A stretch of 62,772 bases of DNA from Luteolibacter sp. (lineage in GTDB: Bacteria; Verrucomicrobiota; Verrucomicrobiia; Verrucomicrobiales; Akkermansiaceae). The notes below the pieces were generated by a model. The model was not told the DNA's origin. It did not search any database and worked only from the letters and a program-made list of their open reading frames with translations. This document shows, one piece after another, positions 1 through 62,772 of this stretch; position 1 is the stretch's first letter; every line of letters starts with the position of its first letter. The stretch is taken from assembly GCA_030696085.1 (NCBI GenBank), contig JAUYNL010000049.1, forward strand, positions 1 to 62,772, given 5' to 3'. Made by a program: the position numbers and the translations under genes.

Positions 1-117
1 CTGCTGGCCATCATCCCCTTTGGCGCGAACGAGCCGCTATCAAGTTGGTTCGAGAACTACCAGCGCCACCCGGCCAAGGCCATCCAACTCATCCTTCACG
101 CCGCCCCCGTCCAATGA
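1..117 (+). CDS. C-terminal fragment of an unidentified protein (cut by window edge)
   Basis: The frame is open from base 1 and ends with TGA at 115-117, giving the last 38 residues of a protein whose start lies outside the window. The piece begins LLAIIPFGANEPLSS and ends LILHAAPVQ. Codon use is normal for the region. No motif is recognised, so no function is proposed. Confidence 0.45.
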   Translation: MLAIIPFGANEPLSSWFENYQRHPAKAIQLILHAAPVQ

Positions 118-227
118 CATCTCAAGCCAAACGCCCTGGAATGGACTGTTTGGCTTGGAGGATTTGCATGCTCACCTCGTGAATGGGGCGCGCGTTTGAA
201 AGAGTGCCAATTTTCCTCCAGAATCGC

Positions 228-452
228 TCAACCGCTGGGAATAAGGATGGTGATGGGCGTTTTCCAAAGGAAGACACCGGCATCGTCAGGCGATATGAAA
301 GGAGCAGGGCGAGAGCGCGGCATTGTTTCCTGATCAAACAGGAGGTTGGCGATGTGCGTGAAGATGGCTGTTTTCCCAGGCAGGAGGAGTCGGGGTTGGG
401 AAAATTCATCAATTTCAATCAGACCCTTGCACCGATCCGACTGCCTGTCACC
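228..452 (-). pseudogene. possible gene remnant, no start codon
   Basis: The roughly 520 bases between the edge fragment and the peptidase gene hold no convincing gene. One minus-strand frame is open for about 74 codons, from just after a TAG (near 453) to TGA at 228-230. It has protein-like composition, with hydrophobic stretches such as LLLPGKTAIFTHIANLLF, but no ATG or GTG. It may be a decayed coding fragment. Longer open frames on both strands here have poor composition and were not accepted. No function can be given. Confidence 0.2.
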
Positions 453-637
453 CTAGCGGATTGTCGTGGAATGGGGAGGCCATCGAGGCGGGTTGCCACA
501 TGCCGGACAGACATCGAACGCGGTAGCGACGCGCCAGTGCCATCTGGACTGGAGAGCTGCAGCGGGCTGGTGGATGAGGGTAAAACTGAGATATATAGAG
601 CCGGAATGCTGTCTCCCCCGCGCCGTGACCGGTGTAC

Positions 638-2704
638 CTATGCCACCACCGCTGCGGCGAGGCCGGCGCGAACGAGTAGCGGTTCGAGTTCGGGATCGCG
701 GCCCATGAAGCGGCGGTAGAGTTCGTCGGCGGGGGCGGAGTTGCCCCTGCTGAGGATGTGATCGCGGAACGATCGGCCGGTTTCCGGATTGAGGATGCCC
801 TCGTTCTGGAAGCGGGTGAAGGCATCGGCATCGAGCACCTCGGACCATTTGTAGGAATAATAACCGGCGGCATATCCGGTGGGGCTGGAGAAGATATGAT
901 TGAAGCGCCGCAACATCGATGGCGTTTCGGTTTTTAGCCGGGCGCGGTAGTCGGCGAGGATTTCGCGGTCCACGGAATCGATGTCCTTGCCGAGCCACTG
1001 GCCGAGATGGATGTGGAGTTCGAGGTCGAGCTTGGCGAAGGAGAGCTGGCGCATGAAACCAGACGCGCCGAGATAATTTCTAGCAGCAATCATTTTCGCG
1101 AAGAGCGCGTCCGGGATCGGCTCGCCGGTTTCGTGGTGGCGGGCGAAGAGATCGAGCGACTGGCGGTCCCAACAGAAATTTTCCATGATCTGGGATGGCA
1201 GTTCGACAAAGTCCCAGGGGACGTTGGTGCCTGCCAGGGACTTCACCGGCACCTCGCTGAGCATGCCGTGGAGCAGGTGGCCGAACTCATGGAAGATCGT
1301 CTCGACTTCGTTGTGGGTGAGCAGCGCGGGCCGGCCATCGACGGGCGGGCTCATGTTGCCGATGATGAGTCCGAGGTGCGGCTCGCCATGGGCTCCGGTG
1401 TGGAGCGAGTTCATCCATGCGCCGCCGCGTTTCGATTCGCGCGGGTGCCAATCGGCATAGAACGAGCCGAGATGCGCGGCCGTGCGCGAGTCGTGGATTT
1501 CATAAAAGGAAACTTCGGGATGCCATGTTTCGATATCAGCTAACGGATCGGAATGAACGGTTTCCTTCTGCCGGATCGTGATGCCGAAAAGGCGGGAGGC
1601 GATTTCAAACATGCCGGCCATCACGCCATCGACGGGGAAGTAAGGACGCAGCACCTCGTCATCGAGATCATAGTTTTCCTGGCGCTGGCGCTCGGCCCAG
1701 TAGGCGGTCTCCCAAGGTTCCAGGGCATCGACCGGCTGGCCGGATTTGGCGGCCTTGTATTGGGCGAGCTGGCGGAAATCCGCGTGGAAGGCGGGCAGGA
1801 TGCGCGCGTGGAGGTTTTCGATGAACGCGAGCGCGCCGGCTCCGGTTTTCGCCATGCGGCGCAGCAATGTTAGATCGGCGAAGTGCTCGTGCCCGAGGAG
1901 GGCGGCTTTCTCTTGGCGGAGTTCCAGAATGCGCCAGACGAGCGGGGAGTTGTCGTAATCGCCATAGCCGCCGACGCGGGCGGAAGCCTCCCATACCTGG
2001 TGGCGGATCGCGCCGTCATGCAGGTGCTGCATGATCGGGAACATCGAGGGGAATTGCAGGGTGAAACGCCAGGCGGGAGGTTCCAGATTTTTGGCACGGG
2101 CGTTAGCGGCGGCGGCGGCCTTGGCGGACTCCGGCAGACCGGCGAGTTTCGCCTCATCGGTGATCACGAGGTCCCAGGCGTTGGTGGAATCCAGTACGTG
2201 CTCGGCATATTGTTTGGTGAGCTTGGAGAGTTCGGCCTCGATTTCGGCGATGCGTTGTTTGCCGTCCGGCGGAAGGTCGGCGCCGGACTGGCGGAAATCA
2301 GCCAGGGTTTCCTCGACGAAACGTTTCGCGACGGGATCGAGTTTCGTGGCTTGCGGGCTTTCGCCGACCGATTTGAGCACCGACCAGAGGCGCTCGTTGA
2401 GGGGGATGGAGGAATAAAAATCGGTGACCTCCGGGAGCATCTTGTTGAGCGCCTCGCGCTGGGCGGGATGGTCGCAAACGGAGTCCAGATGATGGAGGCG
2501 GCCCCAGCCACGAGCGAGGGATTCGGTGGCCTTTTCGAGGGCGAGAAATGTGGACTCGTAATTCGCCGCGGCGGGATCCTGGGCGGAGATGGTCTCGATA
2601 TCGGCTTTCGCGAGATCAAGGGCGTGGCGGATGTCCGGCTCGATGGCCTCGGAGACCAGCGTGGACCAGCGGACATGGAAATCGGGAGCAAGGAAGGGAT
2701 GCAT
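638..2704 (-). CDS. prlC: M3-family oligopeptidase (oligopeptidase A type)
   Basis: This 688-residue protein is a zinc oligopeptidase of family M3, expected to be cytosolic and to degrade short peptides. The zinc-binding HEFGH motif is at residues 472-476, with the downstream glutamate region (VELPSQIMENFCWD) carrying the third ligand. The C-terminal M3 signature (FSSPTGYAAGYYSYKWSEV) is also intact. Length fits the E. coli PrlC/OpdA family (about 680 residues). There is no signal peptide. The gene lies 33 bases downstream of the NUDIX hydrolase gene on the same strand, so the two are probably co-transcribed. Confidence 0.9.
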   Translation of the reverse strand: MHPFLAPDFHVRWSTLVSEAIEPDIRHALDLAKADIETISAQDPAAANYESTFLALEKATESLARGWGRLHHLDSVCDHPAQREALNKMLPEVTDFYSSIPLNERLWSVLKSVGESPQATKLDPVAKRFVEETLADFRQSGADLPPDGKQRIAEIEAELSKLTKQYAEHVLDSTNAWDLVITDEAKLAGLPESAKAAAAANARAKNLEPPAWRFTLQFPSMFPIMQHLHDGAIRHQVWEASARVGGYGDYDNSPLVWRILELRQEKAALLGHEHFADLTLLRRMAKTGAGALAFIENLHARILPAFHADFRQLAQYKAAKSGQPVDALEPWETAYWAERQRQENYDLDDEVLRPYFPVDGVMAGMFEIASRLFGITIRQKETVHSDPLADIETWHPEVSFYEIHDSRTAAHLGSFYADWHPRESKRGGAWMNSLHTGAHGEPHLGLIIGNMSPPVDGRPALLTHNEVETIFHEFGHLLHGMLSEVPVKSLAGTNVPWDFVELPSQIMENFCWDRQSLDLFARHHETGEPIPDALFAKMIAARNYLGASGFMRQLSFAKLDLELHIHLGQWLGKDIDSVDREILADYRARLKTETPSMLRRFNHIFSSPTGYAAGYYSYKWSEVLDADAFTRFQNEGILNPETGRSFRDHILSRGNSAPADELYRRFMGRDPELEPLLVRAGLAAAVVA

Positions 2705-2737
2705 GGGCGGGGAGTGGTTGAGAAAGGGGAGGGAAGC

Positions 2738-3256
2738 TTACAAGCCGGCGAGCCAAAGGCATGCGTGGATTTTGAAATCGATGATTTTCCCGGCAGCCTG
2801 CTGAGCGATCAGCCAGTCGCGGAGCCCGGCGAGCGGCACGTGGTGGACGATGATGTGCTCGCCGGCCACGCCGCCGCCGTCATGCTCGCGGACCAGATCG
2901 GTGGCGTGGAACAGGTGGATGAACTCACAGGTCAGGCCGGCGGAGGTGGGCGTATCGAGGAGTTTGGTGATGGCTCCGGCGCGGTAGCCGGTTTCCTCCA
3001 ACAACTCGCGCGCCGCAGTGCCGGCCAGCGATTCGGCGAGATGCTCCTCCTCATCGCCGACGATGCCGGCGGGGATCTCGATGACGTTTGCCTGGACCGG
3101 AATGCGGAACTGCTCGACAAGGATGATTTCCCGCTCCGGGGTGATGGCGAGGATGCCGACGCAGGAATCCGAGTGCGGGCGGCGCACGAAATCCCAGTGG
3201 CCGATGCGCTGGAGGATGATCCAGGGCGTTTCAAAAAGGGTTTCGAGAGTGCTCAT
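2738..3256 (-). CDS. NUDIX hydrolase, ADP-ribose pyrophosphatase type
   Basis: This 172-residue protein should hydrolyse a nucleoside diphosphate linked to another moiety, ADP-ribose being the likeliest substrate by family. The NUDIX box runs from about residue 63 to 91, with the metal-binding core RELLEETGY at 83-91, preceded by the IPAG stretch typical of ADP-ribose pyrophosphatases. A conserved EQFR motif is near residue 48. Length is normal for the family. The start ATG (3254-3256) overlaps the ATG of the divergent gene at 3255, so both genes must share a very compact control region. It is followed by the M3 peptidase gene. Confidence 0.85.
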   Translation of the reverse strand: MSTLETLFETPWIILQRIGHWDFVRRPHSDSCVGILAITPEREIILVEQFRIPVQANVIEIPAGIVGDEEEHLAESLAGTAARELLEETGYRAGAITKLLDTPTSAGLTCEFIHLFHATDLVREHDGGGVAGEHIIVHHVPLAGLRDWLIAQQAAGKIIDFKIHACLWLAGL

Positions 3257-4472
3257 GAATGAAATGGATCAAGAAACATTGGCACGCGGCGTGGAAGCGG
3301 GATACCTCTGCCGCGCGCTGATGTCCCGCCACGATTTCCAGATTCCCGTCACCTTCAAGCACCGTATCGTTTTCACGCGGGATGCATTCGCAGCGGACAA
3401 CCCGGAGCTCGCTAAAATCCTCAGCGAAGGCGGCGGGCGGCGCACGCTCGTCTTGCTGGAAAACGCGGTGGCCGGAGCCTGGCCCCGGCTGGAGAAGGAT
3501 ATCAGACGCTACTTCAAGGGCAAGACTCCGGCGTTGATCGGAATCCATTTCATGCCCGGCGGCGAGGCTGTGAAAAGCGACGACGTCTGGGTCCGCGAAA
3601 TCTGGCGCTGGATCGACGCGGCACACATCGACCGCCATTCCTACGTGATCGCCATCGGCGGCGGCGCCTTCCTGGATGCCGTGGGATTTGCGACCGCCAC
3701 CGCCCACCGGGGCATCCGCCTGGTCCGCTTCCCCACCACCACGCTCTCCCAGAGCGACAGCGGCGTGGGCGTGAAGTGCGCGATCAATGGCTTTGGGAAA
3801 AAAAACTGGCTGGGAACTTTCGCCGTGCCCTACGCGGTGATCAACGATTTCCGGTTCCTGCACAGTCAATCCGATGAGGTCCGGCGTGTGGGGCTGATCG
3901 AAGCGATCAAGGTGGCTCTGGTGAAGGACGGCGAATTTTTCGAGTGGATCGAGACGAACTCCGAGGCGCTCGCAGCCATGGAGCCCGCAGCTCTGGAGAC
4001 CTGCGTGGAGCGCTCCGCCATGCTCCACGCCCGCCACATCGCGGAAGGCGGAGACCCATTCGAGTCCGGATCGAGCCGGCCGCTTGATTTCGGACACTGG
4101 GCGGCGCACAAGCTGGAGGCTCTCAGTTCCTACAAACTCCCGCACGACCGGGCCGTCGCCGTGGGCCTGGCGCTCGACACGCTTTACTCGGTGCAAACCC
4201 GCCTTGCCCCCTCCTCGCTGGCAAAGCGGGTGTTTCCCGTGCTCCGGACCCTGCAACTGCCCATCTATCATCCGGGCCTCGATTGGCGGAATCATAACGA
4301 CGGCCGTCTGGTTCTTGAAGGGCTGGACGAGTTCCGCGAACACCTCGGCGGCGAGCTCACGGTGCTGATGCTCAAGGACCTCGGTCAGGGTGTGGATGCG
4401 CACCAGATCGATCCCGTGATCGTCGGGAAATGCATCGACGAGCTGCGCGGCCTGTCGCATGCGTGGGCCTAA
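3255..4472 (+). CDS. eboD: 3-dehydroquinate synthase-like sugar phosphate cyclase, EboD type
   Basis: About 405 residues, longer than AroB (about 360). The NAD-binding and active-site layout of dehydroquinate synthases is present: VIAIGGGAFLDAVGF, LPTTTLSQSDSGVGVK-like loop, the metal-ligand glutamate in LIEAIKVALVKD, and histidines in the RPLDFGHWAAHKLE and LPHDRAVAVGLALDT segments. The FGKKNWLGTFAVPYAVIND and SSRPLDFGHWAAHKLE stretches resemble EboD proteins of the Ebo gene set more than AroB. I infer a role in an Ebo-type secondary pathway rather than shikimate synthesis. ATG at 3255 was chosen; ATG at 3264 is an alternative. The longer upstream frame lies antisense to the NUDIX gene and is rejected. 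Confidence 0.75.
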   Translation: MNEMDQETLARGVEAGYLCRALMSRHDFQIPVTFKHRIVFTRDAFAADNPELAKILSEGGGRRTLVLLENAVAGAWPRLEKDIRRYFKGKTPALIGIHFMPGGEAVKSDDVWVREIWRWIDAAHIDRHSYVIAIGGGAFLDAVGFATATAHRGIRLVRFPTTTLSQSDSGVGVKCAINGFGKKNWLGTFAVPYAVINDFRFLHSQSDEVRRVGLIEAIKVALVKDGEFFEWIETNSEALAAMEPAALETCVERSAMLHARHIAEGGDPFESGSSRPLDFGHWAAHKLEALSSYKLPHDRAVAVGLALDTLYSVQTRLAPSSLAKRVFPVLRTLQLPIYHPGLDWRNHNDGRLVLEGLDEFREHLGGELTVLMLKDLGQGVDAHQIDPVIVGKCIDELRGLSHAWA

Positions 4473-4476
4473 GCGG

Positions 4477-4503
4477 TTGACCCGAGGGCCTTTCTGGTAC
4501 ATG
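4477..4503 (+). promoter_or_regulatory. putative promoter of the L,D-transpeptidase gene
   Basis: TTGACC at 4477-4482 and an extended -10-like TGGTACATG at 4495-4503 lie just upstream of the ATG at 4515. The following TCCGCCGCC tract and the whole arrangement recur at 34385-34410 upstream of rpoD. If transcription starts about 7 bases after the -10, the mRNA is nearly leaderless. The spacing between the boxes is short (15-16 bases). Confidence 0.4.
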
Positions 4504-4514
4504 CTCCGCCGCCA

Positions 4515-5156
4515 ATGAACATCAAGTTTCCCAAATCACCCACCCTGCTGCTTGCGCTGCTCCTACCGGGACTCGTGGCCTTGAACTCGTGTGCGCCGTC
4601 CGGTCCATCAAGGTCCGGCTATATGGCGGGAGTGGGCGGCCCGGTGGTGCAACGGCAGGTTTCCAATGGCCCGCATCACCCGGCCCCGGCAATCCCGGAC
4701 GATATTTCCTATTGGGATGGAGACGGTGCCGTGGGCAGCCCGATGATCAAAATCAACCGCGGCCAGCAGAAGGCGTTTTTCTATAAGGGCGGCGTGCTGG
4801 TGGGCGTTTCGAAAATTTCGAGCGGCAGCGAGGACCACGCGACTCCTCCGGGCCGATACAAGATCATCCAGAAGAGCAAGGACCACAAATCCTCGATCTA
4901 CGGAGTCTTCAAGGACAAGGCGACCGGCCAGATGATCAACGACAACGTGGACATCCGGGTGGATAAGATTCCTCCGGGAGCGGTCTATTACGCCGCGCCG
5001 ATGCCGAATTTCATGCGCTTCAGCGGGGGGATCGGCATGCACACCGGGTACCTGCCGGGCTACGCAGCCTCGCACGGCTGCATCCGCATGCCCCACCACA
5101 TGTCCGAGAAGTATTTCGAGAATGTGGAAGTCGGCACTCCGGTAATCGTGGAGTGA
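4515..5156 (+). CDS. L,D-transpeptidase (YkuD family) lipoprotein
   Basis: This 213-residue protein should cross-link peptidoglycan, or attach proteins to it, by the L,D-transpeptidase reaction in the periplasm. It starts with a lipoprotein signal peptide whose lipobox LNSC places the lipidated cysteine at residue 26. The YkuD catalytic motif SHGCIRMP is present with the nucleophile at Cys189 and the upstream GMHTGY histidine. It is a single-gene unit with its own promoter-like element and faces cutA tail to tail. Its N-terminal linker is rich in proline and glycine. Confidence 0.88.
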   Translation: MNIKFPKSPTLLLALLLPGLVALNSCAPSGPSRSGYMAGVGGPVVQRQVSNGPHHPAPAIPDDISYWDGDGAVGSPMIKINRGQQKAFFYKGGVLVGVSKISSGSEDHATPPGRYKIIQKSKDHKSSIYGVFKDKATGQMINDNVDIRVDKIPPGAVYYAAPMPNFMRFSGGIGMHTGYLPGYAASHGCIRMPHHMSEKYFENVEVGTPVIVE

Positions 5157-5203
5157 GCCATCAATGCGGACAATGCCGCGTTATCAGGCGGCAACGAGCA
5201 GAA

Positions 5204-5626
5204 TCATCGACTGTCCTCCGGCCAATCGTTTTCATTCGCCATTTCCGTGGGGTCATAGAGAATCTTCCCGGCCAACTCGGGGTGGATGACAAGCGGATCG
5301 CTCACGGCACCACGCCGGGCAGCAAGCACCCATTCCAAATACAGCCGGGAAACAGCGGCGGGCTCGATGGCGATGATTTCCGGAACGTCGTAAGGGTGCA
5401 ATTCCGAAAGGGCTTCCTCGAATTCCGGGAAAACCGCGGCGCTGGTCTTGAAGATGGCCAGCACTTCGGCGGCGCATTCCAGCTTTCCCTGCCAGCGGTA
5501 AATCGACTCCACGCCGGGAATCAGATTCACGCAGGCTGCCAGTTGCTTTTCCACCAGCGTTGTGCCAATTTGTCGCGCCGCGGCGGCATCCGGGAAGGTG
5601 CAAAGGACCAGACGAATGGTTTCCAT
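5204..5626 (-). CDS. cutA: CutA1 divalent cation tolerance protein
   Basis: A 140-residue cytosolic protein of the CutA1 family, which forms ferredoxin-like trimers; its link to copper tolerance in E. coli is historical and the exact role is unclear. Family signatures are clear: an ACVNLIPGVESIYRW-type core near residues 30-45 and HPYDVPEIIAIE near residues 77-88. Length is slightly above the usual 105-115 because of a C-terminal extension after the VLAARRGAV segment. The start at 5626 lies 42 bases from the GTG start of the divergent kinase gene. Confidence 0.88.
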   Translation of the reverse strand: METIRLVLCTFPDAAAARQIGTTLVEKQLAACVNLIPGVESIYRWQGKLECAAEVLAIFKTSAAVFPEFEEALSELHPYDVPEIIAIEPAAVSRLYLEWVLAARRGAVSDPLVIHPELAGKILYDPTEMANENDWPEDSR

Positions 5627-5668
5627 GCCCTCTCATAACACCAAAAACCCGAAACCAGCAAACCCTCC

Positions 5669-6841
5669 GTGAAATCCGGTTTCCTCGAAAAACTCGTCGC
5701 GCGGCTCGATCGTGTCGAACCCGGGGAAGTCCAGCAAATCGTCACCCGCCTGCTCCGCGAGAAGGGTTTCCTTGAAAAAGTCTTCGAGGCCCTGCAGGAA
5801 GGCGTGATCCTGCTCGATGCGCAGGGCGTGATCGGTTTCGTGAATCACGCGGCGAGCCGGTTTTTCGGGCTCGATCCCGAGAAGGCCGCCGGCCAGCCTC
5901 TCGCCTCGCAGGTGAGGGGCCTGGATTGGAAAACGCTGGGCAAGCCCGGCCGCACGATCAGCCGGGATCTGGAGGTGTTCTATCCGGAAAACCGTTTCCT
6001 GAATTTCTATCTGGCACCGATCGATGGCGGCGGGCCTTCCGACGAAACGCTGGGCTACGTGATGCTGGTGCGCGATCTCACCAGCAGCCGCGCCGAGGCC
6101 GAGGAAACGCTGGAGTCGGAACGTCTCAACGCGCTCACCCTGCTCGCCGCCGGCGTGGCCCATGAGATCGGCAATCCGCTCAACTCGCTGGACATCCACC
6201 TACAGTTGTTGGGCCGCAAGCTGCGCAAGCTGCCGCCCGGCGAGCGCAAACCGCTGGAGGAACACCTCGGCACCGCCCGCGGCGAAATCCAGCGGCTGGA
6301 CGCCATCCTCAAGCAGTTCCTCCACGCCGTGCGCCCCACCGTGCCGCGCCGCGAACGCCGGGACATCCACGCGCTGCTGCATGAAACGCTGCGGCTGATG
6401 GAGCCCGAACTCGCATCCCGCAAGATCCAGGTGGAACTCGACCTCGCCGCATCCCTGCCGCCCGCCGTGATCGATGGCGGGCAGTTCCAACAGGTTTTCC
6501 ACAACCTGATCCGCAATGCCTATCAGGCATTGCCCGCGCACGACGGCCGCATCGCCATCCGCAGCCGGGCGAACGATTACGAATATGTCATCTCCATCGA
6601 GGACAATGGCAGCGGAATTTCCCCGGAGCACATGGGCGCGATTTTCGAACCCTACCGCACCACCAAGCCATCCGGCTCCGGCCTCGGCCTGCTCATCGTG
6701 CGCCGCATCATCCGCGAGCACGGCGGGGAAATCGCCATCGAAAGCCAGGAAAACCACGGCACCCGCGTGGTCATCCACCTGCCGCTCGCAGAACGCACCG
6801 TGAGATTGTTAGGCAGCGCGGAACCGATGATCGATCTCTGA
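5669..6841 (+). CDS. PAS-domain sensor histidine kinase, NtrB-like
   Basis: This 390-residue soluble kinase has no transmembrane segment. A PAS domain covers about residues 35-140, followed by a HisKA dimerisation domain with the phospho-acceptor His165 in AAGVAHEIGNPLNSL. The HATPase domain has an N-box (HNLIRNAYQAL) and G-boxes (DNGSGI, GSGLGL). The layout is that of NtrB-type partners of sigma-54 activators. The start is GTG at 5669. Its TGA is followed one base later by the ATG of the response regulator, so the pair is an operon. The signal sensed cannot be told from the sequence. Confidence 0.88.
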   Translation: MKSGFLEKLVARLDRVEPGEVQQIVTRLLREKGFLEKVFEALQEGVILLDAQGVIGFVNHAASRFFGLDPEKAAGQPLASQVRGLDWKTLGKPGRTISRDLEVFYPENRFLNFYLAPIDGGGPSDETLGYVMLVRDLTSSRAEAEETLESERLNALTLLAAGVAHEIGNPLNSLDIHLQLLGRKLRKLPPGERKPLEEHLGTARGEIQRLDAILKQFLHAVRPTVPRRERRDIHALLHETLRLMEPELASRKIQVELDLAASLPPAVIDGGQFQQVFHNLIRNAYQALPAHDGRIAIRSRANDYEYVISIEDNGSGISPEHMGAIFEPYRTTKPSGSGLGLLIVRRIIREHGGEIAIESQENHGTRVVIHLPLAERTVRLLGSAEPMIDL

Positions 6842-6842
6842 A

Positions 6843-8222
6843 ATGAAATCCACCATGCTTCCGACTTTACTGATCGTTGACGACGAAAAATCCACCCGCG
6901 AGGGCCTGCGCGGCGCGCTGGAGGAGGAGTTCGACGTGTACACCGCGGCCGGCGCCGCCGAGGCCGTGACCATCCTCAAGAGTGAGCCTGTCCAACTCCT
7001 GCTCACCGATCTGCGGCTCGGCGGCGAGTCCGGCATGGATTTGCTGGATGCGGCGCTGGCACTGCCGGAGCCGCCGGTGGCCATCATGATGACCGCCTAT
7101 GGATCGGTGGACACCGCCGTGGAGGCGATGCGCCGCGGGGCCTGGCATTTCGTCACCAAGCCGCTCAATCTCGACGAGGTGGAAATGCTGCTCAAGCGCG
7201 CGCTGCGCCACCGCCATCTGGAAACGGAAAACAAACAACTCACCCAACAGGTCAAAAAATCCAACAAACTCGACCGCCTGATCGGCAAGTCGCCGGAAAT
7301 CGCCAAGGTTTCCGAAATCATCCAGCAGGTCGCGCCGACCCGCGCCACCATCCTCATCGAAGGGGAATCCGGCACCGGCAAGGAAGTGGTCGCCAGCCTG
7401 CTGCACCACTTGTCCGGGCGGCCGGCGGCGAAGATGGTCACGGTGCACTGCGCCGCGCTTTCGCCGCAGTTGCTCGAAAGCGAGCTCTTCGGCCACGAAA
7501 AAGGCGCCTTCACCGGCGCGGCCCAGCGCCGCATCGGCCGATTCGAGCAAGCCGATGGCGGCACCTTGTTTCTCGATGAGATCGGCGAAATCGACGCCGC
7601 CACCCAGATCAAGCTGCTGCGCGTGCTCTCGGAACGCTCTCTGGAGCGGGTGGGCTCGAATACGCCGATCAAGGTGGACGTGCGGGTGATCGCCGCCACC
7701 AACAAGAACCTCCGCGAACTGGTGAACCGCGGGGATTTCCGCGAGGATCTGTTTTTCCGCCTCAATGTGGTGAAAATCGAGATGCCGCCGATGCGCACGC
7801 GCCGCGAGGACATCGTGCTGCTGGCGAACGCCTTTCTCCAGGAGTTCGCCAAGGAGAACGACCGTCCGGTCAAGCCGCTGACCGATTCCGCCCTGCGCCT
7901 CCTGCTCGACTACCCGTGGCCCGGCAATGTCCGTGAACTCCGCACCGCCATCGAACACGGGGTGGTCATGAGCAACGACGCCGTGATCGACGTGCGCCAC
8001 CTGCCGCAGTTTCTCCTTTCCCAAGCGCCCGCCGCCGCCTATCCACCCGCTTCCGCCAAAAACTCCCTTGATGCAGGGGCGGAATTCAACTTGCATGCGC
8101 TCGAAACCAATACCATCCGCGCCGCCCTCTCCACCGCCAGGGGAAACCGCACCCAAGCCGCGGACCTCCTCGGCGTCAGCCGCAGAACCCTCCAGCGCAA
8201 GCTGAAGGAGCTCGGCCTCTGA
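6843..8222 (+). CDS. sigma-54-dependent response regulator, NtrC family
   Basis: A 459-residue activator with three domains: a receiver with phospho-acceptor Asp56 (TDLRLG), an AAA+ domain with Walker A GESGTGKE, the sigma-54 contact loop GAFTGA and Walker B LFLDEIGEI, and a C-terminal Fis-type helix-turn-helix (GNRTQAADLLGVSRRTLQRK). It should activate RNA polymerase carrying sigma-54 when phosphorylated by the kinase encoded just upstream. The next gene, a GT-C glycosyltransferase, starts about 30 bases downstream and may share the transcript. Target promoters are unknown; one weak -24/-12-like sequence occurs near 61742. Confidence 0.92.
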   Translation: MKSTMLPTLLIVDDEKSTREGLRGALEEEFDVYTAAGAAEAVTILKSEPVQLLLTDLRLGGESGMDLLDAALALPEPPVAIMMTAYGSVDTAVEAMRRGAWHFVTKPLNLDEVEMLLKRALRHRHLETENKQLTQQVKKSNKLDRLIGKSPEIAKVSEIIQQVAPTRATILIEGESGTGKEVVASLLHHLSGRPAAKMVTVHCAALSPQLLESELFGHEKGAFTGAAQRRIGRFEQADGGTLFLDEIGEIDAATQIKLLRVLSERSLERVGSNTPIKVDVRVIAATNKNLRELVNRGDFREDLFFRLNVVKIEMPPMRTRREDIVLLANAFLQEFAKENDRPVKPLTDSALRLLLDYPWPGNVRELRTAIEHGVVMSNDAVIDVRHLPQFLLSQAPAAAYPPASAKNSLDAGAEFNLHALETNTIRAALSTARGNRTQAADLLGVSRRTLQRKLKELGL

Positions 8223-8252
8223 AAAAGCCCCGCCTTCATTTCCCCTTCATCC

Positions 8253-10076
8253 ATGAGTTCCGAAAATACGAATTTTGATACCGGCGTGCTGATCCGCCGC
8301 AGTCTGTTTTTCCTGATCCTCATCATCCTCACCCTCGGAAATCTCTTCACTCTCTTCAAGGGGCTGAATTCCCCGCAGGCGATGGATCAGGCCCAGATCG
8401 CCCGCGAAATCGCCCGCGGCAACGGCTTCACCACCAAGATGATCCGCCCGGTTGCCTACTATCAGGCGGAAAAAACCGAAAAGCGCACGGTCTCGCTGCA
8501 CGGTTTCCAGGACACCTACCACTCGCCGCTCAACCCGCTGCTCAATGCCGCCGTGCTCAAGATGATCGGCGCGGATGACGCGGATGCCTGGCAAATGCGC
8601 GAAAACGAGATGGTCTATCCGCTGGACCGGGTGATCGCCACCGTCGCCACCCTGTTTTTCCTGATGGCCATCGGCGTGAACTACCTGCTCATTTCGCGGA
8701 TTTTCGACGCCAAAATCGCCGGAGTCTGCGCGATCCTGATGCTGTTTTGCGAGACATTCTGGAGCTATTCGCTCAGCGGGCTGCCGCAAATGCTGATGTT
8801 ACTGCTATTTTCCTGCGGCATGTATTTCGTCTATCGCGCCGTGGAGGCCGCTTCCGAGGGCCGCATCGCCATGACTCCGGCAGTCATCGCCGGCGTCTTC
8901 TTCACCCTGCTCGCCCTGACCCACTGGATGACGGTGTGGATCGCTCTGGGATACATCATTTTCGCGGCGATCGCATTCCGCCCGCGCGGCATCGTCGCGC
9001 TCTCCATTCTCGGCCTGCTGATCATCGCCGCCATCGGGCCGGTCATGCGCAATCAAGGCATCACCGGCACGCCTTTCGGAACCGCCTTCCTCACGCTCTA
9101 CAACGGTCTGGGCAGCGGCGCGGAAGAGGCGGTCATGCGCAACATCGACCTTGAGGCCGAGCCGCTCGTGCTCGACGGCCTGATTTCAAAAATCCTGCGC
9201 ACCACCCTGCTCCAGGCAAACGACATCATTCCCCTGCTCGCCGGCATCATCGTGGCGCCGCTGTTTTTCCTCTCGCTGCTCCATGCGTTCAAACGCAAGT
9301 CCATCGCCAACTTCCGCTGGGCGATCCTCCTGATGTGGATCAGCGCCGCCATCGGTCTGGCGTTTTTCGGCATCACCACCGACAAGCTGGACCCGAACCA
9401 AATCCACCTGCTGTTTGCCCCGATCATGACGGCCTACGGCCTGGCCTTCATCTCCATCCTTTGGAGCCGGCTGGAAATGGTCGCCTCCACCCCGGCCCTG
9501 CGCAACGTCCACCACTTCGTCATCATCGCCATCTCCGCACTGCCGCTGGTGCTCGCGCTGCCGCAGAAAGTCCGGGTCGGCATGCAACTGCGCGACCGCG
9601 GCGGCGTCCCGCACTGGCCGCCCTACTACGCGCCCGCCCTCAACAGCAAGACCTCCGGCCTCAAGGGCTGGGTCACCGACAAGCAAATCGTCTTTTCCGA
9701 CCAACCGTGGGCCGTCGCCTGGTATGCCGACCGCGTGAGCATCTGGCTGCCGCCCACCCGCGAGGGATTCATCAAGCTCGAAACCGTGGCCGCAGACCTG
9801 CAAACCCCGTCAGTGGGAATCCTGATCTCTCCCTCATCACACGGCTCCGGCCCGATCTCGGATGTGGCGAATCGTTACCGGGATTTCGCCGCACTGGTGC
9901 TCGATGGCCGGGTGCTGCTGGCCACCTACCCGCCAGGCATGGCGATCTACGACAAAAGCCCGAAAATCCAGGAAATCACCAAGCGCTATCCCTACCGGCA
10001 ACCGCTCGTCGGCATGGACATGGTTTATTACAGCGAACGCGCCATCCGAGCCCAGGATCGGACCACCAATCAGTGA
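8253..10076 (+). CDS. multi-pass membrane glycosyltransferase, GT39/ArnT-like (GT-C fold)
   Basis: A 607-residue integral membrane protein with about ten hydrophobic segments, the first at residues 17-35. The first extracytoplasmic loop carries MDQAQIAREIARGNGF, the acidic motif typical of GT-C enzymes that use a polyprenyl-phosphate sugar donor. A soluble C-terminal portion follows the last membrane helix (from about residue 430). By family it transfers a sugar to a lipid or protein acceptor on the outer face of the inner membrane; donor and acceptor are unknown. It follows the NtrB/NtrC-like pair closely and precedes xseB by five bases. Confidence 0.7.
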   Translation: MSSENTNFDTGVLIRRSLFFLILIILTLGNLFTLFKGLNSPQAMDQAQIAREIARGNGFTTKMIRPVAYYQAEKTEKRTVSLHGFQDTYHSPLNPLLNAAVLKMIGADDADAWQMRENEMVYPLDRVIATVATLFFLMAIGVNYLLISRIFDAKIAGVCAILMLFCETFWSYSLSGLPQMLMLLLFSCGMYFVYRAVEAASEGRIAMTPAVIAGVFFTLLALTHWMTVWIALGYIIFAAIAFRPRGIVALSILGLLIIAAIGPVMRNQGITGTPFGTAFLTLYNGLGSGAEEAVMRNIDLEAEPLVLDGLISKILRTTLLQANDIIPLLAGIIVAPLFFLSLLHAFKRKSIANFRWAILLMWISAAIGLAFFGITTDKLDPNQIHLLFAPIMTAYGLAFISILWSRLEMVASTPALRNVHHFVIIAISALPLVLALPQKVRVGMQLRDRGGVPHWPPYYAPALNSKTSGLKGWVTDKQIVFSDQPWAVAWYADRVSIWLPPTREGFIKLETVAADLQTPSVGILISPSSHGSGPISDVANRYRDFAALVLDGRVLLATYPPGMAIYDKSPKIQEITKRYPYRQPLVGMDMVYYSERAIRAQDRTTNQ

Positions 10077-10081
10077 ACCCC

Positions 10082-10399
10082 ATGGCACGAAAAAAAAGCG
10101 ACCGGGAGGAAAACTCCACAACGCCCTCCTTCGAGGAAGCCCTCGCCGGGCTGGAAGCCATTATCGAAGCCATGGAGCACGAGCAGCTTCCACTCGAAGA
10201 TCTCGTGGCCTATTACGAAAACGGCTCCACCTTGCTTGATCGCTGCGAGGCGATCCTGCAATCCGCGCGCGGCCGCATCGAATTGATCACACTGCGCAAC
10301 AAAACCGAAATTCAAGGCGAGGCTGCGGATTTTTCCCCACCGTCCGGCCAGCCGGATGCTTCCGACGACGACGACGACGATGACATCCGCCTCTTCTGA
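10082..10399 (+). CDS. xseB: exodeoxyribonuclease VII small subunit
   Basis: A 105-residue protein of the XseB family, the small subunit that joins XseA to degrade single-stranded DNA. The conserved core SFEEALAGLEAIIEAMEHEQ is followed by the family signature LVAYYENGSTLLDRCEAIL. The C-terminal tail is unusual: it ends in a run of seven aspartates encoded by a GAC microsatellite and then IRLF. The start ATG at 10082 is in frame inside a longer open frame and begins directly at the conserved N-terminus. The gene overlaps the start of dxs by 20 bases. xseA is not in the window. Confidence 0.88.
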   Translation: MARKKSDREENSTTPSFEEALAGLEAIIEAMEHEQLPLEDLVAYYENGSTLLDRCEAILQSARGRIELITLRNKTEIQGEAADFSPPSGQPDASDDDDDDDIRLF

Positions 10400-12275
10400 G
10401 CCACCCGCCCTCGGGCCGCTGCTCCAATCCATCCACTCCCCGGACGATGTCAAAAAGTTCGCCGACGCGGATCTGGACGCACTTGCTGCGGAGGTCCGCC
10501 ATTCGCTGATCAACTCCCTCTCGAAAACCGGCGGCCACCTCGGCCCCAATCTCGGTGTGGTGGAACTCACCATCGCGCTGCACCGGGTTTTCTCCACCCC
10601 TCGCGACAAGTTCGTGTTCGACGTCGCCCACCAGGGATACGTCCACAAAATGCTCACCGGGCGCGCGGACAAAATCCACACGATCCGCACCTACAAGGGA
10701 CTCAATGGTTTCCTGCTGCGCACGGAATCCGAGCACGACGCCTATGGCGCGGGCCACGCCGGCACCGCCCTCTCCGCCGCCCTCGGCATGGCCGCCGCCC
10801 GCGATCTCGCAGGTCATGACAACCACGTCGTCGCCGTCGCCGGTGATGCCGCCTTCACCTGCGGCCCCACCTTGGAAGCCCTCAACAACATCGCCGGCAC
10901 CACCCGCAAGTTCATCGTGGTGCTCAACGACAACGAATGGTCGATCGACAAGAATGTGGGGGCCATCGCCCGCTATTTCAACGATCTGCAAACCCACCAC
11001 ACCTTCGCCGCCGTGCGCGCCAAGGCCGCCGAGTTTGTCGAAAAAGTGGCTGGCAAGGCCGCCCGCACGCTCGCCCACAAGGTGGAGGAAGGCGCGAAAA
11101 ACCTGCTTTTCCCGAACGTGCTCTTCGAAAAATTCGGCCTCCGTTACTATGGCCCGATCGACGGCCATGACCTGCCGCTTCTGGTGCGCACCTTCGAACA
11201 CCTCAAAACGCTGCACGAACCTGTCGTGCTCCACATCATCACCGAAAAAGGCCGCGGCTACCAACCCGCGCTGGACAATCCCGGCAAGTTCCACGGCCTC
11301 GGCACCTATCAGATCAACGATGGCTCCACCGACGTTTCGGCCACACCCACCTGCTCGGACATCTTCGGCCGCACGGTCACGGATCTCGCCAAGAAGGATC
11401 CGAAAATCGTCGCGATCACCGCCGCCATGCCCGGCGGAACGAAACTCGATATTTTCAAAAACGAGCTGCCGGACCGCTATTTCGATGTCGGCATCGCCGA
11501 GGAACACGCCGCGCTTTTCGCCTGCGGCATGGCCACCGCGGGCTTCCGGCCGTTTCTGGCGATCTACTCCACCTTCATGCAGCGCGCCTATGACATGATC
11601 ATCCATGACATGGCGCTGCAAGGATTGCCCGTTAGATTGTGCATGGACCGCGGCGGCCTGTCAGGCGATGACGGACCCACCCACCACGGGTTGTTCGATA
11701 TCGGCTACCTCCGCCACATCCCTGGCATCGTCCACATGCAGCCGAAGGATGAGGAGGAATTCGTGGACATGCTCCACACCATGGCCGCCTACGATGCGGG
11801 TCCCTCCGCCATCCGCTACCCGCGCGGATCGATCAAGGGCGTGCCCGTGAAAAAGCGCCCTCAACTGCTTGAAATCGGCAAGGCCGAAGTGCTCGCCGAT
11901 GGCACGGATATCGCGCTCATCGGTCTCGGAGCCATGTTTGAAATGGCGGAACGCACCAAACTCCTGCTTGAGGCAAAAGGCCTCTCCGTGGCCCTCATCA
12001 ATCCGCGTTTCATCAAACCGATGGACACCGCCGTGCTCGAACAATTCGCGAAACAATGCCGCGTCCTCTGCACCTTCGAGGACCATGTCCTGCTCAATGG
12101 TTTCGGCGCGGGAGTCATCGACCACCTTCACACCGCCGGCATCCACACCCCGGTCGAACGCATCGGCTGGCCGGATGAGTTCATCGAACACGGAAAACCC
12201 GACACGCTGCGCGAACTCCACGGCCTGACTCCTCAGGCCGCCGTGGAGAAAATCCTCGCCCGCCTGGGCGACTGA
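10380..12275 (+). CDS. dxs: 1-deoxy-D-xylulose-5-phosphate synthase
   Basis: A 631-residue thiamine diphosphate enzyme that condenses pyruvate and glyceraldehyde 3-phosphate in the first step of the MEP isoprenoid pathway. Conserved segments include TGGHLGPNLGVVELTIALH, HQGYVHKMLTGR, and in the second half GIAEEHAALFACGMA and GDDGPTHHGLFD. The cofactor motif usually written GDG reads GDA here (GDAAFTCG, from residue 155), and the usual GHSSTS-type loop reads GHAGTALS. I believe these variants are shared by PVC-group Dxs proteins, so the enzyme is probably functional. ATG 10380 is chosen because translation there begins a normal N-terminus overlapping xseB. Confidence 0.92.
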   Translation: MTSASSEPPALGPLLQSIHSPDDVKKFADADLDALAAEVRHSLINSLSKTGGHLGPNLGVVELTIALHRVFSTPRDKFVFDVAHQGYVHKMLTGRADKIHTIRTYKGLNGFLLRTESEHDAYGAGHAGTALSAALGMAAARDLAGHDNHVVAVAGDAAFTCGPTLEALNNIAGTTRKFIVVLNDNEWSIDKNVGAIARYFNDLQTHHTFAAVRAKAAEFVEKVAGKAARTLAHKVEEGAKNLLFPNVLFEKFGLRYYGPIDGHDLPLLVRTFEHLKTLHEPVVLHIITEKGRGYQPALDNPGKFHGLGTYQINDGSTDVSATPTCSDIFGRTVTDLAKKDPKIVAITAAMPGGTKLDIFKNELPDRYFDVGIAEEHAALFACGMATAGFRPFLAIYSTFMQRAYDMIIHDMALQGLPVRLCMDRGGLSGDDGPTHHGLFDIGYLRHIPGIVHMQPKDEEEFVDMLHTMAAYDAGPSAIRYPRGSIKGVPVKKRPQLLEIGKAEVLADGTDIALIGLGAMFEMAERTKLLLEAKGLSVALINPRFIKPMDTAVLEQFAKQCRVLCTFEDHVLLNGFGAGVIDHLHTAGIHTPVERIGWPDEFIEHGKPDTLRELHGLTPQAAVEKILARLGD

Positions 12276-12398
12276 TGCGGAGTTGGACAAGCTGCGGGTC
12301 TCTTTCCCAACTGAGCCAATTCCATTTCGGTCACGAACTCGCCGGGCGCGGCATCGCCAGACACAATGCGGAAGAGGACATCGCCGAGGACTTGGCCT

Positions 12399-12518
12399 AT
12401 GCAGGTGGTCAGTAACACCTCGCCGCTTTCCGCCCTTTCCATCATCGGCCGGCTCGGGCTTGACGACGGATCGATTCCGGGGCTTATTTTCCGTATTGCC
12501 CTGATCCGCCTCGTGTAA
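12399..12518 (+). pseudogene. N-terminal remnant of a PIN-domain toxin (VapC/DUF3368 type)
   Basis: A 39-codon frame beginning MQVVSNTSPLSALSIIGRLG matches the N-terminus of PIN-domain RNases of the DUF3368 kind, including the first catalytic-site region (normally VVSDTSPL; here Asn replaces Asp). The frame then turns into unrelated sequence and stops at 12516-12518. The rest of a PIN domain (about 110 residues) is missing, so the toxin is dead. It lies 12 bases before a ribbon-helix-helix antitoxin gene. The other bases between dxs and this remnant (12276-12398) hold nothing clear. Confidence 0.45.
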
Positions 12519-12530
12519 TACAGGTGCGCC

Positions 12531-12809
12531 ATGCAAACACTGGTTCTTCGCATCCCCGACGACCTGGCCCGGGAACTGGATGCCGAAGCAAAGAAAACCC
12601 ATCTCACGAAATCGGAAGTCGCCCGCAGACGGCTCATCGCCGCAGGATCGCAAAGCCATGACACGGCCTCCGGCTTTGAACTGATCGCGGACCTGATCGG
12701 CACCGTTGAGGGCGGCCCTGCCGATATGAGCGCCCGGAAAAAGGAATACCTAACCCAGCGCCTTCCTCCGCGAACTCCGCTTCTCTGCGTTTCGCTGAAA
12801 TTCTCTTGA
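12531..12809 (+). CDS. ribbon-helix-helix antitoxin-like protein with a disrupted C-terminus
   Basis: A 92-residue protein whose first 45 residues (TLVLRIPDDLARELDAEAKK, then SEVARRRLIAAG) form a ribbon-helix-helix DNA-binding domain of the CopG/VapB kind. Residues 50-78 (FELIADLIGTVEGG, then ADMSARKKEYL) match the C-terminal toxin-binding part of such antitoxins. After KEYL the frame runs into a spacer-like sequence (TQRLPPRTPLLCVSLKFS), which suggests that the natural end was lost. No intact toxin gene follows. It is probably a relic of a VapBC-type module and may still bind its own operator. Confidence 0.55.
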   Translation: MQTLVLRIPDDLARELDAEAKKTHLTKSEVARRRLIAAGSQSHDTASGFELIADLIGTVEGGPADMSARKKEYLTQRLPPRTPLLCVSLKFS

Positions 12810-12878
12810 TGCGTCGGCATCCTGGGGATGCGGTTCTTCCCGGTTGACCGTCGGCCATCTGAGACCGATGGTCCGCGC

Positions 12879-13157
12879 ATGCCCAACAAGCAGGAGCTTC
12901 TCGACCTCCAGTTCATCGAAGCGCGTCACAAGCTGCTCGATCTCGCCGCGTTTCTCGATCGCGTCGACCGCCATGCCGGAGCGGAGGATTTCCGATTTTC
13001 GGCGATGAAAAGTACCCTGCCGATCCTGCTGGAGGACCGCCCGGACCGCGCCAAGGTCATCCTGGAGGCGCTGTCCGATCCAAGCATCGAGCCGATCCCC
13101 CAGGCGGCGTTCCAAGGTGCGTTCGGCGCTTCTCAAAACTCAAAATCCAAAATTTGA
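12879..13157 (+). CDS. small conserved-looking protein upstream of the EboB-like gene
   Basis: A 92-residue, mostly helical protein beginning MPNKQELLDLQFIEARHKLL. The sequence has good codon use and an amphipathic helical pattern up to about residue 80, then ends in a short Lys/Ser-rich tail encoded by an A-rich stretch. ATG 12879 is chosen over an upstream in-frame ATG because the preceding codons lie in a palindromic intergenic tract. It sits 8 bases before the EboB-like hydrolase and is probably co-transcribed with it. I do not recognise the family. Confidence 0.6.
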   Translation: MPNKQELLDLQFIEARHKLLDLAAFLDRVDRHAGAEDFRFSAMKSTLPILLEDRPDRAKVILEALSDPSIEPIPQAAFQGAFGASQNSKSKI

Positions 13158-13165
13158 AATCCAAA

Positions 13166-13966
13166 ATGCGTTACATCGAACCGCACGCCCACATGGTCAG
13201 CCGGACGACGGATGACTATGAGAAACTCGCGCTTTCCGGTTGCGAGGTGGTGTGCGAACCGGCGTTCTGGGCCGGCTTTGATCGATCCTCGGCGGACGGG
13301 TTCCACGACTATTTCCGCCAGCTCACCGAATACGAACCGAAACGCGCCGCCAGATATGGCATTAAACATTTCTCCTGGCTCTGCATCAATCCGAAGGAGG
13401 CCGATGATCCGGTCTTCGCCCGCGAGGTGATGGGCCTGATCCCGCAGTTTCTGAAATGCCCGACGGTGTTAGGTATCGGTGAGATCGGGCTGAACAAGAA
13501 CACCCGCAACGAGCTCGCGATCTTCGAGGAACACGTGCAGCTCGCGCTGGATCACGACCTGCCGATCCTGATCCACACGCCTCACCTCGAGGACAAGCTC
13601 AAGGGCACGCGGCTCACGCTCGATTCGCTCGCGAATTTCTCCCATCTCGACCGCGCGAAGGTCATCATCGACCACGTCGAGGAGCACACCGTATCGCAGG
13701 TTCTGGATGCCGGCTACTGGGCGGGCATGACGCTCTATCCGGACAGCAAGTGCTCGCTGGATCGCGCCATCGACATCCTGGAAATCCACGGTCCGGAGCG
13801 GCTGTGGATGAATTCCGCCTGCGACTGGGGCGTCTCCGATCCGCTGGCCGTGCCGAAATGCGCGCTGCAAATGAAGCGCCGCGAGCACACGGCGGAGGCG
13901 GTGGAACGTGTTATCTATCAGAACCCGCGGGATTTCCTCAGCCAGTCCGCGAGGTTTGTGATCTAG
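13166..13966 (+). CDS. eboB: TatD-family metal-dependent hydrolase, EboB type
   Basis: A 266-residue TIM-barrel amidohydrolase-type protein. Metal-ligand motifs are in place: EPHAHM near the N-terminus, IGEIGLNKNT, PILIHTPHLEDK, VIIDHVEEHTV, and the C-terminal aspartate in ACDWGVSDPLAVPK. The N-terminal MRYIEPHAHMVSRTTDDYE segment and the GVSDPLAVPK ending are characteristic of EboB, the TatD-like member of the Ebo gene set, and distinguish it from the ordinary TatD at 31712. Its substrate is unknown. ATG 13166 is preferred to an in-frame TTG at 13154. It converges with, and overlaps by 4 bases, the lipoprotein gene. Confidence 0.75.
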   Translation: MRYIEPHAHMVSRTTDDYEKLALSGCEVVCEPAFWAGFDRSSADGFHDYFRQLTEYEPKRAARYGIKHFSWLCINPKEADDPVFAREVMGLIPQFLKCPTVLGIGEIGLNKNTRNELAIFEEHVQLALDHDLPILIHTPHLEDKLKGTRLTLDSLANFSHLDRAKVIIDHVEEHTVSQVLDAGYWAGMTLYPDSKCSLDRAIDILEIHGPERLWMNSACDWGVSDPLAVPKCALQMKRREHTAEAVERVIYQNPRDFLSQSARFVI

Positions 13967-14679
13967 GGAGTCCGCTTGAGTCCGGTGAGTTCCTGGATTT
14001 CGCGGAAGACGAGCTGCTCGCGGCGGTAGCGGGTTTTCTCCTCGCGGACGATGCCGGTGCCCGGCGCGAACCAGATGGTCCGGCGCAGTTCCAGATCGCC
14101 ATCATTGCCGGTGGTGAGCAGGCGGATGCAGGAGAAGGCGCCGGCCGGGACCGTGATGTTTTCACGGGCGATCACCCGGGTTTGGCGGGTGAGGCTGCCA
14201 TCGCCCGCTTTCAATTCCGGCAAGGAGGTGCCCGGCCGCATGCCGGCGATGACGAATGGCACGGGCCGGTCCAGCCACATCGGGCGGGTGGTTTCCGGCC
14301 GTAGGATGAGCGAGCCGCGCATCAGGATCCGGTCGTCATGGATTTCGACAAACTCGCGCTCGCGGGGCGAACCCGGTACCTTGACTTCGAAACAATCCGT
14401 CTCCGGCAGGCCCTCGGCGGCGGAGATTTTCCCCAGATAGGTGCGGGTGCGCAGGTGCTCCGTGCTGACTTCCGCGGCCCCTGCGGAACTGACGCCCGCC
14501 GGTATCCCGAGTTTCACCTGATAGATCCAGGAGTCACCGGCCTTCACCGGCAGCAGCGGCGTATCGCTGATGCGGGCGGCCTTGGTGCTTGGCGACGGAG
14601 TTTCCTTGGCGGGCTTTGAATCGCACGCGGCAAGCAGCGGCAGACAGACGCAGCAGGCGGGAAACAAGCGGGGTTTCAT
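13963..14679 (-). CDS. hypothetical lipoprotein, last gene of the hisD operon
   Basis: A 238-residue protein with a lipoprotein signal peptide and lipobox LAAC (Cys19), so it is probably anchored in a membrane on the periplasmic side. The mature part is mostly beta-strand in pattern, with a segment (WFAPGTGIVREEKTRY) like the ending of DUF3108-type periplasmic proteins. It overlaps the preceding TPM-domain gene by 4 bases (ATGA) and is the fourth gene of a tightly coupled operon starting with hisD. No enzymatic motif is seen. Confidence 0.7.
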   Translation of the reverse strand: MKPRLFPACCVCLPLLAACDSKPAKETPSPSTKAARISDTPLLPVKAGDSWIYQVKLGIPAGVSSAGAAEVSTEHLRTRTYLGKISAAEGLPETDCFEVKVPGSPREREFVEIHDDRILMRGSLILRPETTRPMWLDRPVPFVIAGMRPGTSLPELKAGDGSLTRQTRVIARENITVPAGAFSCIRLLTTGNDGDLELRRTIWFAPGTGIVREEKTRYRREQLVFREIQELTGLKRTP

Positions 14680-15443
14680 GGTTTTTCGGTGAAAGGCGCA
14701 GGGCCCAGTTCGACAAGGGCGTGATTGCCGCCGGCATGAGGCGCGCAGAGGCGGCGTGTCACATCAGGTTTGGGAAAGCGGCGTGGACCCGCCTTGCGCA
14801 GTAGATGCAGCACCAGCGCGAAACCCACGATGAGCGGAATGGCGGACGCCGCCGCAAGCAGCATGAATACCCTCTGCCGGCGGGATTTGGTTTCGAGCTC
14901 TAACCGAATCTTGGTGCGCTCGGTTTCAATCACCTCTCCGCGGCGCACGGCATTGCCCATCCAATAGCGGAGCATGTCCGCGGCTTCGGTGGCGGCGGCG
15001 CGGATCCTGGCATGCTCGCCGGGTTCGCGGGACGCGTTGCGCCTGGCCTTCGCCACCGCATCGCTGACAATTTCCGGTCGGATCACATCCATCAATTCCC
15101 CGGCCGGGACGATCCATGGGCTATCGGCATGGCCTGGGACATGCAGCACCACCGCATGCAGCGGAGAGTCGCACCACTCGGCGGCGAAACGCCTGGCGAC
15201 ATGCTCGGGCGGCGCAGCGCCGATGTCCGATAGGACGACCACGATCACATCGATGCCCTCGTCTCTTGAAATCCTGACCAATGGATCGGAGATTTCCTTG
15301 AGGATGCGCGGTTCCAGCAGGCCGGTGGCATCGAGGATCGCACCGGTCGGCCGTTTGCCATACTCAAAATCTCCGGCCCCGCGCGTCTGGGTGGAAACGA
15401 ACAGCAAGGCGGCCATTACGGCGATGGAAAAACGGGTCATCAT
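14676..15443 (-). CDS. TPM-domain protein with signal peptide and C-terminal membrane helix
   Basis: A 255-residue protein with an N-terminal signal peptide (to about residue 22), a TPM-like (TLP18.3/Psb32/MOLO-1) alpha/beta domain at about residues 30-165 (ILDATGLLEPRILKEISDPL, then DVIVVVLSDI), and one membrane helix near residues 192-213. By family the domain faces the periplasm or outside; a function in envelope maintenance is only inferred. It is coupled by 4-base ATGA overlaps to its neighbours on both sides. The C-terminus after the helix is basic and likely cytoplasmic. Confidence 0.6.
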   Translation of the reverse strand: MMTRFSIAVMAALLFVSTQTRGAGDFEYGKRPTGAILDATGLLEPRILKEISDPLVRISRDEGIDVIVVVLSDIGAAPPEHVARRFAAEWCDSPLHAVVLHVPGHADSPWIVPAGELMDVIRPEIVSDAVAKARRNASREPGEHARIRAAATEAADMLRYWMGNAVRRGEVIETERTKIRLELETKSRRQRVFMLLAAASAIPLIVGFALVLHLLRKAGPRRFPKPDVTRRLCAPHAGGNHALVELGPAPFTEKP

Positions 15444-16051
15444 GAATGGAATCGTTCTGAATGGCGCAGCCCGCGCTTTTTCCAGGAGCGGTTCAGCAAG
15501 CGGGCCGATGTTTCAAAAAACCGGAGGACCGCCCCGCCCGCATGGCCAGCCTTCCAGGAAACGGACATGGCGGAGAGCGCCTCAACCCAATCCGCATCGC
15601 CAAGCCAGGCTTCGGCGGAATATCCCGGGATCACTGCGGCGCGGCTGCCGCGCGCATCGATCAGCAGGAGCACGGCCCAGGCGCGCTCCTGCGCCGTCTC
15701 GCCGGCGTAGAGCGGGCAGGCATTGAGCATCCAGAATCCGAACAATGGCAGGCTGGTCCCGGGCGGCAGCATGACCGAACAGACATGCCATTGGAATTGG
15801 GGATGAGTGCCGCGGAGCTTCCGGCGCGCCTCTTCGATTTTTCTAACATCCTCATGATTCCAAATGCCGGCCGCATCGAGCAAGGGCATGAATGGAGGCG
15901 CCGGATCGGGAAACATCGTCATGGTGTCCCCGCCGGTGAAGCCGCAGGAAGCGCAGACTTGCGCGGCCACGGCCAGCGGTTCCCGGCAGGCGGGGCACAC
16001 CGGGCCCGCCACAGGCGGGCGGCCCCTGCCATCCTCGCGGGTAGGGTTCAT
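15440..16051 (-). CDS. zinc-ribbon plus TPM-like domain protein
   Basis: A 203-residue protein with a short N-terminal zinc ribbon (CPAC at residues 19-22, CASCG at 33-37) followed by a TPM-like domain (from about residue 60; LLDAAGIWNHEDVRKIEEAR). No signal peptide or membrane helix is evident, so it is probably cytosolic, unlike its operon neighbour. It lies between hisD and the secreted TPM protein with 4-base overlaps on both sides. The pairing of a cytosolic and an exported TPM-like protein suggests a joint role, which is inference. Confidence 0.55.
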   Translation of the reverse strand: MNPTREDGRGRPPVAGPVCPACREPLAVAAQVCASCGFTGGDTMTMFPDPAPPFMPLLDAAGIWNHEDVRKIEEARRKLRGTHPQFQWHVCSVMLPPGTSLPLFGFWMLNACPLYAGETAQERAWAVLLLIDARGSRAAVIPGYSAEAWLGDADWVEALSAMSVSWKAGHAGGAVLRFFETSARLLNRSWKKRGLRHSERFHS

Positions 16052-17337
16052 GATTCCAGACGGATGGCGGTGGACCGGCCGTGGGCGTCCAGCCCTTCGA
16101 TGCGCGCGAACTCCGCGACCACCGGTAACGAGGCCCTGACCGATTTCTTGTCGAGCCGCACGATGCTGGTGCGGCGCTGGAACTGATCGGCACGCAGGCC
16201 GGAGAACGAGCGGCCCGCGCCACCCGTGGGCAGCGTGTGGCTGGGACCTGCCAGGAAATCGCCGACCGCGACCGGCGAATCGTTGCCCAGATAGATGGCG
16301 CCCGCGGTGCGGATCTGCGGCAGCCAGCGTTTCTCCGCAGCGCAGATCAGAGAGAGGTGCTCCGGGCAGAATGCGTTGGAGATGGCCACGCCTTCCTCGA
16401 AGGACTTCACATGCAGCAGGAAGGTGCCGGATTTCAGCACGTCGCGGATGATTTTCCCGCGCGTGAGGGAGGGGAGCTGGCGGGCGATGGACTTGACCAC
16501 CTTTCCTAACAACGCTTTGGAATCCGTGGCGAAGCCTACGATGCTGTCGCCGCCGTGCTCGGCCTGGGCGAGCATGTCCGCGGCGATGAAATCCGGATTC
16601 CCGGATTTGTCGGATAGAATGAGGATCTCGCTCGGGCCGGGCAGCAGGTCGATGGAGACCGCGCCGACGAGTTGGCGTTTTGCCTCGACGACGAAGCGGT
16701 TGCCGGGGCCGAAGATGCGGTCCACCGGGCGGATGGATTTCGTGCCGAGCGCGAGCGCGGCGATCGCCTGGGCTCCGCCGACCTTGATGACCTCGGTGGC
16801 ACCTGCGGCCATGAGCGCGTATAGCAGCGCGGGATTCACCGTGCCGTCCGGCCCGCAGGGAGTGGCGGCGATGATTTCCGGAACTTTCGCCGCCTGCGCG
16901 AAACCGGCGGTCATCAGCGCGGTGGATACCAGCGGAGCCTTGCCACCCGGAACATAGACGCCGACACGATCAAAAGGCGTGAAGCGCTCGCCGACGGTGG
17001 CTCCTTCGGCGTTTTTGGCGGACCAATTCTTGCGCAGGCCGTGCTTCGCGAAGGCATGGATGTTCTTCAAACTGCGCCTCACGGCATCCCGCGTGGCGGG
17101 AGTGACGGCCTTGCGGGCGGCGGCGTATTCCGCCTCGCTGACAAAAAGAGCCTTTGGAGTGAGTGCCGCGTTGTCGAAGCGTTTGGTGAGGGTCACCAAC
17201 GCGTCATCCCCCTTGGCTGAGACCTGGGCGATGATGTCGGCGACGAGATCACGAACACCGGATTCCGGCAGGGCGCGGCGATTGAGGCGGCGGACGAATG
17301 TCGTGTAGCCGGGAGCGGAGTGGCTGAGGATTTTCAT
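16048..17337 (-). CDS. hisD: histidinol dehydrogenase
   Basis: A 429-residue zinc enzyme catalysing the last two oxidations of histidine synthesis (L-histidinol to L-histidine, NAD-dependent). Family motifs include the GVYVPGG nucleotide loop, GPGNRFVVEAKRQL, DLLPGPSEILIL, the Zn-ligand region AQAEHGGDS, the catalytic PEHLSL, and the last ligand in EGLDAHG. Length is typical. Start ATG at 17335-17337 gives a normal N-terminus; the longer upstream frame is not supported. No other his gene is nearby; three envelope-type genes follow in one overlapping operon. Confidence 0.93.
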   Translation of the reverse strand: MKILSHSAPGYTTFVRRLNRRALPESGVRDLVADIIAQVSAKGDDALVTLTKRFDNAALTPKALFVSEAEYAAARKAVTPATRDAVRRSLKNIHAFAKHGLRKNWSAKNAEGATVGERFTPFDRVGVYVPGGKAPLVSTALMTAGFAQAAKVPEIIAATPCGPDGTVNPALLYALMAAGATEVIKVGGAQAIAALALGTKSIRPVDRIFGPGNRFVVEAKRQLVGAVSIDLLPGPSEILILSDKSGNPDFIAADMLAQAEHGGDSIVGFATDSKALLGKVVKSIARQLPSLTRGKIIRDVLKSGTFLLHVKSFEEGVAISNAFCPEHLSLICAAEKRWLPQIRTAGAIYLGNDSPVAVGDFLAGPSHTLPTGGAGRSFSGLRADQFQRRTSIVRLDKKSVRASLPVVAEFARIEGLDAHGRSTAIRLES

Positions 17338-17730
17338 ACCGGGTTTGTGAGCGGCGAAAGATGCACATTGGATGCCATTCCGCCAAGCGTGATCCCGCGC
17401 ATGTTGACAAAACAGCAGGGTGTTTGACTCGCTGGGGGGCAATGCGGTGGGGTTTGGGTGAGTAGGCGGATGGCATCGTGGAAGTCATGACACCCCTGCC
17501 ATGCAAAATCGGGGCGTCATGTTTAGCCAAAAAGCTGTAATCTCGGAACGACGCCGATCAGATGTCTTCCTGCCAATCACCCGGCCGGAAATTTTGGCGA
17601 TTTCTTGCGTCCGGGGATCGACTCCCCCCCCCACTCCATGCTGAGCTCCCAGTGCGGGAGGCAATCCTCCTCCACTTGGCCGAGTCGATTTTTCGCTGGT
17701 CTCGGAAATTTGCCAAGGCATGATTTTCCC
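17338..17730 (+). other. intergenic region between divergent hisD and a secreted-protein gene
   Basis: These 393 bases hold no convincing gene. Open frames on both strands have poor composition. A TTGACA hexamer at 17404-17409 has no good -10 partner. A poly-C tract is near 17625. Promoters for hisD and for the gene at 17731 must lie here. Confidence 0.4.
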
Positions 17731-18624
17731 ATGAATCCAAAACGCCGTTTCGTCGCGATCATTCTCTCTTCAATCGCACTGGCTTCCACTTTGCTCCAAT
17801 CCGCTTACGCACAACTTCCGTCCCTCAATGACCCACCGTGGCTCGGGTATTTCGCCGCCTACACAAGCAACCGCTACAATTTCGTCGTCACCGCAACGGG
17901 CGAGATGGTTCTTATCCCGGTGGGATCCAAAGGCCCAACCGTCAACAAACAAGGCGTCCAAATCGTGCCTCTCATCCTGGAGACCCTGCCCGACGGCAAA
18001 ACCTCCTCCAAACACATGATTCAGGACACTCTCGAAACCACCGACACCCCCACTGAAAAGTTCGAAAAATCCGTTTTCCGATGCAAGGTGAGCGGTGGCG
18101 CGACCATCGAAGTCACGATGGAGCAATCACGCGGCATGATCTTCATCGGCGGCCGCGTGCTGGATCCCGGAACCATCAAAAACCCGCTGTCCTTCGCCCT
18201 ATCCGTGAAAATCCCCAATTTCTATCCGAATGAACGGCAGCCCGCCCCCACGGATGGCGATGAGAAGGAGCAAAGAGCAGCCGGGCGTGAAGCCGCCAAA
18301 AAGGAAAAGGACTTTTTGAAGAAACTGGGAAAAGACAGCCTATCGCTGAGGTGGGCGGATGATAAGCGGCAGAAATTCGACTTCGCTGAAACCCAGGATG
18401 CGATCACCAAGGAAGCAACCCTCACGGGCCTGGTCGAACTGGAATTTGAAAGCTCCGCCTACAACGGACGCAAAGCCCAACTCACCGCATCGCCGAACTC
18501 CTCGATGGCCATCGTCCCCAACACGAAACCCGACCTCCTGTATCAAGGCATTACGCTTCAATGGACTCCGGACACCGCCAAGGATCCCGCGGGCAAGGCC
18601 CGCCTCGCACTCCTGATCCGCTGA
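17731..18624 (+). CDS. secreted protein of unknown function
   Basis: A 297-residue protein with a clear signal peptide (hydrophobic residues 8-25, cleavage probably after SAYA, residue 28). The mature part is beta-rich with a charged insert around residues 175-200 (rich in Glu, Lys and Ala). ATG 17731 is chosen because it starts the signal peptide; the open frame extends upstream without coding character. No domain is recognised. It stands alone between hisD and recA, with its own upstream region. Confidence 0.7.
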   Translation: MNPKRRFVAIILSSIALASTLLQSAYAQLPSLNDPPWLGYFAAYTSNRYNFVVTATGEMVLIPVGSKGPTVNKQGVQIVPLILETLPDGKTSSKHMIQDTLETTDTPTEKFEKSVFRCKVSGGATIEVTMEQSRGMIFIGGRVLDPGTIKNPLSFALSVKIPNFYPNERQPAPTDGDEKEQRAAGREAAKKEKDFLKKLGKDSLSLRWADDKRQKFDFAETQDAITKEATLTGLVELEFESSAYNGRKAQLTASPNSSMAIVPNTKPDLLYQGITLQWTPDTAKDPAGKARLALLIR

Positions 18625-18813
18625 AAGCGATGGATCCCGCCCGGATATGGCGCGGTCCTTGGAAATAAGCCTCACGCAGCCCGCCTGATGCGCTTGCCCA
18701 TCCGTTGACCGCAGACAGATGAGGAAGGCGCGCCCTCCCGGTAGGCATGCCGACACACATGGTACCGATGAAGGTGGCCACTTATCCGGGATTGATCACG
18801 GAATTCACATTTT

Positions 18814-18827
18814 TGTTCGATCGAACA
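18814..18827 (+). promoter_or_regulatory. LexA (SOS) box upstream of recA
   Basis: The sequence TGTTC-GATC-GAACA is a perfect 14-base palindrome starting 77 bases before the recA ATG. It fits the TGTTC-N4-GAACA form that I recall as the LexA-binding motif of Verrucomicrobia. Position and symmetry support SOS control of recA. No lexA gene is present in the window. Confidence 0.7.
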
Positions 18828-18890
18828 TCTTTTTTCTTGCGCCCGTTCACCTGCCGGTTCATACCCGTGCCATCCCAACCCCACACACAC

Positions 18891-19934
<1,044 letters not shown>

Positions 19935-20261
19935 CCTCGCACGGCGGCCGGAATAACCGTTAGCTCATCGGTGGGAGGACTCTTGAATTCGTTTGAAAGT
20001 TGCCGGTAACGCGGATGCCGGAGAACTCCCCGCCGCAGCGAAACTCATCCCGGCAGAAAATCCGCTGCTCCGGGAAATCGTCGCATACCGCAGCATGTCC
20101 CGTGCGGCTTATAACAATGGCCGGGGATCGGGAATTCGCCTAAGAATCGTTCGACCTGCTCGGCGACACCCATCTCCGCGGTGTCTGGCGCAAGCCCGAG
20201 GGATTCACCCATATCCGGCGCTGGGCGGTAACGGGCAGGTGGTAAGGCGCGGGATTGCGAC
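19935..20261 (+). other. intergenic region after recA, possible gene debris
   Basis: No intact gene was found in these 327 bases. A 33-codon plus-strand stretch near 20134-20240 (containing LLGDTHLRGVWRKPEGFTH) reads like protein but is bounded by stops and has no start, so it may be debris of an old gene. No T-rich terminator hairpin is evident after recA. Confidence 0.3.
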
Positions 20262-20951
20262 TCAGCGCGCCCATGACCCGCTGACGGCGGGCAATTGCCC
20301 TTGGCCGACCACGACATAGTTGGTCGGGCCTTTCGCGCCCTCCAGGGACACTCCGGTGGAACGTTTCCAGACGGCGCTCATGCTCTCGCCGGTATGGCAG
20401 CCCCAGCTTTTGCAGTAGGCGTTGCGGGCGAAGATGGAGGATTTGATGCGTGGCAACTCGCGCTCATGTAGCCATGCGGTGGAAATGGCCATGATATCAT
20501 TTCCATAATCGAACATGAAGGCATGGCGGTTGGAGTGGCCGAAAAAGTCGAATGTCTCGATGGAACCGCGCGGGCGGGAGTTGAGCGTCTGGATGAAGCC
20601 GCCGGAGCTGTTGAACCAGATGAGCCTGGCCCGGCGCTCGGCGGCGAGTGAGGCGATCCATTGGGTGTAGGGCTTGCCATCCTCGCGGCCGCGGGTCTGA
20701 TAGCCGGGCTGGTAAACCATCCAGACCAGCGGCGCATCCGGGCCGTAGGCCTTGCGGATCTCCGCCATGCGAAGCGTGGAGGCGCGGACGAAATTCGCCC
20801 ACCAGCGATCATGCTGGTCCTGGGGGACGCGCAGGTTTTCCCATTTCCTGAGGGCCGGGCCGCCGGTCACAATGACGTGTTCGGCATGCGTCGGCAGCGC
20901 CAGCATGGTAAAAAGGTTGCTCAGCAGGAAGGCACGCACGAATCCATTCAT
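20262..20951 (-). CDS. secreted protein with possible caspase-like His/Cys dyad
   Basis: A 229-residue exported protein with a signal peptide (about residues 1-23, ending THA). Two segments stand out: FDFFGHSNRHAFMFDYG, with a His after strand-like hydrophobics, and KSWGCHTGESMSAVW, with a Cys in a small-residue loop. This His followed by Cys pattern resembles the catalytic dyad of clan CD (caspase, CHAT, gingipain) folds, where the motifs read like HG and SAC/GC. That assignment is inference; the family is not firmly recognised. ATG 20949-20951 is chosen because it starts the signal peptide. The bases from 20952 to 21212 hold no gene. Confidence 0.6.
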   Translation of the reverse strand: MNGFVRAFLLSNLFTMLALPTHAEHVIVTGGPALRKWENLRVPQDQHDRWWANFVRASTLRMAEIRKAYGPDAPLVWMVYQPGYQTRGREDGKPYTQWIASLAAERRARLIWFNSSGGFIQTLNSRPRGSIETFDFFGHSNRHAFMFDYGNDIMAISTAWLHERELPRIKSSIFARNAYCKSWGCHTGESMSAVWKRSTGVSLEGAKGPTNYVVVGQGQLPAVSGSWAR

Positions 20952-21212
20952 CGGCGGGACGCTAAAACGTCCGCACCAGGCTGGAAAGCCATAAAACGCA
21001 GGTCTCCAACGGCGCGATGATTCCGGAGTCCGCTTCGCAAACACCGTCCAACCCACCCGCATCATACGCGGCTTGGATCATGGGACGTAGGGCTTTGGCT
21101 CGGTCACTCAACATTTGCTGGAATCAATACGCAGGCATTTGTTGAAGTTTTTTAAAGACCTGAATAGTTACCCAAAATCTTTATGAAAAACCGAGATGGT
21201 TCGATCATGACG

Positions 21213-21247
21213 CAAAAAGCCGACCTGGAGTGATCCGGGCCGGCTTT
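21213..21247 (-). terminator. rho-independent terminator of trxA
   Basis: Read on the minus strand, AAAGCCGGCCCGGA pairs with TCCAGGTCGGCTTT across a 4-base loop (13 of 14 positions pair, including one G-U) and runs directly into a T5 tract. It lies 20 bases after the trxA stop codon. Confidence 0.85.
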
Positions 21248-21266
21248 GAAAGGTTGTGAAGGCAAT

Positions 21267-21587
21267 TCAGGCAAGAGCGAGCAGCTTCGCCTTGAGCTGC
21301 TCCTTGGTCACGCTGGCACCGACAATCTGGTCCTTGACCTCGCCGTTCTTGAAGAATAGCAGCAGCGGGATCGAGCGCACGTTGTATTTCACAGCGAGAT
21401 CGCGGGCTTCGTCCACGTTCACCTTGCCCACCTTGGCCTGGCCATCAAGCTCGGTGGAGACTTGGTCGATCACAGGACCGATCATTTTGCAGGGACCGCA
21501 CCATTCGGCCCAGAAGTCCACAAGGACGGGCACGGTGGAGTCGATCACTTCGGATTGGAAATTCGAGTCGGTAAGATTCAGAGCCAT
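21267..21587 (-). CDS. trxA: thioredoxin
   Basis: A 106-residue thioredoxin with the classic active site WAEWCGPCK near residues 28-36 and the cis-proline segment NVRSIPLLLFF. It reduces protein disulfides in the cytosol. ATG at 21585-21587 gives the normal length; the open frame upstream has no coding character and covers a hairpin. A strong terminator follows. The gene is probably monocistronic. Confidence 0.95.
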   Translation of the reverse strand: MALNLTDSNFQSEVIDSTVPVLVDFWAEWCGPCKMIGPVIDQVSTELDGQAKVGKVNVDEARDLAVKYNVRSIPLLLFFKNGEVKDQIVGASVTKEQLKAKLLALA

Positions 21588-21621
21588 TCGCGGACCATGG
21601 AGTGTGCCCGCCGAAACGTCA

Positions 21622-21654
21622 AGAGCCGCCCTGCGGAGATCGCAAGGCGGCTCT
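21622..21654. repeat. perfect-stem hairpin upstream of trxA
   Basis: AGAGCCGCC at 21622-21630 pairs with GGCGGCTCT at 21646-21654, and TGCG with CGCA inside, around a GAGAT loop. No T tract follows on either strand. It sits between the small membrane-peptide gene and trxA, both on the minus strand, so it may protect or terminate the upstream transcript, or act in the trxA leader. Confidence 0.55.
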
Positions 21655-21689
21655 GTGAAGCTCAAATGATTGAAATGAAATCCTCTTCC

Positions 21690-21776
21690 TCAGAGACCGG
21701 TGGGAAGTCCCCCGGCCGCGAAGGCGAGATAAAGCACGACTGCTGCAAGCACGATATTTATGATGGGCCAGGCCAT
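21690..21776 (-). CDS. possible 28-residue single-span membrane peptide
   Basis: A short frame encodes a 28-residue peptide starting MAWPIINIVLAAVVLYLA, with one hydrophobic helix at residues 4-20 and a GLPTGL tail. It begins 24 bases downstream of the Pro-rich membrane protein gene on the same strand. There is no clear ribosome binding site, but such sites are rare in this region. The hydrophobic, coherent sequence and operon position support it; length makes chance a real possibility. Confidence 0.35.
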   Translation of the reverse strand: MAWPIINIVLAAVVLYLAFAAGGLPTGL

Positions 21777-21800
21777 GGTTTTGAAGGGTTGGGGTTGGGG

Positions 21801-22379
21801 TTATTCGATGAGCTGCGACCAATCGCCGGATTTCGGATTGTCTTCGGCGCTGATCCAGTGGCTGGCGAGCATCAATTGCAACACCAGCACCAGAAGGGCG
21901 GCGGCAAAACCCACACCCGCGAGGACTTTGACCACGCCACCATGCGGTTCATCGTCCTCGTCCTCCTCGACAAAAAGCGTCGGAGTCTGAGCAGGAGAGG
22001 AAGTGCCGATCGGAGCGGTGGGCGGCTGAAGCTGGACGGTCGCCTTGGGAAGTGTCGGCGCACCACCCACTGGTTTGAGCGCGGCGGTGGGAGATGTGGG
22101 ACTGAGCGGTGCGGCGGAAGTGGCGAGACGGATCGTCGGCGCGGGAGAGGCCGAGGGAGCGCCAGCGGACCGCAGGGGAATCGTGGGTGCTGAAGATGGC
22201 GGACGTGGAGCGCCTCCAGGGATGGGCGGACGCACGGGCGGAGCCAGCGGGACGGTGGCGGAAGGAACGGCAGGGGGGGCGTCAGCCGCTTTCAAGGTCA
22301 CTCGCACCGTCTCTTTTTTGAGGGGCACGCTGGACGTTTGCTTGGACGGAGTGGGTGGTTGGTTTTCGTTATCGCTCAT
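21801..22379 (-). CDS. Pro/Ala-rich protein with C-terminal membrane helix
   Basis: A 192-residue protein. Residues 1-135 are low in complexity, rich in Pro, Ala, Ser and Thr, with a VPLKKETVRVTLKA stretch near residue 18. An acidic patch (VEEDEDDEPHGG) precedes a single membrane helix at about residues 150-172 and a short tail. It is probably a tail-anchored inner-membrane protein with a disordered cytoplasmic part. No function is known. It is divergent from proS across about 135 bases. Confidence 0.6.
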   Translation of the reverse strand: MSDNENQPPTPSKQTSSVPLKKETVRVTLKAADAPPAVPSATVPLAPPVRPPIPGGAPRPPSSAPTIPLRSAGAPSASPAPTIRLATSAAPLSPTSPTAALKPVGGAPTLPKATVQLQPPTAPIGTSSPAQTPTLFVEEDEDDEPHGGVVKVLAGVGFAAALLVLVLQLMLASHWISAEDNPKSGDWSQLIE

Positions 22380-22515
22380 GCGCGCACGGGGTTTTAATTC
22401 CTAACGCGGCGAGTAAGGCAAGTGCTCCCCCCCCTGTCAAACATCCAACTTGGGTTTGACACGCTTTTTTTGATGCTCTTTGGCCCGTGCCGTGATTCCT
22501 ATGTCGCCAGCAGCC

Positions 22516-24042
22516 ATGTCCACCGAAAAGACCGCCATCACCCCCACCCGCGCCCAGGATTTTCCCGAGTGGTACCAGCAAGTCATCAAAGCCGCCGATC
22601 TCGCCGAAAACTCGGAGACCCGCGGCTGCATGGTCATCAAACCGTGGGGCTATGGGATTTGGGAACTCATCCAGCAGCAGCTCGACCGGAAATTCAAAGC
22701 TACCGGCCATCAAAATGCCTATTTCCCGCTGCTCATCCCGCTTTCGTATCTGGAAAAGGAGGCCGAGCACGCCGAGGGATTCGCCACCGAGTGCGCCGTG
22801 GTCACCCATCACCGGCTGGAGACCGTGAAAGATCCCGTCACCGGGAAAACCAAGATGATCCCTACCGGCGAGCTTGCCGAGCCCTACGTCATCCGCCCGA
22901 CCTCCGAAACGATCATCGGCGCGGCCTTCGCGCGCTGGATCGAATCCTACCGCGATCTGCCGCTGCTGATCAACCAGTGGGCGAACGTGATGCGTTGGGA
23001 AATGCGCCCGCGCCTCTTCCTGCGCACCGCCGAGTTTCTCTGGCAGGAAGGCCACACCGCCCATGAAACGAAGGACGAGGCGATCATTGAAACCCGCCTG
23101 ATGCACGGTATTTATGAGGAGTTCCTGCGCGAGCATCTCGCAATCCCGGTGATTCCCGGCGAAAAGACCGAAAACGAACGTTTCCCCGGTGCGGACATGA
23201 CGCTCACTGTTGAGGCGATGGTGCAGGATAAAAAAGCCATTCAGGCCGGCACCTCCCACTACCTCGGACAGAATTTCTCGAAAGCCCAGAACATCGCCTT
23301 CACCGGCCGCGATGGCACCGTCCAGCACGCGCACACCACTTCATGGGGCGTATCCACCCGCATGATCGGCACCCTCATCATGGCCCATGCCGACGACGAC
23401 GGCCTGATCCTGCCGCCGCGCGTGGCCGCCCAGCAGATCGTCATCCTGCCGATCACCCCGAAGGAAGACTCGCGCGAGGCCGTCATCGCGTCGTGCCACG
23501 CGCTCGCCGAAACCCTCCGCCACCAACTCTATCGCGGCGAGCCGCTACGCGTCCACGTCGATACCCGCGACCTCGGCGGCGGCGCAAAAAAATGGGAGTG
23601 GATCAAGAAAGGCGTGCCCATCCGCATTGAGATCGGCCCGCGCGACATCGAAACCCGAAAAATCTGTGTCCAACGCCGCGATCAGGCGATTTCCGCCAAG
23701 GATTTCCCGGTGAAGGAGGACTTCATCCGCCACGCCGCGGAGATGCTCGATCAGATCCACCACACCCTCCTTGATCGCTCCACCGCCTTTCGGGATGCGA
23801 ACATCGCGCCCTGCGACTCCCTGGATGCCTTCCACGCCCACTGGACGCAGGAAAACCCCGGCTGGTTATGCACCCCGTGGGCCGGCACGCCGGAACAGGA
23901 GGACGAACTCTCCAAGCAGCACAAGATCACCATCCGCTGCATTCCCCTGCCCGGCATTTCCCTTCCGCAAAGCGCCAGCGGCAAGTGTTTCCTGACAGGC
24001 CGGGAAACCGCCACCCGCGCGCTGTGGGGCCGCAGTTATTGA
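22516..24042 (+). CDS. proS: prolyl-tRNA synthetase (type without the bacterial editing insert)
   Basis: About 508 residues, the length of the archaeal/eukaryote-like ProRS group, not the longer bacterial type with an INS editing domain. Class II motifs are seen: motif 2 around QWANVMRWEMRPRLFLRTAEFLWQ (22981-23050), TEKTENERFPGAD-like active-site loop, and the HTTSWGVSTRMIG motif 3 region. It attaches proline to tRNA(Pro) in the cytosol. ATG 22516 (MSTEKT) is chosen; ATG 22501 and 22480 are in-frame alternatives. A TTGACA hexamer at 22456-22461 may be the -35 box. Confidence 0.92.
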   Translation: MSTEKTAITPTRAQDFPEWYQQVIKAADLAENSETRGCMVIKPWGYGIWELIQQQLDRKFKATGHQNAYFPLLIPLSYLEKEAEHAEGFATECAVVTHHRLETVKDPVTGKTKMIPTGELAEPYVIRPTSETIIGAAFARWIESYRDLPLLINQWANVMRWEMRPRLFLRTAEFLWQEGHTAHETKDEAIIETRLMHGIYEEFLREHLAIPVIPGEKTENERFPGADMTLTVEAMVQDKKAIQAGTSHYLGQNFSKAQNIAFTGRDGTVQHAHTTSWGVSTRMIGTLIMAHADDDGLILPPRVAAQQIVILPITPKEDSREAVIASCHALAETLRHQLYRGEPLRVHVDTRDLGGGAKKWEWIKKGVPIRIEIGPRDIETRKICVQRRDQAISAKDFPVKEDFIRHAAEMLDQIHHTLLDRSTAFRDANIAPCDSLDAFHAHWTQENPGWLCTPWAGTPEQEDELSKQHKITIRCIPLPGISLPQSASGKCFLTGRETATRALWGRSY

Positions 24043-24063
24043 GGATCGCGTGCCCGGCAGCGC

Positions 24064-24684
24064 TCAGCGCCGGCGCGCTTGCTCCTCCATGAAAATTTCC
24101 GCGAGGCGGAAACAACGGCGGGTAAGCTCCTTGGCGTCGTTGTCGCCGATGAGCGCCACACCTTCCTCACTCACTTCCGAGAGATAAATCTTCCATGCCA
24201 GCTTGGTGAGCGCGTCCGGATCGAACTTCGGGCGCTGCGTCTGGACCGGCCGTGGCTGGGAAAGCTGCGGAGCGGGGGATTCGCCCTCGGCGGGTGGAGC
24301 GGGCTCGCCGTTTTCGGCTTGAGGCGCGTTCTGCTGGCCGCCACCCCCCTTGCCCTTCTTGCCCCGGCGGCGCTTGTTGCGCTTGGGACCTTCCGCTACG
24401 GAAACCTCGCGGGATGTCGCTGGCTCCGGTTCCGGCCAATCGCCAGCCACCGCGGACTCCTCAGGCGAGGGTCGCGGGATCGCCGGGGCCTCCGACAAAT
24501 CGAACACCGGAAAAGCCGCCGCCTCTTTGACCGGCGCGGGGCCATTCGCTTTCGCCGCCTGACGGGCAGGCGCTTGCTTGGCCGCCTTTTTCGGACGGGG
24601 ATTGGAAATCCGGCGGACGCGCGGCGCATCGCTGGCGGAGTCTGCGGATGGATCGGGAGATTGGCTTGGCGTTTCTTCGCTCAT
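24064..24684 (-). CDS. unidentified protein with basic disordered linker
   Basis: A 206-residue protein. Residues 1-150 are disordered in character: Pro/Ala/Glu-rich with a strongly basic patch (KRNKRRRGKKGKGGGGQQ near residue 100) that could bind nucleic acid. A compact C-terminal segment (residues 155-206, FDPDALTKLAWKIYLSEVSE onward) looks helical and folded. ATG 24682-24684 is chosen at the start of the acidic MSEETP sequence. It converges with proS across 21 bases. Function unknown. Confidence 0.6.
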   Translation of the reverse strand: MSEETPSQSPDPSADSASDAPRVRRISNPRPKKAAKQAPARQAAKANGPAPVKEAAAFPVFDLSEAPAIPRPSPEESAVAGDWPEPEPATSREVSVAEGPKRNKRRRGKKGKGGGGQQNAPQAENGEPAPPAEGESPAPQLSQPRPVQTQRPKFDPDALTKLAWKIYLSEVSEEGVALIGDNDAKELTRRCFRLAEIFMEEQARRR

Positions 24685-24958
24685 GGGCGGCCGAGAGAAA
24701 GACCGCCCAGCCCCGGCCCGTCGAGAAAAATGCGGAATCATCGCATTTCCAGGAACTTTCCCGACATGTTGCGAAAAAAAATCCACAATTTTTTAAACCC
24801 TCGTCCCCAAACTCACATTTCATGGGTGAACCCCTTTGAAACAAGGATGCGGGCCAAAGAAATTTATTGACGCCTCCGCAAATTCAATCATTTTCCCAGA
24901 CGGTTTTTAAAAAAACTTCCCCCGCCACGATAACCCAAATTCCAAAACTCCCCAGATC

Positions 24959-25555
24959 ATGAAATTGAAAACCCTGATTCCATTGTGCGGCCTCCTCGCC
25001 GCCGGCACATCCTTCGGTGCAACCGGCATATTTGGAAGTTACGTGGACATCTTCACGACCACGAGCACCGTTTACAAAGGCGAAAATTTCAGCTCGAAAG
25101 CGAATTTTCAAGGAGCCAGTCTTGGAACCTTCGATCTCACCGACACGCTGATCATCACCCAATCCCAGATCGACACTTTTAAAAATAGTGGCGGCAATGT
25201 GACCGGAGCCGAAATCAACTACCGGGTTTACCTCACCGCAGGAAGTCCCGGTGGATACATCACCGAATCCTACAATTGGCAATCCGATGCCAATTATAAT
25301 GACATCGGCGGGGTGAGCATCACCGGGAGTGGCGATCAGGCATGGGGCAGCACTGCCGACATCAACTTGAACCCAGGCGTCGCGGGCGATTACACCGTGG
25401 AGGTCTTCTTCAAGGCCTTCACCAATGAAGGCGACCGATTCTCGAACAACGGTGGCAGTAACTTCAAGGCGACCTTCACCGTCGTACCGGAACCCGCCTC
25501 CGCCGCTCTCGGACTGCTTGGCACGGTTCTGTTGCTACGCCGCCGCCGGTTCTGA
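24959..25555 (+). CDS. PEP-CTERM exosortase-target protein (tandem copy 1)
   Basis: A 198-residue exported protein with a signal peptide (cleavage near residue 20, after SFG) and a C-terminal PEP-CTERM tripartite signal: VVPEPASAA, a short hydrophobic helix, and RRRRF. Such proteins are processed by an exosortase and linked to the cell surface or extracellular matrix. The mature domain shares IFGSY near the start and FSNNGGSNFKATFTVVPEP near the end with the next gene, so the two are tandem paralogues. The 274-base upstream region is AT-rich, with TTGACG near 24868. No exosortase gene is in the window. Confidence 0.88.
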   Translation: MKLKTLIPLCGLLAAGTSFGATGIFGSYVDIFTTTSTVYKGENFSSKANFQGASLGTFDLTDTLIITQSQIDTFKNSGGNVTGAEINYRVYLTAGSPGGYITESYNWQSDANYNDIGGVSITGSGDQAWGSTADINLNPGVAGDYTVEVFFKAFTNEGDRFSNNGGSNFKATFTVVPEPASAALGLLGTVLLLRRRRF

Positions 25556-25601
25556 TGGACCCCGTGCCGACCTTAAGGATTTTCCCCAAACTCCCCAAAC
25601 C

Positions 25602-26243
25602 ATGAAACTGAGCAAACTGATTGTATTATGCGTGTTGGCAAGTGCCGGATCGTCATTCGGTGCTTCCGGCATCTTCGGTTCCTACATCAATGTGACGTCG
25701 AGCAACCACGGCAACATCCCGATTTGGTATGATGCGCAAGCTCCTGGCGGTGGACGCGCCAGCGATCCGACGGACTTCAGCGGATTCGCGTTCGGTTCGT
25801 TCAACCCCGGTGCGGGCGGCGTTTTGAATCTCACCGGTGGTGAGGTGCTGACTTTCAAGAACGGAGGCTCGGACGTGACCGGAACCACTCTGAATTACCG
25901 AATTTATACGGCGGGTTTCCCCACAGGATCTCACAATCCGGTCAATATTGGCTTCACTGCGGACGCGACTTTTGCCGATGCCGCCGGAACTAGCTACACG
26001 GGGACAGGCGATCAGAAATGGTCGGATTCATCCTTGTGGAATCCGGTCAACCTTCTGAGCGGGCTGACGCCGGGTGACTACGAGATTGATATTTATCTAG
26101 AAGCCGCCTCTACGGACGGCACCCTTTTCTCGAACAACGGAGGCAGCAACTACAAAGCCACCTTCACCGTGGTTCCCGAGCCCTCCGCGGCGCTCCTGGG
26201 TGGTCTCGGCGCGCTTGCTCTGCTGCGCCGCCGCCGGATCTGA
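25602..26243 (+). CDS. PEP-CTERM exosortase-target protein (tandem copy 2)
   Basis: A 213-residue paralogue of the preceding gene: signal peptide to about residue 20, mature part starting ASGIFGSYINV, and the ending FSNNGGSNYKATFTVVPEP followed by a hydrophobic helix and RRRRI. The start ATG 25602 lies 46 bases after the first copy's stop, so both genes are probably on one transcript ending at the terminator at 26267. Relative to copy 1 it has an insert near residues 30-60. Function beyond surface or matrix attachment is unknown. Confidence 0.88.
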   Translation: MKLSKLIVLCVLASAGSSFGASGIFGSYINVTSSNHGNIPIWYDAQAPGGGRASDPTDFSGFAFGSFNPGAGGVLNLTGGEVLTFKNGGSDVTGTTLNYRIYTAGFPTGSHNPVNIGFTADATFADAAGTSYTGTGDQKWSDSSLWNPVNLLSGLTPGDYEIDIYLEAASTDGTLFSNNGGSNYKATFTVVPEPSAALLGGLGALALLRRRRI

Positions 26244-26266
26244 TCTGAGCGATTGATTGATTTGTC

Positions 26267-26304
26267 AAAACCCGGTCGGCCCCGTGCCGCCCGGGTTTTG
26301 TTTT
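26267..26304 (+). terminator. rho-independent terminator after the PEP-CTERM pair
   Basis: AAAACCCGG (26267-26275) pairs with CCGGGTTTT (26291-26299), with further GC-rich pairing in between, followed by GTTTTG. It is 24 bases after the stop of the second PEP-CTERM gene. Confidence 0.8.
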
Positions 26305-26309
26305 GGCTC

Positions 26310-26424
26310 TGTAGCGGCGGTCTGAGACCGTCGCAAACTGGCTCTGAGGCCGGGATGTGAGGGCAAGCCAATGAAAAAACTCTGCGCACCTCATTGGCAT
26401 CGACGCTCATAGAGCGCCGCTACA
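26310..26424. repeat. palindromic intergenic element with nested inverted repeats
   Basis: TGTAGCGGCG (26310-26319) and its exact complement CGCCGCTACA (26415-26424) bracket about 95 bases. Inside, GCCAATGA (26367-26374) pairs with TCATTGGC (26391-26398), and GTCTGAGAC forms a small palindrome. It fills the space between convergent genes. The TCTGAGACCG core recurs near 12860. This looks like a REP- or MITE-like dispersed element. Confidence 0.5.
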
Positions 26425-26437
26425 ATCATCTCATTGG

Positions 26438-27364
26438 CTACAGGCCGCGCAGCTTTTTCTGTTGCTCGATCCACTCGCGGTCCTCGTCGGAGAGCTGTTT
26501 CTCGTGGGTGCGGCTGCGGGTGCCGTCGGGCTCGATGAGGATGAGCGTGCCTTTGGAATAGGAAACCAGTCTGGCGAAGACCTTGCGCTCACTGCGGTCC
26601 CGCCATTCGCGGTAGCCTTTTTTCTCCAGCGCCGAGCGCCAGCCCTGATAGGCGTGCGCGGATGCGGCCTCGCCCTGTTTGATGAGGCCCCAGGTATAGT
26701 CGGCATCGCCCCGCTTGTAGCCGCGATAGCGGCCGATCACCTCGCCGCCGGGGTTGAGCATGATCAGCACCGGATAACCGAGGATCTTGTACTGCTTTTT
26801 CATGCGGGTGACATAGTGCTTCAGGTCCACCATGCGGCTTTCCTTGTCGCCGAGCGAAAGATCCGGATCGTCCACCGAGACATTCGCATCGACCCGCAGG
26901 CGGATGAGTTTTTCCGCGGCCCAATTTTCGAAATCCGGCGTGGAGAGGAGCTCCTGGCTGAGCGCCTTGCACATCGGGCTGCGTGCGGAATCGGTGAACC
27001 AGATGAGCAGCGGCTTGCCCTCGCGGGCGGCACGGCGTCTGGCGATGATTTCGCTTTGCTCCCACGGCCCCCGGCGTTTCGGTGCGGAGGAGAGCAGGGT
27101 GGAAAGCTCGGGCAGGGTGGCATCGGGGTTGTCCGGATCGGTGAAGACGATGTCCTCCTCCGGGGTGAGTGAAACCGGCGGACTGTCTGGAGCGACGGCG
27201 GGTGTGCCGGCATCGCGGGGACCTGCCCGCATCTGGGGAGGGATGCTGCTGCCGCCCGACGGAAGTCCCTGGCTGATGGGGCGCGCGGGCTTTCCGCCAA
27301 GGCCGATTTTCGCACAGGAAACCAGGGCCATCAGAGCGAGCAAACAAGGGAGAAAAAGCCTCAT
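26438..27364 (-). CDS. lipoprotein with thioredoxin fold and C-terminal SHD1-like domain
   Basis: A 308-residue protein with a lipoprotein signal (LVSC, Cys17), a Pro-rich linker, a thioredoxin-like domain (about residues 100-225; LLIWFTDSARSPMCKALSQE, then YPVLIMLNPGGEVIGRYRGY) and a C-terminal segment (about 250-305; VFARLVSYSKGTLILIEPDG, then LSDEDREWIEQ) resembling SHD1, a domain common in PVC-group secreted proteins. The usual CxxC is replaced by SPMC, so a redox role would need the single Cys. It ends in the convergent repeat region and lies 27 bases downstream of the next minus-strand gene. Confidence 0.7.
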   Translation of the reverse strand: MRLFLPCLLALMALVSCAKIGLGGKPARPISQGLPSGGSSIPPQMRAGPRDAGTPAVAPDSPPVSLTPEEDIVFTDPDNPDATLPELSTLLSSAPKRRGPWEQSEIIARRRAAREGKPLLIWFTDSARSPMCKALSQELLSTPDFENWAAEKLIRLRVDANVSVDDPDLSLGDKESRMVDLKHYVTRMKKQYKILGYPVLIMLNPGGEVIGRYRGYKRGDADYTWGLIKQGEAASAHAYQGWRSALEKKGYREWRDRSERKVFARLVSYSKGTLILIEPDGTRSRTHEKQLSDEDREWIEQQKKLRGL

Positions 27365-27391
27365 CGGATGAATCTGCGACAGGACCAGCGC

Positions 27392-28447
27392 TTATTCCTT
27401 CAAACGGACCGGAGTGCCGCAATGGGTGCAGCGGAACCAGCGGAACAGCAGGATGTGGATGCAGAGCGGGAAAATGTATCCCAAGCCGGGAACCCGGTGC
27501 GCCCGCGTGTTTTTCAAGTGGGACCGGTGTCTGAAAAGACTCCCGCCGCAGATCCGGCAGGATCCGCTGAGGTCCCACATCAGGTAGAAAACTCCGAACA
27601 GCGGCAGAATCAGCGGAAATGTAATCAACCAGCCGGGAACCCAGGAGAAGTGCTGCGGTATTTCGCCCGAGAGCAGCAGCAGCAAGGCGGAAATCACGGC
27701 GATCGGCGTGAAAATGAGAACCAGCAGAGTCACCAGCGCGCCGGCCATGATCGAATATGGGTGGCTGTGAAGTACTCCGCGGATGTACCAGCGGGACTGT
27801 GGATTGCGCCCTTTGTTGGTGCTGGTGCGGGGTGCGCGAAGCAGGGCCACGCGGTCATTCGCGGGCGAGACCTTGACGGAGGCCACCTTGAGCATGGGCT
27901 CGCCGAGGTCGTCGGTGGAGCGCAAGCGGGTGGTATCGATCTCCAGACGCGGGTTTCCGGATTCGGCGAGCCGGACATAGTTTCCAGTCACCGCAGGAGC
28001 TTTGGCATTTCTGTTTTCGGGCAACCGCCGTCCGGTTTTCACGTCCAGATCCCCGGAGTAGTGGTTGAGCAGGATGGCCGGAGGAATGGCCGATACCGCA
28101 AGCTGGTTCGCCATCAGGAGGCGGGCTGGCAGCGGAATCGCGAAAGGGGCGGTGGCCAGCATCGAGACCACCTGCGGTGACTGTTCGTAGTTGACGGGCA
28201 TCAAGGGAGGCCCCGCCGGCTCTTCAACGATTCCGGCGATGTCGCGGGCCGACATGATCCATTTCTCAACGGACACACGGGATGGCGGGCGCTTGGAAAG
28301 CTGGAGAACCGAGTTCGCACGCTCCAACTCGCCGAGCAATTCATCGGCCCCGGCTTTGGCGAGCGACTCAACTTCCAGAAAACCAGCGGCTTCGAGCAAA
28401 TCGAGCGCTGATTTTCCAATCCCGGGAATGCAGGTGAGGCCGCTCAT
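27392..28447 (-). CDS. membrane protein with N-terminal HhH-like domain and C-terminal zinc ribbon
   Basis: A 351-residue protein. Residues 1-70 (CIPGIGKSALDLLEAAGF) resemble the helix-hairpin-helix-like DUF4332 domain. Two membrane helices follow near residues 228-250 and 262-285. The C-terminal part has paired cysteines (CRICGG and CTHCG) that fit a zinc ribbon, separated by a further hydrophobic stretch. ATG at 28445-28447 is chosen to start directly on the DUF4332-like domain. The gene lies downstream of the EF-G gene on the same strand. Function unknown. Confidence 0.6.
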   Translation of the reverse strand: MSGLTCIPGIGKSALDLLEAAGFLEVESLAKAGADELLGELERANSVLQLSKRPPSRVSVEKWIMSARDIAGIVEEPAGPPLMPVNYEQSPQVVSMLATAPFAIPLPARLLMANQLAVSAIPPAILLNHYSGDLDVKTGRRLPENRNAKAPAVTGNYVRLAESGNPRLEIDTTRLRSTDDLGEPMLKVASVKVSPANDRVALLRAPRTSTNKGRNPQSRWYIRGVLHSHPYSIMAGALVTLLVLIFTPIAVISALLLLLSGEIPQHFSWVPGWLITFPLILPLFGVFYLMWDLSGSCRICGGSLFRHRSHLKNTRAHRVPGLGYIFPLCIHILLFRWFRCTHCGTPVRLKE

Positions 28448-28516
28448 GTTTCCACTGTCGAATCGCAATTCTAGTGGAGGATCCCATGTTGGCAAGGCTT
28501 CATGCCCGCGCCCGGC

Positions 28517-30601
28517 TCACTCTTCCTCGGCCTTGCTGCGGCCGTGTTCGGCGAGGATTTTCTGCTCCATTTCGCGCGGCACGTCCTCATAGCGCTCGAA
28601 CTTTTCCTTGTGCCGCCCACGCCCGGCAGTGATGGCACGGAGCTGGTTGGAATACTGGTAGAGCTCGGCCTGCGGGACCTGGGCGACGACGACCTCGAAG
28701 CGGCCCTCGGTTTCCATGCCCATGATGCGGCCGCGGCGGCCTGATAGATCGGCGAGCACCCCGCCGACGGCGTCGGACGGGACCTTGATGCGCAGTTCCA
28801 TCACCGGCTCCAGCAGTTTCGGCCGGGCCATAAGGAAGGCCTCGTTGAAGGCGGCCTTGCCGGCGATCTGGAAGGCGATGTCCTTTGAGTCCACCGGGTG
28901 TTGCTTGCCATCGTAGAAATCCACCTTCACATCGGTGACGGGGAATCCGCCGTAAGGTCCGGCGGCACAGGCGGTCTGCACGCCTTTTTCCACCGAGGGC
29001 ACGAACACACGGTCCACATTACTGCCGACGAGTGAATGGGTGAAGAGCACACCGCTTTCAGAGGGCAGCGATTCGATGCGCATCCACACTTCGGCGAACT
29101 GGCCGGCGCCTCCGGTTTGTTTCTTGTGGCGGTGTTTCGACTCGCCGCGGCCGGAGATGGTGGCGCGGTAGGAAACGCGTGGCTCCACCAGTTCGACATC
29201 CACGTTGAACCGGCGCTTCAGCTCCTCCGCCATGATCTGAAGTTGCAGCCAGCCCTGGCCGGAAACGATCGTCTGGCCGATCTCCGGATCGAAATGATAG
29301 TCGAAGGTGGGGTCCTCCTCACGCAGGGAGGATAGGCCTTCGCCGAGTTTGTTGAGGTCGGCGCGGGACTTCGCCACGAGCGCGCCGCGGGTGTTGGGCG
29401 CGGGAAACTCGACGACCTGCAGGGTGACCTGGCGGGCGGCGGCGCAGAGCGTGTCGCCCGCGCGGGTGGCGCGCAGTTTGACGACCGCGCCGATGTCGCC
29501 AGCGTGCAGGGATTGCACCGGCTCCCGGGCGGAGCCGTTGACACGGTAGAGCTGGCCGACCCGCTCGGTTTCTCCGCGGTTGACGTTGATGAGTTCCGAT
29601 CCGGAAATCACATCGCCGCTGTAAACACGGAAGAACGAGAGATTGCCGACATGATTCTCGTGCATCGTTTTGAAGACGTAGGCCACGGTCTGGCCATCGT
29701 TCAGGGCCACGGTGACATCACGACCGTTACCGTCCTGCGCGGCCACGGTCGCGCGGTCCACGGGCGACGAGCCATACTTCGCGATGAAATCCAGGACGCG
29801 GCAGACACCGACGTTTTTCAGGCCGGAAGTGGCGTAAACGGGCACCACCAGGCCCTTTTGCACCGCGGCGTGGACATGCGCGCGCAGGTCCTCCTCGGTG
29901 AGCGTGCCCTCCTCGAAGAATTTCTCCAACAAGGCGTCCTCGGACTCCGCCACCATGTCGATCAACTGCCGGTGCAGCTCGGTGACCCGTTCCTTGAGCG
30001 CCCCCTCGGCGGGTTTCTCCTCGTATTTTCCGCTGCCATCGGCGGCGAAAGTGATGACGTCCGAGCGCATCACATCGAGCACGGAACTGAAGCCCGGACC
30101 CTCGTCCACCGGCAGGGTCATCGGGAAAACCCGTGCTCCATAGTGGTCGCGCGCTTCTTCCAGAATCTCGTCGAAACGCGTGCGCTCGCGGTCGAGCTGA
30201 TTGATGACGAGGAAGCGCGGAATGTCATAGTCCGCCGCCGCCGCCCATAACTCGTCAGCCCCGGTTTCCACGCCGTTCACACCGCTGATGACGATCATCG
30301 CGGAGTCCGCGACGCGCAGCGCGCTGAGCGGTTCACTGAGGAAATCCGGCGTACCGGGGCTATCGATGAGGTTGAGTTCACGACCCAGCCATTCCTCGGC
30401 GATCACGGTGGCGTGGATCGACTGCTGGTGCTCCTTTTCATCCGCATGGAAATCAGAAACGGTATTGCCCTGCTCGATGGTTCCGGCACGGTTGATTTTC
30501 CCGGCGCAGACGAGCATGGCCTCGCAAAGCAGGGTCTTGCCGGTGGAGGCGTGGCCGGTCACGGCAACATTACGGATTTCAGGAGCACGGAAGTCTTTCA
30601 T
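28517..30601 (-). CDS. EF-G-like translation GTPase, second type (EF-G2 class)
   Basis: A 694-residue EF-G paralogue with all EF-G domains. G1 is GHASTGKT (16-23), G3 is DSPGTPDF (from residue 80), where EF-G normally has DTPGH with the catalytic histidine, and G4 is NQLD in place of NKxD. The domain IV segment RHKKQTGGAGQFAEVW is typical of the EF-G2 group. By family these proteins bind the ribosome with weak or altered GTPase activity; their role is not settled. It is divergent from gluQ over a 269-base region that otherwise holds no gene. Confidence 0.85.
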   Translation of the reverse strand: MKDFRAPEIRNVAVTGHASTGKTLLCEAMLVCAGKINRAGTIEQGNTVSDFHADEKEHQQSIHATVIAEEWLGRELNLIDSPGTPDFLSEPLSALRVADSAMIVISGVNGVETGADELWAAAADYDIPRFLVINQLDRERTRFDEILEEARDHYGARVFPMTLPVDEGPGFSSVLDVMRSDVITFAADGSGKYEEKPAEGALKERVTELHRQLIDMVAESEDALLEKFFEEGTLTEEDLRAHVHAAVQKGLVVPVYATSGLKNVGVCRVLDFIAKYGSSPVDRATVAAQDGNGRDVTVALNDGQTVAYVFKTMHENHVGNLSFFRVYSGDVISGSELINVNRGETERVGQLYRVNGSAREPVQSLHAGDIGAVVKLRATRAGDTLCAAARQVTLQVVEFPAPNTRGALVAKSRADLNKLGEGLSSLREEDPTFDYHFDPEIGQTIVSGQGWLQLQIMAEELKRRFNVDVELVEPRVSYRATISGRGESKHRHKKQTGGAGQFAEVWMRIESLPSESGVLFTHSLVGSNVDRVFVPSVEKGVQTACAAGPYGGFPVTDVKVDFYDGKQHPVDSKDIAFQIAGKAAFNEAFLMARPKLLEPVMELRIKVPSDAVGGVLADLSGRRGRIMGMETEGRFEVVVAQVPQAELYQYSNQLRAITAGRGRHKEKFERYEDVPREMEQKILAEHGRSKAEEE

Positions 30602-30870
30602 AAAATCGGGTGGATGGATTGGGGTTGTTTGAAAAAAGATCGCTTTGATCCGTTACCATTAGGCGCATCCCGGCCCGGGGCGTCAACCATTGCGGAGAGC
30701 GCCGCAAATCGAAGCGCGTCTTTCGGCAAAATCCGGTCACCCTTTCGGGCCTCGCAACACGCACGTTCCGAACTCCCTGCGGGCTCTTGCCAGGAAACCC
30801 GGGATGGCATCATGAGACTGCTCCTCAATCCGTGCTTTTCCTCGCATTTGCGACCTGCGAGAACCCACAC

Positions 30871-31746
30871 ATGATCGTCCGCACGAGGTTCGCACCCAGC
30901 CCCACCGGGCGGCTGCATCTCGGCCATGTCCTCGCTGCGAAGGTCGCCCATGATCTCGCCCGCCGGGAACCGGGCGGCTGTTTCCTCCTCCGCCACGAGG
31001 ACATCGACGGCCCCCGCGTGCGCGAAGAGTTCTATCAGGGCATCGAGGAGGACCTGGAATGGCTCGGCCTTGATTGGGACGAAACGCCGCTCCGCCAGAC
31101 CACACGCAGCGCCGCCTACGAAGCCGCTCTTTCGAGGCTGCGCGAAAACGACCTCGTCTATCCGTGTTTCTGCACCCGCCGGGAAATCCAGGCCGAACTG
31201 GCGGTCATGGCCGCCGCCCCGCACACGGCGCAAGGCCCTGTCTATCCAGGAACCTGCCGGAATCGATCCCATCACGAACAACAGCAAAAACTCGCCGCCG
31301 GAACACCCCACGCATGGCGGCTTGATGCCGACAAAGCCATCTCCATCACCGGCCCCCTCGCCTTTCATGATCTGCGCCTCGGCAACATCGCGGTGATCCC
31401 GGCCCTGCTCGGCGATGTGGTGCTCGCACGCAAGGACATCGGCAGCGCCTATCATCTCGCCGTCGTCGTGGACGACTCCTTCCAACATATCACCCACGTC
31501 TCCCGCGGCGAGGACCTGCTCGCCTCCACCCATGTGCACCGCATCCTTCAGTGTTTGCTAGATATGCCGGAGCCAGTCTATCTGCACCACCCGCTGGTGC
31601 TCGATGAACACGGAAAGCGCCTCGCCAAGCGCTACGCCGCGCTTTCCATCGCCGCGCTGCGCGAATCCGGACTCACTCCCGCCGAGGCGCTCGCCAGGAT
31701 CGATGCGGAGCTCAATGAAACATGGTGCCCGCATTCGTCCGCGTGA
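30871..31746 (+). CDS. gluQ: glutamyl-Q tRNA(Asp) synthetase
   Basis: A 292-residue truncated GluRS-like enzyme that attaches glutamate to queuosine in tRNA(Asp). The HIGH-type motif reads GRLHLGHV; the KMSKS loop reads GKRLAKR. The zinc site typical of GluQ is intact: CFC, then YPGTC. The anticodon-binding domain of true GluRS is absent, as expected. ATG 30871 gives the standard start directly before RTRFAPSPTG. The 3' end overlaps tatD, on the other strand, by 35 bases. Confidence 0.9.
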   Translation: MIVRTRFAPSPTGRLHLGHVLAAKVAHDLARREPGGCFLLRHEDIDGPRVREEFYQGIEEDLEWLGLDWDETPLRQTTRSAAYEAALSRLRENDLVYPCFCTRREIQAELAVMAAAPHTAQGPVYPGTCRNRSHHEQQQKLAAGTPHAWRLDADKAISITGPLAFHDLRLGNIAVIPALLGDVVLARKDIGSAYHLAVVVDDSFQHITHVSRGEDLLASTHVHRILQCLLDMPEPVYLHHPLVLDEHGKRLAKRYAALSIAALRESGLTPAEALARIDAELNETWCPHSSA

Positions 31747-32494
31747 GCCGTGCCAGCTCCTCCGGCATGATGCCGAGCGCGGTGGCGAGAGACTTGCCGA
31801 TGGCCGGGAGATTGGCGGGATGATTGTGTTTTTGCGGCAGCACATGGCTGATGACCTCCTCCGGCGGAAGCATGTCCGGCGCATCGGATTCTAACAGAAT
31901 TCGCGCGCGAGGAAGCTGGCGGAAAACCTCCAGAACCGCGGCTTTCCGCGCATGCAGGAAATATCCGGAAAACGAGAAATACGCACCCAGCGGCAGCAGG
32001 CGGCGGGCGATCTCGATAGATCCGCCGAACGAGTGCATCAGAAAACGCGGCGGCGGCGGGCACTCGGCGAAGGTTTCAAACAAGCCCCCCCAGGCCTTGA
32101 TGCAGTGGATGGTGAGCGCGCGATGCATCCCACGGGCGAGCCGCACTTGATCGAGAAACACCGGACGCTGGATCTCAAGGGGCGGCGACTCAACCCACTG
32201 GTCGAGCCCGCACTCGCCGATGGAGGCCGTGGGATGCTTTTCCAACAGCTTCACCAAGCGTTCCTGCCAGCCGTGCGTCGCCGTATGGGCCCTCCACGGA
32301 TGGATGCCGAAAGCCGGTGAAATGAAATCCGGATGCGCGAGCGCCAGCGCCTCAACCGCCGGCCAGTCCGCCTCACAGGTGGCGTTGACCACACAATGGC
32401 CGACTCCCGCATCCCGCATCCCGGCGATGATGTTAGCTGACCCGCCAAGGCGCGGGTCCTGCAAGTGATTGTGGCTGTCCGTCCAGAGCTCCAT
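31712..32494 (-). CDS. tatD: TatD-family metal-dependent hydrolase
   Basis: A 260-residue TIM-barrel hydrolase of the TatD DNase family. Metal ligands are in the expected motifs: DSHNHLQD at the N-terminus, GECGLD, the histidines in LTIHCIKAWGG and LMHSFGG, and LESDAPD near the C-terminus. TatD proteins have 3'-5' exonuclease activity and are linked to DNA repair. It is distinct from the EboB-type paralogue at 13166. It starts 11 bases downstream of the LolA-like gene's stop region on the same strand, so these may be co-transcribed. Confidence 0.88.
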   Translation of the reverse strand: MELWTDSHNHLQDPRLGGSANIIAGMRDAGVGHCVVNATCEADWPAVEALALAHPDFISPAFGIHPWRAHTATHGWQERLVKLLEKHPTASIGECGLDQWVESPPLEIQRPVFLDQVRLARGMHRALTIHCIKAWGGLFETFAECPPPPRFLMHSFGGSIEIARRLLPLGAYFSFSGYFLHARKAAVLEVFRQLPRARILLESDAPDMLPPEEVISHVLPQKHNHPANLPAIGKSLATALGIMPEELARLTRTNAGTMFH

Positions 32495-32505
32495 GGGTCC
32501 CGGAT

Positions 32506-33228
32506 TCAGCGCAGACCGCGCGGGCCGGCTTTTTTCGGGCTGTCAAAGGTCACATCGGTGATGGAAATACGCCGGCCGGTGGCGGGATCGTGGGTGGCCA
32601 CCTGCATCTTGCGCAAGGTCCAGGTGTCCTTGGCGATCTGCATCACATCCTCCACTTGGAACTCCTTGACCAGACCGCCGTTTTTGTCATGGCCGCGGAT
32701 TTTCATGAAGGCTCCGAATTTGCGATGCACCCAGACATAGACCACCTCGTAGCGACCCGGCGCGGAGCGCGGCTTGTCGATGCGGATCTTGTAACATGGC
32801 TGCCCGCCGACATCCTCCTCGCCTTCGAGTTTCGGATTCGGCCAGTAAAAGAAACGCATCGCCAAATCCTCATAAGTGAGGTCCGTGCCAGCGATGGGGG
32901 TCACCAGTTTTGCGGCTGCGAAAGCACGGGTCTTGCCATCGACCATCTCAAACAGATTGAAGGTGGCATCCCCGATGCGCATGTGGAAAACCTGCCAGGG
33001 ACCCTTGTTTTCCGAGAACTGGAACTGGATGTCCTGCCCCTTGAGAAACAGCGTGACCGGCGTCTTCTGACTACCCCTGCGGAGATTGCCGCTCAGTCCT
33101 TCGTCGAGTTTGGTGAGCGTGGCCGACATTCTCGCCCCTTCGAGAATCGTTTTGGCATCGGGTGCCTGGGCGGCGGCCGCGATGCTGCCTATCAGGGAAA
33201 GCGCGGCGACAATTGGTTTGAAATTCAT
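32506..33228 (-). CDS. outer membrane lipoprotein-sorting-type periplasmic protein (LolA-like)
   Basis: A 240-residue exported protein with a signal peptide (cleavage after AAAAQA, about residue 21). The mature part is a LolA/LolB-like beta-barrel type seen in proteins annotated outer membrane lipoprotein-sorting protein: QPCYKIRIDKPRS, VVYVWVHRKFGAFMKI and a closing DVTF. It would act in the periplasm carrying lipids or lipoproteins. ATG at 33226-33228 starts the signal peptide; the longer frame upstream is rejected. It precedes tatD on the same strand. Confidence 0.65.
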   Translation of the reverse strand: MNFKPIVAALSLIGSIAAAAQAPDAKTILEGARMSATLTKLDEGLSGNLRRGSQKTPVTLFLKGQDIQFQFSENKGPWQVFHMRIGDATFNLFEMVDGKTRAFAAAKLVTPIAGTDLTYEDLAMRFFYWPNPKLEGEEDVGGQPCYKIRIDKPRSAPGRYEVVYVWVHRKFGAFMKIRGHDKNGGLVKEFQVEDVMQIAKDTWTLRKMQVATHDPATGRRISITDVTFDSPKKAGPRGLR

Positions 33229-33395
33229 GGTTTGAGAATGGACGAATCGCCGGCTTGGACAAGCCTCGCCATGATTTCCTTCAAAAAAGCGGCGGCGGAT
33301 CCGAATGTTTTTTAAAATCCACCCCTTTTGAGGCTTGATGATCCGGGGGCGGGTGAATTGGATGGGCACGACGCACGATGCGCCACCCTCCCTCC

Positions 33396-34388
33396 ATGAG
33401 CCTTCGCAAGCAGCTATCCGATATCCTTCCCGCATTGCTTCCGGCAAACCCTGCCGAAGCGATCAAAGGCACCGAGTTGATTCGCCTCACACGCTTGCAA
33501 CTGACAGGCAACTATTCCGACGCATCACTGAGGTATCATTTCTCCATCATGTCCTGCGATCCGGCCTCGCCCATCGCCAAGGTGGAAAAAGGCCAGGGTT
33601 ACTACCGCCGCAGCGCTCCCCTGCCAGCCCTCTCCGGCGCACAGGAGCTGTACGCACTCACCCAAGGCCGACTGGAGGATCTCAATACCGTGGATCAGGA
33701 CCTGGTGGACAATGCGATGCTGCGTATCCGCAAGTTCCGCGCCGTGGTCACCCGCTATTACGAAATCAACGGTCGCTTCCCCTTCGCCTTCCGCCAGGCT
33801 TTCGCCAAGGAATCCCCTATCAGCAATCTCTGGAAATATCCCGAATTGGTGCTCGTCGATTGGGAAACCGGCGGCTCGCCGGACGAGGAAATGTCGCTCG
33901 ATGAAACGATGCTCGCCTTCAAGCAGCGCCTCGGCATCGCCCCATTCCGCCTCCACGCCGCACGCCTGCGCATCCAGCCATCGCTGCAGACCTATCGCGA
34001 GGATTTCTATCAGACCCTGGCGGTCTCGATGTGGTCCCAAGGCGGAGAACTCATCTACGCCGCGCCGATTCAGGACGAGGCGCTGGCCGACAGCCTGCGC
34101 CGCCTGAGCGCCGCCTTCGGCGTCGGCGTCATCTCCTTCGGCCTCACGGCCGATGCCTTGGATGAGCTGCCGCGCCCGGCCAACATCCTCAACGCCCATC
34201 CCCGCGAAACCGAGGCGATCATGGCCAAGCTCGACATCAACCGCATCGCCGCGCCCAAATCCCGCCCGCAACTCGACTGGACGGAACTCGGCTCCCTGCG
34301 CAACGAATCTGAAGAAGCCGAAAAACTCGTCCAGTGGCTCACCCGTTGCATCGACGAACGCCGCGCAGAGGCCTTCAAGGACGATTGA
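33396..34388 (+). CDS. unknown protein with N-terminal winged-helix-like region
   Basis: A 330-residue soluble protein. The N-terminus (IKGTELIRLTRLQLTGNYSD then SLRYHFSIM) looks like a winged helix with a following YYRR wing. The central and C-terminal part alternates strands and helices (FYQTLAVSMWSQGGELIYAA, then LRRLSAAFGVGVISFGL) in a way reminiscent of restriction-endonuclease-like folds, but no PD...ExK catalytic residues are evident. ATG 33396 (MSLRKQL) is chosen over the ATG at 33378. I do not recognise the family; the regulatory or DNA-related role is inference. Confidence 0.6.
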   Translation: MSLRKQLSDILPALLPANPAEAIKGTELIRLTRLQLTGNYSDASLRYHFSIMSCDPASPIAKVEKGQGYYRRSAPLPALSGAQELYALTQGRLEDLNTVDQDLVDNAMLRIRKFRAVVTRYYEINGRFPFAFRQAFAKESPISNLWKYPELVLVDWETGGSPDEEMSLDETMLAFKQRLGIAPFRLHAARLRIQPSLQTYREDFYQTLAVSMWSQGGELIYAAPIQDEALADSLRRLSAAFGVGVISFGLTADALDELPRPANILNAHPRETEAIMAKLDINRIAAPKSRPQLDWTELGSLRNESEEAEKLVQWLTRCIDERRAEAFKDD

Positions 34389-34410
34389 CCCTACGTGTCT
34401 CTGGTAATAG
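34385..34410 (+). promoter_or_regulatory. putative rpoD promoter
   Basis: TTGACC (34385-34390) and TGGTAATAG (34402-34410) followed by GTCCGCCGCC closely match the element upstream of the L,D-transpeptidase gene at 4477. The -35 box overlaps the stop codon of the preceding gene. If used, rpoD would have a leader of about 315 bases. Confidence 0.4.
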
Positions 34411-34731
34411 GTCCGCCGCCTACTGCGGATTTGCGCTTGAATATTCCTCCCACGGTTGAACCAAACCCTGTGACAACCTGTCTCAATTCTTGGACACATC
34501 GTCATCGCAGCTCGCTTTGATTTTCCTTTCTTGCGGTTTTTTGCTGGTTATTAGCGAGTTGCGATTTTGGGACCGTGGGCACAGGGAATGCTCATTCGTT
34601 GATGGCTCAAGAATAAAATGCCGGAAGATGAAATGCCGTATTTACAAAAGAACTACAATGGAGGTATTTTCAGAAAATAAGGAATAAATCCACTTGGGCG
34701 ACGTTTAACAACCAACAACCCCACTATCACC
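34411..34731 (+). other. AT-richer leader region upstream of rpoD
   Basis: The 320 bases before rpoD are clearly more AT-rich than the genes around them. A 65-codon frame (34490-34687) has poor composition and is not accepted. The region probably holds rpoD promoters or a long 5' leader. No known riboswitch pattern was recognised. Confidence 0.4.
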
Positions 34732-35592
34732 ATGGCATACGAATCCGAAGGCAGTTTAAAGCTCTACCTGAGAGAGATTTCCAAAACACCTCTTCTCACC
34801 CCGGAAGAGGAAGTCGCTCTCTCCGAGCGCATCAAAAAGGGTGATCCCGAAGCACGATCACACATGATCCGCGCCAACCTGCGGCTGGTCGTCAAGATCG
34901 CTCAAGACTATGCCAACTACGGCATGCCGGTGACCGACCTCATTTCCGAAGGCAACATCGGCTTGATGAAGGCGGTGGAACGCTTTGATCCTGAAAAAGG
35001 CGGAAAACTCTCAACCTACGCCGCATGGTGGATCAAACAATCCATCAAACGCGCCTTGGCCAACCAATCCAAGACGATCCGCCTGCCGGTCCACATGGTG
35101 GACAAAATCGCCAAAATGCGCCGAATCGCGGGAATGCTCACGGAGGCTTTGGGCCGTGAACCCACCGACGAGGAATTGGCCGACGAAGTCGGTGTTCCCC
35201 GCCGCAAACTGGCCATGCTGCGCCAGGCATCCCATCGCCCGACGTCGCTTGATGCACCGATCAATGAGGGCGAGGCAACCGAATACGGTGAAATCATCAG
35301 CGACGAACGTGCCGTCAATCCGCTCGACATGCTCTCCGACAAGAATCTGCACGGCGAACTCGACGGACTGCTTTCGGTGCTCGACGAACGTGAACGCCGG
35401 ATCATCGACGAGCGCTTCGGTCTTAGCGGCCGCAAGGCGCTCACGCTCGAGGAAGTCGGTCGTGAATTCGGCGTGACCCGGGAGCGGATCCGCCAGCTTC
35501 AGAATTCAGCGCTCACCAAAATGCGCCGGGCTCTGCGCAAGAAGGAGAAGCCCATCCCGCGCCCCCTCGTCAGTGGACTCGCGGGTGCCTGA
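34732..35592 (+). CDS. rpoD: RNA polymerase sigma-70 factor, primary type (RpoD/SigA)
   Basis: A 286-residue sigma factor with regions 1.2 to 4 (SLKLYLREISKTPLLTPEEE; region 2 VVKIAQDYANYGMPVTDLIS and STYAAWWIKQSIKRAL; region 4 with the GVTRERIRQLQNSALTKMRR helix-turn-helix). Region 1.1 and the long non-conserved insert are absent, which makes it short for RpoD, but the motif quality fits a group 1 or 2 factor. It directs RNA polymerase to -35/-10 promoters. A strong terminator follows. Whether another RpoD exists in the genome cannot be told here. Confidence 0.85.
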   Translation: MAYESEGSLKLYLREISKTPLLTPEEEVALSERIKKGDPEARSHMIRANLRLVVKIAQDYANYGMPVTDLISEGNIGLMKAVERFDPEKGGKLSTYAAWWIKQSIKRALANQSKTIRLPVHMVDKIAKMRRIAGMLTEALGREPTDEELADEVGVPRRKLAMLRQASHRPTSLDAPINEGEATEYGEIISDERAVNPLDMLSDKNLHGELDGLLSVLDERERRIIDERFGLSGRKALTLEEVGREFGVTRERIRQLQNSALTKMRRALRKKEKPIPRPLVSGLAGA

Positions 35593-35619
35593 TTTCATGT
35601 GTGTTTCAGTTTCATGTGC

Positions 35620-35657
35620 ACAACCGCAGCGGATCGCTTCGCTGCGGTTGTTGTTTT
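35620..35657 (+). terminator. rho-independent terminator of rpoD
   Basis: ACAACCGCAGCG (35620-35631) pairs exactly with CGCTGCGGTTGT (35640-35651) across an 8-base loop, followed by TGTTTT. It starts 27 bases after the rpoD stop codon. Confidence 0.9.
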
Positions 35658-36043
35658 GGCGTTTTCTGTTCGATGCGTTGCGCAATCACACTTCCTGACC
35701 TTCCGTTTGCCGCGTGATATAGCCGAAACTCAGCGGCGCGTCGGCCTTGGACAGGGACAAGGTGGCGGCGGACGGGAAAATGCGAACGTCGCCCAACCCC
35801 CCCCGGGAAAGGACGACGTTCTTTCTCTTAGCATCACAATGTGCGCGCACCAGAGAATCTATTATCCCGCGAACCGTGGTCCGTGTTGATGAACCATGAA
35901 CACTTGTCCTTGCCCGGAACGGATTCCGGCTCGGACAGTGGTGCCGAATCACGAGAACAAACTGCCACAAATCCGGCGGAACGATAGGTCCTGCGGCGCT
36001 GATTCGCGTGTCGGGCGATCACCCCACACGCCGGGATTTCCCC
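35658..36043. other. gene-free region between rpoD and the response regulator gene
   Basis: No frame on either strand in these 386 bases has convincing coding character. A poly-C tract is near 35800. Both neighbouring genes end toward this region, so no promoter is required here. An unrecognised small RNA cannot be excluded. Confidence 0.4.
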
Positions 36044-36673
36044 CTACTCGACGAGGCCGTGGCGCATCGCGTAGCGGGTGAGGTCCACATTGCTGGTGAT
36101 GCCCATTTTTTCTGCAATGCGGGCGCGATAGGTGGAGACGGTTTTCTCGCTGAGTGCGAGTTCCTCGCCGATTTCCTTGAGCGTTTTACCGGACGCGATG
36201 AGTTTGAAAACCTGGAGTTCGCGGTTGGAAAGCGCCTCATGGCTGGCTTCACCGGACCCGGCGGAGAGCGAACCGGCCAGCAGTTCCGCCAGCGCGGGAC
36301 TGACGTAGCGCCCGCCGGCAAGCACGCGTTTCACGGCGGTGACGAGCACGTCCGCCGCATCTTGCTTCGAGACGTAGCCGGCGGCGCCGAGCTTCAGGGA
36401 GCGAATCGCATAGTCCCGTTCCGCGTGCGTGCTGACCACCAGCACCGGCAGGCCGGGCCTGGCACTGCGGATGTCTTGAATGAGATCCAGGCCATTGCGC
36501 CCGGGCATGCTGATGTCCACCAGCGTCAGATCCCAATCCTGCTCGAGGATCGATGAAAATCCCTGACGCGAGGACCCAGCCTCGCCGAACTCGATATCGG
36601 AAAAATGCTCGCGCAGCAGTGAAATCATGCCGCGCCGGATCAGGGCGTGGTCGTCAACGATCAGAATTCTCAT
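36044..36673 (-). CDS. NarL/FixJ-family response regulator
   Basis: A 209-residue two-domain regulator: receiver with phospho-acceptor Asp53 (LVDISMPGRNG) and the conserved Lys in AAGYVSKQD, followed by a LuxR-type helix-turn-helix (LSNRELQVFKLIASGKTLKE, then LALSEKTVSTYRARI). It should bind DNA when phosphorylated by the kinase encoded just upstream, whose stop codon overlaps its start by 4 bases. Targets are unknown. Confidence 0.93.
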   Translation of the reverse strand: MRILIVDDHALIRRGMISLLREHFSDIEFGEAGSSRQGFSSILEQDWDLTLVDISMPGRNGLDLIQDIRSARPGLPVLVVSTHAERDYAIRSLKLGAAGYVSKQDAADVLVTAVKRVLAGGRYVSPALAELLAGSLSAGSGEASHEALSNRELQVFKLIASGKTLKEIGEELALSEKTVSTYRARIAEKMGITSNVDLTRYAMRHGLVE

Positions 36674-37686
36674 GGAGGGGGGGGCGGGGCTTGATGGTTT
36701 GCGGAAAGCGGTATGGTCAACATGACCTCCGTGCCCTTCTGTGGAAGGTTTCTGAACTCGATGCCGCCGCCCGCACCGGCAGCGCGCTCGCGCATGCCGG
36801 TGAGGCCCAAAGAGCCTCCCTGGCGCAACTGCGCGCGATCAATGCCCACGCCGTCATCGCAAACTCGCAGGATGAGCACACCATCCCGAATCTCGCACTC
36901 CGCATCGATCCGGTTGGCCTCGGCATGGCGCGCGACATTGGTGAGCGACTCCTGAAATATACGGAACACCGCGATTTCCACCTCGCCGGGAATCCGTTCA
37001 TCCATGTCCGTCACGGCAATGTGACAGGCGATGCCGGTTTTGTGGGCAAAATCCGCCGCCTCCTCGCGCAGTGCATTGGCCAGCCCGAGGTGATCGAGCG
37101 TCAGCGGACGCAGGCCCGAGGAAATCCTGCGCACCGAACAAATCGCCTCATCCACGGTGCCGGCGGCCTCCACCAGTTCGTCGATGAAAGGATTGAGGCT
37201 GCGGTCGTCGCGATCAGACAGACGGTTCTCGATAAGCCTGAGCTGCATCTTGATGCCGGTGAGTAACTGGCCGAGTTCGTCGTGAACCTCGCGGGCGATC
37301 CGGGCGCGCTCCTCCTCGCGCAGCAATTCGACGCGTGTTGAGAGCTGGCGCAGGGTCTGGATGGCGCTGCGGGCGGCCTCGATGCGGCGTTGCTCGGCGC
37401 GCCGCCAGCCGCCATAGGCCCGGCGCAGGATCAGGTAAAGCGCCACGCCGGTGGTCATCACGAAGTTCAAGCCCTTGATGGATTGGCAGAACCAGACCAT
37501 GTCTTGGTCCGCGACCACTTTTCCGAGTAGTGAGTCGGAAACGAGGATCCAGATGCTCGCCAGCGCGACATACAGCACCGCAATGCGCGCCTCCGGCAGC
37601 GACATCACGCCGACTTCCGCCTCAAGACCCGGAGTCAGCTCCGTTTCCTGCCGGCATGCGGCCTGTTCTTTCCTGAAAAATCTCAC
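36670..37686 (-). CDS. NarX/DegS-type membrane sensor histidine kinase
   Basis: A 338-residue kinase with two membrane helices (about residues 34-52 and 72-88), a short coiled coil, and a HisKA_3 domain whose phospho-acceptor is His135 in RIAREVHDELGQLL. A HATPase domain follows (FQESLTNVARHAEA N-box, CDDGVGI, GLTGMRERA). The periplasmic loop between the helices is very short, so the signal is probably sensed in the membrane or inside. A poly-Pro tail ends the protein. It forms an ATGA-coupled operon with the NarL-like regulator. Met28 is an alternative start. Confidence 0.88.
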   Translation of the reverse strand: MRFFRKEQAACRQETELTPGLEAEVGVMSLPEARIAVLYVALASIWILVSDSLLGKVVADQDMVWFCQSIKGLNFVMTTGVALYLILRRAYGGWRRAEQRRIEAARSAIQTLRQLSTRVELLREEERARIAREVHDELGQLLTGIKMQLRLIENRLSDRDDRSLNPFIDELVEAAGTVDEAICSVRRISSGLRPLTLDHLGLANALREEAADFAHKTGIACHIAVTDMDERIPGEVEIAVFRIFQESLTNVARHAEANRIDAECEIRDGVLILRVCDDGVGIDRAQLRQGGSLGLTGMRERAAGAGGGIEFRNLPQKGTEVMLTIPLSANHQAPPPPP

Positions 37687-37840
37687 GGCTCATTCGACTA
37701 TGCATTCCGCAGGCTACGGTCGAGCCTCAAAAGGAACTTGAAGGTGCCGGGGCGCTGGAATGGATCCGGGAATACGGCCGTATTGACCGGCGCGGACACT
37801 TGCTTGACGGGCCGCCCGCGAGTCGGCGAAACTCTTCCCC

Positions 37841-39028
37841 ATGGCATGGAGAATCGATGAAGCGGTGGAGCGCGGCGAGATCGACAACACCGTCGAGGGC
37901 CGCACCACTGGCCGCATCTGGCTGGCCGGGCGCGCCGAGCCGCTGCTTCTCTCACTGGTGGGCGATTGCTGGCGTGACCTGGCCGGAACCCGCCTGCGAT
38001 TCAAAAACCCTTCGCCCGTGACAGCGGCGGATGCCAAGGGTCTGGAAACGGACCAGTGCGGCATCGTGGGGGACATGACGGCCTCCCGCAAAAACAAGGT
38101 GGCGCTGGTGGGCGACGAGGAATTCCAGCGGCTCTATCAAAGCAAGTCCGCCATCCCCTTCGAGTGGAAAAACACGCTCTATCTGGAGTGGTTCAGCGAG
38201 ATCAACGGCCGGGTGGTGATCGAATCCGCAGGGTATCAGTTGGAAATTTCCCCGCACGAGTGGGAGATGGACGAGGATGACGAGGAGGCGCAGAAACTGG
38301 CCAACCTCAATGCGATGCGGGATTTCATGGCGCAGGTCATCCGCCGCCGCGAACCGTCCGCCGCGGATGGGGAACCGGCCGCGGCGCTCGATGAATACGC
38401 CTGGGAGGAGCGTCTCAAGGAGTCCGACCGCCTGACCGACGCCTATCAGGAAGTGCTGGAGAAATACATGGAGGACGCGGATTGCGAGCAGAAGGAGGCT
38501 TTCGTGATGGGCTGGGACGGCCTGCTCGATGCGCTGGCGGAGCGCGATGAGGCGGGTGAGGGCGGCTACATGGATGAGGACGAGGCCCGCGCGGCGATGG
38601 AGGAATCCGGCGATCAGGATGACGATGATGGTTTTCCCGATCCCGATGACGATGGCCTCAGTGACAGGGAGGACAGCCACCCGCTGCAAGCCCGGGCGCA
38701 GGAACTTGCACTGCGGGCGATGGATGTGGTGCCCGGCGACACCGGCCCCGGCACGCCAGCCTATCAGCTCATTTCCAATCTCCTGCAGGTGAGCGGGAAA
38801 CTCGCCGGCGCACTCAATGAGCGTGGCAGCGGCTACGAACCCGAAACCGGCTACGTGCTGGCGGTGCTGAAACGCTGCCTCAACTGGCTCAACGAAGCGG
38901 TGGCCTGCTGCCAGCAACTCATGGCCGTGGAAGAGGATCCCGATCAACTCGCCGCCCTCGCCCATCTGCGCAGCTCCGCCTTTGAAATCCGGGATGGCAT
39001 CACCGAGCTGCGCCGCGAACTCAAGTGA
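37841..39028 (+). CDS. acidic protein of unknown function
   Basis: A 395-residue, strongly acidic cytosolic protein. The N-terminal part (to about residue 150) is beta-rich (TGRIWLAGRAEPLLLSLVGD, FEWKNTLYLEWFSEINGRVV). The middle is Asp/Glu-rich and probably disordered (QDDDDGFPDPDDDGLSDRED). The C-terminal third is helical (LISNLLQVSGKLAGALNERG onward). No domain is recognised. It stands alone between the kinase and the deacetylase operon, which converges with it. Confidence 0.7.
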   Translation: MAWRIDEAVERGEIDNTVEGRTTGRIWLAGRAEPLLLSLVGDCWRDLAGTRLRFKNPSPVTAADAKGLETDQCGIVGDMTASRKNKVALVGDEEFQRLYQSKSAIPFEWKNTLYLEWFSEINGRVVIESAGYQLEISPHEWEMDEDDEEAQKLANLNAMRDFMAQVIRRREPSAADGEPAAALDEYAWEERLKESDRLTDAYQEVLEKYMEDADCEQKEAFVMGWDGLLDALAERDEAGEGGYMDEDEARAAMEESGDQDDDDGFPDPDDDGLSDREDSHPLQARAQELALRAMDVVPGDTGPGTPAYQLISNLLQVSGKLAGALNERGSGYEPETGYVLAVLKRCLNWLNEAVACCQQLMAVEEDPDQLAALAHLRSSAFEIRDGITELRRELK

Positions 39029-39107
39029 AATGGTGGATTCCACAACCGCCGTTTCCGCTCGGGTGCCACACGGGCGAAAACGGATACCCCCCTCCTCACT
39101 TGAAAAA

Positions 39108-40286
39108 TCAGTCCGGCCCGGGACTGCCGGAAAAACGGATCCCAGGAGTGCGCAGCACGCCTTCCAGCATCTCGGTGGCGATGGGCGTGGCCTCGTGCAG
39201 GAGCACGATGTCGCCGGGGGATAATTTGCTTAGAATCCGCGTGAGCGCCCTGCTTGCATCCGTTTCCACGGCATCGAATCCGCGGCGTGACCATGCCATC
39301 ACCTCCAGGCCCAGCTCCCCGGCGACAGGATGGGTGAAGAGATTCCGGTGTCCGACGGGCGCACGGAACCAGCGGGGTTTGACGCCGGTGACCTGCTCGA
39401 TCACTTGCTGGCAGTCGCCGATCTCGCGGCGCGTCCGCGAAGGACCCGCGCACCAGAATGAGGCTTGCGGATGGGTCATCGTGTGATTGCCGAGTTCATG
39501 GCCGCGCCGCAGAACCTCGCGCGCGAGTTCGGGATGCGCGGCCACCTTTTCCCCGATCATGAAAAACACAGCCTTCACCTGATGTTCATCCAGCATATCC
39601 AACAGGAGCGGCGTGTCGCGCGGATCGGGGCCGTCGTCGATGGTGATGAGGATGTTCCCGTCCCCGGTGCGGCAGCGCAGCGGCCCGAGCCATTGGCAGC
39701 TTGGCCGCAGCACCGCCAGGCAATAACAAAGTGCAATGAGCGCGCCGCAGGAAATCGCCCATGGCCAGCCCCAGCGCCAACCAGAGGCAAGCGCCGCCGC
39801 ATGCAGGGTGATGAAAAACGATAGACGCCATGCGGAGGAGTCCGCGATCGCACACTTCCCACATCCTAACAAAACAACCGCCGCCGCATTGAGCGTGAAT
39901 ATAATCAGCCAGCTCCATGCGATGATCGCGACAGGCCCGTCCGCGTGAATACGGAAGACCGCCCAAAGCGTGCAGACGCCCAGCCACAGCCGCCACTGGC
40001 TGGCCGGACCGCGCCCACCCAGGGCGAGTGGCAGCAGGCTGAGCGTGATGAAAGTGAGCGGCAGCGCCAACAGCACGCCGCCCGCGGTTCCCCAGCGTTG
40101 GCACAGCCACTCGCCGATCGCCACCAGCGCCGTCAAGGGCACCCATAGGGCGAGAAAGCACAACTCGGCCACATGCATCCCCCGTGCCGCGCCATGCCGG
40201 CAGGTCTCGGCCACGCAGGGTTTTCCCGCGCCCCCGAAAACCCGGAAGAGGGCGGACACCGCGCGGTTGTCGGAATGCGGACACAT
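39108..40286 (-). CDS. membrane-anchored polysaccharide deacetylase (NodB homology)
   Basis: A protein of up to 392 residues with about four or five membrane helices in its first half and a C-terminal NodB domain. NodB motifs are present: ITIDDGPDPRDT (motif 1, with the metal Asp), HELGNHTMTHP (motif 2 histidines), and WFRAPVGHRN (motif 3). It should remove acetyl groups from a cell-wall or exported polysaccharide. The ATG at 40284-40286 lies one base after the tamA stop codon, suggesting coupling; ATG at 40178 (MHVAELCF) is a good alternative start directly before the first helix. Confidence 0.8.
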   Translation of the reverse strand: MCPHSDNRAVSALFRVFGGAGKPCVAETCRHGAARGMHVAELCFLALWVPLTALVAIGEWLCQRWGTAGGVLLALPLTFITLSLLPLALGGRGPASQWRLWLGVCTLWAVFRIHADGPVAIIAWSWLIIFTLNAAAVVLLGCGKCAIADSSAWRLSFFITLHAAALASGWRWGWPWAISCGALIALCYCLAVLRPSCQWLGPLRCRTGDGNILITIDDGPDPRDTPLLLDMLDEHQVKAVFFMIGEKVAAHPELAREVLRRGHELGNHTMTHPQASFWCAGPSRTRREIGDCQQVIEQVTGVKPRWFRAPVGHRNLFTHPVAGELGLEVMAWSRRGFDAVETDASRALTRILSKLSPGDIVLLHEATPIATEMLEGVLRTPGIRFSGSPGPD

Positions 40287-40287
40287 G

Positions 40288-42279
40288 TCAATAAGCGGTG
40301 CCGATGGCGAAATGAAAGGTTCCCGCCGGCTCCCCGTGATCACGCGTGAGATTGTAGCCGTATTCGAAGCGTACCGGGCCGATGGGCAGATCAAGGCGGA
40401 TTCCGAGGCCGGTGGCGAGCTCAAGATTCGCCGAGCCGATATCCTCATGATGGCGGGCGAGCGAACCGGCATCGAAAAAGGCGACGGCTTTGATCGTTGC
40501 GCTGATCCTCCGGATCAATTCGGCGTTCATGTTCCACATCGCCTCGCCACCGGTGGCGAAGCCATTGACGGCCGGGCCGAGTTCGCGTTCGGGAAAACTC
40601 CGCACGCTGCGCGCGCCGCCGTTGAAGAGGCGCAGGTCGATCGGCAGATCGCCGCCATCGCCGGAAGGCACGAGCATGCTCCATTCGCCGCCGATGCCGA
40701 TGTCATAGTGCCGGTTGATTTCATGAAACCAGCCGCCTGATAGCCCGGCCATCACATACGAGGTGGAGATATCGCCCGCCGCCGCGCCTATTTGCAGCGG
40801 GATTTGCAGATGCCAGCCGCGTTTCGGCAGCACCGGGCTGTCACGGTAATCCAGAGTCTGGGTGATGCGCAGCCGCGGGTGGGTGTAGTCGGTCTCACCA
40901 AGCTCGGCCTCCGGCAGTCCGTCCTCGCTCAGTCCTACCAGCGACAAGGCGGCTGACAAATCCAGCGAGTAATGATCGCCGAACTTCCACTTGATGCCGC
41001 CATCGAGACCTGTCTCATACACATCATATCCCTCACGGCCATACATCAGCGCGTAGGCCCTCACCATGGCGGAAACGTCCGTGCCATACAACCAGGGATT
41101 GGTGACACGCACGTCTCCTAACAATCCGCGCGATCCCAGCTCGAAGCCGGAGTTGAATCCCCATAGCTTCCCGAAAAGATTGCGGTCCGCATATGTCGCC
41201 CGCGTGATGAATCCCTGATAGGAACCAAAGCCCGCCCCCAGGCTGACCTCGCGCGCGCGCGCCTCATCAAAATGCAGGGTGGCGTCAACCAGCCTGTCTC
41301 CCACAGGAGTCGTTTCCACCCGCGCCGAATTGAAGGCGCCGGTCGCGAGAAGTTCGCGCAGCCGCTTGTTCATCAGGTCCGAGTCATACCAATCGCCTTC
41401 CATGCCCTTCATGCGTGAGGTGATGCGCTCCGGAGAAGTGCGTTCGAGCCCGGCGACGTGCAGTTGGTTGAGTCTCACCCGCGTGCCGAGGTTGATGGAG
41501 AATAATGGAACGAAAGTCGCCGCGCCCAGGCTGCGGCCCATCCGGATGATGGCGTCGGGATAGCCGCGGCTGACCGCCAGCTCCTCCGCCGCGAGGCGCA
41601 TCGCATTGAGGTTTGCGGTGCTGGCCGGCCGCCCTGTGAAGGATTGCACCGCGCCACTGACGAGCTTCACGCCTCGGCCGTCCACGCTGGTCACAGCGGG
41701 CCGTCCGATGTGATGGAGCGGGCCGGGCCGCACCTCGATCGTTAGATCCACCGCGCCGCTCGCGGGATTGGCCGCGCGTTGGAGCAGTGCGGCCTCGGCC
41801 GACCAATGACCGCGGGCATTGAGTTCCTGCCGCAGATATGACAAGCCGGTCTCCACATCCTCCTCGCGAAATGGGGGCTCCCCCGAGCCAAAAGACCGGC
41901 CTTTTTCCGCAGGCGAGGCATACAGCCGGGCGAATTTCCGCGCATCCTCCTCCGGCACGCCGCTTACCGAAACCTTGCCGAGGGATAAACGCTTGCCCTC
42001 GCGCACGACCAGCGTGATTTCATCGCGGCCGGATATATGCCAATCCACGGTGGCTTCCGCATAACCGTCCTTGCGTAGAATCCGCCGCAGGATGAATGCC
42101 GCGTCATCCGCCAGTGGAGCGGATGCCGGTGATGCCCATACATGAGTGAGTCTGGCTCCTATCAAATCGAGCACTTGCGTCTCGCTTTTCTTCCGCATGC
42201 CGGTGATGCGCACACGCGTCTCCGCGCTGGCGGCCTGGACCGCCAGCAGCAATGCGAGCATGACGTGGAGCGTGGACAT
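40288..42279 (-). CDS. tamA: TamA/BamA-type outer membrane assembly protein
   Basis: A 663-residue Omp85-family protein: signal peptide (to about residue 19), POTRA-like domains in the first half (GKRLSLGKVSVSGVPEEDAR, VRLNQLHVAGLERTSPERIT) and a C-terminal 16-strand barrel from about residue 330, with the lid-lock-type segment LFNGGARSVRSFPERELGP. It acts with TamB in outer-membrane lipid or protein handling. Its start codon overlaps the tamB stop (TGATG), and a deacetylase gene follows. It is somewhat longer than E. coli TamA (577). Confidence 0.88.
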   Translation of the reverse strand: MSTLHVMLALLLAVQAASAETRVRITGMRKKSETQVLDLIGARLTHVWASPASAPLADDAAFILRRILRKDGYAEATVDWHISGRDEITLVVREGKRLSLGKVSVSGVPEEDARKFARLYASPAEKGRSFGSGEPPFREEDVETGLSYLRQELNARGHWSAEAALLQRAANPASGAVDLTIEVRPGPLHHIGRPAVTSVDGRGVKLVSGAVQSFTGRPASTANLNAMRLAAEELAVSRGYPDAIIRMGRSLGAATFVPLFSINLGTRVRLNQLHVAGLERTSPERITSRMKGMEGDWYDSDLMNKRLRELLATGAFNSARVETTPVGDRLVDATLHFDEARAREVSLGAGFGSYQGFITRATYADRNLFGKLWGFNSGFELGSRGLLGDVRVTNPWLYGTDVSAMVRAYALMYGREGYDVYETGLDGGIKWKFGDHYSLDLSAALSLVGLSEDGLPEAELGETDYTHPRLRITQTLDYRDSPVLPKRGWHLQIPLQIGAAAGDISTSYVMAGLSGGWFHEINRHYDIGIGGEWSMLVPSGDGGDLPIDLRLFNGGARSVRSFPERELGPAVNGFATGGEAMWNMNAELIRRISATIKAVAFFDAGSLARHHEDIGSANLELATGLGIRLDLPIGPVRFEYGYNLTRDHGEPAGTFHFAIGTAY

Positions 42280-45200
42280 CAGTGAAACGTGAGCCGCCAG
42301 ATGGCGAGAATGCGCGAGTCGCCGTCGGCCCCCATCCCGGCTGATAAAAACCAGCGGTCGGTGATGGAAAGCGTGGCGGTGGAAAACGATTCGTTCGAAT
42401 AGGGATCCGCCTCGGCGAGGCTGAAATCCACCCTGTCCAACATGCCAAGCAGCGGCCGGAGCTGCCTGCCCACGGCGAAGCGGCCGCGGCGGAGTTCCTC
42501 GACGAGCAGTTGCATGGCGCGGGAGGACGCCGCCTGCGGATCTTCGAGCCCGCTGGTGGTGGTGCCGGTGGCGAGCAGGGTCATGATTTCGTTTTCCGGC
42601 AGCGGCGGCGATGAGGTGAGCACCAACTGCGGATCGGATGCGCGGCCATAGACATAGGCGTTCACCCGGTAGGGTCGGGGGTCGGAGGTGCCGCGGATTT
42701 CCAGGACCGGATCGAATCCGGTGGCGGGAGTAAAAAGCAAGGTGCCGGAGCGCACCGTGAGCGTGCTGAATGGCAGCGCCGCCTTCAGGTCGGCGATGCG
42801 CAGCTCTCCATCCGGCGAGGGGTTTCCGAGTGTGCCGCCGATACGGAGATTTCCCGCCACTTTACCCGTGGCAAAATTTCCGCGGATGAGGAAGGGTTTG
42901 TCGGTGCGGACCCGCACATCCAGCGTCCAATGGTTGAATGGCTCCGGCAAGGCCGCCGCCGGATTCGATGGAGGATCGATCCTGGGTAGTTCCGCAGCGG
43001 ATGGAGTGGTGAAGGGCGTGCCCATGGGCAGCAACTCGATGTCCCGATAGAACAGGCTGTCCACCACGCCCACCGATCCCGTTAGGGCGGCCTGTTCAAA
43101 ATCGCCCGTCAGGCGGAGATCGGCGTTGGCGCGCACGATCATCGAATCGTTGCGCAGCAGCGGCAGGTGGTTTCCCGCCACCCGGAAATCCATGTTGGCG
43201 GGCTTGCCGGCCGCCAGCGCCAGCGTGCCGCCGCCGCGCAAGGTGCCGCCCGCAAGGGTCGCGCGCAGGTCGCGCAGCGTGATGCGATCCAATGCCAGAT
43301 CCACCGAAACGCCGATTCCACTGACAGCCGCGATCCGCTCGTCCTTCAGTTCCAGGGTGCCGCCCGTGAGATCGAGCCGACCTTTCATGTCCGGCTTGCC
43401 GAGTTCTCCGGCGACTTCGATATTTCCGGTCACGATGCCAGTGAGCTTGCGCGCCGGAGCCACCAGCGAGGCGAATCTTGATAGATCGAGCCGTGGCAGA
43501 TCGACTCTAGCCACGATCTTCTCCCCGAGCATCGAGTCCGGATCCTCCGCCCAATCGGCCGGCAGGAACGGCATCGATGCCGTCATGGTGGCCGCCGGAA
43601 AATCCGGGGCGGTGGCGCTGCCATTCACCGCAAGGCGGCCATCGCTGCCGGAAACCGCGAAGCGCAGATCCGCGGGCGGCAGTTTCGGTTGTTGCGGCGA
43701 ACGGAGATCCTTCGCTTCCAACACGGCATCCACCACCGGATCGGCATAGGTTCCGGAAACTTTCAGGCTCACCCGGCCCGTCGAGCGCGGATCGATTTTC
43801 GAGGCGGCGGGCAGCCAATCCTTGAGCAAATCCAGCGGCAATACCGCCGACACCAGATTCACCTCCACGGGCCGCGTGTCGTGGGCCAGCGTCTCGCGCC
43901 ATTTCGAGAAATCCGCAGGCACTGGCAGTCGCGAGCTGCCTTTGAGAATCTCCTTTTCCCCGTCCAACCAGCGCAGATCGCCGAGCACTAACAAACCATC
44001 CGCGAGGCGGGCGTCCGCCGTGATCGTCTGGTCTCCGGTCTTCGCGCTCAGATTCCGGGTGGAGAAGCCGACCGGCCAGTCATAGGTGAGCTCACCCAAC
44101 GCCCGGACCGGCGGCCGCCCTTCCTGCGCGAGATTCAGATCCGCCAACTCCAGCAGTCCGCGGTGTTTTACGGTTTGGATTTCACCGCCGCCGCTCCACG
44201 TTCCGGTGAGTTCATACGCGCCTTTGGTGTCCGCCCTCACGATGGCGAGCCAGTGATCGATGCGCGCGCTCCTGAAGCCATCAAACGCGGCGGACCCCTC
44301 GTAGCTGGCGTTTTTAAGATGATAACCCGCCGTGGCCTTGAGACCGTCGATATCGATCATGGCGTTTAACGTATTCTCATTTTGCCAGCGAGCTTTCGCG
44401 CCCAGCGGCGATGCCATTTCCGGGTCCGCGGGTTTCAGGTTCAGATCCACCTCCGCGGAGACGGGCCGGAGTTTCTCCAGCGCGACGGTGAAGTCACCAT
44501 CCACCACCGACTGCGGCGCGGGTGCTGCGGGATCGATCACATCAAAACGCCCTGATAAAGCGGCGACGAGTTTCGCAACATCCTCCACATGGAATTGCCC
44601 GCGCACTTCGGCGGGCGTGAGGCCGCCCGCCTCCCGCGAAACCGGTGCCTCGGCGGTGATTGAAAATCCCGTGTCCAGCGCGTGGCCGCTGGCCGCCACC
44701 GTGGCACGGTCCGCCAGCAACGCGGCGTCCACACTCAACTCGGGAATCCGCCAGTCATCCATGACCACGTTTTCCAGCAAGAGGCGCACGGAACCGTTCG
44801 CATTCTCCAGCGCGGGCAGTAGCTCATCGAGGTTGAGCGACAGGGAGCTCAGTTCGGCGGTGGCGGGCAGCTTCAAGGCGAAGCTCTCCGCAAGCCACCG
44901 GCTGTCGAGTCGGCCTTCGCGCAGGTCCATGCTCACGGCGGTGAATCCCGGCGAGGCGGCGAGGACGAAAACCGCGTCGTTGATATGGAGTTCCGCATCC
45001 GCCGCAGGCCCGCCGCTTTCCGGAAGGGTCACGATCAGACCGCGCAGCCCGATGCCCGGCAATGGAGCGAGCTGATCGAGCATGAGGGCATCCGGATTCC
45101 AGGTGATGGAGGATGATTGCGCCGGCCATTTTTTCCCCGAGGCGTCGGTGAGCGGGCCGAGACCCAGTTTGAAAACCGGATCCCCAGCGGCATGAAGCAG

Positions 45201-45734
45201 CTCGCTTTTTGCAAGCGCGAGGACGGCCCTGCCATCGCGGGTGGCGGTGAGGCTGATGTTCCGCAAATTGATTGAAAGCGGGACGATGCGCGTCCGGAGC
45301 TGGCGCAGCGAGCGCACGATCATTTCCAGATCCGGCGGCGCTTTTTCCAGTTCGTCCGGTTTTTCCACGCCGAGTCGTAGTTCCGCGCGGGCACCATCGA
45401 CTTCAATGCCACGGACATTCCCGCGCAGCAGTTCGGAAAACTGATAGAGCGGCTTCACGCGATCCACCGACAAGGCAGCGAGCGTTTGATCCCCGGAGGC
45501 GAGTTTGAGATTCGTGATGCTCAGTCCGCCGCTGAGGCTTCCCTCGACGGAGAAATCCGCCCACAAGCCCGATTTCCCGAGGAAATGGGACGCGGCTATC
45601 GGTGCGAGCCAGCGCAGGCCGGGACCATTCAGCCAGATCACCCCGCCGATCAGGCATGCCAGGAAAATCCAACGCAGGAACTTCCGGCGCGACCGCGGTT
45701 TGATTTCCTCATCGCTGGGATTCGTGTTTGGCAA
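42279..45734 (-). CDS. tamB: TamB-family inner-membrane-anchored translocation/assembly protein
   Basis: A 1151-residue protein with an N-terminal membrane anchor (about residues 18-37, FLRWIFLACLIGGVIWLNGP) and a long series of amphipathic beta-strands typical of the AsmA/TamB (DUF490) bridge proteins. The C-terminal TamB domain is recognisable (LRIGGTLGNPSPDGELRIAD, then the final ITDRWFLSAG region). It is thought to span the periplasm and move phospholipids or assemble outer-membrane proteins with TamA, encoded next. Length is close to E. coli TamB (1259). Confidence 0.88.
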   Translation of the reverse strand: MPNTNPSDEEIKPRSRRKFLRWIFLACLIGGVIWLNGPGLRWLAPIAASHFLGKSGLWADFSVEGSLSGGLSITNLKLASGDQTLAALSVDRVKPLYQFSELLRGNVRGIEVDGARAELRLGVEKPDELEKAPPDLEMIVRSLRQLRTRIVPLSINLRNISLTATRDGRAVLALAKSELLHAAGDPVFKLGLGPLTDASGKKWPAQSSSITWNPDALMLDQLAPLPGIGLRGLIVTLPESGGPAADAELHINDAVFVLAASPGFTAVSMDLREGRLDSRWLAESFALKLPATAELSSLSLNLDELLPALENANGSVRLLLENVVMDDWRIPELSVDAALLADRATVAASGHALDTGFSITAEAPVSREAGGLTPAEVRGQFHVEDVAKLVAALSGRFDVIDPAAPAPQSVVDGDFTVALEKLRPVSAEVDLNLKPADPEMASPLGAKARWQNENTLNAMIDIDGLKATAGYHLKNASYEGSAAFDGFRSARIDHWLAIVRADTKGAYELTGTWSGGGEIQTVKHRGLLELADLNLAQEGRPPVRALGELTYDWPVGFSTRNLSAKTGDQTITADARLADGLLVLGDLRWLDGEKEILKGSSRLPVPADFSKWRETLAHDTRPVEVNLVSAVLPLDLLKDWLPAASKIDPRSTGRVSLKVSGTYADPVVDAVLEAKDLRSPQQPKLPPADLRFAVSGSDGRLAVNGSATAPDFPAATMTASMPFLPADWAEDPDSMLGEKIVARVDLPRLDLSRFASLVAPARKLTGIVTGNIEVAGELGKPDMKGRLDLTGGTLELKDERIAAVSGIGVSVDLALDRITLRDLRATLAGGTLRGGGTLALAAGKPANMDFRVAGNHLPLLRNDSMIVRANADLRLTGDFEQAALTGSVGVVDSLFYRDIELLPMGTPFTTPSAAELPRIDPPSNPAAALPEPFNHWTLDVRVRTDKPFLIRGNFATGKVAGNLRIGGTLGNPSPDGELRIADLKAALPFSTLTVRSGTLLFTPATGFDPVLEIRGTSDPRPYRVNAYVYGRASDPQLVLTSSPPLPENEIMTLLATGTTTSGLEDPQAASSRAMQLLVEELRRGRFAVGRQLRPLLGMLDRVDFSLAEADPYSNESFSTATLSITDRWFLSAGMGADGDSRILAIWRLTFH

Positions 45735-45913
45735 AGCGCCATCAAACTCACCTGATCCGTCCTCCGGGTCAACCGCCGGATTTCACCCGGCACTCCCTTA
45801 TTTGGACTCCAGTGGTGCGTGTAGAACCATGATTCCACCCAACCGTGGCGACGTTCATTGCAAACTCCGACTACGAGGAACACGACAGCAATCATGTAAG
45901 CGCCGTCGGGTTT

Positions 45914-45943
45914 GAGAAAAATGGACAGTGATTCGAGAAAAAT
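45914..45943. repeat. two direct GAGAAAAAT repeats at the prophage edge
   Basis: GAGAAAAAT occurs at 45914-45922 and 45935-45943, exactly 21 bases apart (two helical turns), and the second copy touches the stop codon of the last phage gene. The rest of the gap to tamB (45735-45913) holds no gene. They could be recombinase-binding or end repeats of the element, or chance. Confidence 0.3.
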
Positions 45944-46548
45944 CACACCTCGATTGCTTCGGCTGCGATAAAGAGCGCGTCCACCTCGGCGCTGGAGAGT
46001 CCGAGCATTGGAGCGAGCATGAGCACCGTTTTGCCGCTTCGGGCCAGCTTTGCGTCGCCGCCCCAGGCGAGCGAGACGATGGTCCGCTCTGGCTCAGGCA
46101 TGGCCTGAATGGCCGCCTCGACGACCGTGAGCTGTCCCATGGTCGCCAGTACGGCTTTGGCGCGCCAGTTGGGAATCTCGCGCGGCACGCGAGGCGGCAG
46201 GGGCGGCAGATCGGAGCCGTCGATGAGGGCTTGCAAGACGCTTGCAGGGTCGCTGCCGAGGATGTGCAGGACGCGCTCTGCGTGATCGTCCGGCAGGTCG
46301 GAGGCGGCGGCGGCGAAATCTTCGGGACCGTAAATCCGGAGGCTGCCGGGAATCGGCGGTAATTGCACCGCGATCTCGCGCACCTGGGCATCGAGCATGA
46401 TGACGAGCGGCAGCAAGTCGAACGTGTGCGGCACCGGATCGTGCTCGGCATCCGGCCCTTCGGTGATGATGCGTGGCCGAGGGCCGATGGCGACCCGAAG
46501 ATCGACAGTGATGGACGACGGAAAACGGACGTAGGTTTGTGGGATCAT
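45943..46548 (-). CDS. phage tail-fibre-associated protein (assembly-type C-terminus)
   Basis: A 201-residue protein, last in the virion operon. The C-terminal 80 residues (IPNWRAKAVLATMGQLTVVE through MLGLSSAEVDALFIAA) match a small domain often found in proteins encoded next to phage tail fibres, where they aid fibre assembly or attachment. The N-terminal half is Pro-rich and variable. Its start overlaps the previous stop codon by 4 bases. The gene ends about 210 bases from tamB, at the host junction. Confidence 0.55.
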   Translation of the reverse strand: MIPQTYVRFPSSITVDLRVAIGPRPRIITEGPDAEHDPVPHTFDLLPLVIMLDAQVREIAVQLPPIPGSLRIYGPEDFAAAASDLPDDHAERVLHILGSDPASVLQALIDGSDLPPLPPRVPREIPNWRAKAVLATMGQLTVVEAAIQAMPEPERTIVSLAWGGDAKLARSGKTVLMLAPMLGLSSAEVDALFIAAEAIEV

Positions 46549-47396
46549 GGATGTATGAGGTAGGGATCGTAGCGCGTGCCGGGCGAGATTCTGAGACGTG
46601 CGAATCCTTTGGGAAAAATGGCAGTGCCAGCCGCGTCAACAAACGAGGCATTAAAATCGATCGAGGAGACGAGGTTATCAGGAAATCCCGGAATTGCGGG
46701 AATGTAATAGGCCGGAAACCCGACGCGGCTAGTTTGAGAATAGCTCGTGTAATTGACTGAGGGAATGGAAATCGCCCATGTGGCCCGCGAACTGCCAGTG
46801 ACGGTGGCTCCTACCCAGCCGAGATTTACCAGGTCCGCGCGGAGCTGCGCGTCAGTGCCACTGACTGCCATGTCATACGGGAAATTAGGCAGGGCCTGCG
46901 CCACGCCGGCGATCACCAGGGATGTGAATGGGTTGTTGCGCACGTCTCCACCCGTTTGACTGACCACTAGAGCCACGGTTTTCACGGCAGCGTCCTGGGG
47001 GTTGAGAGCGCGGCTCCAATACTCAAACACCCCGGCCCCGAGATCCACTACCGGCACCGGCGCGGGCACAAATTTCCCCATCGCCCAATTCACCAGGTCC
47101 GGCGACCACTGCACCTCTAACAGCAGGTAGTTGCCCGGATCCGTCCACCCTGCCCCGGAGTTGCCTGCCATCCCCCCGCCCATGCCCGTCATGTCCAGGC
47201 AAAAACCGAACTCGAACCACTTCTCGCCCGCGTCCGCTACCACGCGAGCTTTGGAAAAACCCTCCAAATGGATCCCCGCATGTGGCAGGAGCTGCGTCCC
47301 CATGCCAAACGCGAACTCGACCTCCTCTCCGCCGAAAAACACCTGGCCGACCTCCGCGCCGCCTACAAATGACTGTTTTTTGAATTTTGTGCTCAT
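46545..47396 (-). CDS. probable phage tail tip or fibre protein
   Basis: A 283-residue beta-rich protein (VVSQTGGDVRNNPFTSLVIA, then AGVAQALPNFPYDM) with glycine-rich turns and no enzymatic motif. Placement between the collar/fibre-like gene and the last assembly-type gene suggests a distal tail or receptor-contact part. It shares 4-base ATGA overlaps with both neighbours. ATG 47394-47396 is chosen over an in-frame ATG at 47420, because it overlaps the upstream stop in the usual way. Function is inferred from position. Confidence 0.5.
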   Translation of the reverse strand: MSTKFKKQSFVGGAEVGQVFFGGEEVEFAFGMGTQLLPHAGIHLEGFSKARVVADAGEKWFEFGFCLDMTGMGGGMAGNSGAGWTDPGNYLLLEVQWSPDLVNWAMGKFVPAPVPVVDLGAGVFEYWSRALNPQDAAVKTVALVVSQTGGDVRNNPFTSLVIAGVAQALPNFPYDMAVSGTDAQLRADLVNLGWVGATVTGSSRATWAISIPSVNYTSYSQTSRVGFPAYYIPAIPGFPDNLVSSIDFNASFVDAAGTAIFPKGFARLRISPGTRYDPYLIHP

Positions 47397-47782
47397 GGGG
47401 TTTTTGGAACTACGAACCATTTCCCGCTCATTTGCTCTGCGGGTGAGAGCGCCAGGTAGGCTGCGAGATTGGCCACCACGACGATTTCCACGCCCTTACC
47501 ATCCTCCCCCTGGAGGCTCGCCAACCACTCCGGCCGCGTCCCCACGAACCCCTCCAACACGGCCAGCTGATAAGCGTCGCGCGCCTCGCTGAAATCCACC
47601 TGCACCGGCGTCGCCGGCGGTGGCGTCACGTCCACCACGATTGCGGGCGCGGATGTGTTCACCCAGACGGAAACGGGCGTCTCCACCGTGTTGATTTCCA
47701 CGGTCACCGGCGCGGCCGCCGGCGGCGTGATGTCCACGGTGACCGGTGTCTCGGCGCTGGTGATGTTGACGGTGACGGCCAT
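47393..47782 (-). CDS. repetitive phage fibre-like protein
   Basis: A 129-residue protein. Residues 3-65 are a run of short beta repeats of the form PVTVDITPP / PVTVEINTV / PVSVWVNTS. The next segment (GFVGTRPEWLASLQGEDGKG) resembles the GxTGTxxEWLASLxG collagen-like motif of phage tail fibres. The C-terminus (LAAYLALSPAEQMSGKWFVV) is a small end domain. I infer a fibre or spike component. ATG 47780-47782 is chosen where the repeats begin. Confidence 0.55.
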   Translation of the reverse strand: MAVTVNITSAETPVTVDITPPAAAPVTVEINTVETPVSVWVNTSAPAIVVDVTPPPATPVQVDFSEARDAYQLAVLEGFVGTRPEWLASLQGEDGKGVEIVVVANLAAYLALSPAEQMSGKWFVVPKTP

Positions 47783-47787
47783 CGGGA

Positions 47788-48150
47788 TCAGGCGGGTTTC
47801 TTGACGGTCTTGAGCACCTTGAACGTGTCGGAAATGTAGGTTTTCAGGATGCCACCCACGGGTTTGATTTTGATCTGCATCAGCCACTCGCCCTCGATCA
47901 AGCCAGCCTCCACGGCATCAGGCGCGGATAGTTCCCAACCCTCTGCCGAAACGAGGGTGAGTTTCTCATTCGCCGTGCTGATTTCCACCGCGGTGCTCGG
48001 CTCCACTTCGTTATTCAGACACATGAGGATCTCCGCGGATTCGATGGGGGATGCGGGTGTCACGCCGTTGACTTTGATGGTGAGGGACGGGATGCCGCCC
48101 CAGCCGTCGCCTTCGACGAACGATTCGATTTTATATGCGCCTGGGATCAT
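47788..48150 (-). CDS. small phage baseplate/upper fibre protein
   Basis: A 120-residue beta-rich protein with a pattern (ESAEILMCLNN, then GLIEGEWLMQIKIKPVGGIL, TYISDTFKVLK) seen in immunoglobulin-like phage baseplate or tail-fibre adaptor proteins. It is placed between the tail hub gene and the fibre-like genes. No catalytic motif. The role is inferred from position and fold pattern. Confidence 0.45.
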   Translation of the reverse strand: MIPGAYKIESFVEGDGWGGIPSLTIKVNGVTPASPIESAEILMCLNNEVEPSTAVEISTANEKLTLVSAEGWELSAPDAVEAGLIEGEWLMQIKIKPVGGILKTYISDTFKVLKTVKKPA

Positions 48151-48154
48151 GATG

Positions 48155-49927
48155 TTAGCCGGGTTGATAGTTGTCTTCCTGAGGGATGCGCAGCCGATCC
48201 ACCAGCGAGCCGAAATCCTGCCTTGGCGATGGGCCGATAGTCACCCTTGCGGAGAGGGTCACCAGGTCGATGGCGGTCTCCGCCACCGGCACCTTCATCG
48301 CCGCCCATTCGGAGGGAACTTCCGCACCGCGAACGCTCACGAAATCGCCCGGCATCGGCACCAGTGGAGCGGATGGAGTCAGGGTGATCTCGCCCTTGTA
48401 GGGAGTCCAGTTCTGGCGCTCGAAGTAGTTGCGCGCGAGATCATCGGGAGCCTCCACGAATTCGGCCCGCGCGATGAATGCGGACGAACCGGAGGCGGCG
48501 GCGGCCTTGACGGCGGCGGCCACGGCGGCAGGGCTCATGTTGATGGCATCTACCGCAATGTTGGTGCGGTACCATCCCCATCGTTGGAAATAATCGGAGT
48601 TTGTCGCGCAGTTGCCATTGTAGTTTTGCGTATAGCCGGAGAGCCGGTCCGTGTCTGGCGGCGCGGCGGATTCCAGCGAGGTCATACCGGCGCTGCCGCC
48701 GCCCCATTCCACGAGGAACCAGCCTTCTATGTAGCGAGTTTCCTTGCTGGCTCCGGCTGTCTCCAGTTCTTTCGCCGAGAATGAGCCGCTCTCTATCGGC
48801 CACCAGCCGGTGGCCGGCGCTCCGCCGGAAGTCTTTAGCGAGACCCCAGCGTGACTCTTGGTTGCTTGAATAGTCCATGGCGTGCCGAGGCCGCAGGCGA
48901 TACCGGTGTAGAGCGTCCGGCTGCCTCCAGCCGGACTCATGGTGAATCCCGGCTCGGCCACCACCGCCGCCGTTAGATTGCTGTCTTTGGGAACCAGCGC
49001 CGCCCACGTCAGTGGTATCTGAGCGCTGGCCGCCGCCGCATCGATCTCCGCGCCGATGGCATCCACCGCCGCCTGCGCCATGGCCACGGCTTTCTGTGCG
49101 GTCGTGAGGGCCTCGGTCACCAGCATGTCGCTGCGCTCCTGGCCGGACAGATAGAGGCTGAGCGAGCGGTTGGCCTCCGCGTTGTCGTCCCCGGCGGATT
49201 GCACCAGATAGAGCACGACATCATCGCCATCGCGCCGGGCGTAGGCGAAGGAAACGGAAAGCGCCCTGGCCTCCGGATAGGGAGTGAGGGTGATGTCGCT
49301 CACTCCGTGGCCGTCCGCGTCCAGGTCGATCATCATTTCCGCCGCCTCGCCGCGCGTGGCGAAACGCAGCGTCTGCGGGTCCGTTGCATGATCCATGCGG
49401 GTGACCGCATCCGGAGCCCATTTAAGCGCGTCCTCGATGGCCCCGGCGATGGACGCCGAGCGGAACGCCATCTTCGGCACGTTGAATAATCCGGGCATCG
49501 TCGCCGGGGACTGAAGCGGCAGGCCGGCCGCCACACCGCGCTGATAAATATCCAGCACCAGGGCTCCCAGGTCCCGCGCGTCATAGATCACGTAGGCCCG
49601 GTCCCCGTCCAGCAGCGGGGTTTCCATCATGCCCTTGTAGGCGTCCGCCACCTTGAACGTGTAGAGCCGCTCCCGCCATGAAAACGTGCGCTTCGCCAGG
49701 CCCCGGAAAAGGATCGTCCCGGCGTCATCGCGCAGCGTCAGCCATTCGCCATCGTCCGGGATGGTCCTGCCTGCCTTCGCGCGCTGGGTGAAAACCAGCT
49801 CCCCCACATCCAGCGAGCGCCGGTGCAGCATGGCGGCCTTCACACCCAGCGCCTCAAAGGTCTGCCAGCCGGTGCCCAGCGCCTTGCCGGCCTCGCCTTG
49901 CAATGAAAATGGAGCTTGATGAATCAT
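48155..49927 (-). CDS. phage tail hub / tail tip protein
   Basis: A 590-residue protein with two hub-like parts: an N-terminal region (to about 260) with TLRDDAGTILFRGLAKR and YTFKVADAYKGMME, and a C-terminal end (MPGDFVSVRGAEVPSEWAAM, then FGSLVDRLRIPQ) typical of siphophage tail hub proteins. In the middle is a helical Ala-rich stretch and an inserted, probably glycan-binding, beta region. Its ATG overlaps the tape measure stop (TAATG). It should cap the tail tube and mount fibres. Confidence 0.65.
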   Translation of the reverse strand: MIHQAPFSLQGEAGKALGTGWQTFEALGVKAAMLHRRSLDVGELVFTQRAKAGRTIPDDGEWLTLRDDAGTILFRGLAKRTFSWRERLYTFKVADAYKGMMETPLLDGDRAYVIYDARDLGALVLDIYQRGVAAGLPLQSPATMPGLFNVPKMAFRSASIAGAIEDALKWAPDAVTRMDHATDPQTLRFATRGEAAEMMIDLDADGHGVSDITLTPYPEARALSVSFAYARRDGDDVVLYLVQSAGDDNAEANRSLSLYLSGQERSDMLVTEALTTAQKAVAMAQAAVDAIGAEIDAAAASAQIPLTWAALVPKDSNLTAAVVAEPGFTMSPAGGSRTLYTGIACGLGTPWTIQATKSHAGVSLKTSGGAPATGWWPIESGSFSAKELETAGASKETRYIEGWFLVEWGGGSAGMTSLESAAPPDTDRLSGYTQNYNGNCATNSDYFQRWGWYRTNIAVDAINMSPAAVAAAVKAAAASGSSAFIARAEFVEAPDDLARNYFERQNWTPYKGEITLTPSAPLVPMPGDFVSVRGAEVPSEWAAMKVPVAETAIDLVTLSARVTIGPSPRQDFGSLVDRLRIPQEDNYQPG

Positions 49928-51333
49928 TACCTGAGTCGGGCGAAAATCTGATTGATGCGGGCTTCATGCGAGTTGATTTTCGCAACCACGGCCTCGTTAC
50001 CGGCCATGATCTGCGCGAGCATCGAGACGGTGGCGGTGCCCTGCGCCTCGATGGACTGCTTCGTCTGCTCACCGGCCGCGTTCACCGCCGTCTTCACGGC
50101 TCCCGTAGCGCTGCCGATGCTGTCGAATTCCGTTTTGATCGTCTCATAGATCGAAGTCCGCGCCTTGTCGGCCGCGCTGTTGATCGCGCCCTTGGATTCC
50201 GTGTCCAGCTTCGCCAGTTCGTTCTCGGCTCCCCGAAGCAGATTGGTCTTTGCCGCTTCAAAAATCTGTTGCTGGTCGGTGATCGCCTGGGTCGCGTCAT
50301 CATAGCGTTTCTGCGCCGTGTCCACAGCCGCGCTCAATTTTGCAAACTGCTCGGGATCCAGCTTGTCCATGTTGGTGCGGATCGCATCCTGGTATTTCAC
50401 CATCGCCGAGTCCAATTCCGTGCGCGCCTGCTCAGCACCGTTCTTGCTGGCGGTCAGATCGTCGCCGAGTTTGGCCAGGCTGGCCCGCAGCTCGGCCGCC
50501 AGTGCGTTTGCCTCCGCCAGTTCCACATCGCCGCCTCTCAGCCGCGCCGCTTCCACTTCCTGCCGCGCTCCCTGGACTTCCAGCCCCGCCAGCTCATTGC
50601 GCAGCGCCGCGATGCGCTTGATCGTCGCCTCCTGTTCCTTCAGCGCAGCAAGCTCGTTATTGTAGGTTGTGGTTAGACCGGACTGGCTTTCGTTGGCGAT
50701 CTTCAGCCGCGCCTCATTGACCAGCTTCATGATGCCCGCCGTCTGCGCGAGCGAGGCCTTAAGATCATTCAATCCTGAAAACTCTCCTACCGGATCTTTG
50801 ATTCTAGCGATAGTCCAATCCCACGCCCCGCCGATGCTTTCGATGGTTGATCTGAGCGGAGACATTACCATCTCCAAATGTCTGATTTCCTCCTCCAGTT
50901 CAGGCCCCAGGTCTTGCCCGGCAGCGGCCGCGTCCGCCATTAGCTTCTTATAGCCATCCACCGTTTTAGTAACGATGTTATAGGCCTCCACTGCGGCCTT
51001 TCCGGTTAAGGCCAATGAAGCCCCTACTGCAACGGCATCGGCGCTCACGACGGACGCAACCGCCTGAAACTGTCTCCCAAGCCCGATAGACTCCGCCATT
51101 TGCTGACCGGCACCTTGGACGATTGAACTTACATCCGTACCAAGATTCCCGCCCGGTTTCCCGCTGGCACCCGTTTCGCGCTCCGCCTTGCGGCGTTTCG
51201 CCTCGATCACGTCCAGCTCCCGCTCCGCCTGCTTCGCGGCATCCTCCACCTGCATCAGGCTTTTCTCCACGGCCTCAGCCCCGGAAGTGTCGCCCACGGT
51301 CTTGAGGCCGATGATGATTTCCTTGTCAGCCAT
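49927..51333 (-). CDS. tail tape measure-like protein (short)
   Basis: A 468-residue protein dominated by coiled coil and Ala/Glu/Lys-rich helices (residues 15-55 and 215-440), with a hydrophobic central part (residues 85-120, VVSADAVAVGASLALTGKAA). Position directly before the tail hub and the coiled-coil content fit a tape measure. At roughly 0.15 nm per residue this predicts a tail near 70 nm. No lytic transglycosylase domain is seen. It is short for a siphophage. Confidence 0.6.
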   Translation of the reverse strand: MADKEIIIGLKTVGDTSGAEAVEKSLMQVEDAAKQAERELDVIEAKRRKAERETGASGKPGGNLGTDVSSIVQGAGQQMAESIGLGRQFQAVASVVSADAVAVGASLALTGKAAVEAYNIVTKTVDGYKKLMADAAAAGQDLGPELEEEIRHLEMVMSPLRSTIESIGGAWDWTIARIKDPVGEFSGLNDLKASLAQTAGIMKLVNEARLKIANESQSGLTTTYNNELAALKEQEATIKRIAALRNELAGLEVQGARQEVEAARLRGGDVELAEANALAAELRASLAKLGDDLTASKNGAEQARTELDSAMVKYQDAIRTNMDKLDPEQFAKLSAAVDTAQKRYDDATQAITDQQQIFEAAKTNLLRGAENELAKLDTESKGAINSAADKARTSIYETIKTEFDSIGSATGAVKTAVNAAGEQTKQSIEAQGTATVSMLAQIMAGNEAVVAKINSHEARINQIFARLR

Positions 51334-51337
51334 GGAA

Positions 51338-51946
51338 TCAGAGTTTCGTGATCCGCAGATAGGAGCCAGTCAGCGCCGTGACGTCGTTCGTGTCGTCGCT
51401 CTTGATTGCAAACGCCAGATCGGCCGTGGATGAGGCGATGAAGACACCCTTGAGCATCAGCGCCCAGGTGCCAGCCACAGGGCTGGCTGTCGGCGAGTAG
51501 CTCCCGCCAGTCGCCACGATGCCAAGCGCCGTCTGGGGATAGAGCAGATAGAGAGCCCCCGCGCCCCCCGTGTTGGTGATCTGCGCCGCACCGGCCGTCG
51601 CCGCGCTCGTCACGATGAGCAGCAGCTCCACTTCATAAGCCGCCGCATTTTCCGGAGTGAAAGCCAGCTCGGTGAGCGCCACCGGCGTGGTGTCGGTGGC
51701 GACCACATTTCCGGTCAGGCGCTTCCACACCGCAGGCTTCACCGACACTCCGCCGATGCTCATGCTGGTCGCCGCGATGCTTCCCGCCACCGAGATCCCG
51801 GCGGAAGAAATGGTCAGAGGTGTCGCCGTGCCGTCGCCCAGGCGGACCACCGCACCAGCGGCGAGATTCCCCGTGCCGATGTGGAGGAGTTGGGCCTTGG
51901 TGTTCGCCGGACTCACGCCCGCGCCTGATAAAGTGTTTGATGCCAT
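51338..51946 (-). CDS. phage structural protein, beta-sandwich type
   Basis: A 202-residue protein. An N-terminal Gly/Ala/Thr-rich region (GVSPANTKAQLLHIGTGNLA) is followed by a jelly-roll-like domain (YEVELLLIVTSAATAGAAQI, then FAIKSDDTNDVTALTGSYLR) seen in tail and receptor-binding proteins of phages. Its place before the tape measure gene is unusual for a receptor-binding protein. No closer assignment is possible. Confidence 0.5.
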   Translation of the reverse strand: MASNTLSGAGVSPANTKAQLLHIGTGNLAAGAVVRLGDGTATPLTISSAGISVAGSIAATSMSIGGVSVKPAVWKRLTGNVVATDTTPVALTELAFTPENAAAYEVELLLIVTSAATAGAAQITNTGGAGALYLLYPQTALGIVATGGSYSPTASPVAGTWALMLKGVFIASSTADLAFAIKSDDTNDVTALTGSYLRITKL

Positions 51947-51997
51947 GGTGTTCTTCTAATTTCAGAGTTTCAGTATTTCAGCATTGCAGCCATCACC

Positions 51998-52507
51998 TCA
52001 AAGATCATCCCAGTCCCCGGATAGATCGTCCCAGTCCTGCAAAATCCATACCCACGGGATGCCCGCGTAAAGGGTGATGGCGGCTCCAGGAACCATGCGT
52101 CCACCGGCCGCCTGATAGGCCGTCACCGTTTCGAATGCGGCGCTCGATGCCAATGGCTGCGGCGCGGAGGAGGAGATCACACAGTCCTCGATGTCCCACA
52201 CCTCGCCGCCTGAAATCGTCACCCGCAGCGTGCCGCTCTGCCCGCTCGGCAGGGAGGCTGCATGCCTCATGCAGAATCCCCGCAGGTCCGCCTGACTGGC
52301 GTGGTTGCGCACCGCCGTCCATGCCACCGATGTCTCGGCACCGCCCAGCGCCTGGTTTTCACTCCATTGCGCGCCGATTGCCGTGTGGCGTTTCTCCGAC
52401 TGCTTCACGGAAACCGCAGGTTCGTCATCCACAATCGCACCGATGTCCAGCAGGCGGAGAGTCCCGCTGCCAGTGATGAAATCAATCTGATGGAGACTTT
52501 CGATCAT
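51998..52507 (-). CDS. phage protein of unknown function
   Basis: A 169-residue protein (MIESLHQIDFITGSGTLRLL) with mixed strands and Gly-rich turns, ending in an acidic DWDDLSGDWDDL repeat. It is coupled by a 4-base overlap to the gene encoding the Pro-rich structural protein upstream. Its position between the tail tube and tape measure genes is where tail assembly proteins often occur, but no chaperone-type frameshift was found. Confidence 0.45.
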   Translation of the reverse strand: MIESLHQIDFITGSGTLRLLDIGAIVDDEPAVSVKQSEKRHTAIGAQWSENQALGGAETSVAWTAVRNHASQADLRGFCMRHAASLPSGQSGTLRVTISGGEVWDIEDCVISSSAPQPLASSAAFETVTAYQAAGGRMVPGAAITLYAGIPWVWILQDWDDLSGDWDDL

Positions 52508-53154
52508 GGCAACACGGCGGATGGCGCGGCGGGAGCGGAGGGCATGCCGCCGGATTGCACTGTCGCGGGATGGGAAGGTGCGGAGATACTGCCGCTGCCC
52601 GCCGCGTTTACGGGAGCCTGGGGAGATGGTGGCAGGCCGCCTGGCTGAACCGAGAGGGGCGAGGCTGGCGCGCCCGCTTCCTTCATGACGCTCAAAATGC
52701 CGGCGAGTGGTTCGTCCGTGTAGCCGTCCAGCCAATTGGACGCGAGATCCGGAGTCTCCACATCTGAAACGGAGTATGCGAACACCGGCCCGCCATTTCC
52801 TCCGATCTGCCAGCGAGCTGCGTATTGGTACCATAGAATGCGAAACGGGGGGTTTGCCTCGGAATAGTAGGAATTTCTCAACGGATTGTTATCCTCCGCG
52901 ATGTACCGGCCCTCAATGGTAATTCCGGTCTCGTCATGAAGGTCCGTCATTCCGGGCCATGAAAGTAGAATCGCGGTGGACGAAACCACCGGCATCACCC
53001 CCTCCGGGGCAGGCGGCGGAAACGCTGCGGGAGCCCCAAACCATGGCTCCGGTGCCATTGGAGGTGCTAGCCATTTCGCCAGAATAGCATCCGGCACCGC
53101 CGGGGTATTCGCGGCGGGTCCTGATGGCATCACGGGTATGGGCGGAGATGGCAT
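52504..53154 (-). CDS. Pro-rich phage structural protein
   Basis: A 216-residue protein. The first 55 and last 45 residues are Pro/Ala-rich and probably disordered. The centre (TGITIEGRYIAEDNNPLRNS, then FRILWYQYAARWQIGG) looks like a small beta domain of the kind repeated in Verrucomicrobia phage proteins, possibly for binding or decoration. Function inferred only from position in the tail region. Confidence 0.45.
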   Translation of the reverse strand: MPSPPIPVMPSGPAANTPAVPDAILAKWLAPPMAPEPWFGAPAAFPPPAPEGVMPVVSSTAILLSWPGMTDLHDETGITIEGRYIAEDNNPLRNSYYSEANPPFRILWYQYAARWQIGGNGGPVFAYSVSDVETPDLASNWLDGYTDEPLAGILSVMKEAGAPASPLSVQPGGLPPSPQAPVNAAGSGSISAPSHPATVQSGGMPSAPAAPSAVLP

Positions 53155-53230
53155 GGTTTTGGAATGGTGGCAGGCGGCAGGCGGCGGCAGGAAATCTTTC
53201 GTGTCCCGCTTACCGCCTCCCGCCTTGCGC

Positions 53231-53794
53231 TTACGCCTGCACCGGCCAGTTCACCGAGTTCCCGGCCACGGCCACACCGGCCACGGCTTTGATCATGGTG
53301 AAGCGCAGGCTCGGCGTGACGACTTTCTCATCGAACACGTTTTCCCCTTCCAGGCGCACCTCGCACCACCAGTCATGCAGGAAGCGGTCGAAGCCGCCGA
53401 GCACCCGGCCTTGCAGCCGGAGCCATCCCTCGATTTTCCGGTCCTGCTCCAGGCCTGGAGTCTGAGGAGTGCCCTCGGCGATGACATTTTTCACACCCAT
53501 TTGCAGGCGATGCACGATTTCGCTCATCTCTCGGGTTTTTATGGTCACGAAGTCCTGGGTCACAAAGGATCGGTTTACCAATTCCCTGCCGCCCTGCGGC
53601 AGAGGTTTCAGATAATTGGAATCAATTTTCTGGTTGCCGTATTTGAAATCCAGGACCGTGCCGAGCGTACCGTCCGTCCATGGGGTGAGGGGTTCGGATG
53701 CCGGTTTGGAGGTGGCGGAGGCACCGGAGACGCCGTTTTCAATGAAATAGGCGAATCCGCCTACGAAAATTTCCTGGAGTGTTGGTTTGGCCAT
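53231..53794 (-). CDS. putative major tail tube protein
   Basis: A 187-residue protein with the size and strand pattern of a tail tube subunit (GTVLDFKYGNQKIDSNYLKP, then WWCEVRLEGENVFDEKVVTP). It follows the tail terminator-like gene and precedes the tape measure group, which is the usual place for the tube gene. No similarity-specific motif was identified, so the assignment is by position and fold pattern. Confidence 0.5.
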   Translation of the reverse strand: MAKPTLQEIFVGGFAYFIENGVSGASATSKPASEPLTPWTDGTLGTVLDFKYGNQKIDSNYLKPLPQGGRELVNRSFVTQDFVTIKTREMSEIVHRLQMGVKNVIAEGTPQTPGLEQDRKIEGWLRLQGRVLGGFDRFLHDWWCEVRLEGENVFDEKVVTPSLRFTMIKAVAGVAVAGNSVNWPVQA

Positions 53795-53834
53795 AATGGT
53801 GGTTTTCTATGTGTTGTAGTGGTGGTTGCGGGCC

Positions 53835-54041
53835 TCAGATCCCCACGAATCGGAGGGTGTCGGGTTGGTTTTTGTTGATGAGGTCCGCCTGCTCCTTGGT
53901 GAGCTTGACGCGGTGCGTGCGGTAGCAGACGAGGCTGCCGATCTGCACTGAGTGACAGATCACCTCGTAAATTGCGTGTGAGGGTGCGTCTTGTGGCAGC
54001 GCTGTATCTCCGCCGGGAATTGCATTCGTTTTCTTGTCCAT
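53835..54041 (-). CDS. small phage protein
   Basis: A 68-residue protein starting MDKKTNAIPGGDTALPQD with a compact C-terminal part (RVKLTKEQADLINKNQPDTL). Similar small proteins sit before the tail sheath or tube gene in Mu-like phages (gp38 position). No function known. Confidence 0.5.
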   Translation of the reverse strand: MDKKTNAIPGGDTALPQDAPSHAIYEVICHSVQIGSLVCYRTHRVKLTKEQADLINKNQPDTLRFVGI

Positions 54042-54064
54042 GGTTTCGTTGTTTGTCGGTGTTT

Positions 54065-54517
54065 TCAGAGTTGAGTGGGAATGATCACCTCGCAGTCATA
54101 GATCAGATAGGACTTGTCGGGCACCATGTCACCGTTGATGACCTCGGCCTCGCCAAATGCATGGCCGCCATCAGGCACCCAGTGCCAGAGGCGCAGTACT
54201 ATGCTCTCGATCACATTGTCCGCAGGCCGGTTGCCCTGGTCGACCACCTGCTTGCTCCACACCGTAATCGTGTAACGGTGTGAAAGGCGCGGCCGGCCTA
54301 GGTTCTTGTCATCCACCTGGAAGCCCGTCCAGACGATCACGATGGCGCATCCACTGGCCTTGGCCACGGCTTCCTTCACCTTGGACAAGACGGCCACCTG
54401 GCGGTCGATGATCACATCGATGTGGGTGAGATCCACGCTCGTGGCCATCTCTCCCACGGCGGGCCGGGTGAGAAGTCGGTTGCGGATCAGGTCCGCCATG
54501 TCGATGGCTTTGCTCAT
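54065..54517 (-). CDS. phage tail terminator-like protein (Mu gp37-like)
   Basis: A 150-residue protein with the alpha/beta pattern of tail terminator or neck proteins (IDRQVAVLSKVKEAVAKASG, then RLSHRYTITVWSKQVV, SIVLRLWHWVPDG). In Mu-like operons this gene follows gpG-type and connector genes, as here. Its start overlaps the stop of the gpG-like gene by 4 bases. Confidence 0.5.
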   Translation of the reverse strand: MSKAIDMADLIRNRLLTRPAVGEMATSVDLTHIDVIIDRQVAVLSKVKEAVAKASGCAIVIVWTGFQVDDKNLGRPRLSHRYTITVWSKQVVDQGNRPADNVIESIVLRLWHWVPDGGHAFGEAEVINGDMVPDKSYLIYDCEVIIPTQL

Positions 54518-55131
54518 GCTTGGCGGTAGATGTGGTTTGCGATGTAGGCCACGGCGGCGCGGCGGCCGGCCTCGTGATAACCCTCATCGTATGGCAGGAG
54601 TTTCCGGTCCTGTTTCTGTTTCACCTCACGCTTCAACCAGAACCCAACCTCGCCCTTTTCGTGGCGGCCGGAGGATTCAGTGAATACCAGGGCGGTGAAC
54701 GTCTTCCAGGACAGGATCATACGGAACTCGAAGGTATCCTCCGGAAAATCCCGCACGTGCTTGCCATGGGTTTCCTGGTGGGCTGGAATCGTGAGGTATG
54801 CGCGGCCGCTCCCAGGGCGGATGATCACGTCGCCGAAAGCACGGCCGAGGCCCGTGCTCCTGGGGATCAGCACGCTGGCCTGGCTCGCATCGCTGCGGGC
54901 CTGCACCGCCTTGGCGTTCTTCGCGCGGAATCCGGTGGGTGTGCCACCCAGGCGCTCCGCAGTGCGGTGGCGCGTGTCGGAAATCAGATAGTCACGCGTG
55001 AACTGCGCGGCTTCCACCGCCATCCGCGCATGCATCGGCGCGCGGTCTGCAACGGCGTTGCGGAAGCGCTGCAACTCCTCATCGAAGTGGTCCATCCCGG
55101 AGATCGAGACCTCAATCGCGAGCGCGCTCAT
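54514..55131 (-). CDS. phage virion morphogenesis protein (gpG-like)
   Basis: A 205-residue protein resembling the Mu gpG/neck type (MSALAIEVSISGMDHFDEEL; ISDTRHRTAERLGGTPTGFR; ITIPAHQETHGK-type segment). Such proteins act in head completion or the head-tail neck. It is coupled by ATGA overlaps to the MuF-like gene upstream and the terminator-like gene downstream. ATG 55129-55131 is chosen because of that overlap; the longer upstream frame lies inside the MuF-like gene. Confidence 0.6.
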   Translation of the reverse strand: MSALAIEVSISGMDHFDEELQRFRNAVADRAPMHARMAVEAAQFTRDYLISDTRHRTAERLGGTPTGFRAKNAKAVQARSDASQASVLIPRSTGLGRAFGDVIIRPGSGRAYLTIPAHQETHGKHVRDFPEDTFEFRMILSWKTFTALVFTESSGRHEKGEVGFWLKREVKQKQDRKLLPYDEGYHEAGRRAAVAYIANHIYRQA

Positions 55132-56147
55132 GACCGCCCTCCATTTCTTTCGGCGATCTGGCGGGCCTTGTCGGCCGCGTCTTCTGCGTCGCGCTCGCCG
55201 TCCCGCTTGGAGATCTCGCGGGCCAGCACATCGCTGTAGTCCATGGCATGCGCTTTGCCTGGCACGGCATCCGCGTAGGTCGCCTTTTGAAAGGCATCGA
55301 TCATCGCGGGATCCACGCCGCGCATCGAGAGACGCGGGGTCGGCAGCGGAAATTTCCCGGCCAGAACATCCGGCCTTGAAGCCAGCCACTCATCGATGGT
55401 CTCGCCCTCCGGCCCGGTGAGGCCCAGTGCCAGGGCGCGCTCCATGCTCACCTCCCGCCAGCCCATCTCACTATTGAAATAGAACGGCGGATGATCCACT
55501 CCCAGGGCGTCCTGAAAATTCTCGTAGCTGCCAAGCTCGCCCCACACCGGGTCACCCTTCAGGGCAATCATGCCGGTGGGCTCGTTGAGCACCTTGTAAG
55601 CGTATTTCTGCTCATCGGGCACCGGCGAACCGCCAGCGATTGCCCACCTGCTAGGCCAATCCCGCGCCACTTCCACCTCGCCCACGCGGATCAGCTCCCA
55701 GGCCGGATATTCCGCCAGATACTCGGCACGCATCCCGCGCATTTGCTGGCCCGCGCCCTGCATCAGGGCTAGCTGGGTCTTGATGATCAGGTTCAGCCGG
55801 CGGAAGGACGATAGATCCTGGAGCGTGCCTTTCACCGCCGGTGGCACTTCCCCAGGAGGCGCATCCGGGAACCCACCCTCCGGCGTGTAGCCGATGGCTT
55901 GCAGCGTTTCCCACAGCGCCGTGCGCGCCTGCCCCTCGCTGATATCGCCGGCCACGAGCTGATCCACCACTTGCTTCAGCATCGATGCGAAGATCGCATT
56001 CGTCCCGCGTGCCGTGAAAACGCTCCGCGCCAGCACATCCGCACCGAGTTCCCGCAGCTCTGCCGTGGACATTGATGTCGGCATGGCGGCGCGCAGCTCG
56101 CTCATCAGAGCGGCATCGAGCTTCGGCAATGGGGCGGGATCAGGCAT
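55128..56147 (-). CDS. phage minor head protein (MuF/SPP1 gp7-like)
   Basis: A 339-residue protein with an N-terminal helical region (ARTALWETLQAIGYTPEGGF), a middle motif of minor head proteins (YPAWELIRVGEVEVARDWPS) and the C-terminal piece DHPPFYFNSEMGWREVS, which fits the conserved HPPF/SGMG pattern of MuF-type proteins in related phages. These sit with the portal and help head assembly or DNA injection. Here it lies after the capsid and connector genes rather than next to the portal. It is highly charged at the C-terminus. Confidence 0.55.
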   Translation of the reverse strand: MPDPAPLPKLDAALMSELRAAMPTSMSTAELRELGADVLARSVFTARGTNAIFASMLKQVVDQLVAGDISEGQARTALWETLQAIGYTPEGGFPDAPPGEVPPAVKGTLQDLSSFRRLNLIIKTQLALMQGAGQQMRGMRAEYLAEYPAWELIRVGEVEVARDWPSRWAIAGGSPVPDEQKYAYKVLNEPTGMIALKGDPVWGELGSYENFQDALGVDHPPFYFNSEMGWREVSMERALALGLTGPEGETIDEWLASRPDVLAGKFPLPTPRLSMRGVDPAMIDAFQKATYADAVPGKAHAMDYSDVLAREISKRDGERDAEDAADKARQIAERNGGRS

Positions 56148-56206
56148 CAGAATTTGTGGCGGCCGTCATTCGGACGGATGATGAGTTCGTTACAGTTGTC
56201 AGGCAT
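56147..56206 (-). CDS. possible 19-residue phage leader peptide gene
   Basis: A tiny frame encodes MPDNCNELIIRPNDGRHKF and stops in a TGATG overlap with the MuF-like start. It fills the only gap between two packed genes, which suggests translational coupling. Too short to be certain. Confidence 0.3.
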   Translation of the reverse strand: MPDNCNELIIRPNDGRHKF

Positions 56207-56212
56207 GATGAT

Positions 56213-56404
56213 TCAGAATGGGGGATCGATGGAAATTTTCTCGGCGGTGAGGCGGCGGGCGGCCATGAGGATCTCGCCCAGGTAAGGCTGGCGCTCGTTG
56301 TGGGATTCGTTCGGGGTTGGCAGGCCTTCCTCGATCACGGTCATGCGCACCCGCACGGCCTTGCCCTTTTTCAGTTCCACCCAGATTTCAAGTTCGTTTG
56401 CCAT
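56213..56404 (-). CDS. small phage protein
   Basis: A 63-residue protein (MANELEIWVELKKGKAVRVR) with strand-then-helix pattern. ATG 56402-56404 lies two bases from the stop of the connector-like gene. No function recognised; position suggests a head-tail joining accessory part. Confidence 0.5.
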   Translation of the reverse strand: MANELEIWVELKKGKAVRVRMTVIEEGLPTPNESHNERQPYLGEILMAARRLTAEKISIDPPF

Positions 56405-56406
56405 GG

Positions 56407-56847
56407 CTAGATTCCATCCTGCATGTCCCTGCCGAATCTCCGGTCCCGCGCGTTGATCCGCGGCCCCGGTGCCGGCGTCTTGTTGGCGGCGGCCGTGGGC
56501 ACGGCATCCGTGGCCTGTTGCGGGCGGATGTTTCCGCGCGCCACTCCCAGCAGCCACTTCTCGGCCATCTCCGCCTGCTTGCGCCGGTCCTCGTCGATGG
56601 CGTAGTCCGGGATGCCGGTGAGCACCCGGTTGCGCACAATGATCATCGCGCGGCCCACGAAGCCCGGCGGGATCTTCAGCGGATCGGCCGAGAGGGTGTT
56701 GGGCGAGTGGCTGCCGATCATGTCCCGGATCTCCGCGGCCATCTTCACCAGCTCCTGTTCCAGGGTGGTCTCCTCGATCTGCGCGAGTTCCTCCGGCCGG
56801 AGGATGCCCTCCCAGCTCGCTGTGGTGATATCGACCCAGTCAATCAT
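56407..56847 (-). CDS. head-tail connector protein (Mu gp36/HK97 gp6-like)
   Basis: A 146-residue protein whose helical first 100 residues (MIDWVDITTASWEGILRPEE; DMIGSHSPNTLSADPLKIPP; GFVGRAMIIVRNRVLTGIPD) fit the head-tail connector type of DUF1320/gp6-like proteins. The Pro-rich tail (AANKTPAPGPRINARDRRFG) is disordered. ATG 56845-56847 is chosen; the longer frame upstream covers the terminator hairpin. Confidence 0.6.
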   Translation of the reverse strand: MIDWVDITTASWEGILRPEELAQIEETTLEQELVKMAAEIRDMIGSHSPNTLSADPLKIPPGFVGRAMIIVRNRVLTGIPDYAIDEDRRKQAEMAEKWLLGVARGNIRPQQATDAVPTAAANKTPAPGPRINARDRRFGRDMQDGI

Positions 56848-56880
56848 ATGGCTTTTTCTTCCTGTCAGGCTCCCGGTGAA

Positions 56881-56919
56881 AAGATGGACGGCGCAACCAG
56901 CCGGAAGGCCGCCCATCTT
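56881..56919 (-). terminator. intercistronic terminator or attenuator after the capsid gene
   Basis: On the minus strand, AGATGGGCGGC pairs with GCCGTCCATCT (11 pairs including one G-U) around a 15-base loop and is followed by TTTTC. It lies between the major capsid gene and the connector gene, so it could make capsid mRNA more abundant than that of downstream genes. Confidence 0.6.
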
Positions 56920-56952
56920 GGTGTCCGGAGTCCCGTCCGGGGTGATTATCTA

Positions 56953-57879
56953 TCAGCCTAGCGCCACGGTGCGGCGGATGCCGGCAGCGGGGTTGGTGGC
57001 CTGGATGTCTTCGGACCAGTCGAACTTCGCGACTTCGGCGCGGCCGTCCTCGCGCTGATAAGTGCCCGGTTTCATCCATTGGTTCCGCAAGCGGAAGGTC
57101 TTCATGAAGCTCGGATCGAAGCGGGTCGGCTGGGCGGTGCGGGCGAAGACGATGATGTCGCCATCGAGCACGAACTCGATGTCTTCGTCCAGGCCTTCAG
57201 CAGCATCGTCGAAACACATCAGCGAGACGCGGGAATCGCACTTGGAAATCAGCAAATTGCCGAAGTCCTCCAGCGTCACGTTGGCGATATCCCGCTTGCC
57301 GCCGGAAATCAGACGCCCGCGCACCGACGCATGGTTTTTCGCCACGCGCCAGGCACCGGCCCCGAAGACCACGCCCACGTTCATGAACGCGCCCATCTTG
57401 GCGGCCTTGATCACGCTGAGCACGTTGGTATCAATCTGGCTGATGATGTCGTCACCGCCACCGATCGCAAGCGCCGTGCCGCCACCGAGCGTGGTGAGTG
57501 CCAGTTCGATCACGGATTTTTCATGCGCCAGCGCGCCCACCTGGGCACAGATGTCCGCGCCTTCCTGCATGATGTTCATCAGCCCGTCCGCCTCGATCTG
57601 CTCCAGCACATCCACCGGGAAGTCCAGCGCGTGCGGCGAACAGTTGTAGTTTTCATCCTCGGCGGAGAAACCAATCTGCGTCGCCCGGCCACCCACCGCG
57701 CGGCGGGTGTCCGGGATGCGGAAGCGGCTCTTCGCCGTGTATTTTTTGAAGCGGCCCACCGAGGTGGCCACTGGAACGGTCGGCGCGAGGAAATCGGCCA
57801 CGGATGAGGTCGCGGTCTGGGCCGCGCCCTGGGAGTATTGAACCAGGATCGGATCACTGGAAATGGAAGCGAGTTTCAT
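56953..57879 (-). CDS. major capsid protein (HK97-fold, gpE-like)
   Basis: A 308-residue protein with the typical major capsid pattern: DFLAPTVPVATSVGRFKKYT near the N-arm, PVDVLEQIEADGLMNIMQEG in the E-loop/P-domain spine helix region, and a beta-rich C-terminal third (DGDIIVFARTAQPTRFDPSF). Length and position after the protease-scaffold and decoration genes fit the coat subunit. A terminator-like hairpin follows. Confidence 0.75.
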   Translation of the reverse strand: MKLASISSDPILVQYSQGAAQTATSSVADFLAPTVPVATSVGRFKKYTAKSRFRIPDTRRAVGGRATQIGFSAEDENYNCSPHALDFPVDVLEQIEADGLMNIMQEGADICAQVGALAHEKSVIELALTTLGGGTALAIGGGDDIISQIDTNVLSVIKAAKMGAFMNVGVVFGAGAWRVAKNHASVRGRLISGGKRDIANVTLEDFGNLLISKCDSRVSLMCFDDAAEGLDEDIEFVLDGDIIVFARTAQPTRFDPSFMKTFRLRNQWMKPGTYQREDGRAEVAKFDWSEDIQATNPAAGIRRTVALG

Positions 57880-57957
57880 GATGTTGTTAGTGCGAGTTGA
57901 TTGAGATTGTGTGGTTGGATTGAGGCGGAGGGATCGGACCTCCGCCGGTCAGTTGGA

Positions 57958-58524
57958 TCAGGCGTTGGTGGCCATGATGCCGTGGGCGATCAGCGCCGCG
58001 CGCATCTCGCGCACGTTCGCCACCAGGGCGTTGGCCTGTGCCTCCGTGAAGCCATAGGAAGTCAGTGCGGCGGCGGTGGCTACCGGTGTGGCTCCGGTGA
58101 ATGCGATCGCGCCCGCCTCCCCGGTGAGATAGCGCGGCATCGGGCGCACCAGCACGAGCTGCTCGTCCACGCCGTCCTCTTCGGCGATGCCGACGGAAAA
58201 CAGCTTGCCGGTCTGCGCATCGAGCTTGGTGACCTTGCCGAGATCCCCGCCCGCGGCGAGCACCAGGACATCGCCCTTGGAGCAGGTGCCGTTGAGGCGG
58301 ATACGGCAGTTTTCCCCGCCTTCGGTGAGCGGGAACACGGTGGCGTCATCCTCGCCGCGGTCGAGCACCAGGAACAACGCGCGGTCGGTCACGGCGGTGG
58401 GATCGGCGAGGCCGGTGGAACCGAGCATCGCCACGTGGCCCTCGGTTTGACAATTGGCGGCCAGCGCCGCCAAAACGATGATGCCTGCCAGGGTATTGGT
58501 CTGGGTTGCGTAGATTGATTTCAT
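57958..58524 (-). CDS. capsid decoration-like phage protein
   Basis: A 188-residue protein upstream of the capsid gene. The beta-rich central part (RALFLVLDRGEDDATVFPLT, GDVLVLAAGGDLGKVTKLDA) resembles DUF2190-type capsid decoration proteins. A helical C-terminus (YGFTEAQANALVANVREMRA) follows. The hydrophobic N-terminus (NTLAGIIVLAALAANCQ) looks like buried strand or helix rather than a secretion signal. Function inferred from place and pattern. Confidence 0.5.
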   Translation of the reverse strand: MKSIYATQTNTLAGIIVLAALAANCQTEGHVAMLGSTGLADPTAVTDRALFLVLDRGEDDATVFPLTEGGENCRIRLNGTCSKGDVLVLAAGGDLGKVTKLDAQTGKLFSVGIAEEDGVDEQLVLVRPMPRYLTGEAGAIAFTGATPVATAAALTSYGFTEAQANALVANVREMRAALIAHGIMATNA

Positions 58525-58587
58525 ATCTGTGTTTGGTTACTAGCTTATGGTCTTGTTTCTGATCTCTGGTTTCTGGATTCTGATGGT

Positions 58588-59550
58588 TCAGCCCAACTCC
58601 GCCTGCGCGCGGTTGAACGCCTGGTTGAAGGGGAGCCCTTCGGATTTCTGAATTTCACCGGCGCGGTTGCGGATGGCGGCGGCTTTCGTTTCGCCGGCCT
58701 TCTTGTCGCCATCGGAGACCGCGTCCGGAGATTTCGCTCCCTGACGGTTGAAGATCCGCTCGGGAGATTCCTTCTTCTGCGGATCCGGCAGCAGGTCGAG
58801 CATCGCCTCGGTGTCCGCGCGGTTGGCGATCAGGCGCTTCTTCACGTCGTCGCGCTTCTCTTTCGGGATGCGGTCGCCGTAGCGGTTCATGATCGTCTCG
58901 GCTTCGCTCTCGGCGTTCTTGCCCTTGAGGCTTTCCAGTTCGGACATCAGGTCCGCGAGTTTCTTCATGATGGCTGCTTCGTCGGCGTCGGCGGGCAGCC
59001 CTAGTTTGAGTGCAATTGGTTGCATGGTTCGTGTGGTTTCGGTTTCGGTTTGCTCGCCGCCTTCGCGGTTGGAGATTGGTTTCCCGCCCCGGTTGTTAGG
59101 GCGGTTGGTGAATGCCAGGCCGGAGAGCCGCAGCGGGCGCACGCTGCCGTCGCCCAGGTCCTCCACATCCTCCGGATCGTATTCGGTGGAGAAGAATTTC
59201 ACCCGCTTGTTGCGGATGGCCGGTTCGCCCAGGTCGGTGAGATCCAGGCGGCCGAAAAGTTGACTATTGCGGATCTCCACCTCCTGCAGCCAGGCATAGG
59301 CCTCAGTGGAGTTGTCCAGATCATGGCTGCGGTGGTCGATATCCACCAGCAGGCCCGACCAATTCTCACCGGCCGCGGCCTTCTCCTCGCCGAAGCGGTT
59401 CACGATGGATGCGAGCGCCTTGCCATCGATCACTTGTTTGCGCGGCCGGCCGTCCTGCCACTTCCCGGCCGGGAAGGTTCCGGTCACTTCGATCTGATAC
59501 CAGTGGTCGTCCGGGACCCGGCCATCGCGGTTGAGGATGCGTGCGTTCAT
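58588..59550 (-). CDS. phage capsid protease-scaffold protein (Mu I-like)
   Basis: A 320-residue protein. The first 150 residues match Mu I-type serine proteases (ENWSGLLVDIDHRSHDLDNS with the His region, and LRLSGLAFTNRP near residue 155). The C-terminal half is helical and charged (ADEAAIMKKLADLMSELESL), the scaffold part cleaved during head maturation. It starts inside the portal stop codon (ATGA). Confidence 0.7.
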   Translation of the reverse strand: MNARILNRDGRVPDDHWYQIEVTGTFPAGKWQDGRPRKQVIDGKALASIVNRFGEEKAAAGENWSGLLVDIDHRSHDLDNSTEAYAWLQEVEIRNSQLFGRLDLTDLGEPAIRNKRVKFFSTEYDPEDVEDLGDGSVRPLRLSGLAFTNRPNNRGGKPISNREGGEQTETETTRTMQPIALKLGLPADADEAAIMKKLADLMSELESLKGKNAESEAETIMNRYGDRIPKEKRDDVKKRLIANRADTEAMLDLLPDPQKKESPERIFNRQGAKSPDAVSDGDKKAGETKAAAIRNRAGEIQKSEGLPFNQAFNRAQAELG

Positions 59551-61535
59551 GATTTGTCGGTGTCGCCGATCAGGGCGGTTAGAAACTCCTTGCCCAGCAC
59601 ATCCTCCAGCTCCGCGCTGGCCAGGAAGTCGGGCATATCCTGGGAAATCTTTTTCAGCGCGGCGCGCATCGCCGCCTCGTCGCCGGCGTGCATCGCGGAA
59701 AACAGCGCGTCTCCCAGCGGCTGCAGGTCGCTTGCAAGCGCCTTGCGGAGGGACTGCTTGGCGGTGTTGTCGTCCGCCGCTCCTTGCTCGCGGTTCAGGA
59801 TCGGTGTCCGCTCCTGGGCGGTGGATCGCATTTGAAGGATGATGCCCAGCACATGCATGATTGGAGCCTTGATCCGGAAAACCGGAATCGGTGTGTTGGG
59901 ATCGTCCTGCAGCGCCGCGAGATATTGGTGATGACCGTCCACCACGTGGTTGTCACTGGAGATCAGCAGCGCCCGCTGCGGACCACTGTGTTCCCTGGCG
60001 CGTTGCACCTTGGCTGGACAATACTCCGCCTGGGTGGGCTTGAGGTCGGCCGGCTTGATGGACGCCTTGTCATAGTCCGCTCCATGTTTGCGCAGCTTGT
60101 TGACCATCGCGGCCCGGTTCACGCTCTGGATCTGCGGCATGATCGAGCGCGGGATTTCAAGCGTGCCCGTTTCCCTGGGGAATATTTTCCACTGACTGCC
60201 ATCCACCGCGTTCCGGTTTAGGATGGGAATTGGAGCATCCTTCACGGCTCCGGGGGGGATGGGCATGCCTGGCTGCCCGACTTTCCTCCGCACCGGATAC
60301 CCGGTCTTCTCCTCGATCCACTTCTGATCGGTTTCCAGCCCGGCACCTTCCAGCATGACCAGGTCTTTCACCACCTGTGCAGGATCGGTCTCCTCATTGG
60401 CCGCGAGTTCGAAATACGCATAGGCATCCTCGCCCGGCGTCGCGCGCTGGATGATCTCCGCGTCGATGCACTTGCGGAAAATTTCCGAAATCTCCGCAGC
60501 CTCGGCCCGTGCGATGGCCGCGAAGGTATCGCTGTGAGCGTTGCCGGCCAGCGTGCCGCTGCCGCTCTCCGCCAGCATGGTCAGCTTGCCGCCGGTGCCG
60601 CGCAAAACCACCTGCTCATCCTGATAGTAGATATGATCCTTGAACGGGTTTACGCCGCGCGCGCCGTTATCCACCGTCTTCACATCGCTGCCACCTGGTA
60701 GCACGCCGCGCGCGTCGCCCGTCACCTGGTCGGCCATCTCAAGATATTCGTCCTCTTTTCCCTCCGGCACATTATCCGGCATCACGATGAACACCGCGGG
60801 GATGCCATAGGTCTCAATGAACCCGTCCCAGTCCTTTTGCGAAAGCGACTTCCGAACGAACGCGATCAGCGCCACCCGGTTGATCGGCCGGCTCACCTCG
60901 CGGGAAACAAAGCGCTCCTCCGGAACCGGCTCACCTACCGCCGCACCTATGGTGGAATCCTTATTGAGCTGCCAGGCCCCGTAAAGCCCCTGCCTCACCC
61001 AGAACCATTGATCCACCGGCGCCAGCTCGACAATGTCGCCATCGCCATCCAGAACCTTCTCCAACCTGGTGAAGCCGCGGAAGCTCGCCATCTGCATGGC
61101 CTCGAAAGCGGCGGAAAGATTGCCGATCTTCTGATAGCCCCGCTCCAGCGCTGCCTGCTGTTTCGCCGCCACCTGTTCCTTGCCCGCCGGGATCTTCGCG
61201 CGCAGTTTGATATTCCAGTCCAGCTCCTGGATCGCGGAGGTCCGCCGTTCCACCAGGGCACCGAGCGTGGCGTCCTGCATCTCGATGAACCGATAGGTCC
61301 ACTGCAAATCCGCATAGGCACCGCGCTCGCCCTCCTCCAGCAGATGCACCGCCCGCATGATCGTCAGGCTCCGCAGTGGATTGTATCCGGAGACATGGGA
61401 AACGGCGATGGTGCGCGGACGGCCGTAGGTGACAGGATCGAGCACGCGAAGGGCATGGCCGCATTCATCGAGCACTTGATCGACGGGCATGGTGAACTGC
61501 TTGGAGGCGGAGGTTTCCGCATCGTTCCAGTTCAT
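59547..61535 (-). CDS. phage portal protein (Mu gp29/DUF935-like) with fused connector-like N-terminus
   Basis: A 662-residue protein. From about residue 45 it follows the DUF935 portal pattern (YNPLRSLTIMRAVHLLEEGE, DATLGALVERRTSAIQELDW, PINRVALIAFVRKSLSQKDW, then a FAAIARAEAAEISEIFRKCI helix). Residues 1-40 (MNWNDAETSASKQFTMPVDQ, then LDECGHALRVLDP) look like the second half of the small upstream gene and continue in frame into the portal, so an in-frame fusion is likely. The C-terminal extension (about 500-660), including HVVDGHHQYLAALQDD, is unusual for a portal and resembles a ParB-type domain. Confidence 0.75.
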   Translation of the reverse strand: MNWNDAETSASKQFTMPVDQVLDECGHALRVLDPVTYGRPRTIAVSHVSGYNPLRSLTIMRAVHLLEEGERGAYADLQWTYRFIEMQDATLGALVERRTSAIQELDWNIKLRAKIPAGKEQVAAKQQAALERGYQKIGNLSAAFEAMQMASFRGFTRLEKVLDGDGDIVELAPVDQWFWVRQGLYGAWQLNKDSTIGAAVGEPVPEERFVSREVSRPINRVALIAFVRKSLSQKDWDGFIETYGIPAVFIVMPDNVPEGKEDEYLEMADQVTGDARGVLPGGSDVKTVDNGARGVNPFKDHIYYQDEQVVLRGTGGKLTMLAESGSGTLAGNAHSDTFAAIARAEAAEISEIFRKCIDAEIIQRATPGEDAYAYFELAANEETDPAQVVKDLVMLEGAGLETDQKWIEEKTGYPVRRKVGQPGMPIPPGAVKDAPIPILNRNAVDGSQWKIFPRETGTLEIPRSIMPQIQSVNRAAMVNKLRKHGADYDKASIKPADLKPTQAEYCPAKVQRAREHSGPQRALLISSDNHVVDGHHQYLAALQDDPNTPIPVFRIKAPIMHVLGIILQMRSTAQERTPILNREQGAADDNTAKQSLRKALASDLQPLGDALFSAMHAGDEAAMRAALKKISQDMPDFLASAELEDVLGKEFLTALIGDTDKS

Positions 61536-61630
61536 GATCGTCTTGCCTTCCAGCAACAGTCCTTCGCCCGATTCTGGATGGCCAGAACTTCGGAAATCGT
61601 GAATCCGGTGATGAATAGTCCGCGGGCCAT
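61532..61630 (-). pseudogene. frameshifted 5' end of the phage connector-like gene (copy 1)
   Basis: A 32-codon frame starts MARGLFITGFTISEVLAIQN and ends CCWKARRS with a TGA that overlaps the portal ATG (ATGA). Inserting one base after AKD would rejoin it to LLLEGKTIMNWNDAE and the portal frame, which reads far more like a natural protein. So a single-base deletion has probably broken a gene that once encoded a small connector. The same 5' end occurs again at 62536-62593. Confidence 0.55.
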
Positions 61631-61631
61631 G
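61574..61631 (-). repeat. 58-bp direct repeat, copy 1
   Basis: These 58 bases match 62536-62593 at 55 positions. They cover the first 19 codons of the connector-like gene and its ATG. The two copies, 962 bases apart, bracket the PEP-CTERM gene. Confidence 0.85.
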
Positions 61632-61713
61632 CACGGCGGCGGGTGTCAACGAGAGACCGGAGATTCGAAGTTTCCGAACACAATCGAAGCAAATATCGCA
61701 CAAGATTGAGCAA

Positions 61714-61757
61714 AATACGCGGAGTAAGTGCGTGTATTTTTTGGCATGAATATTGAT
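61714..61757 (+). promoter_or_regulatory. possible promoter/operator of the PEP-CTERM cargo gene
   Basis: An imperfect 25-base palindrome with arms AATAC...GTATT (61714-61738) is followed directly by TGGCATG-AATA-TTGAT (61742-61757), which resembles a sigma-54 -24/-12 promoter (TGGCACG-N4-TTGC) but with GA for GC at -12. It lies 70 bases before the ATG at 61828. Confidence 0.3.
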
Positions 61758-61827
61758 GTTCCCATGTGGGGATGTGGGAATGTGAAAATCAACCCACCTC
61801 CCAAACCTGCAAACACCCATAAAGTCC

Positions 61828-62529
61828 ATGAAAGCGCGCCCTTTTCCATTCGCCGGTCTCGTAACCTCCGCCGGACTCACCGCAGCATTGATTTTGCTCG
61901 GCGCACAAGTCGGGAATGCTACCACGGTGATCCCCACCACATCCTCAGGCGACGGCTATTATCACAACGAATTGGGGACCGCTTACGACTTCTTCGATGG
62001 AGTCTCGACTTCCATTGGAGTGTCATATTATTTCGATGGGTCAAGCGCTTCAGTAAATCAGAATACCGGCTACCTTCAGTTCGCTCTCGGCAGCCTGCCG
62101 ATTGCTGATGATTACAGCTCGATCATGTTGAGCCTCTATGTGACCAACAGTTATTATGCCGATGAAAGCACCTCGGCTGGCTATGTCAGGCATTGCACGA
62201 ATTCCAGCACCGCCAACGGACTAGCCTCGCAGAGGCTGGAGGGAGATGTGCAGGTGCTCGAAATTAAAGACCAGCCCGACGGTTGGTTGGCGATCGATGT
62301 AACTACCCAAGTGAAGAGTAATCTGGCGGCTGGATATTCCTATGCAGCCTTTAGCCTCAATTACAACACAGCTGGCTACTTCAGGAATTCGGGATTCACG
62401 GTCGCCACTGCGGATGCCGGTGCCAATGGCCCCTACCCGAGCTTTACTCCGGTGCCGGAGCCGTCCTCGACTGCGCTGTTCATTATGACAACCGCAGGGC
62501 TTATTTCTACCTATCGGCGCAGGAAATAA
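61828..62529 (+). CDS. PEP-CTERM surface protein carried within the prophage
   Basis: A 233-residue exported protein with a signal peptide (about residues 1-31, ending GNA) and a C-terminal PEP-CTERM signal: FTPVPEPSSTALFI, a hydrophobic stretch and YRRRK. The middle is beta-rich (VQVLEIKDQPDGWLAIDVTT) like extracellular carbohydrate-binding DNRLRE-type domains. It runs opposite to the phage genes, has its own upstream control region, and sits between 58-bp repeats of a phage gene. It is therefore probably captured host-type cargo expressed during lysogeny. Confidence 0.8.
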   Translation: MKARPFPFAGLVTSAGLTAALILLGAQVGNATTVIPTTSSGDGYYHNELGTAYDFFDGVSTSIGVSYYFDGSSASVNQNTGYLQFALGSLPIADDYSSIMLSLYVTNSYYADESTSAGYVRHCTNSSTANGLASQRLEGDVQVLEIKDQPDGWLAIDVTTQVKSNLAAGYSYAAFSLNYNTAGYFRNSGFTVATADAGANGPYPSFTPVPEPSSTALFIMTTAGLISTYRRRK

Positions 62530-62535
62530 CCGCTG

Positions 62536-62593
62536 CTGGATGGCGAGCACTTCGGAAATCGTGAATCCGGTGATGAAGAGTCCGCGGGCCATG
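62536..62593 (-). repeat. 58-bp direct repeat, copy 2 (5' end of the connector-like gene)
   Basis: This copy preserves the ATG at 62590-62592 and the first 19 codons (MARGLFITGFTISEVLAIQ) of the connector-like gene, preceded by a GGAAAGG Shine-Dalgarno-like sequence 11 bases upstream. After codon 19 the frame runs antisense through the PEP-CTERM gene and is not meaningful. It is probably the original start of the phage late operon. Confidence 0.8.
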
Positions 62594-62673
62594 GATCAGT
62601 TGCCTTTCCAAGTGTGGCGGGGGAAATTTTTCTTTCCGTTAAAACGTTAAAATCGATTGGTGCTGGTTGATCG

Positions 62674-62693
62674 GGCGATGTTCCGACATCGCC
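62674..62693. promoter_or_regulatory. perfect inverted repeat in the divergent control region
   Basis: GGCGATGT (62674-62681) and ACATCGCC (62686-62693) form an 8-bp perfect inverted repeat with a TCCG loop, between the phage late genes and a rightward gene starting at 62726. GTTAAAA occurs twice nearby (62638 and 62646). It is a candidate operator or hairpin. Confidence 0.45.
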
Positions 62694-62725
62694 TGTTTGG
62701 AATTGAATTCAAACCAACCAACACC

Positions 62726-62772
62726 ATGAACGATCAGACAGGGACACAGGCACCGGCGCAAGCCGGGATTGA
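62726..62772 (+). CDS. start of a rightward gene cut by the window edge
   Basis: ATG at 62726 opens a frame (MNDQTGTQAPAQAGI) that runs off the window. Good spacing from the control region and absence of stops support a real start. Position divergent from the phage late operon suggests an early or regulatory phage gene; nothing more can be said. Confidence 0.4.
   Translation, partial: MNDQTGTQAPAQAGI

Follow-up and report, generated by a model that had tools for sequence, protein, structure and literature searches.

A complete gene for a PEP-CTERM surface protein near the end of the window (the whole stretch of Luteolibacter sp. DNA analysed here, 62,772 nt) is probably the cargo of a lambda-type Verrucomicrobiota phage. 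The gene would have been carried at the junction between the endolysin gene and a gpW-like gene, recombination between phages would have produced the repeat on its two sides, and the locus would have decayed later. The following features (position, strand, description) were assigned to this part of the window:

59547..61535 (-), Mu-like portal ORF; matches portals only from about 61385 on, with gpW-derived codons before that point
61383..61631 (-), gpW-like gene, copy 1; nearly full (249 nt), 97% DNA identity to locus L044, frameshifted
61568..61631 (-), direct repeat copy 1; the initial 64 nt of the gpW-like gene, identical to copy 2 at 59/64 positions
61632..61651 (-), conserved leader GTTGACA-N13-ATG of gpW copy 1; a type seen at all endolysin/gpW sites counted as filled
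61828..62529 (+), PEP-CTERM surface-protein gene; 233 aa, complete, with signal-peptide-like N-terminus, CBM96/DNRLRE-type domain and C-terminal PEP-CTERM
62530..62593 (-), direct repeat copy 2; the initial 64 nt of another gpW-like gene, which breaks off at the PEP-CTERM stop codon
62594..62617 (-), 3' end of an M15-type endolysin gene, the natural upstream neighbour of gpW; homology to 62614 (L053, L071 and others) or to 62613 (L061)
62618..62772 (+), end of an insertion sequence, a genome-repeated element inside which the contig (C7) stops

A first-pass annotation of the letters alone had described a complete exosortase-target gene opposite to the virion operon, and the gene at 61828-62529 (+) agrees with this description. 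Its product has a hydrophobic N-terminus, predicted by hydropathy alone to be a signal peptide, a match to the Pfam family CBM96 (5e-7) and, at the C-terminus, a PEP motif, a hydrophobic segment and a basic tail. The Pfam PEP-CTERM profile scored 17.8 bits in hmmscan (below the Pfam threshold of 20.7) and 22 bits in the genome search, while TIGR02595 scored 18.1 bits, above its 16-bit cut-off. The genome encodes one exosortase (PF09721, E 1.3e-47) and contains 18 PEP-CTERM motif matches, the window gene among them; hence, the host could sort such a product. With the PEP-CTERM/exosortase system (Haft et al. 2006, as cited in PMC4886054) the window gene shares a hydrophobic N-terminus, the PEP motif followed by a hydrophobic stretch and a basic end, and an exosortase in the genome; it differs by its location between phage sequences. 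Another PEP-CTERM motif lies at 26172-26237 of the window, outside the phage region. A second copy of the window gene was not found anywhere in the genome. The GC content is 0.51-0.56 in the cargo stretch versus 0.60-0.65 in the phage operon. The stop codon abuts repeat copy 2, no terminator was seen between the two in the window, and promoter and terminator scans of the window were no better than chance.

The exact placement of the gene between direct repeats was confirmed. The repeats measure 64 nt (59/64 identical); the 58 nt reported before are their inner core, and two of the five differences fall in the outer 6 nt. The best ungapped 64-mer match in 60000-62772 was 59, compared with 33-37 in 20 base-shuffled versions, and is therefore not due to chance. 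No other repeat of at least 20 nt was present in this stretch beyond the gpW pair. The only matches to the stretch 61520-61640 in the complete genome (G000) were the two repeat copies. A dispersed host sequence unrelated to the phage gene, which the first-pass annotation had named as the case that would speak against it, was thus rejected.

As had been proposed, both repeats represent the 5' end of a phage gene, though of a phage other than the one that left the neighbouring virion operon. The repeated gene belongs to lambda-type Verrucomicrobiota phages, in which the L044-type order is terminase, M15 endolysin, an 86-aa gpW-like gene and portal. It is foreign to the adjoining operon, whose portal is Mu-like, and the repeats hence do not come from this operon. 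With the portal ORF as query, the relatives fell into two groups, Mu-like portals, the closest of which have DNA homology from about 61385 on, and loci that matched only about the first 25-53 residues (8/12 genome loci and 60 of the 80 viral loci kept). The 86-aa protein had no match in Pfam or PHROGs, nor did its sequence place it in the gpW family; the name gpW-like is our assumption from its size and its position before a lambda-type portal, together with general knowledge of such phages. Compared with its phage relatives, copy 1 is one base short, and near 61385 its reading frame continues into the Mu-like portal, in agreement with the earlier remark that this copy is attached to the portal. 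The portal itself has lost the N-terminus present in L024, L025, L028 and L029, and its terminase neighbour is missing as well. The C-terminal part of the portal ORF (59547-60200) matches regions of PLxRFG/DarB-like phage proteins and phrog_2859 and represents an extra domain located behind the portal.

On the other side of the cargo, the endolysin remnant is interrupted by an insertion sequence, which we take to be IS256/Mutator-like. It has at least 17 long matches in the genome including that of the window (40 of 68 candidates scored); several copies are located at contig ends, and the element breaks the assembly. One query for a lambda-type terminase found nothing in the genome, an empty answer that alone is weak evidence, and the only endolysin elsewhere was a 39% relative carrying a stop. 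Contig C29 contains another prophage; it was rejected as the missing part of the Mu-like operon of the window because it has its own Mu-type terminase and, judged by eye, its own portal. The phage parts left in the window measure about 20-250 nt. With no lambda-type terminase found, a frameshift, a gene fusion and an insertion sequence, the locus is decayed and gives no evidence of a working prophage. The window copy is a decayed fragment, and its origin from a phage is likely.

The two gpW copies differ in their leaders and in their relatives. Copy 1 is preceded by GTTGACA-N13-ATG, whereas in copy 2 the endolysin stop codon lies beside the ATG; both leader types (TTGAC-led and endolysin-stop) also occur in other phage contigs. 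The nearest relative of copy 1 is L044 (on the same contig as L239, 97% identity), and that of copy 2 is L133, followed by L281 and others. Of the two origins considered in the first-pass annotation, recombination between two related phages fits this combination of different leaders and different nearest relatives best. Simple insertion with duplication of the target is less favoured, and a transposon target-site duplication was rejected, since both copies keep different phage-type leaders. L133, the closest match to the 64 nt of copy 2, is TTGAC-led although copy 2 has the endolysin-stop leader. Leader and gpW body have thus been reshuffled among these phages, without strict assortment.

In the sequence of events that we propose, the PEP-CTERM gene would have been carried in reverse orientation between the M15 endolysin and gpW-like genes of a lambda-type phage. 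The donor would be a phage with the cargo beside a TTGAC-led gpW gene, and the recipient a relative with gpW directly after the endolysin gene. One crossover may have been homologous or have taken place downstream in gpW; the other would be illegitimate, 64 nt into the gpW gene of the recipient and at the stop codon of the cargo. The product would have the order endolysin, gpW 5' piece, cargo, leader and gpW. Afterwards, decay would have brought the frameshift in gpW, the in-frame fusion to the Mu-like portal and the IS256-like insertion in the endolysin remnant. Phage delivery of the gene and the order of these events are conjectural, built on the arrangement of the remnants.

Relatives of this phage family indicate that the endolysin/gpW junction accommodates additional genes. 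From 240 placements, 160 unique gpW sites were obtained; only identical flanks were removed, so that related phages count repeatedly. A junction was scored as filled if its gap reached at least 60 nt: 115 were empty, 36 filled and 9 unscored. A filled gap separated gpW from the endolysin or terminase gene at 36/75 scorable TTGAC-led sites, a class over-sampled by one search that targeted it, versus 0/76 of the others (Fisher 4e-14, relatedness ignored). Filled gaps ranged from 155 to 1990 nt. An ORF of at least 60 aa was present in 33/36 and absent from 3/36, and the longest ORF was reversed at 12/33 sites. The cargo includes Fic/SoFic proteins, RiboL-PSP HEPN proteins, XRE-type regulators and an amidase. 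With HEPN RiboL-PSP and Fic/SoFic genes in the gaps of L018:3786-4385, L128:5524-6573 and L186, the junction is a candidate defence hotspot; PADLOC, run on 10 cargo proteins, gave nothing for six, and L054 had only a weak match. A PEP-CTERM motif was found in 0/33 of the longest ORFs at filled sites, with one ORF tested per site.

The motif TTGACA located 13-16 nt before an ATG recurs at many different genes of this phage family (L044, L054, L091, L112 and others). An open ATG followed at 13, 14 or 16 nt after 337/660 occurrences of TTGACA, a count biased by overlapping loci and by the selection of gpW sites. The motif may be a start signal; no enrichment of the TTGACA-ATG signal was detected in the window. 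GTTGACA was also considered as the core of an insertion site and rejected, since TTGACA precedes many genes of these phages.

Morons, or lysogenic-conversion genes of lambdoid phages, are extra genes carried by phages. Similar to these, the window gene is an addition between pieces of two genes, endolysin and gpW, that are neighbours in related phages, and it shares the reversed orientation often found among morons. In contrast to lambdoid morons, its product is an exosortase (PEP-CTERM) substrate, and neither a terminator nor a working phage was found in the window. Since the phage parts of the window are fragments, the gene is not carried by an intact phage or prophage, and no lambda-type terminase was found, we do not class it as the moron of a working prophage. 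The original idea of phage cargo is supported for the endolysin/gpW site, with its 36 filled counterparts, and is not supported for the neighbouring Mu-like prophage or for a working prophage, given the fragments and the frameshift.

The closest homolog of the window protein (70% aa identity) is encoded at L209:9086-10159 in G118. It occupies a chromosomal site with no recognised phage genes, and its flanks are unlike those of the window. The same gene at a non-phage site with identical flanks had been set as a case against the cargo idea; a site without recognised phage genes was found for a homolog, the identical flanks were not. The location in G118 suggests that the window gene comes from a host lineage. 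The two proteins correspond over residues 1-214, after which the homolog has a different, longer C-terminus without PEP-CTERM; judged from this pair of sequences, the sorting tail of such proteins looks exchangeable. A relative of the window protein was not found encoded on viral contigs in a search limited to close relatives.

The G118 homolog also bears on the view, rather unlikely in our judgement, that a resident host gene, never phage cargo, became enclosed by two prophage remnants through deletions, activity of insertion sequences and rearrangement. PEP-CTERM genes are native to this genome, as the 18 motif matches attest, the closest homolog lies where no phage genes were recognised, and the region combines the remains of several elements with an insertion sequence at its end. 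Against such trapping, both flanks derive from one phage stretch of roughly 100 nt, the endolysin/gpW junction of a single phage family, in natural order and in the same orientation, which two independent remnants would hardly yield. Relatives carry cargo at this same junction, and the leader belongs to the type that accompanies cargo.

A partly parallel locus exists in G168 (L210) of the same genus, where a reversed Fic gene lies between two gpW 5' pieces. In contrast to the window, this locus has TTGAC leaders at both pieces, contains no full gpW gene and showed no endolysin end. In the L210 relatives L186 and L188, this Fic cargo is flanked by an endolysin end and gpW, and no additional piece is present. 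An IS91-type transposase is located near the Fic locus of G168. Truncated gpW 5' pieces at L210:1216-1282, L211:5162-5232 and L212:854-920 all break at about nt 46-47.

Two loci of one genus with a reversed gene between gpW 5' pieces, together with the shared breakpoint of the three truncated pieces, could point to a mobile cassette for which the gpW 5' end is the target of site-specific recombination, the cargo being integrated between two copies. We give this model only a slim chance: two gpW 5' copies were present, among 308 loci, only in those covering the window and G168, the subset of filled sites searched for it had no gpW piece left of the cargo, nine cargo proteins run through Pfam included no recombinase, and the break in the window is at nt 64 instead of 46. 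The chance of an assembly chimera near the contig end is slimmer still: although the contig ends in a dispersed insertion sequence about 180 nt from copy 2, the joins lie inside the contig, and the insertion sequence ends common to contigs (106-144 nt) exceed the repeat (64 nt, 59/64) in length, which suggests that the assembly words were longer than the repeat.

Phage cargo remains the preferred reading, and PEP-CTERM genes are carried by other phages of this family, at a different junction: the 0/33 result at endolysin/gpW sites is set against a recurrent occurrence between the portal and protease genes. Among 50 viral contigs, PEP-CTERM matches occurred in three, two of them over the cut-off (G451, G462) and one below it (G457). 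Both matches in G451 lie beyond an integrase-like gene and arg-like genes, and of the G462 pair one is near transposase-like ORFs (named by eye); these three were read as host-side. The other gene of G462 is flanked by the portal and S49 protease genes and has their orientation; the G457 gene (L170/L314; 16.4 bits, below cut-off) occupies the corresponding place. Further cases came from a motif scan. In 89 unique loci with a portal end and a protease start, 48 gaps were shorter than 60 nt and 41 were filled. TTGAC preceded the protease gene in all 89 of these 89 loci, filled or empty, and is therefore no mark of cargo by itself.

A PEP-CTERM-type gene was present in 12/41 filled portal/protease gaps, or 13 counting L165, whose gene was missed because of a longer antisense ORF; the count relies on a C-terminal motif in non-overlapping longest ORFs. 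The motif scan accepts PET for PEP, which applies to L217 among the 12 and likewise to L352, L353, L357 and L358. By alignment, nine of the 12 genes are formylglycine-enzyme-like (Pfam was run on four of the nine), and a loose search, free of a shuffle control, gave a candidate terminator hairpin behind 8/12. A profile scan for such proteins matched 80 loci. Among the best 20 new ones (L341-L360), several of them on contigs already among those examined, a portal gene was upstream in 20/20, a protease gene downstream within the locus in 16/20 and a PEP/PET-type tail present in 19/20, the remaining protein being cut by the contig end. Examples between portal and S49 protease are L318:16818-17729, L019:7661-8656, L052:4599-5552 and L237:1389-2285. 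The L237 protein had no match in the INPHARED phages, and the AlphaFold model of one phage PEP-CTERM protein had a mean pLDDT of 39. With 12 of 41 filled gaps containing them, phage-carried PEP-CTERM genes are recurrent.

In seven contigs (L165, L321-L325 and L351) the PEP-CTERM gene is followed by a retroelement reverse transcriptase; 21 reverse transcriptase loci were matched and the six closest were examined. The portal and protease genes of L165 enclose the genes for the PEP-CTERM protein, Avd (bAvd, 1e-17) and the reverse transcriptase (RVT_1, 6e-19) together with a template repeat. The other loci have homologs of the reverse transcriptase and Avd, and the gene order is kept as far as the contigs reach, the target gene being cut by the contig start in L323-L325 and L351 ending inside the reverse transcriptase. 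Template and variable repeat of L165 differ at 16/32 adenines and at 0/95 other bases. Mismatches amount to 23/34 adenines and 1/96 others in L321 and L322, which share the variable repeat, and to 23/33 adenines and 3/98 others in L324. In L325, with an alignment running past the repeat, they affect 31/46 adenines and 20/133 others; L323 is too short for comparison. Reverse transcriptase, Avd, template and variable repeats and adenine-specific mismatches are thus all present in L165, L321, L322 and L324 (L165:2511-5201, L321:543-3236 and L322:1685-4378). L165 and L321, two nearly identical phages, have 24 mismatches over 4434 nt, 21 of them in the 127-nt variable repeat and 3 within 15 nt of the contig end, and their sole gap (3 nt) is also inside the variable repeat. 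On these comparisons of repeats, the retroelement appears to keep rewriting PEP-CTERM surface proteins in a few of the relatives. The target profile matches the Treponema variable protein 1 (2y3c, 3e-10), with equal or better matches to EgtB and formylglycine-generating enzymes. With the L165 reverse transcriptase as query no match was obtained in the window, and the window gene has neither a reverse transcriptase nor template and variable repeats.

Diversity-generating retroelements with cell-surface targets are described in Legionella and Treponema (PMC8144416). Similar to these, L165, L321-L325 and L351 have reverse transcriptase and Avd genes behind the target and, where readable, adenine-biased template and variable repeats. 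They differ in the location of the element inside a phage head operon and in the PEP-CTERM tail of the target; the window has no such element. Phage retroelements of the BPP-1 type mainly target receptor-binding tail proteins (PMC10743442). The element of the relatives is also phage-encoded, whereas its target is a signal-peptide/PEP-CTERM protein encoded between the portal and protease genes.

Searches of the literature for PEP-CTERM together with phage-encoded or auxiliary metabolic genes, lysogenic conversion, viral contigs or retroelements, which covered few subscription papers, found no report. In their passages on PEP-CTERM, PMC12642866 and PMC4886054 describe no phage-carried PEP-CTERM gene, and PEP-CTERM is absent from the main text of the global retroelement survey (PMC8144416). 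The combination of phage cargo, exosortase sorting and targeted hypermutation was likewise not found in the literature searched, largely without subscription papers.

On balance, we lean towards the view that lambda-type Verrucomicrobiota phages hold an arsenal of PEP-CTERM surface proteins in the head operon, a subset of them hypermutated by a retroelement, and that the window gene is one of this arsenal at a second cargo site. If expressed, its product would be exported by the signal peptide and handled by the host exosortase, and the gene could then act as surface-changing cargo; a changed surface might block other phages or aid attachment. If this view is true, a lysogen would expose a lectin-like protein that is encoded by the phage and changes rapidly, and Verrucomicrobiota prophages are predicted to alter the surface display of their hosts. 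The endolysin/gpW and portal/protease junctions are two concrete cargo sites to search for surface genes and for genes of the defence type (Fic, HEPN).
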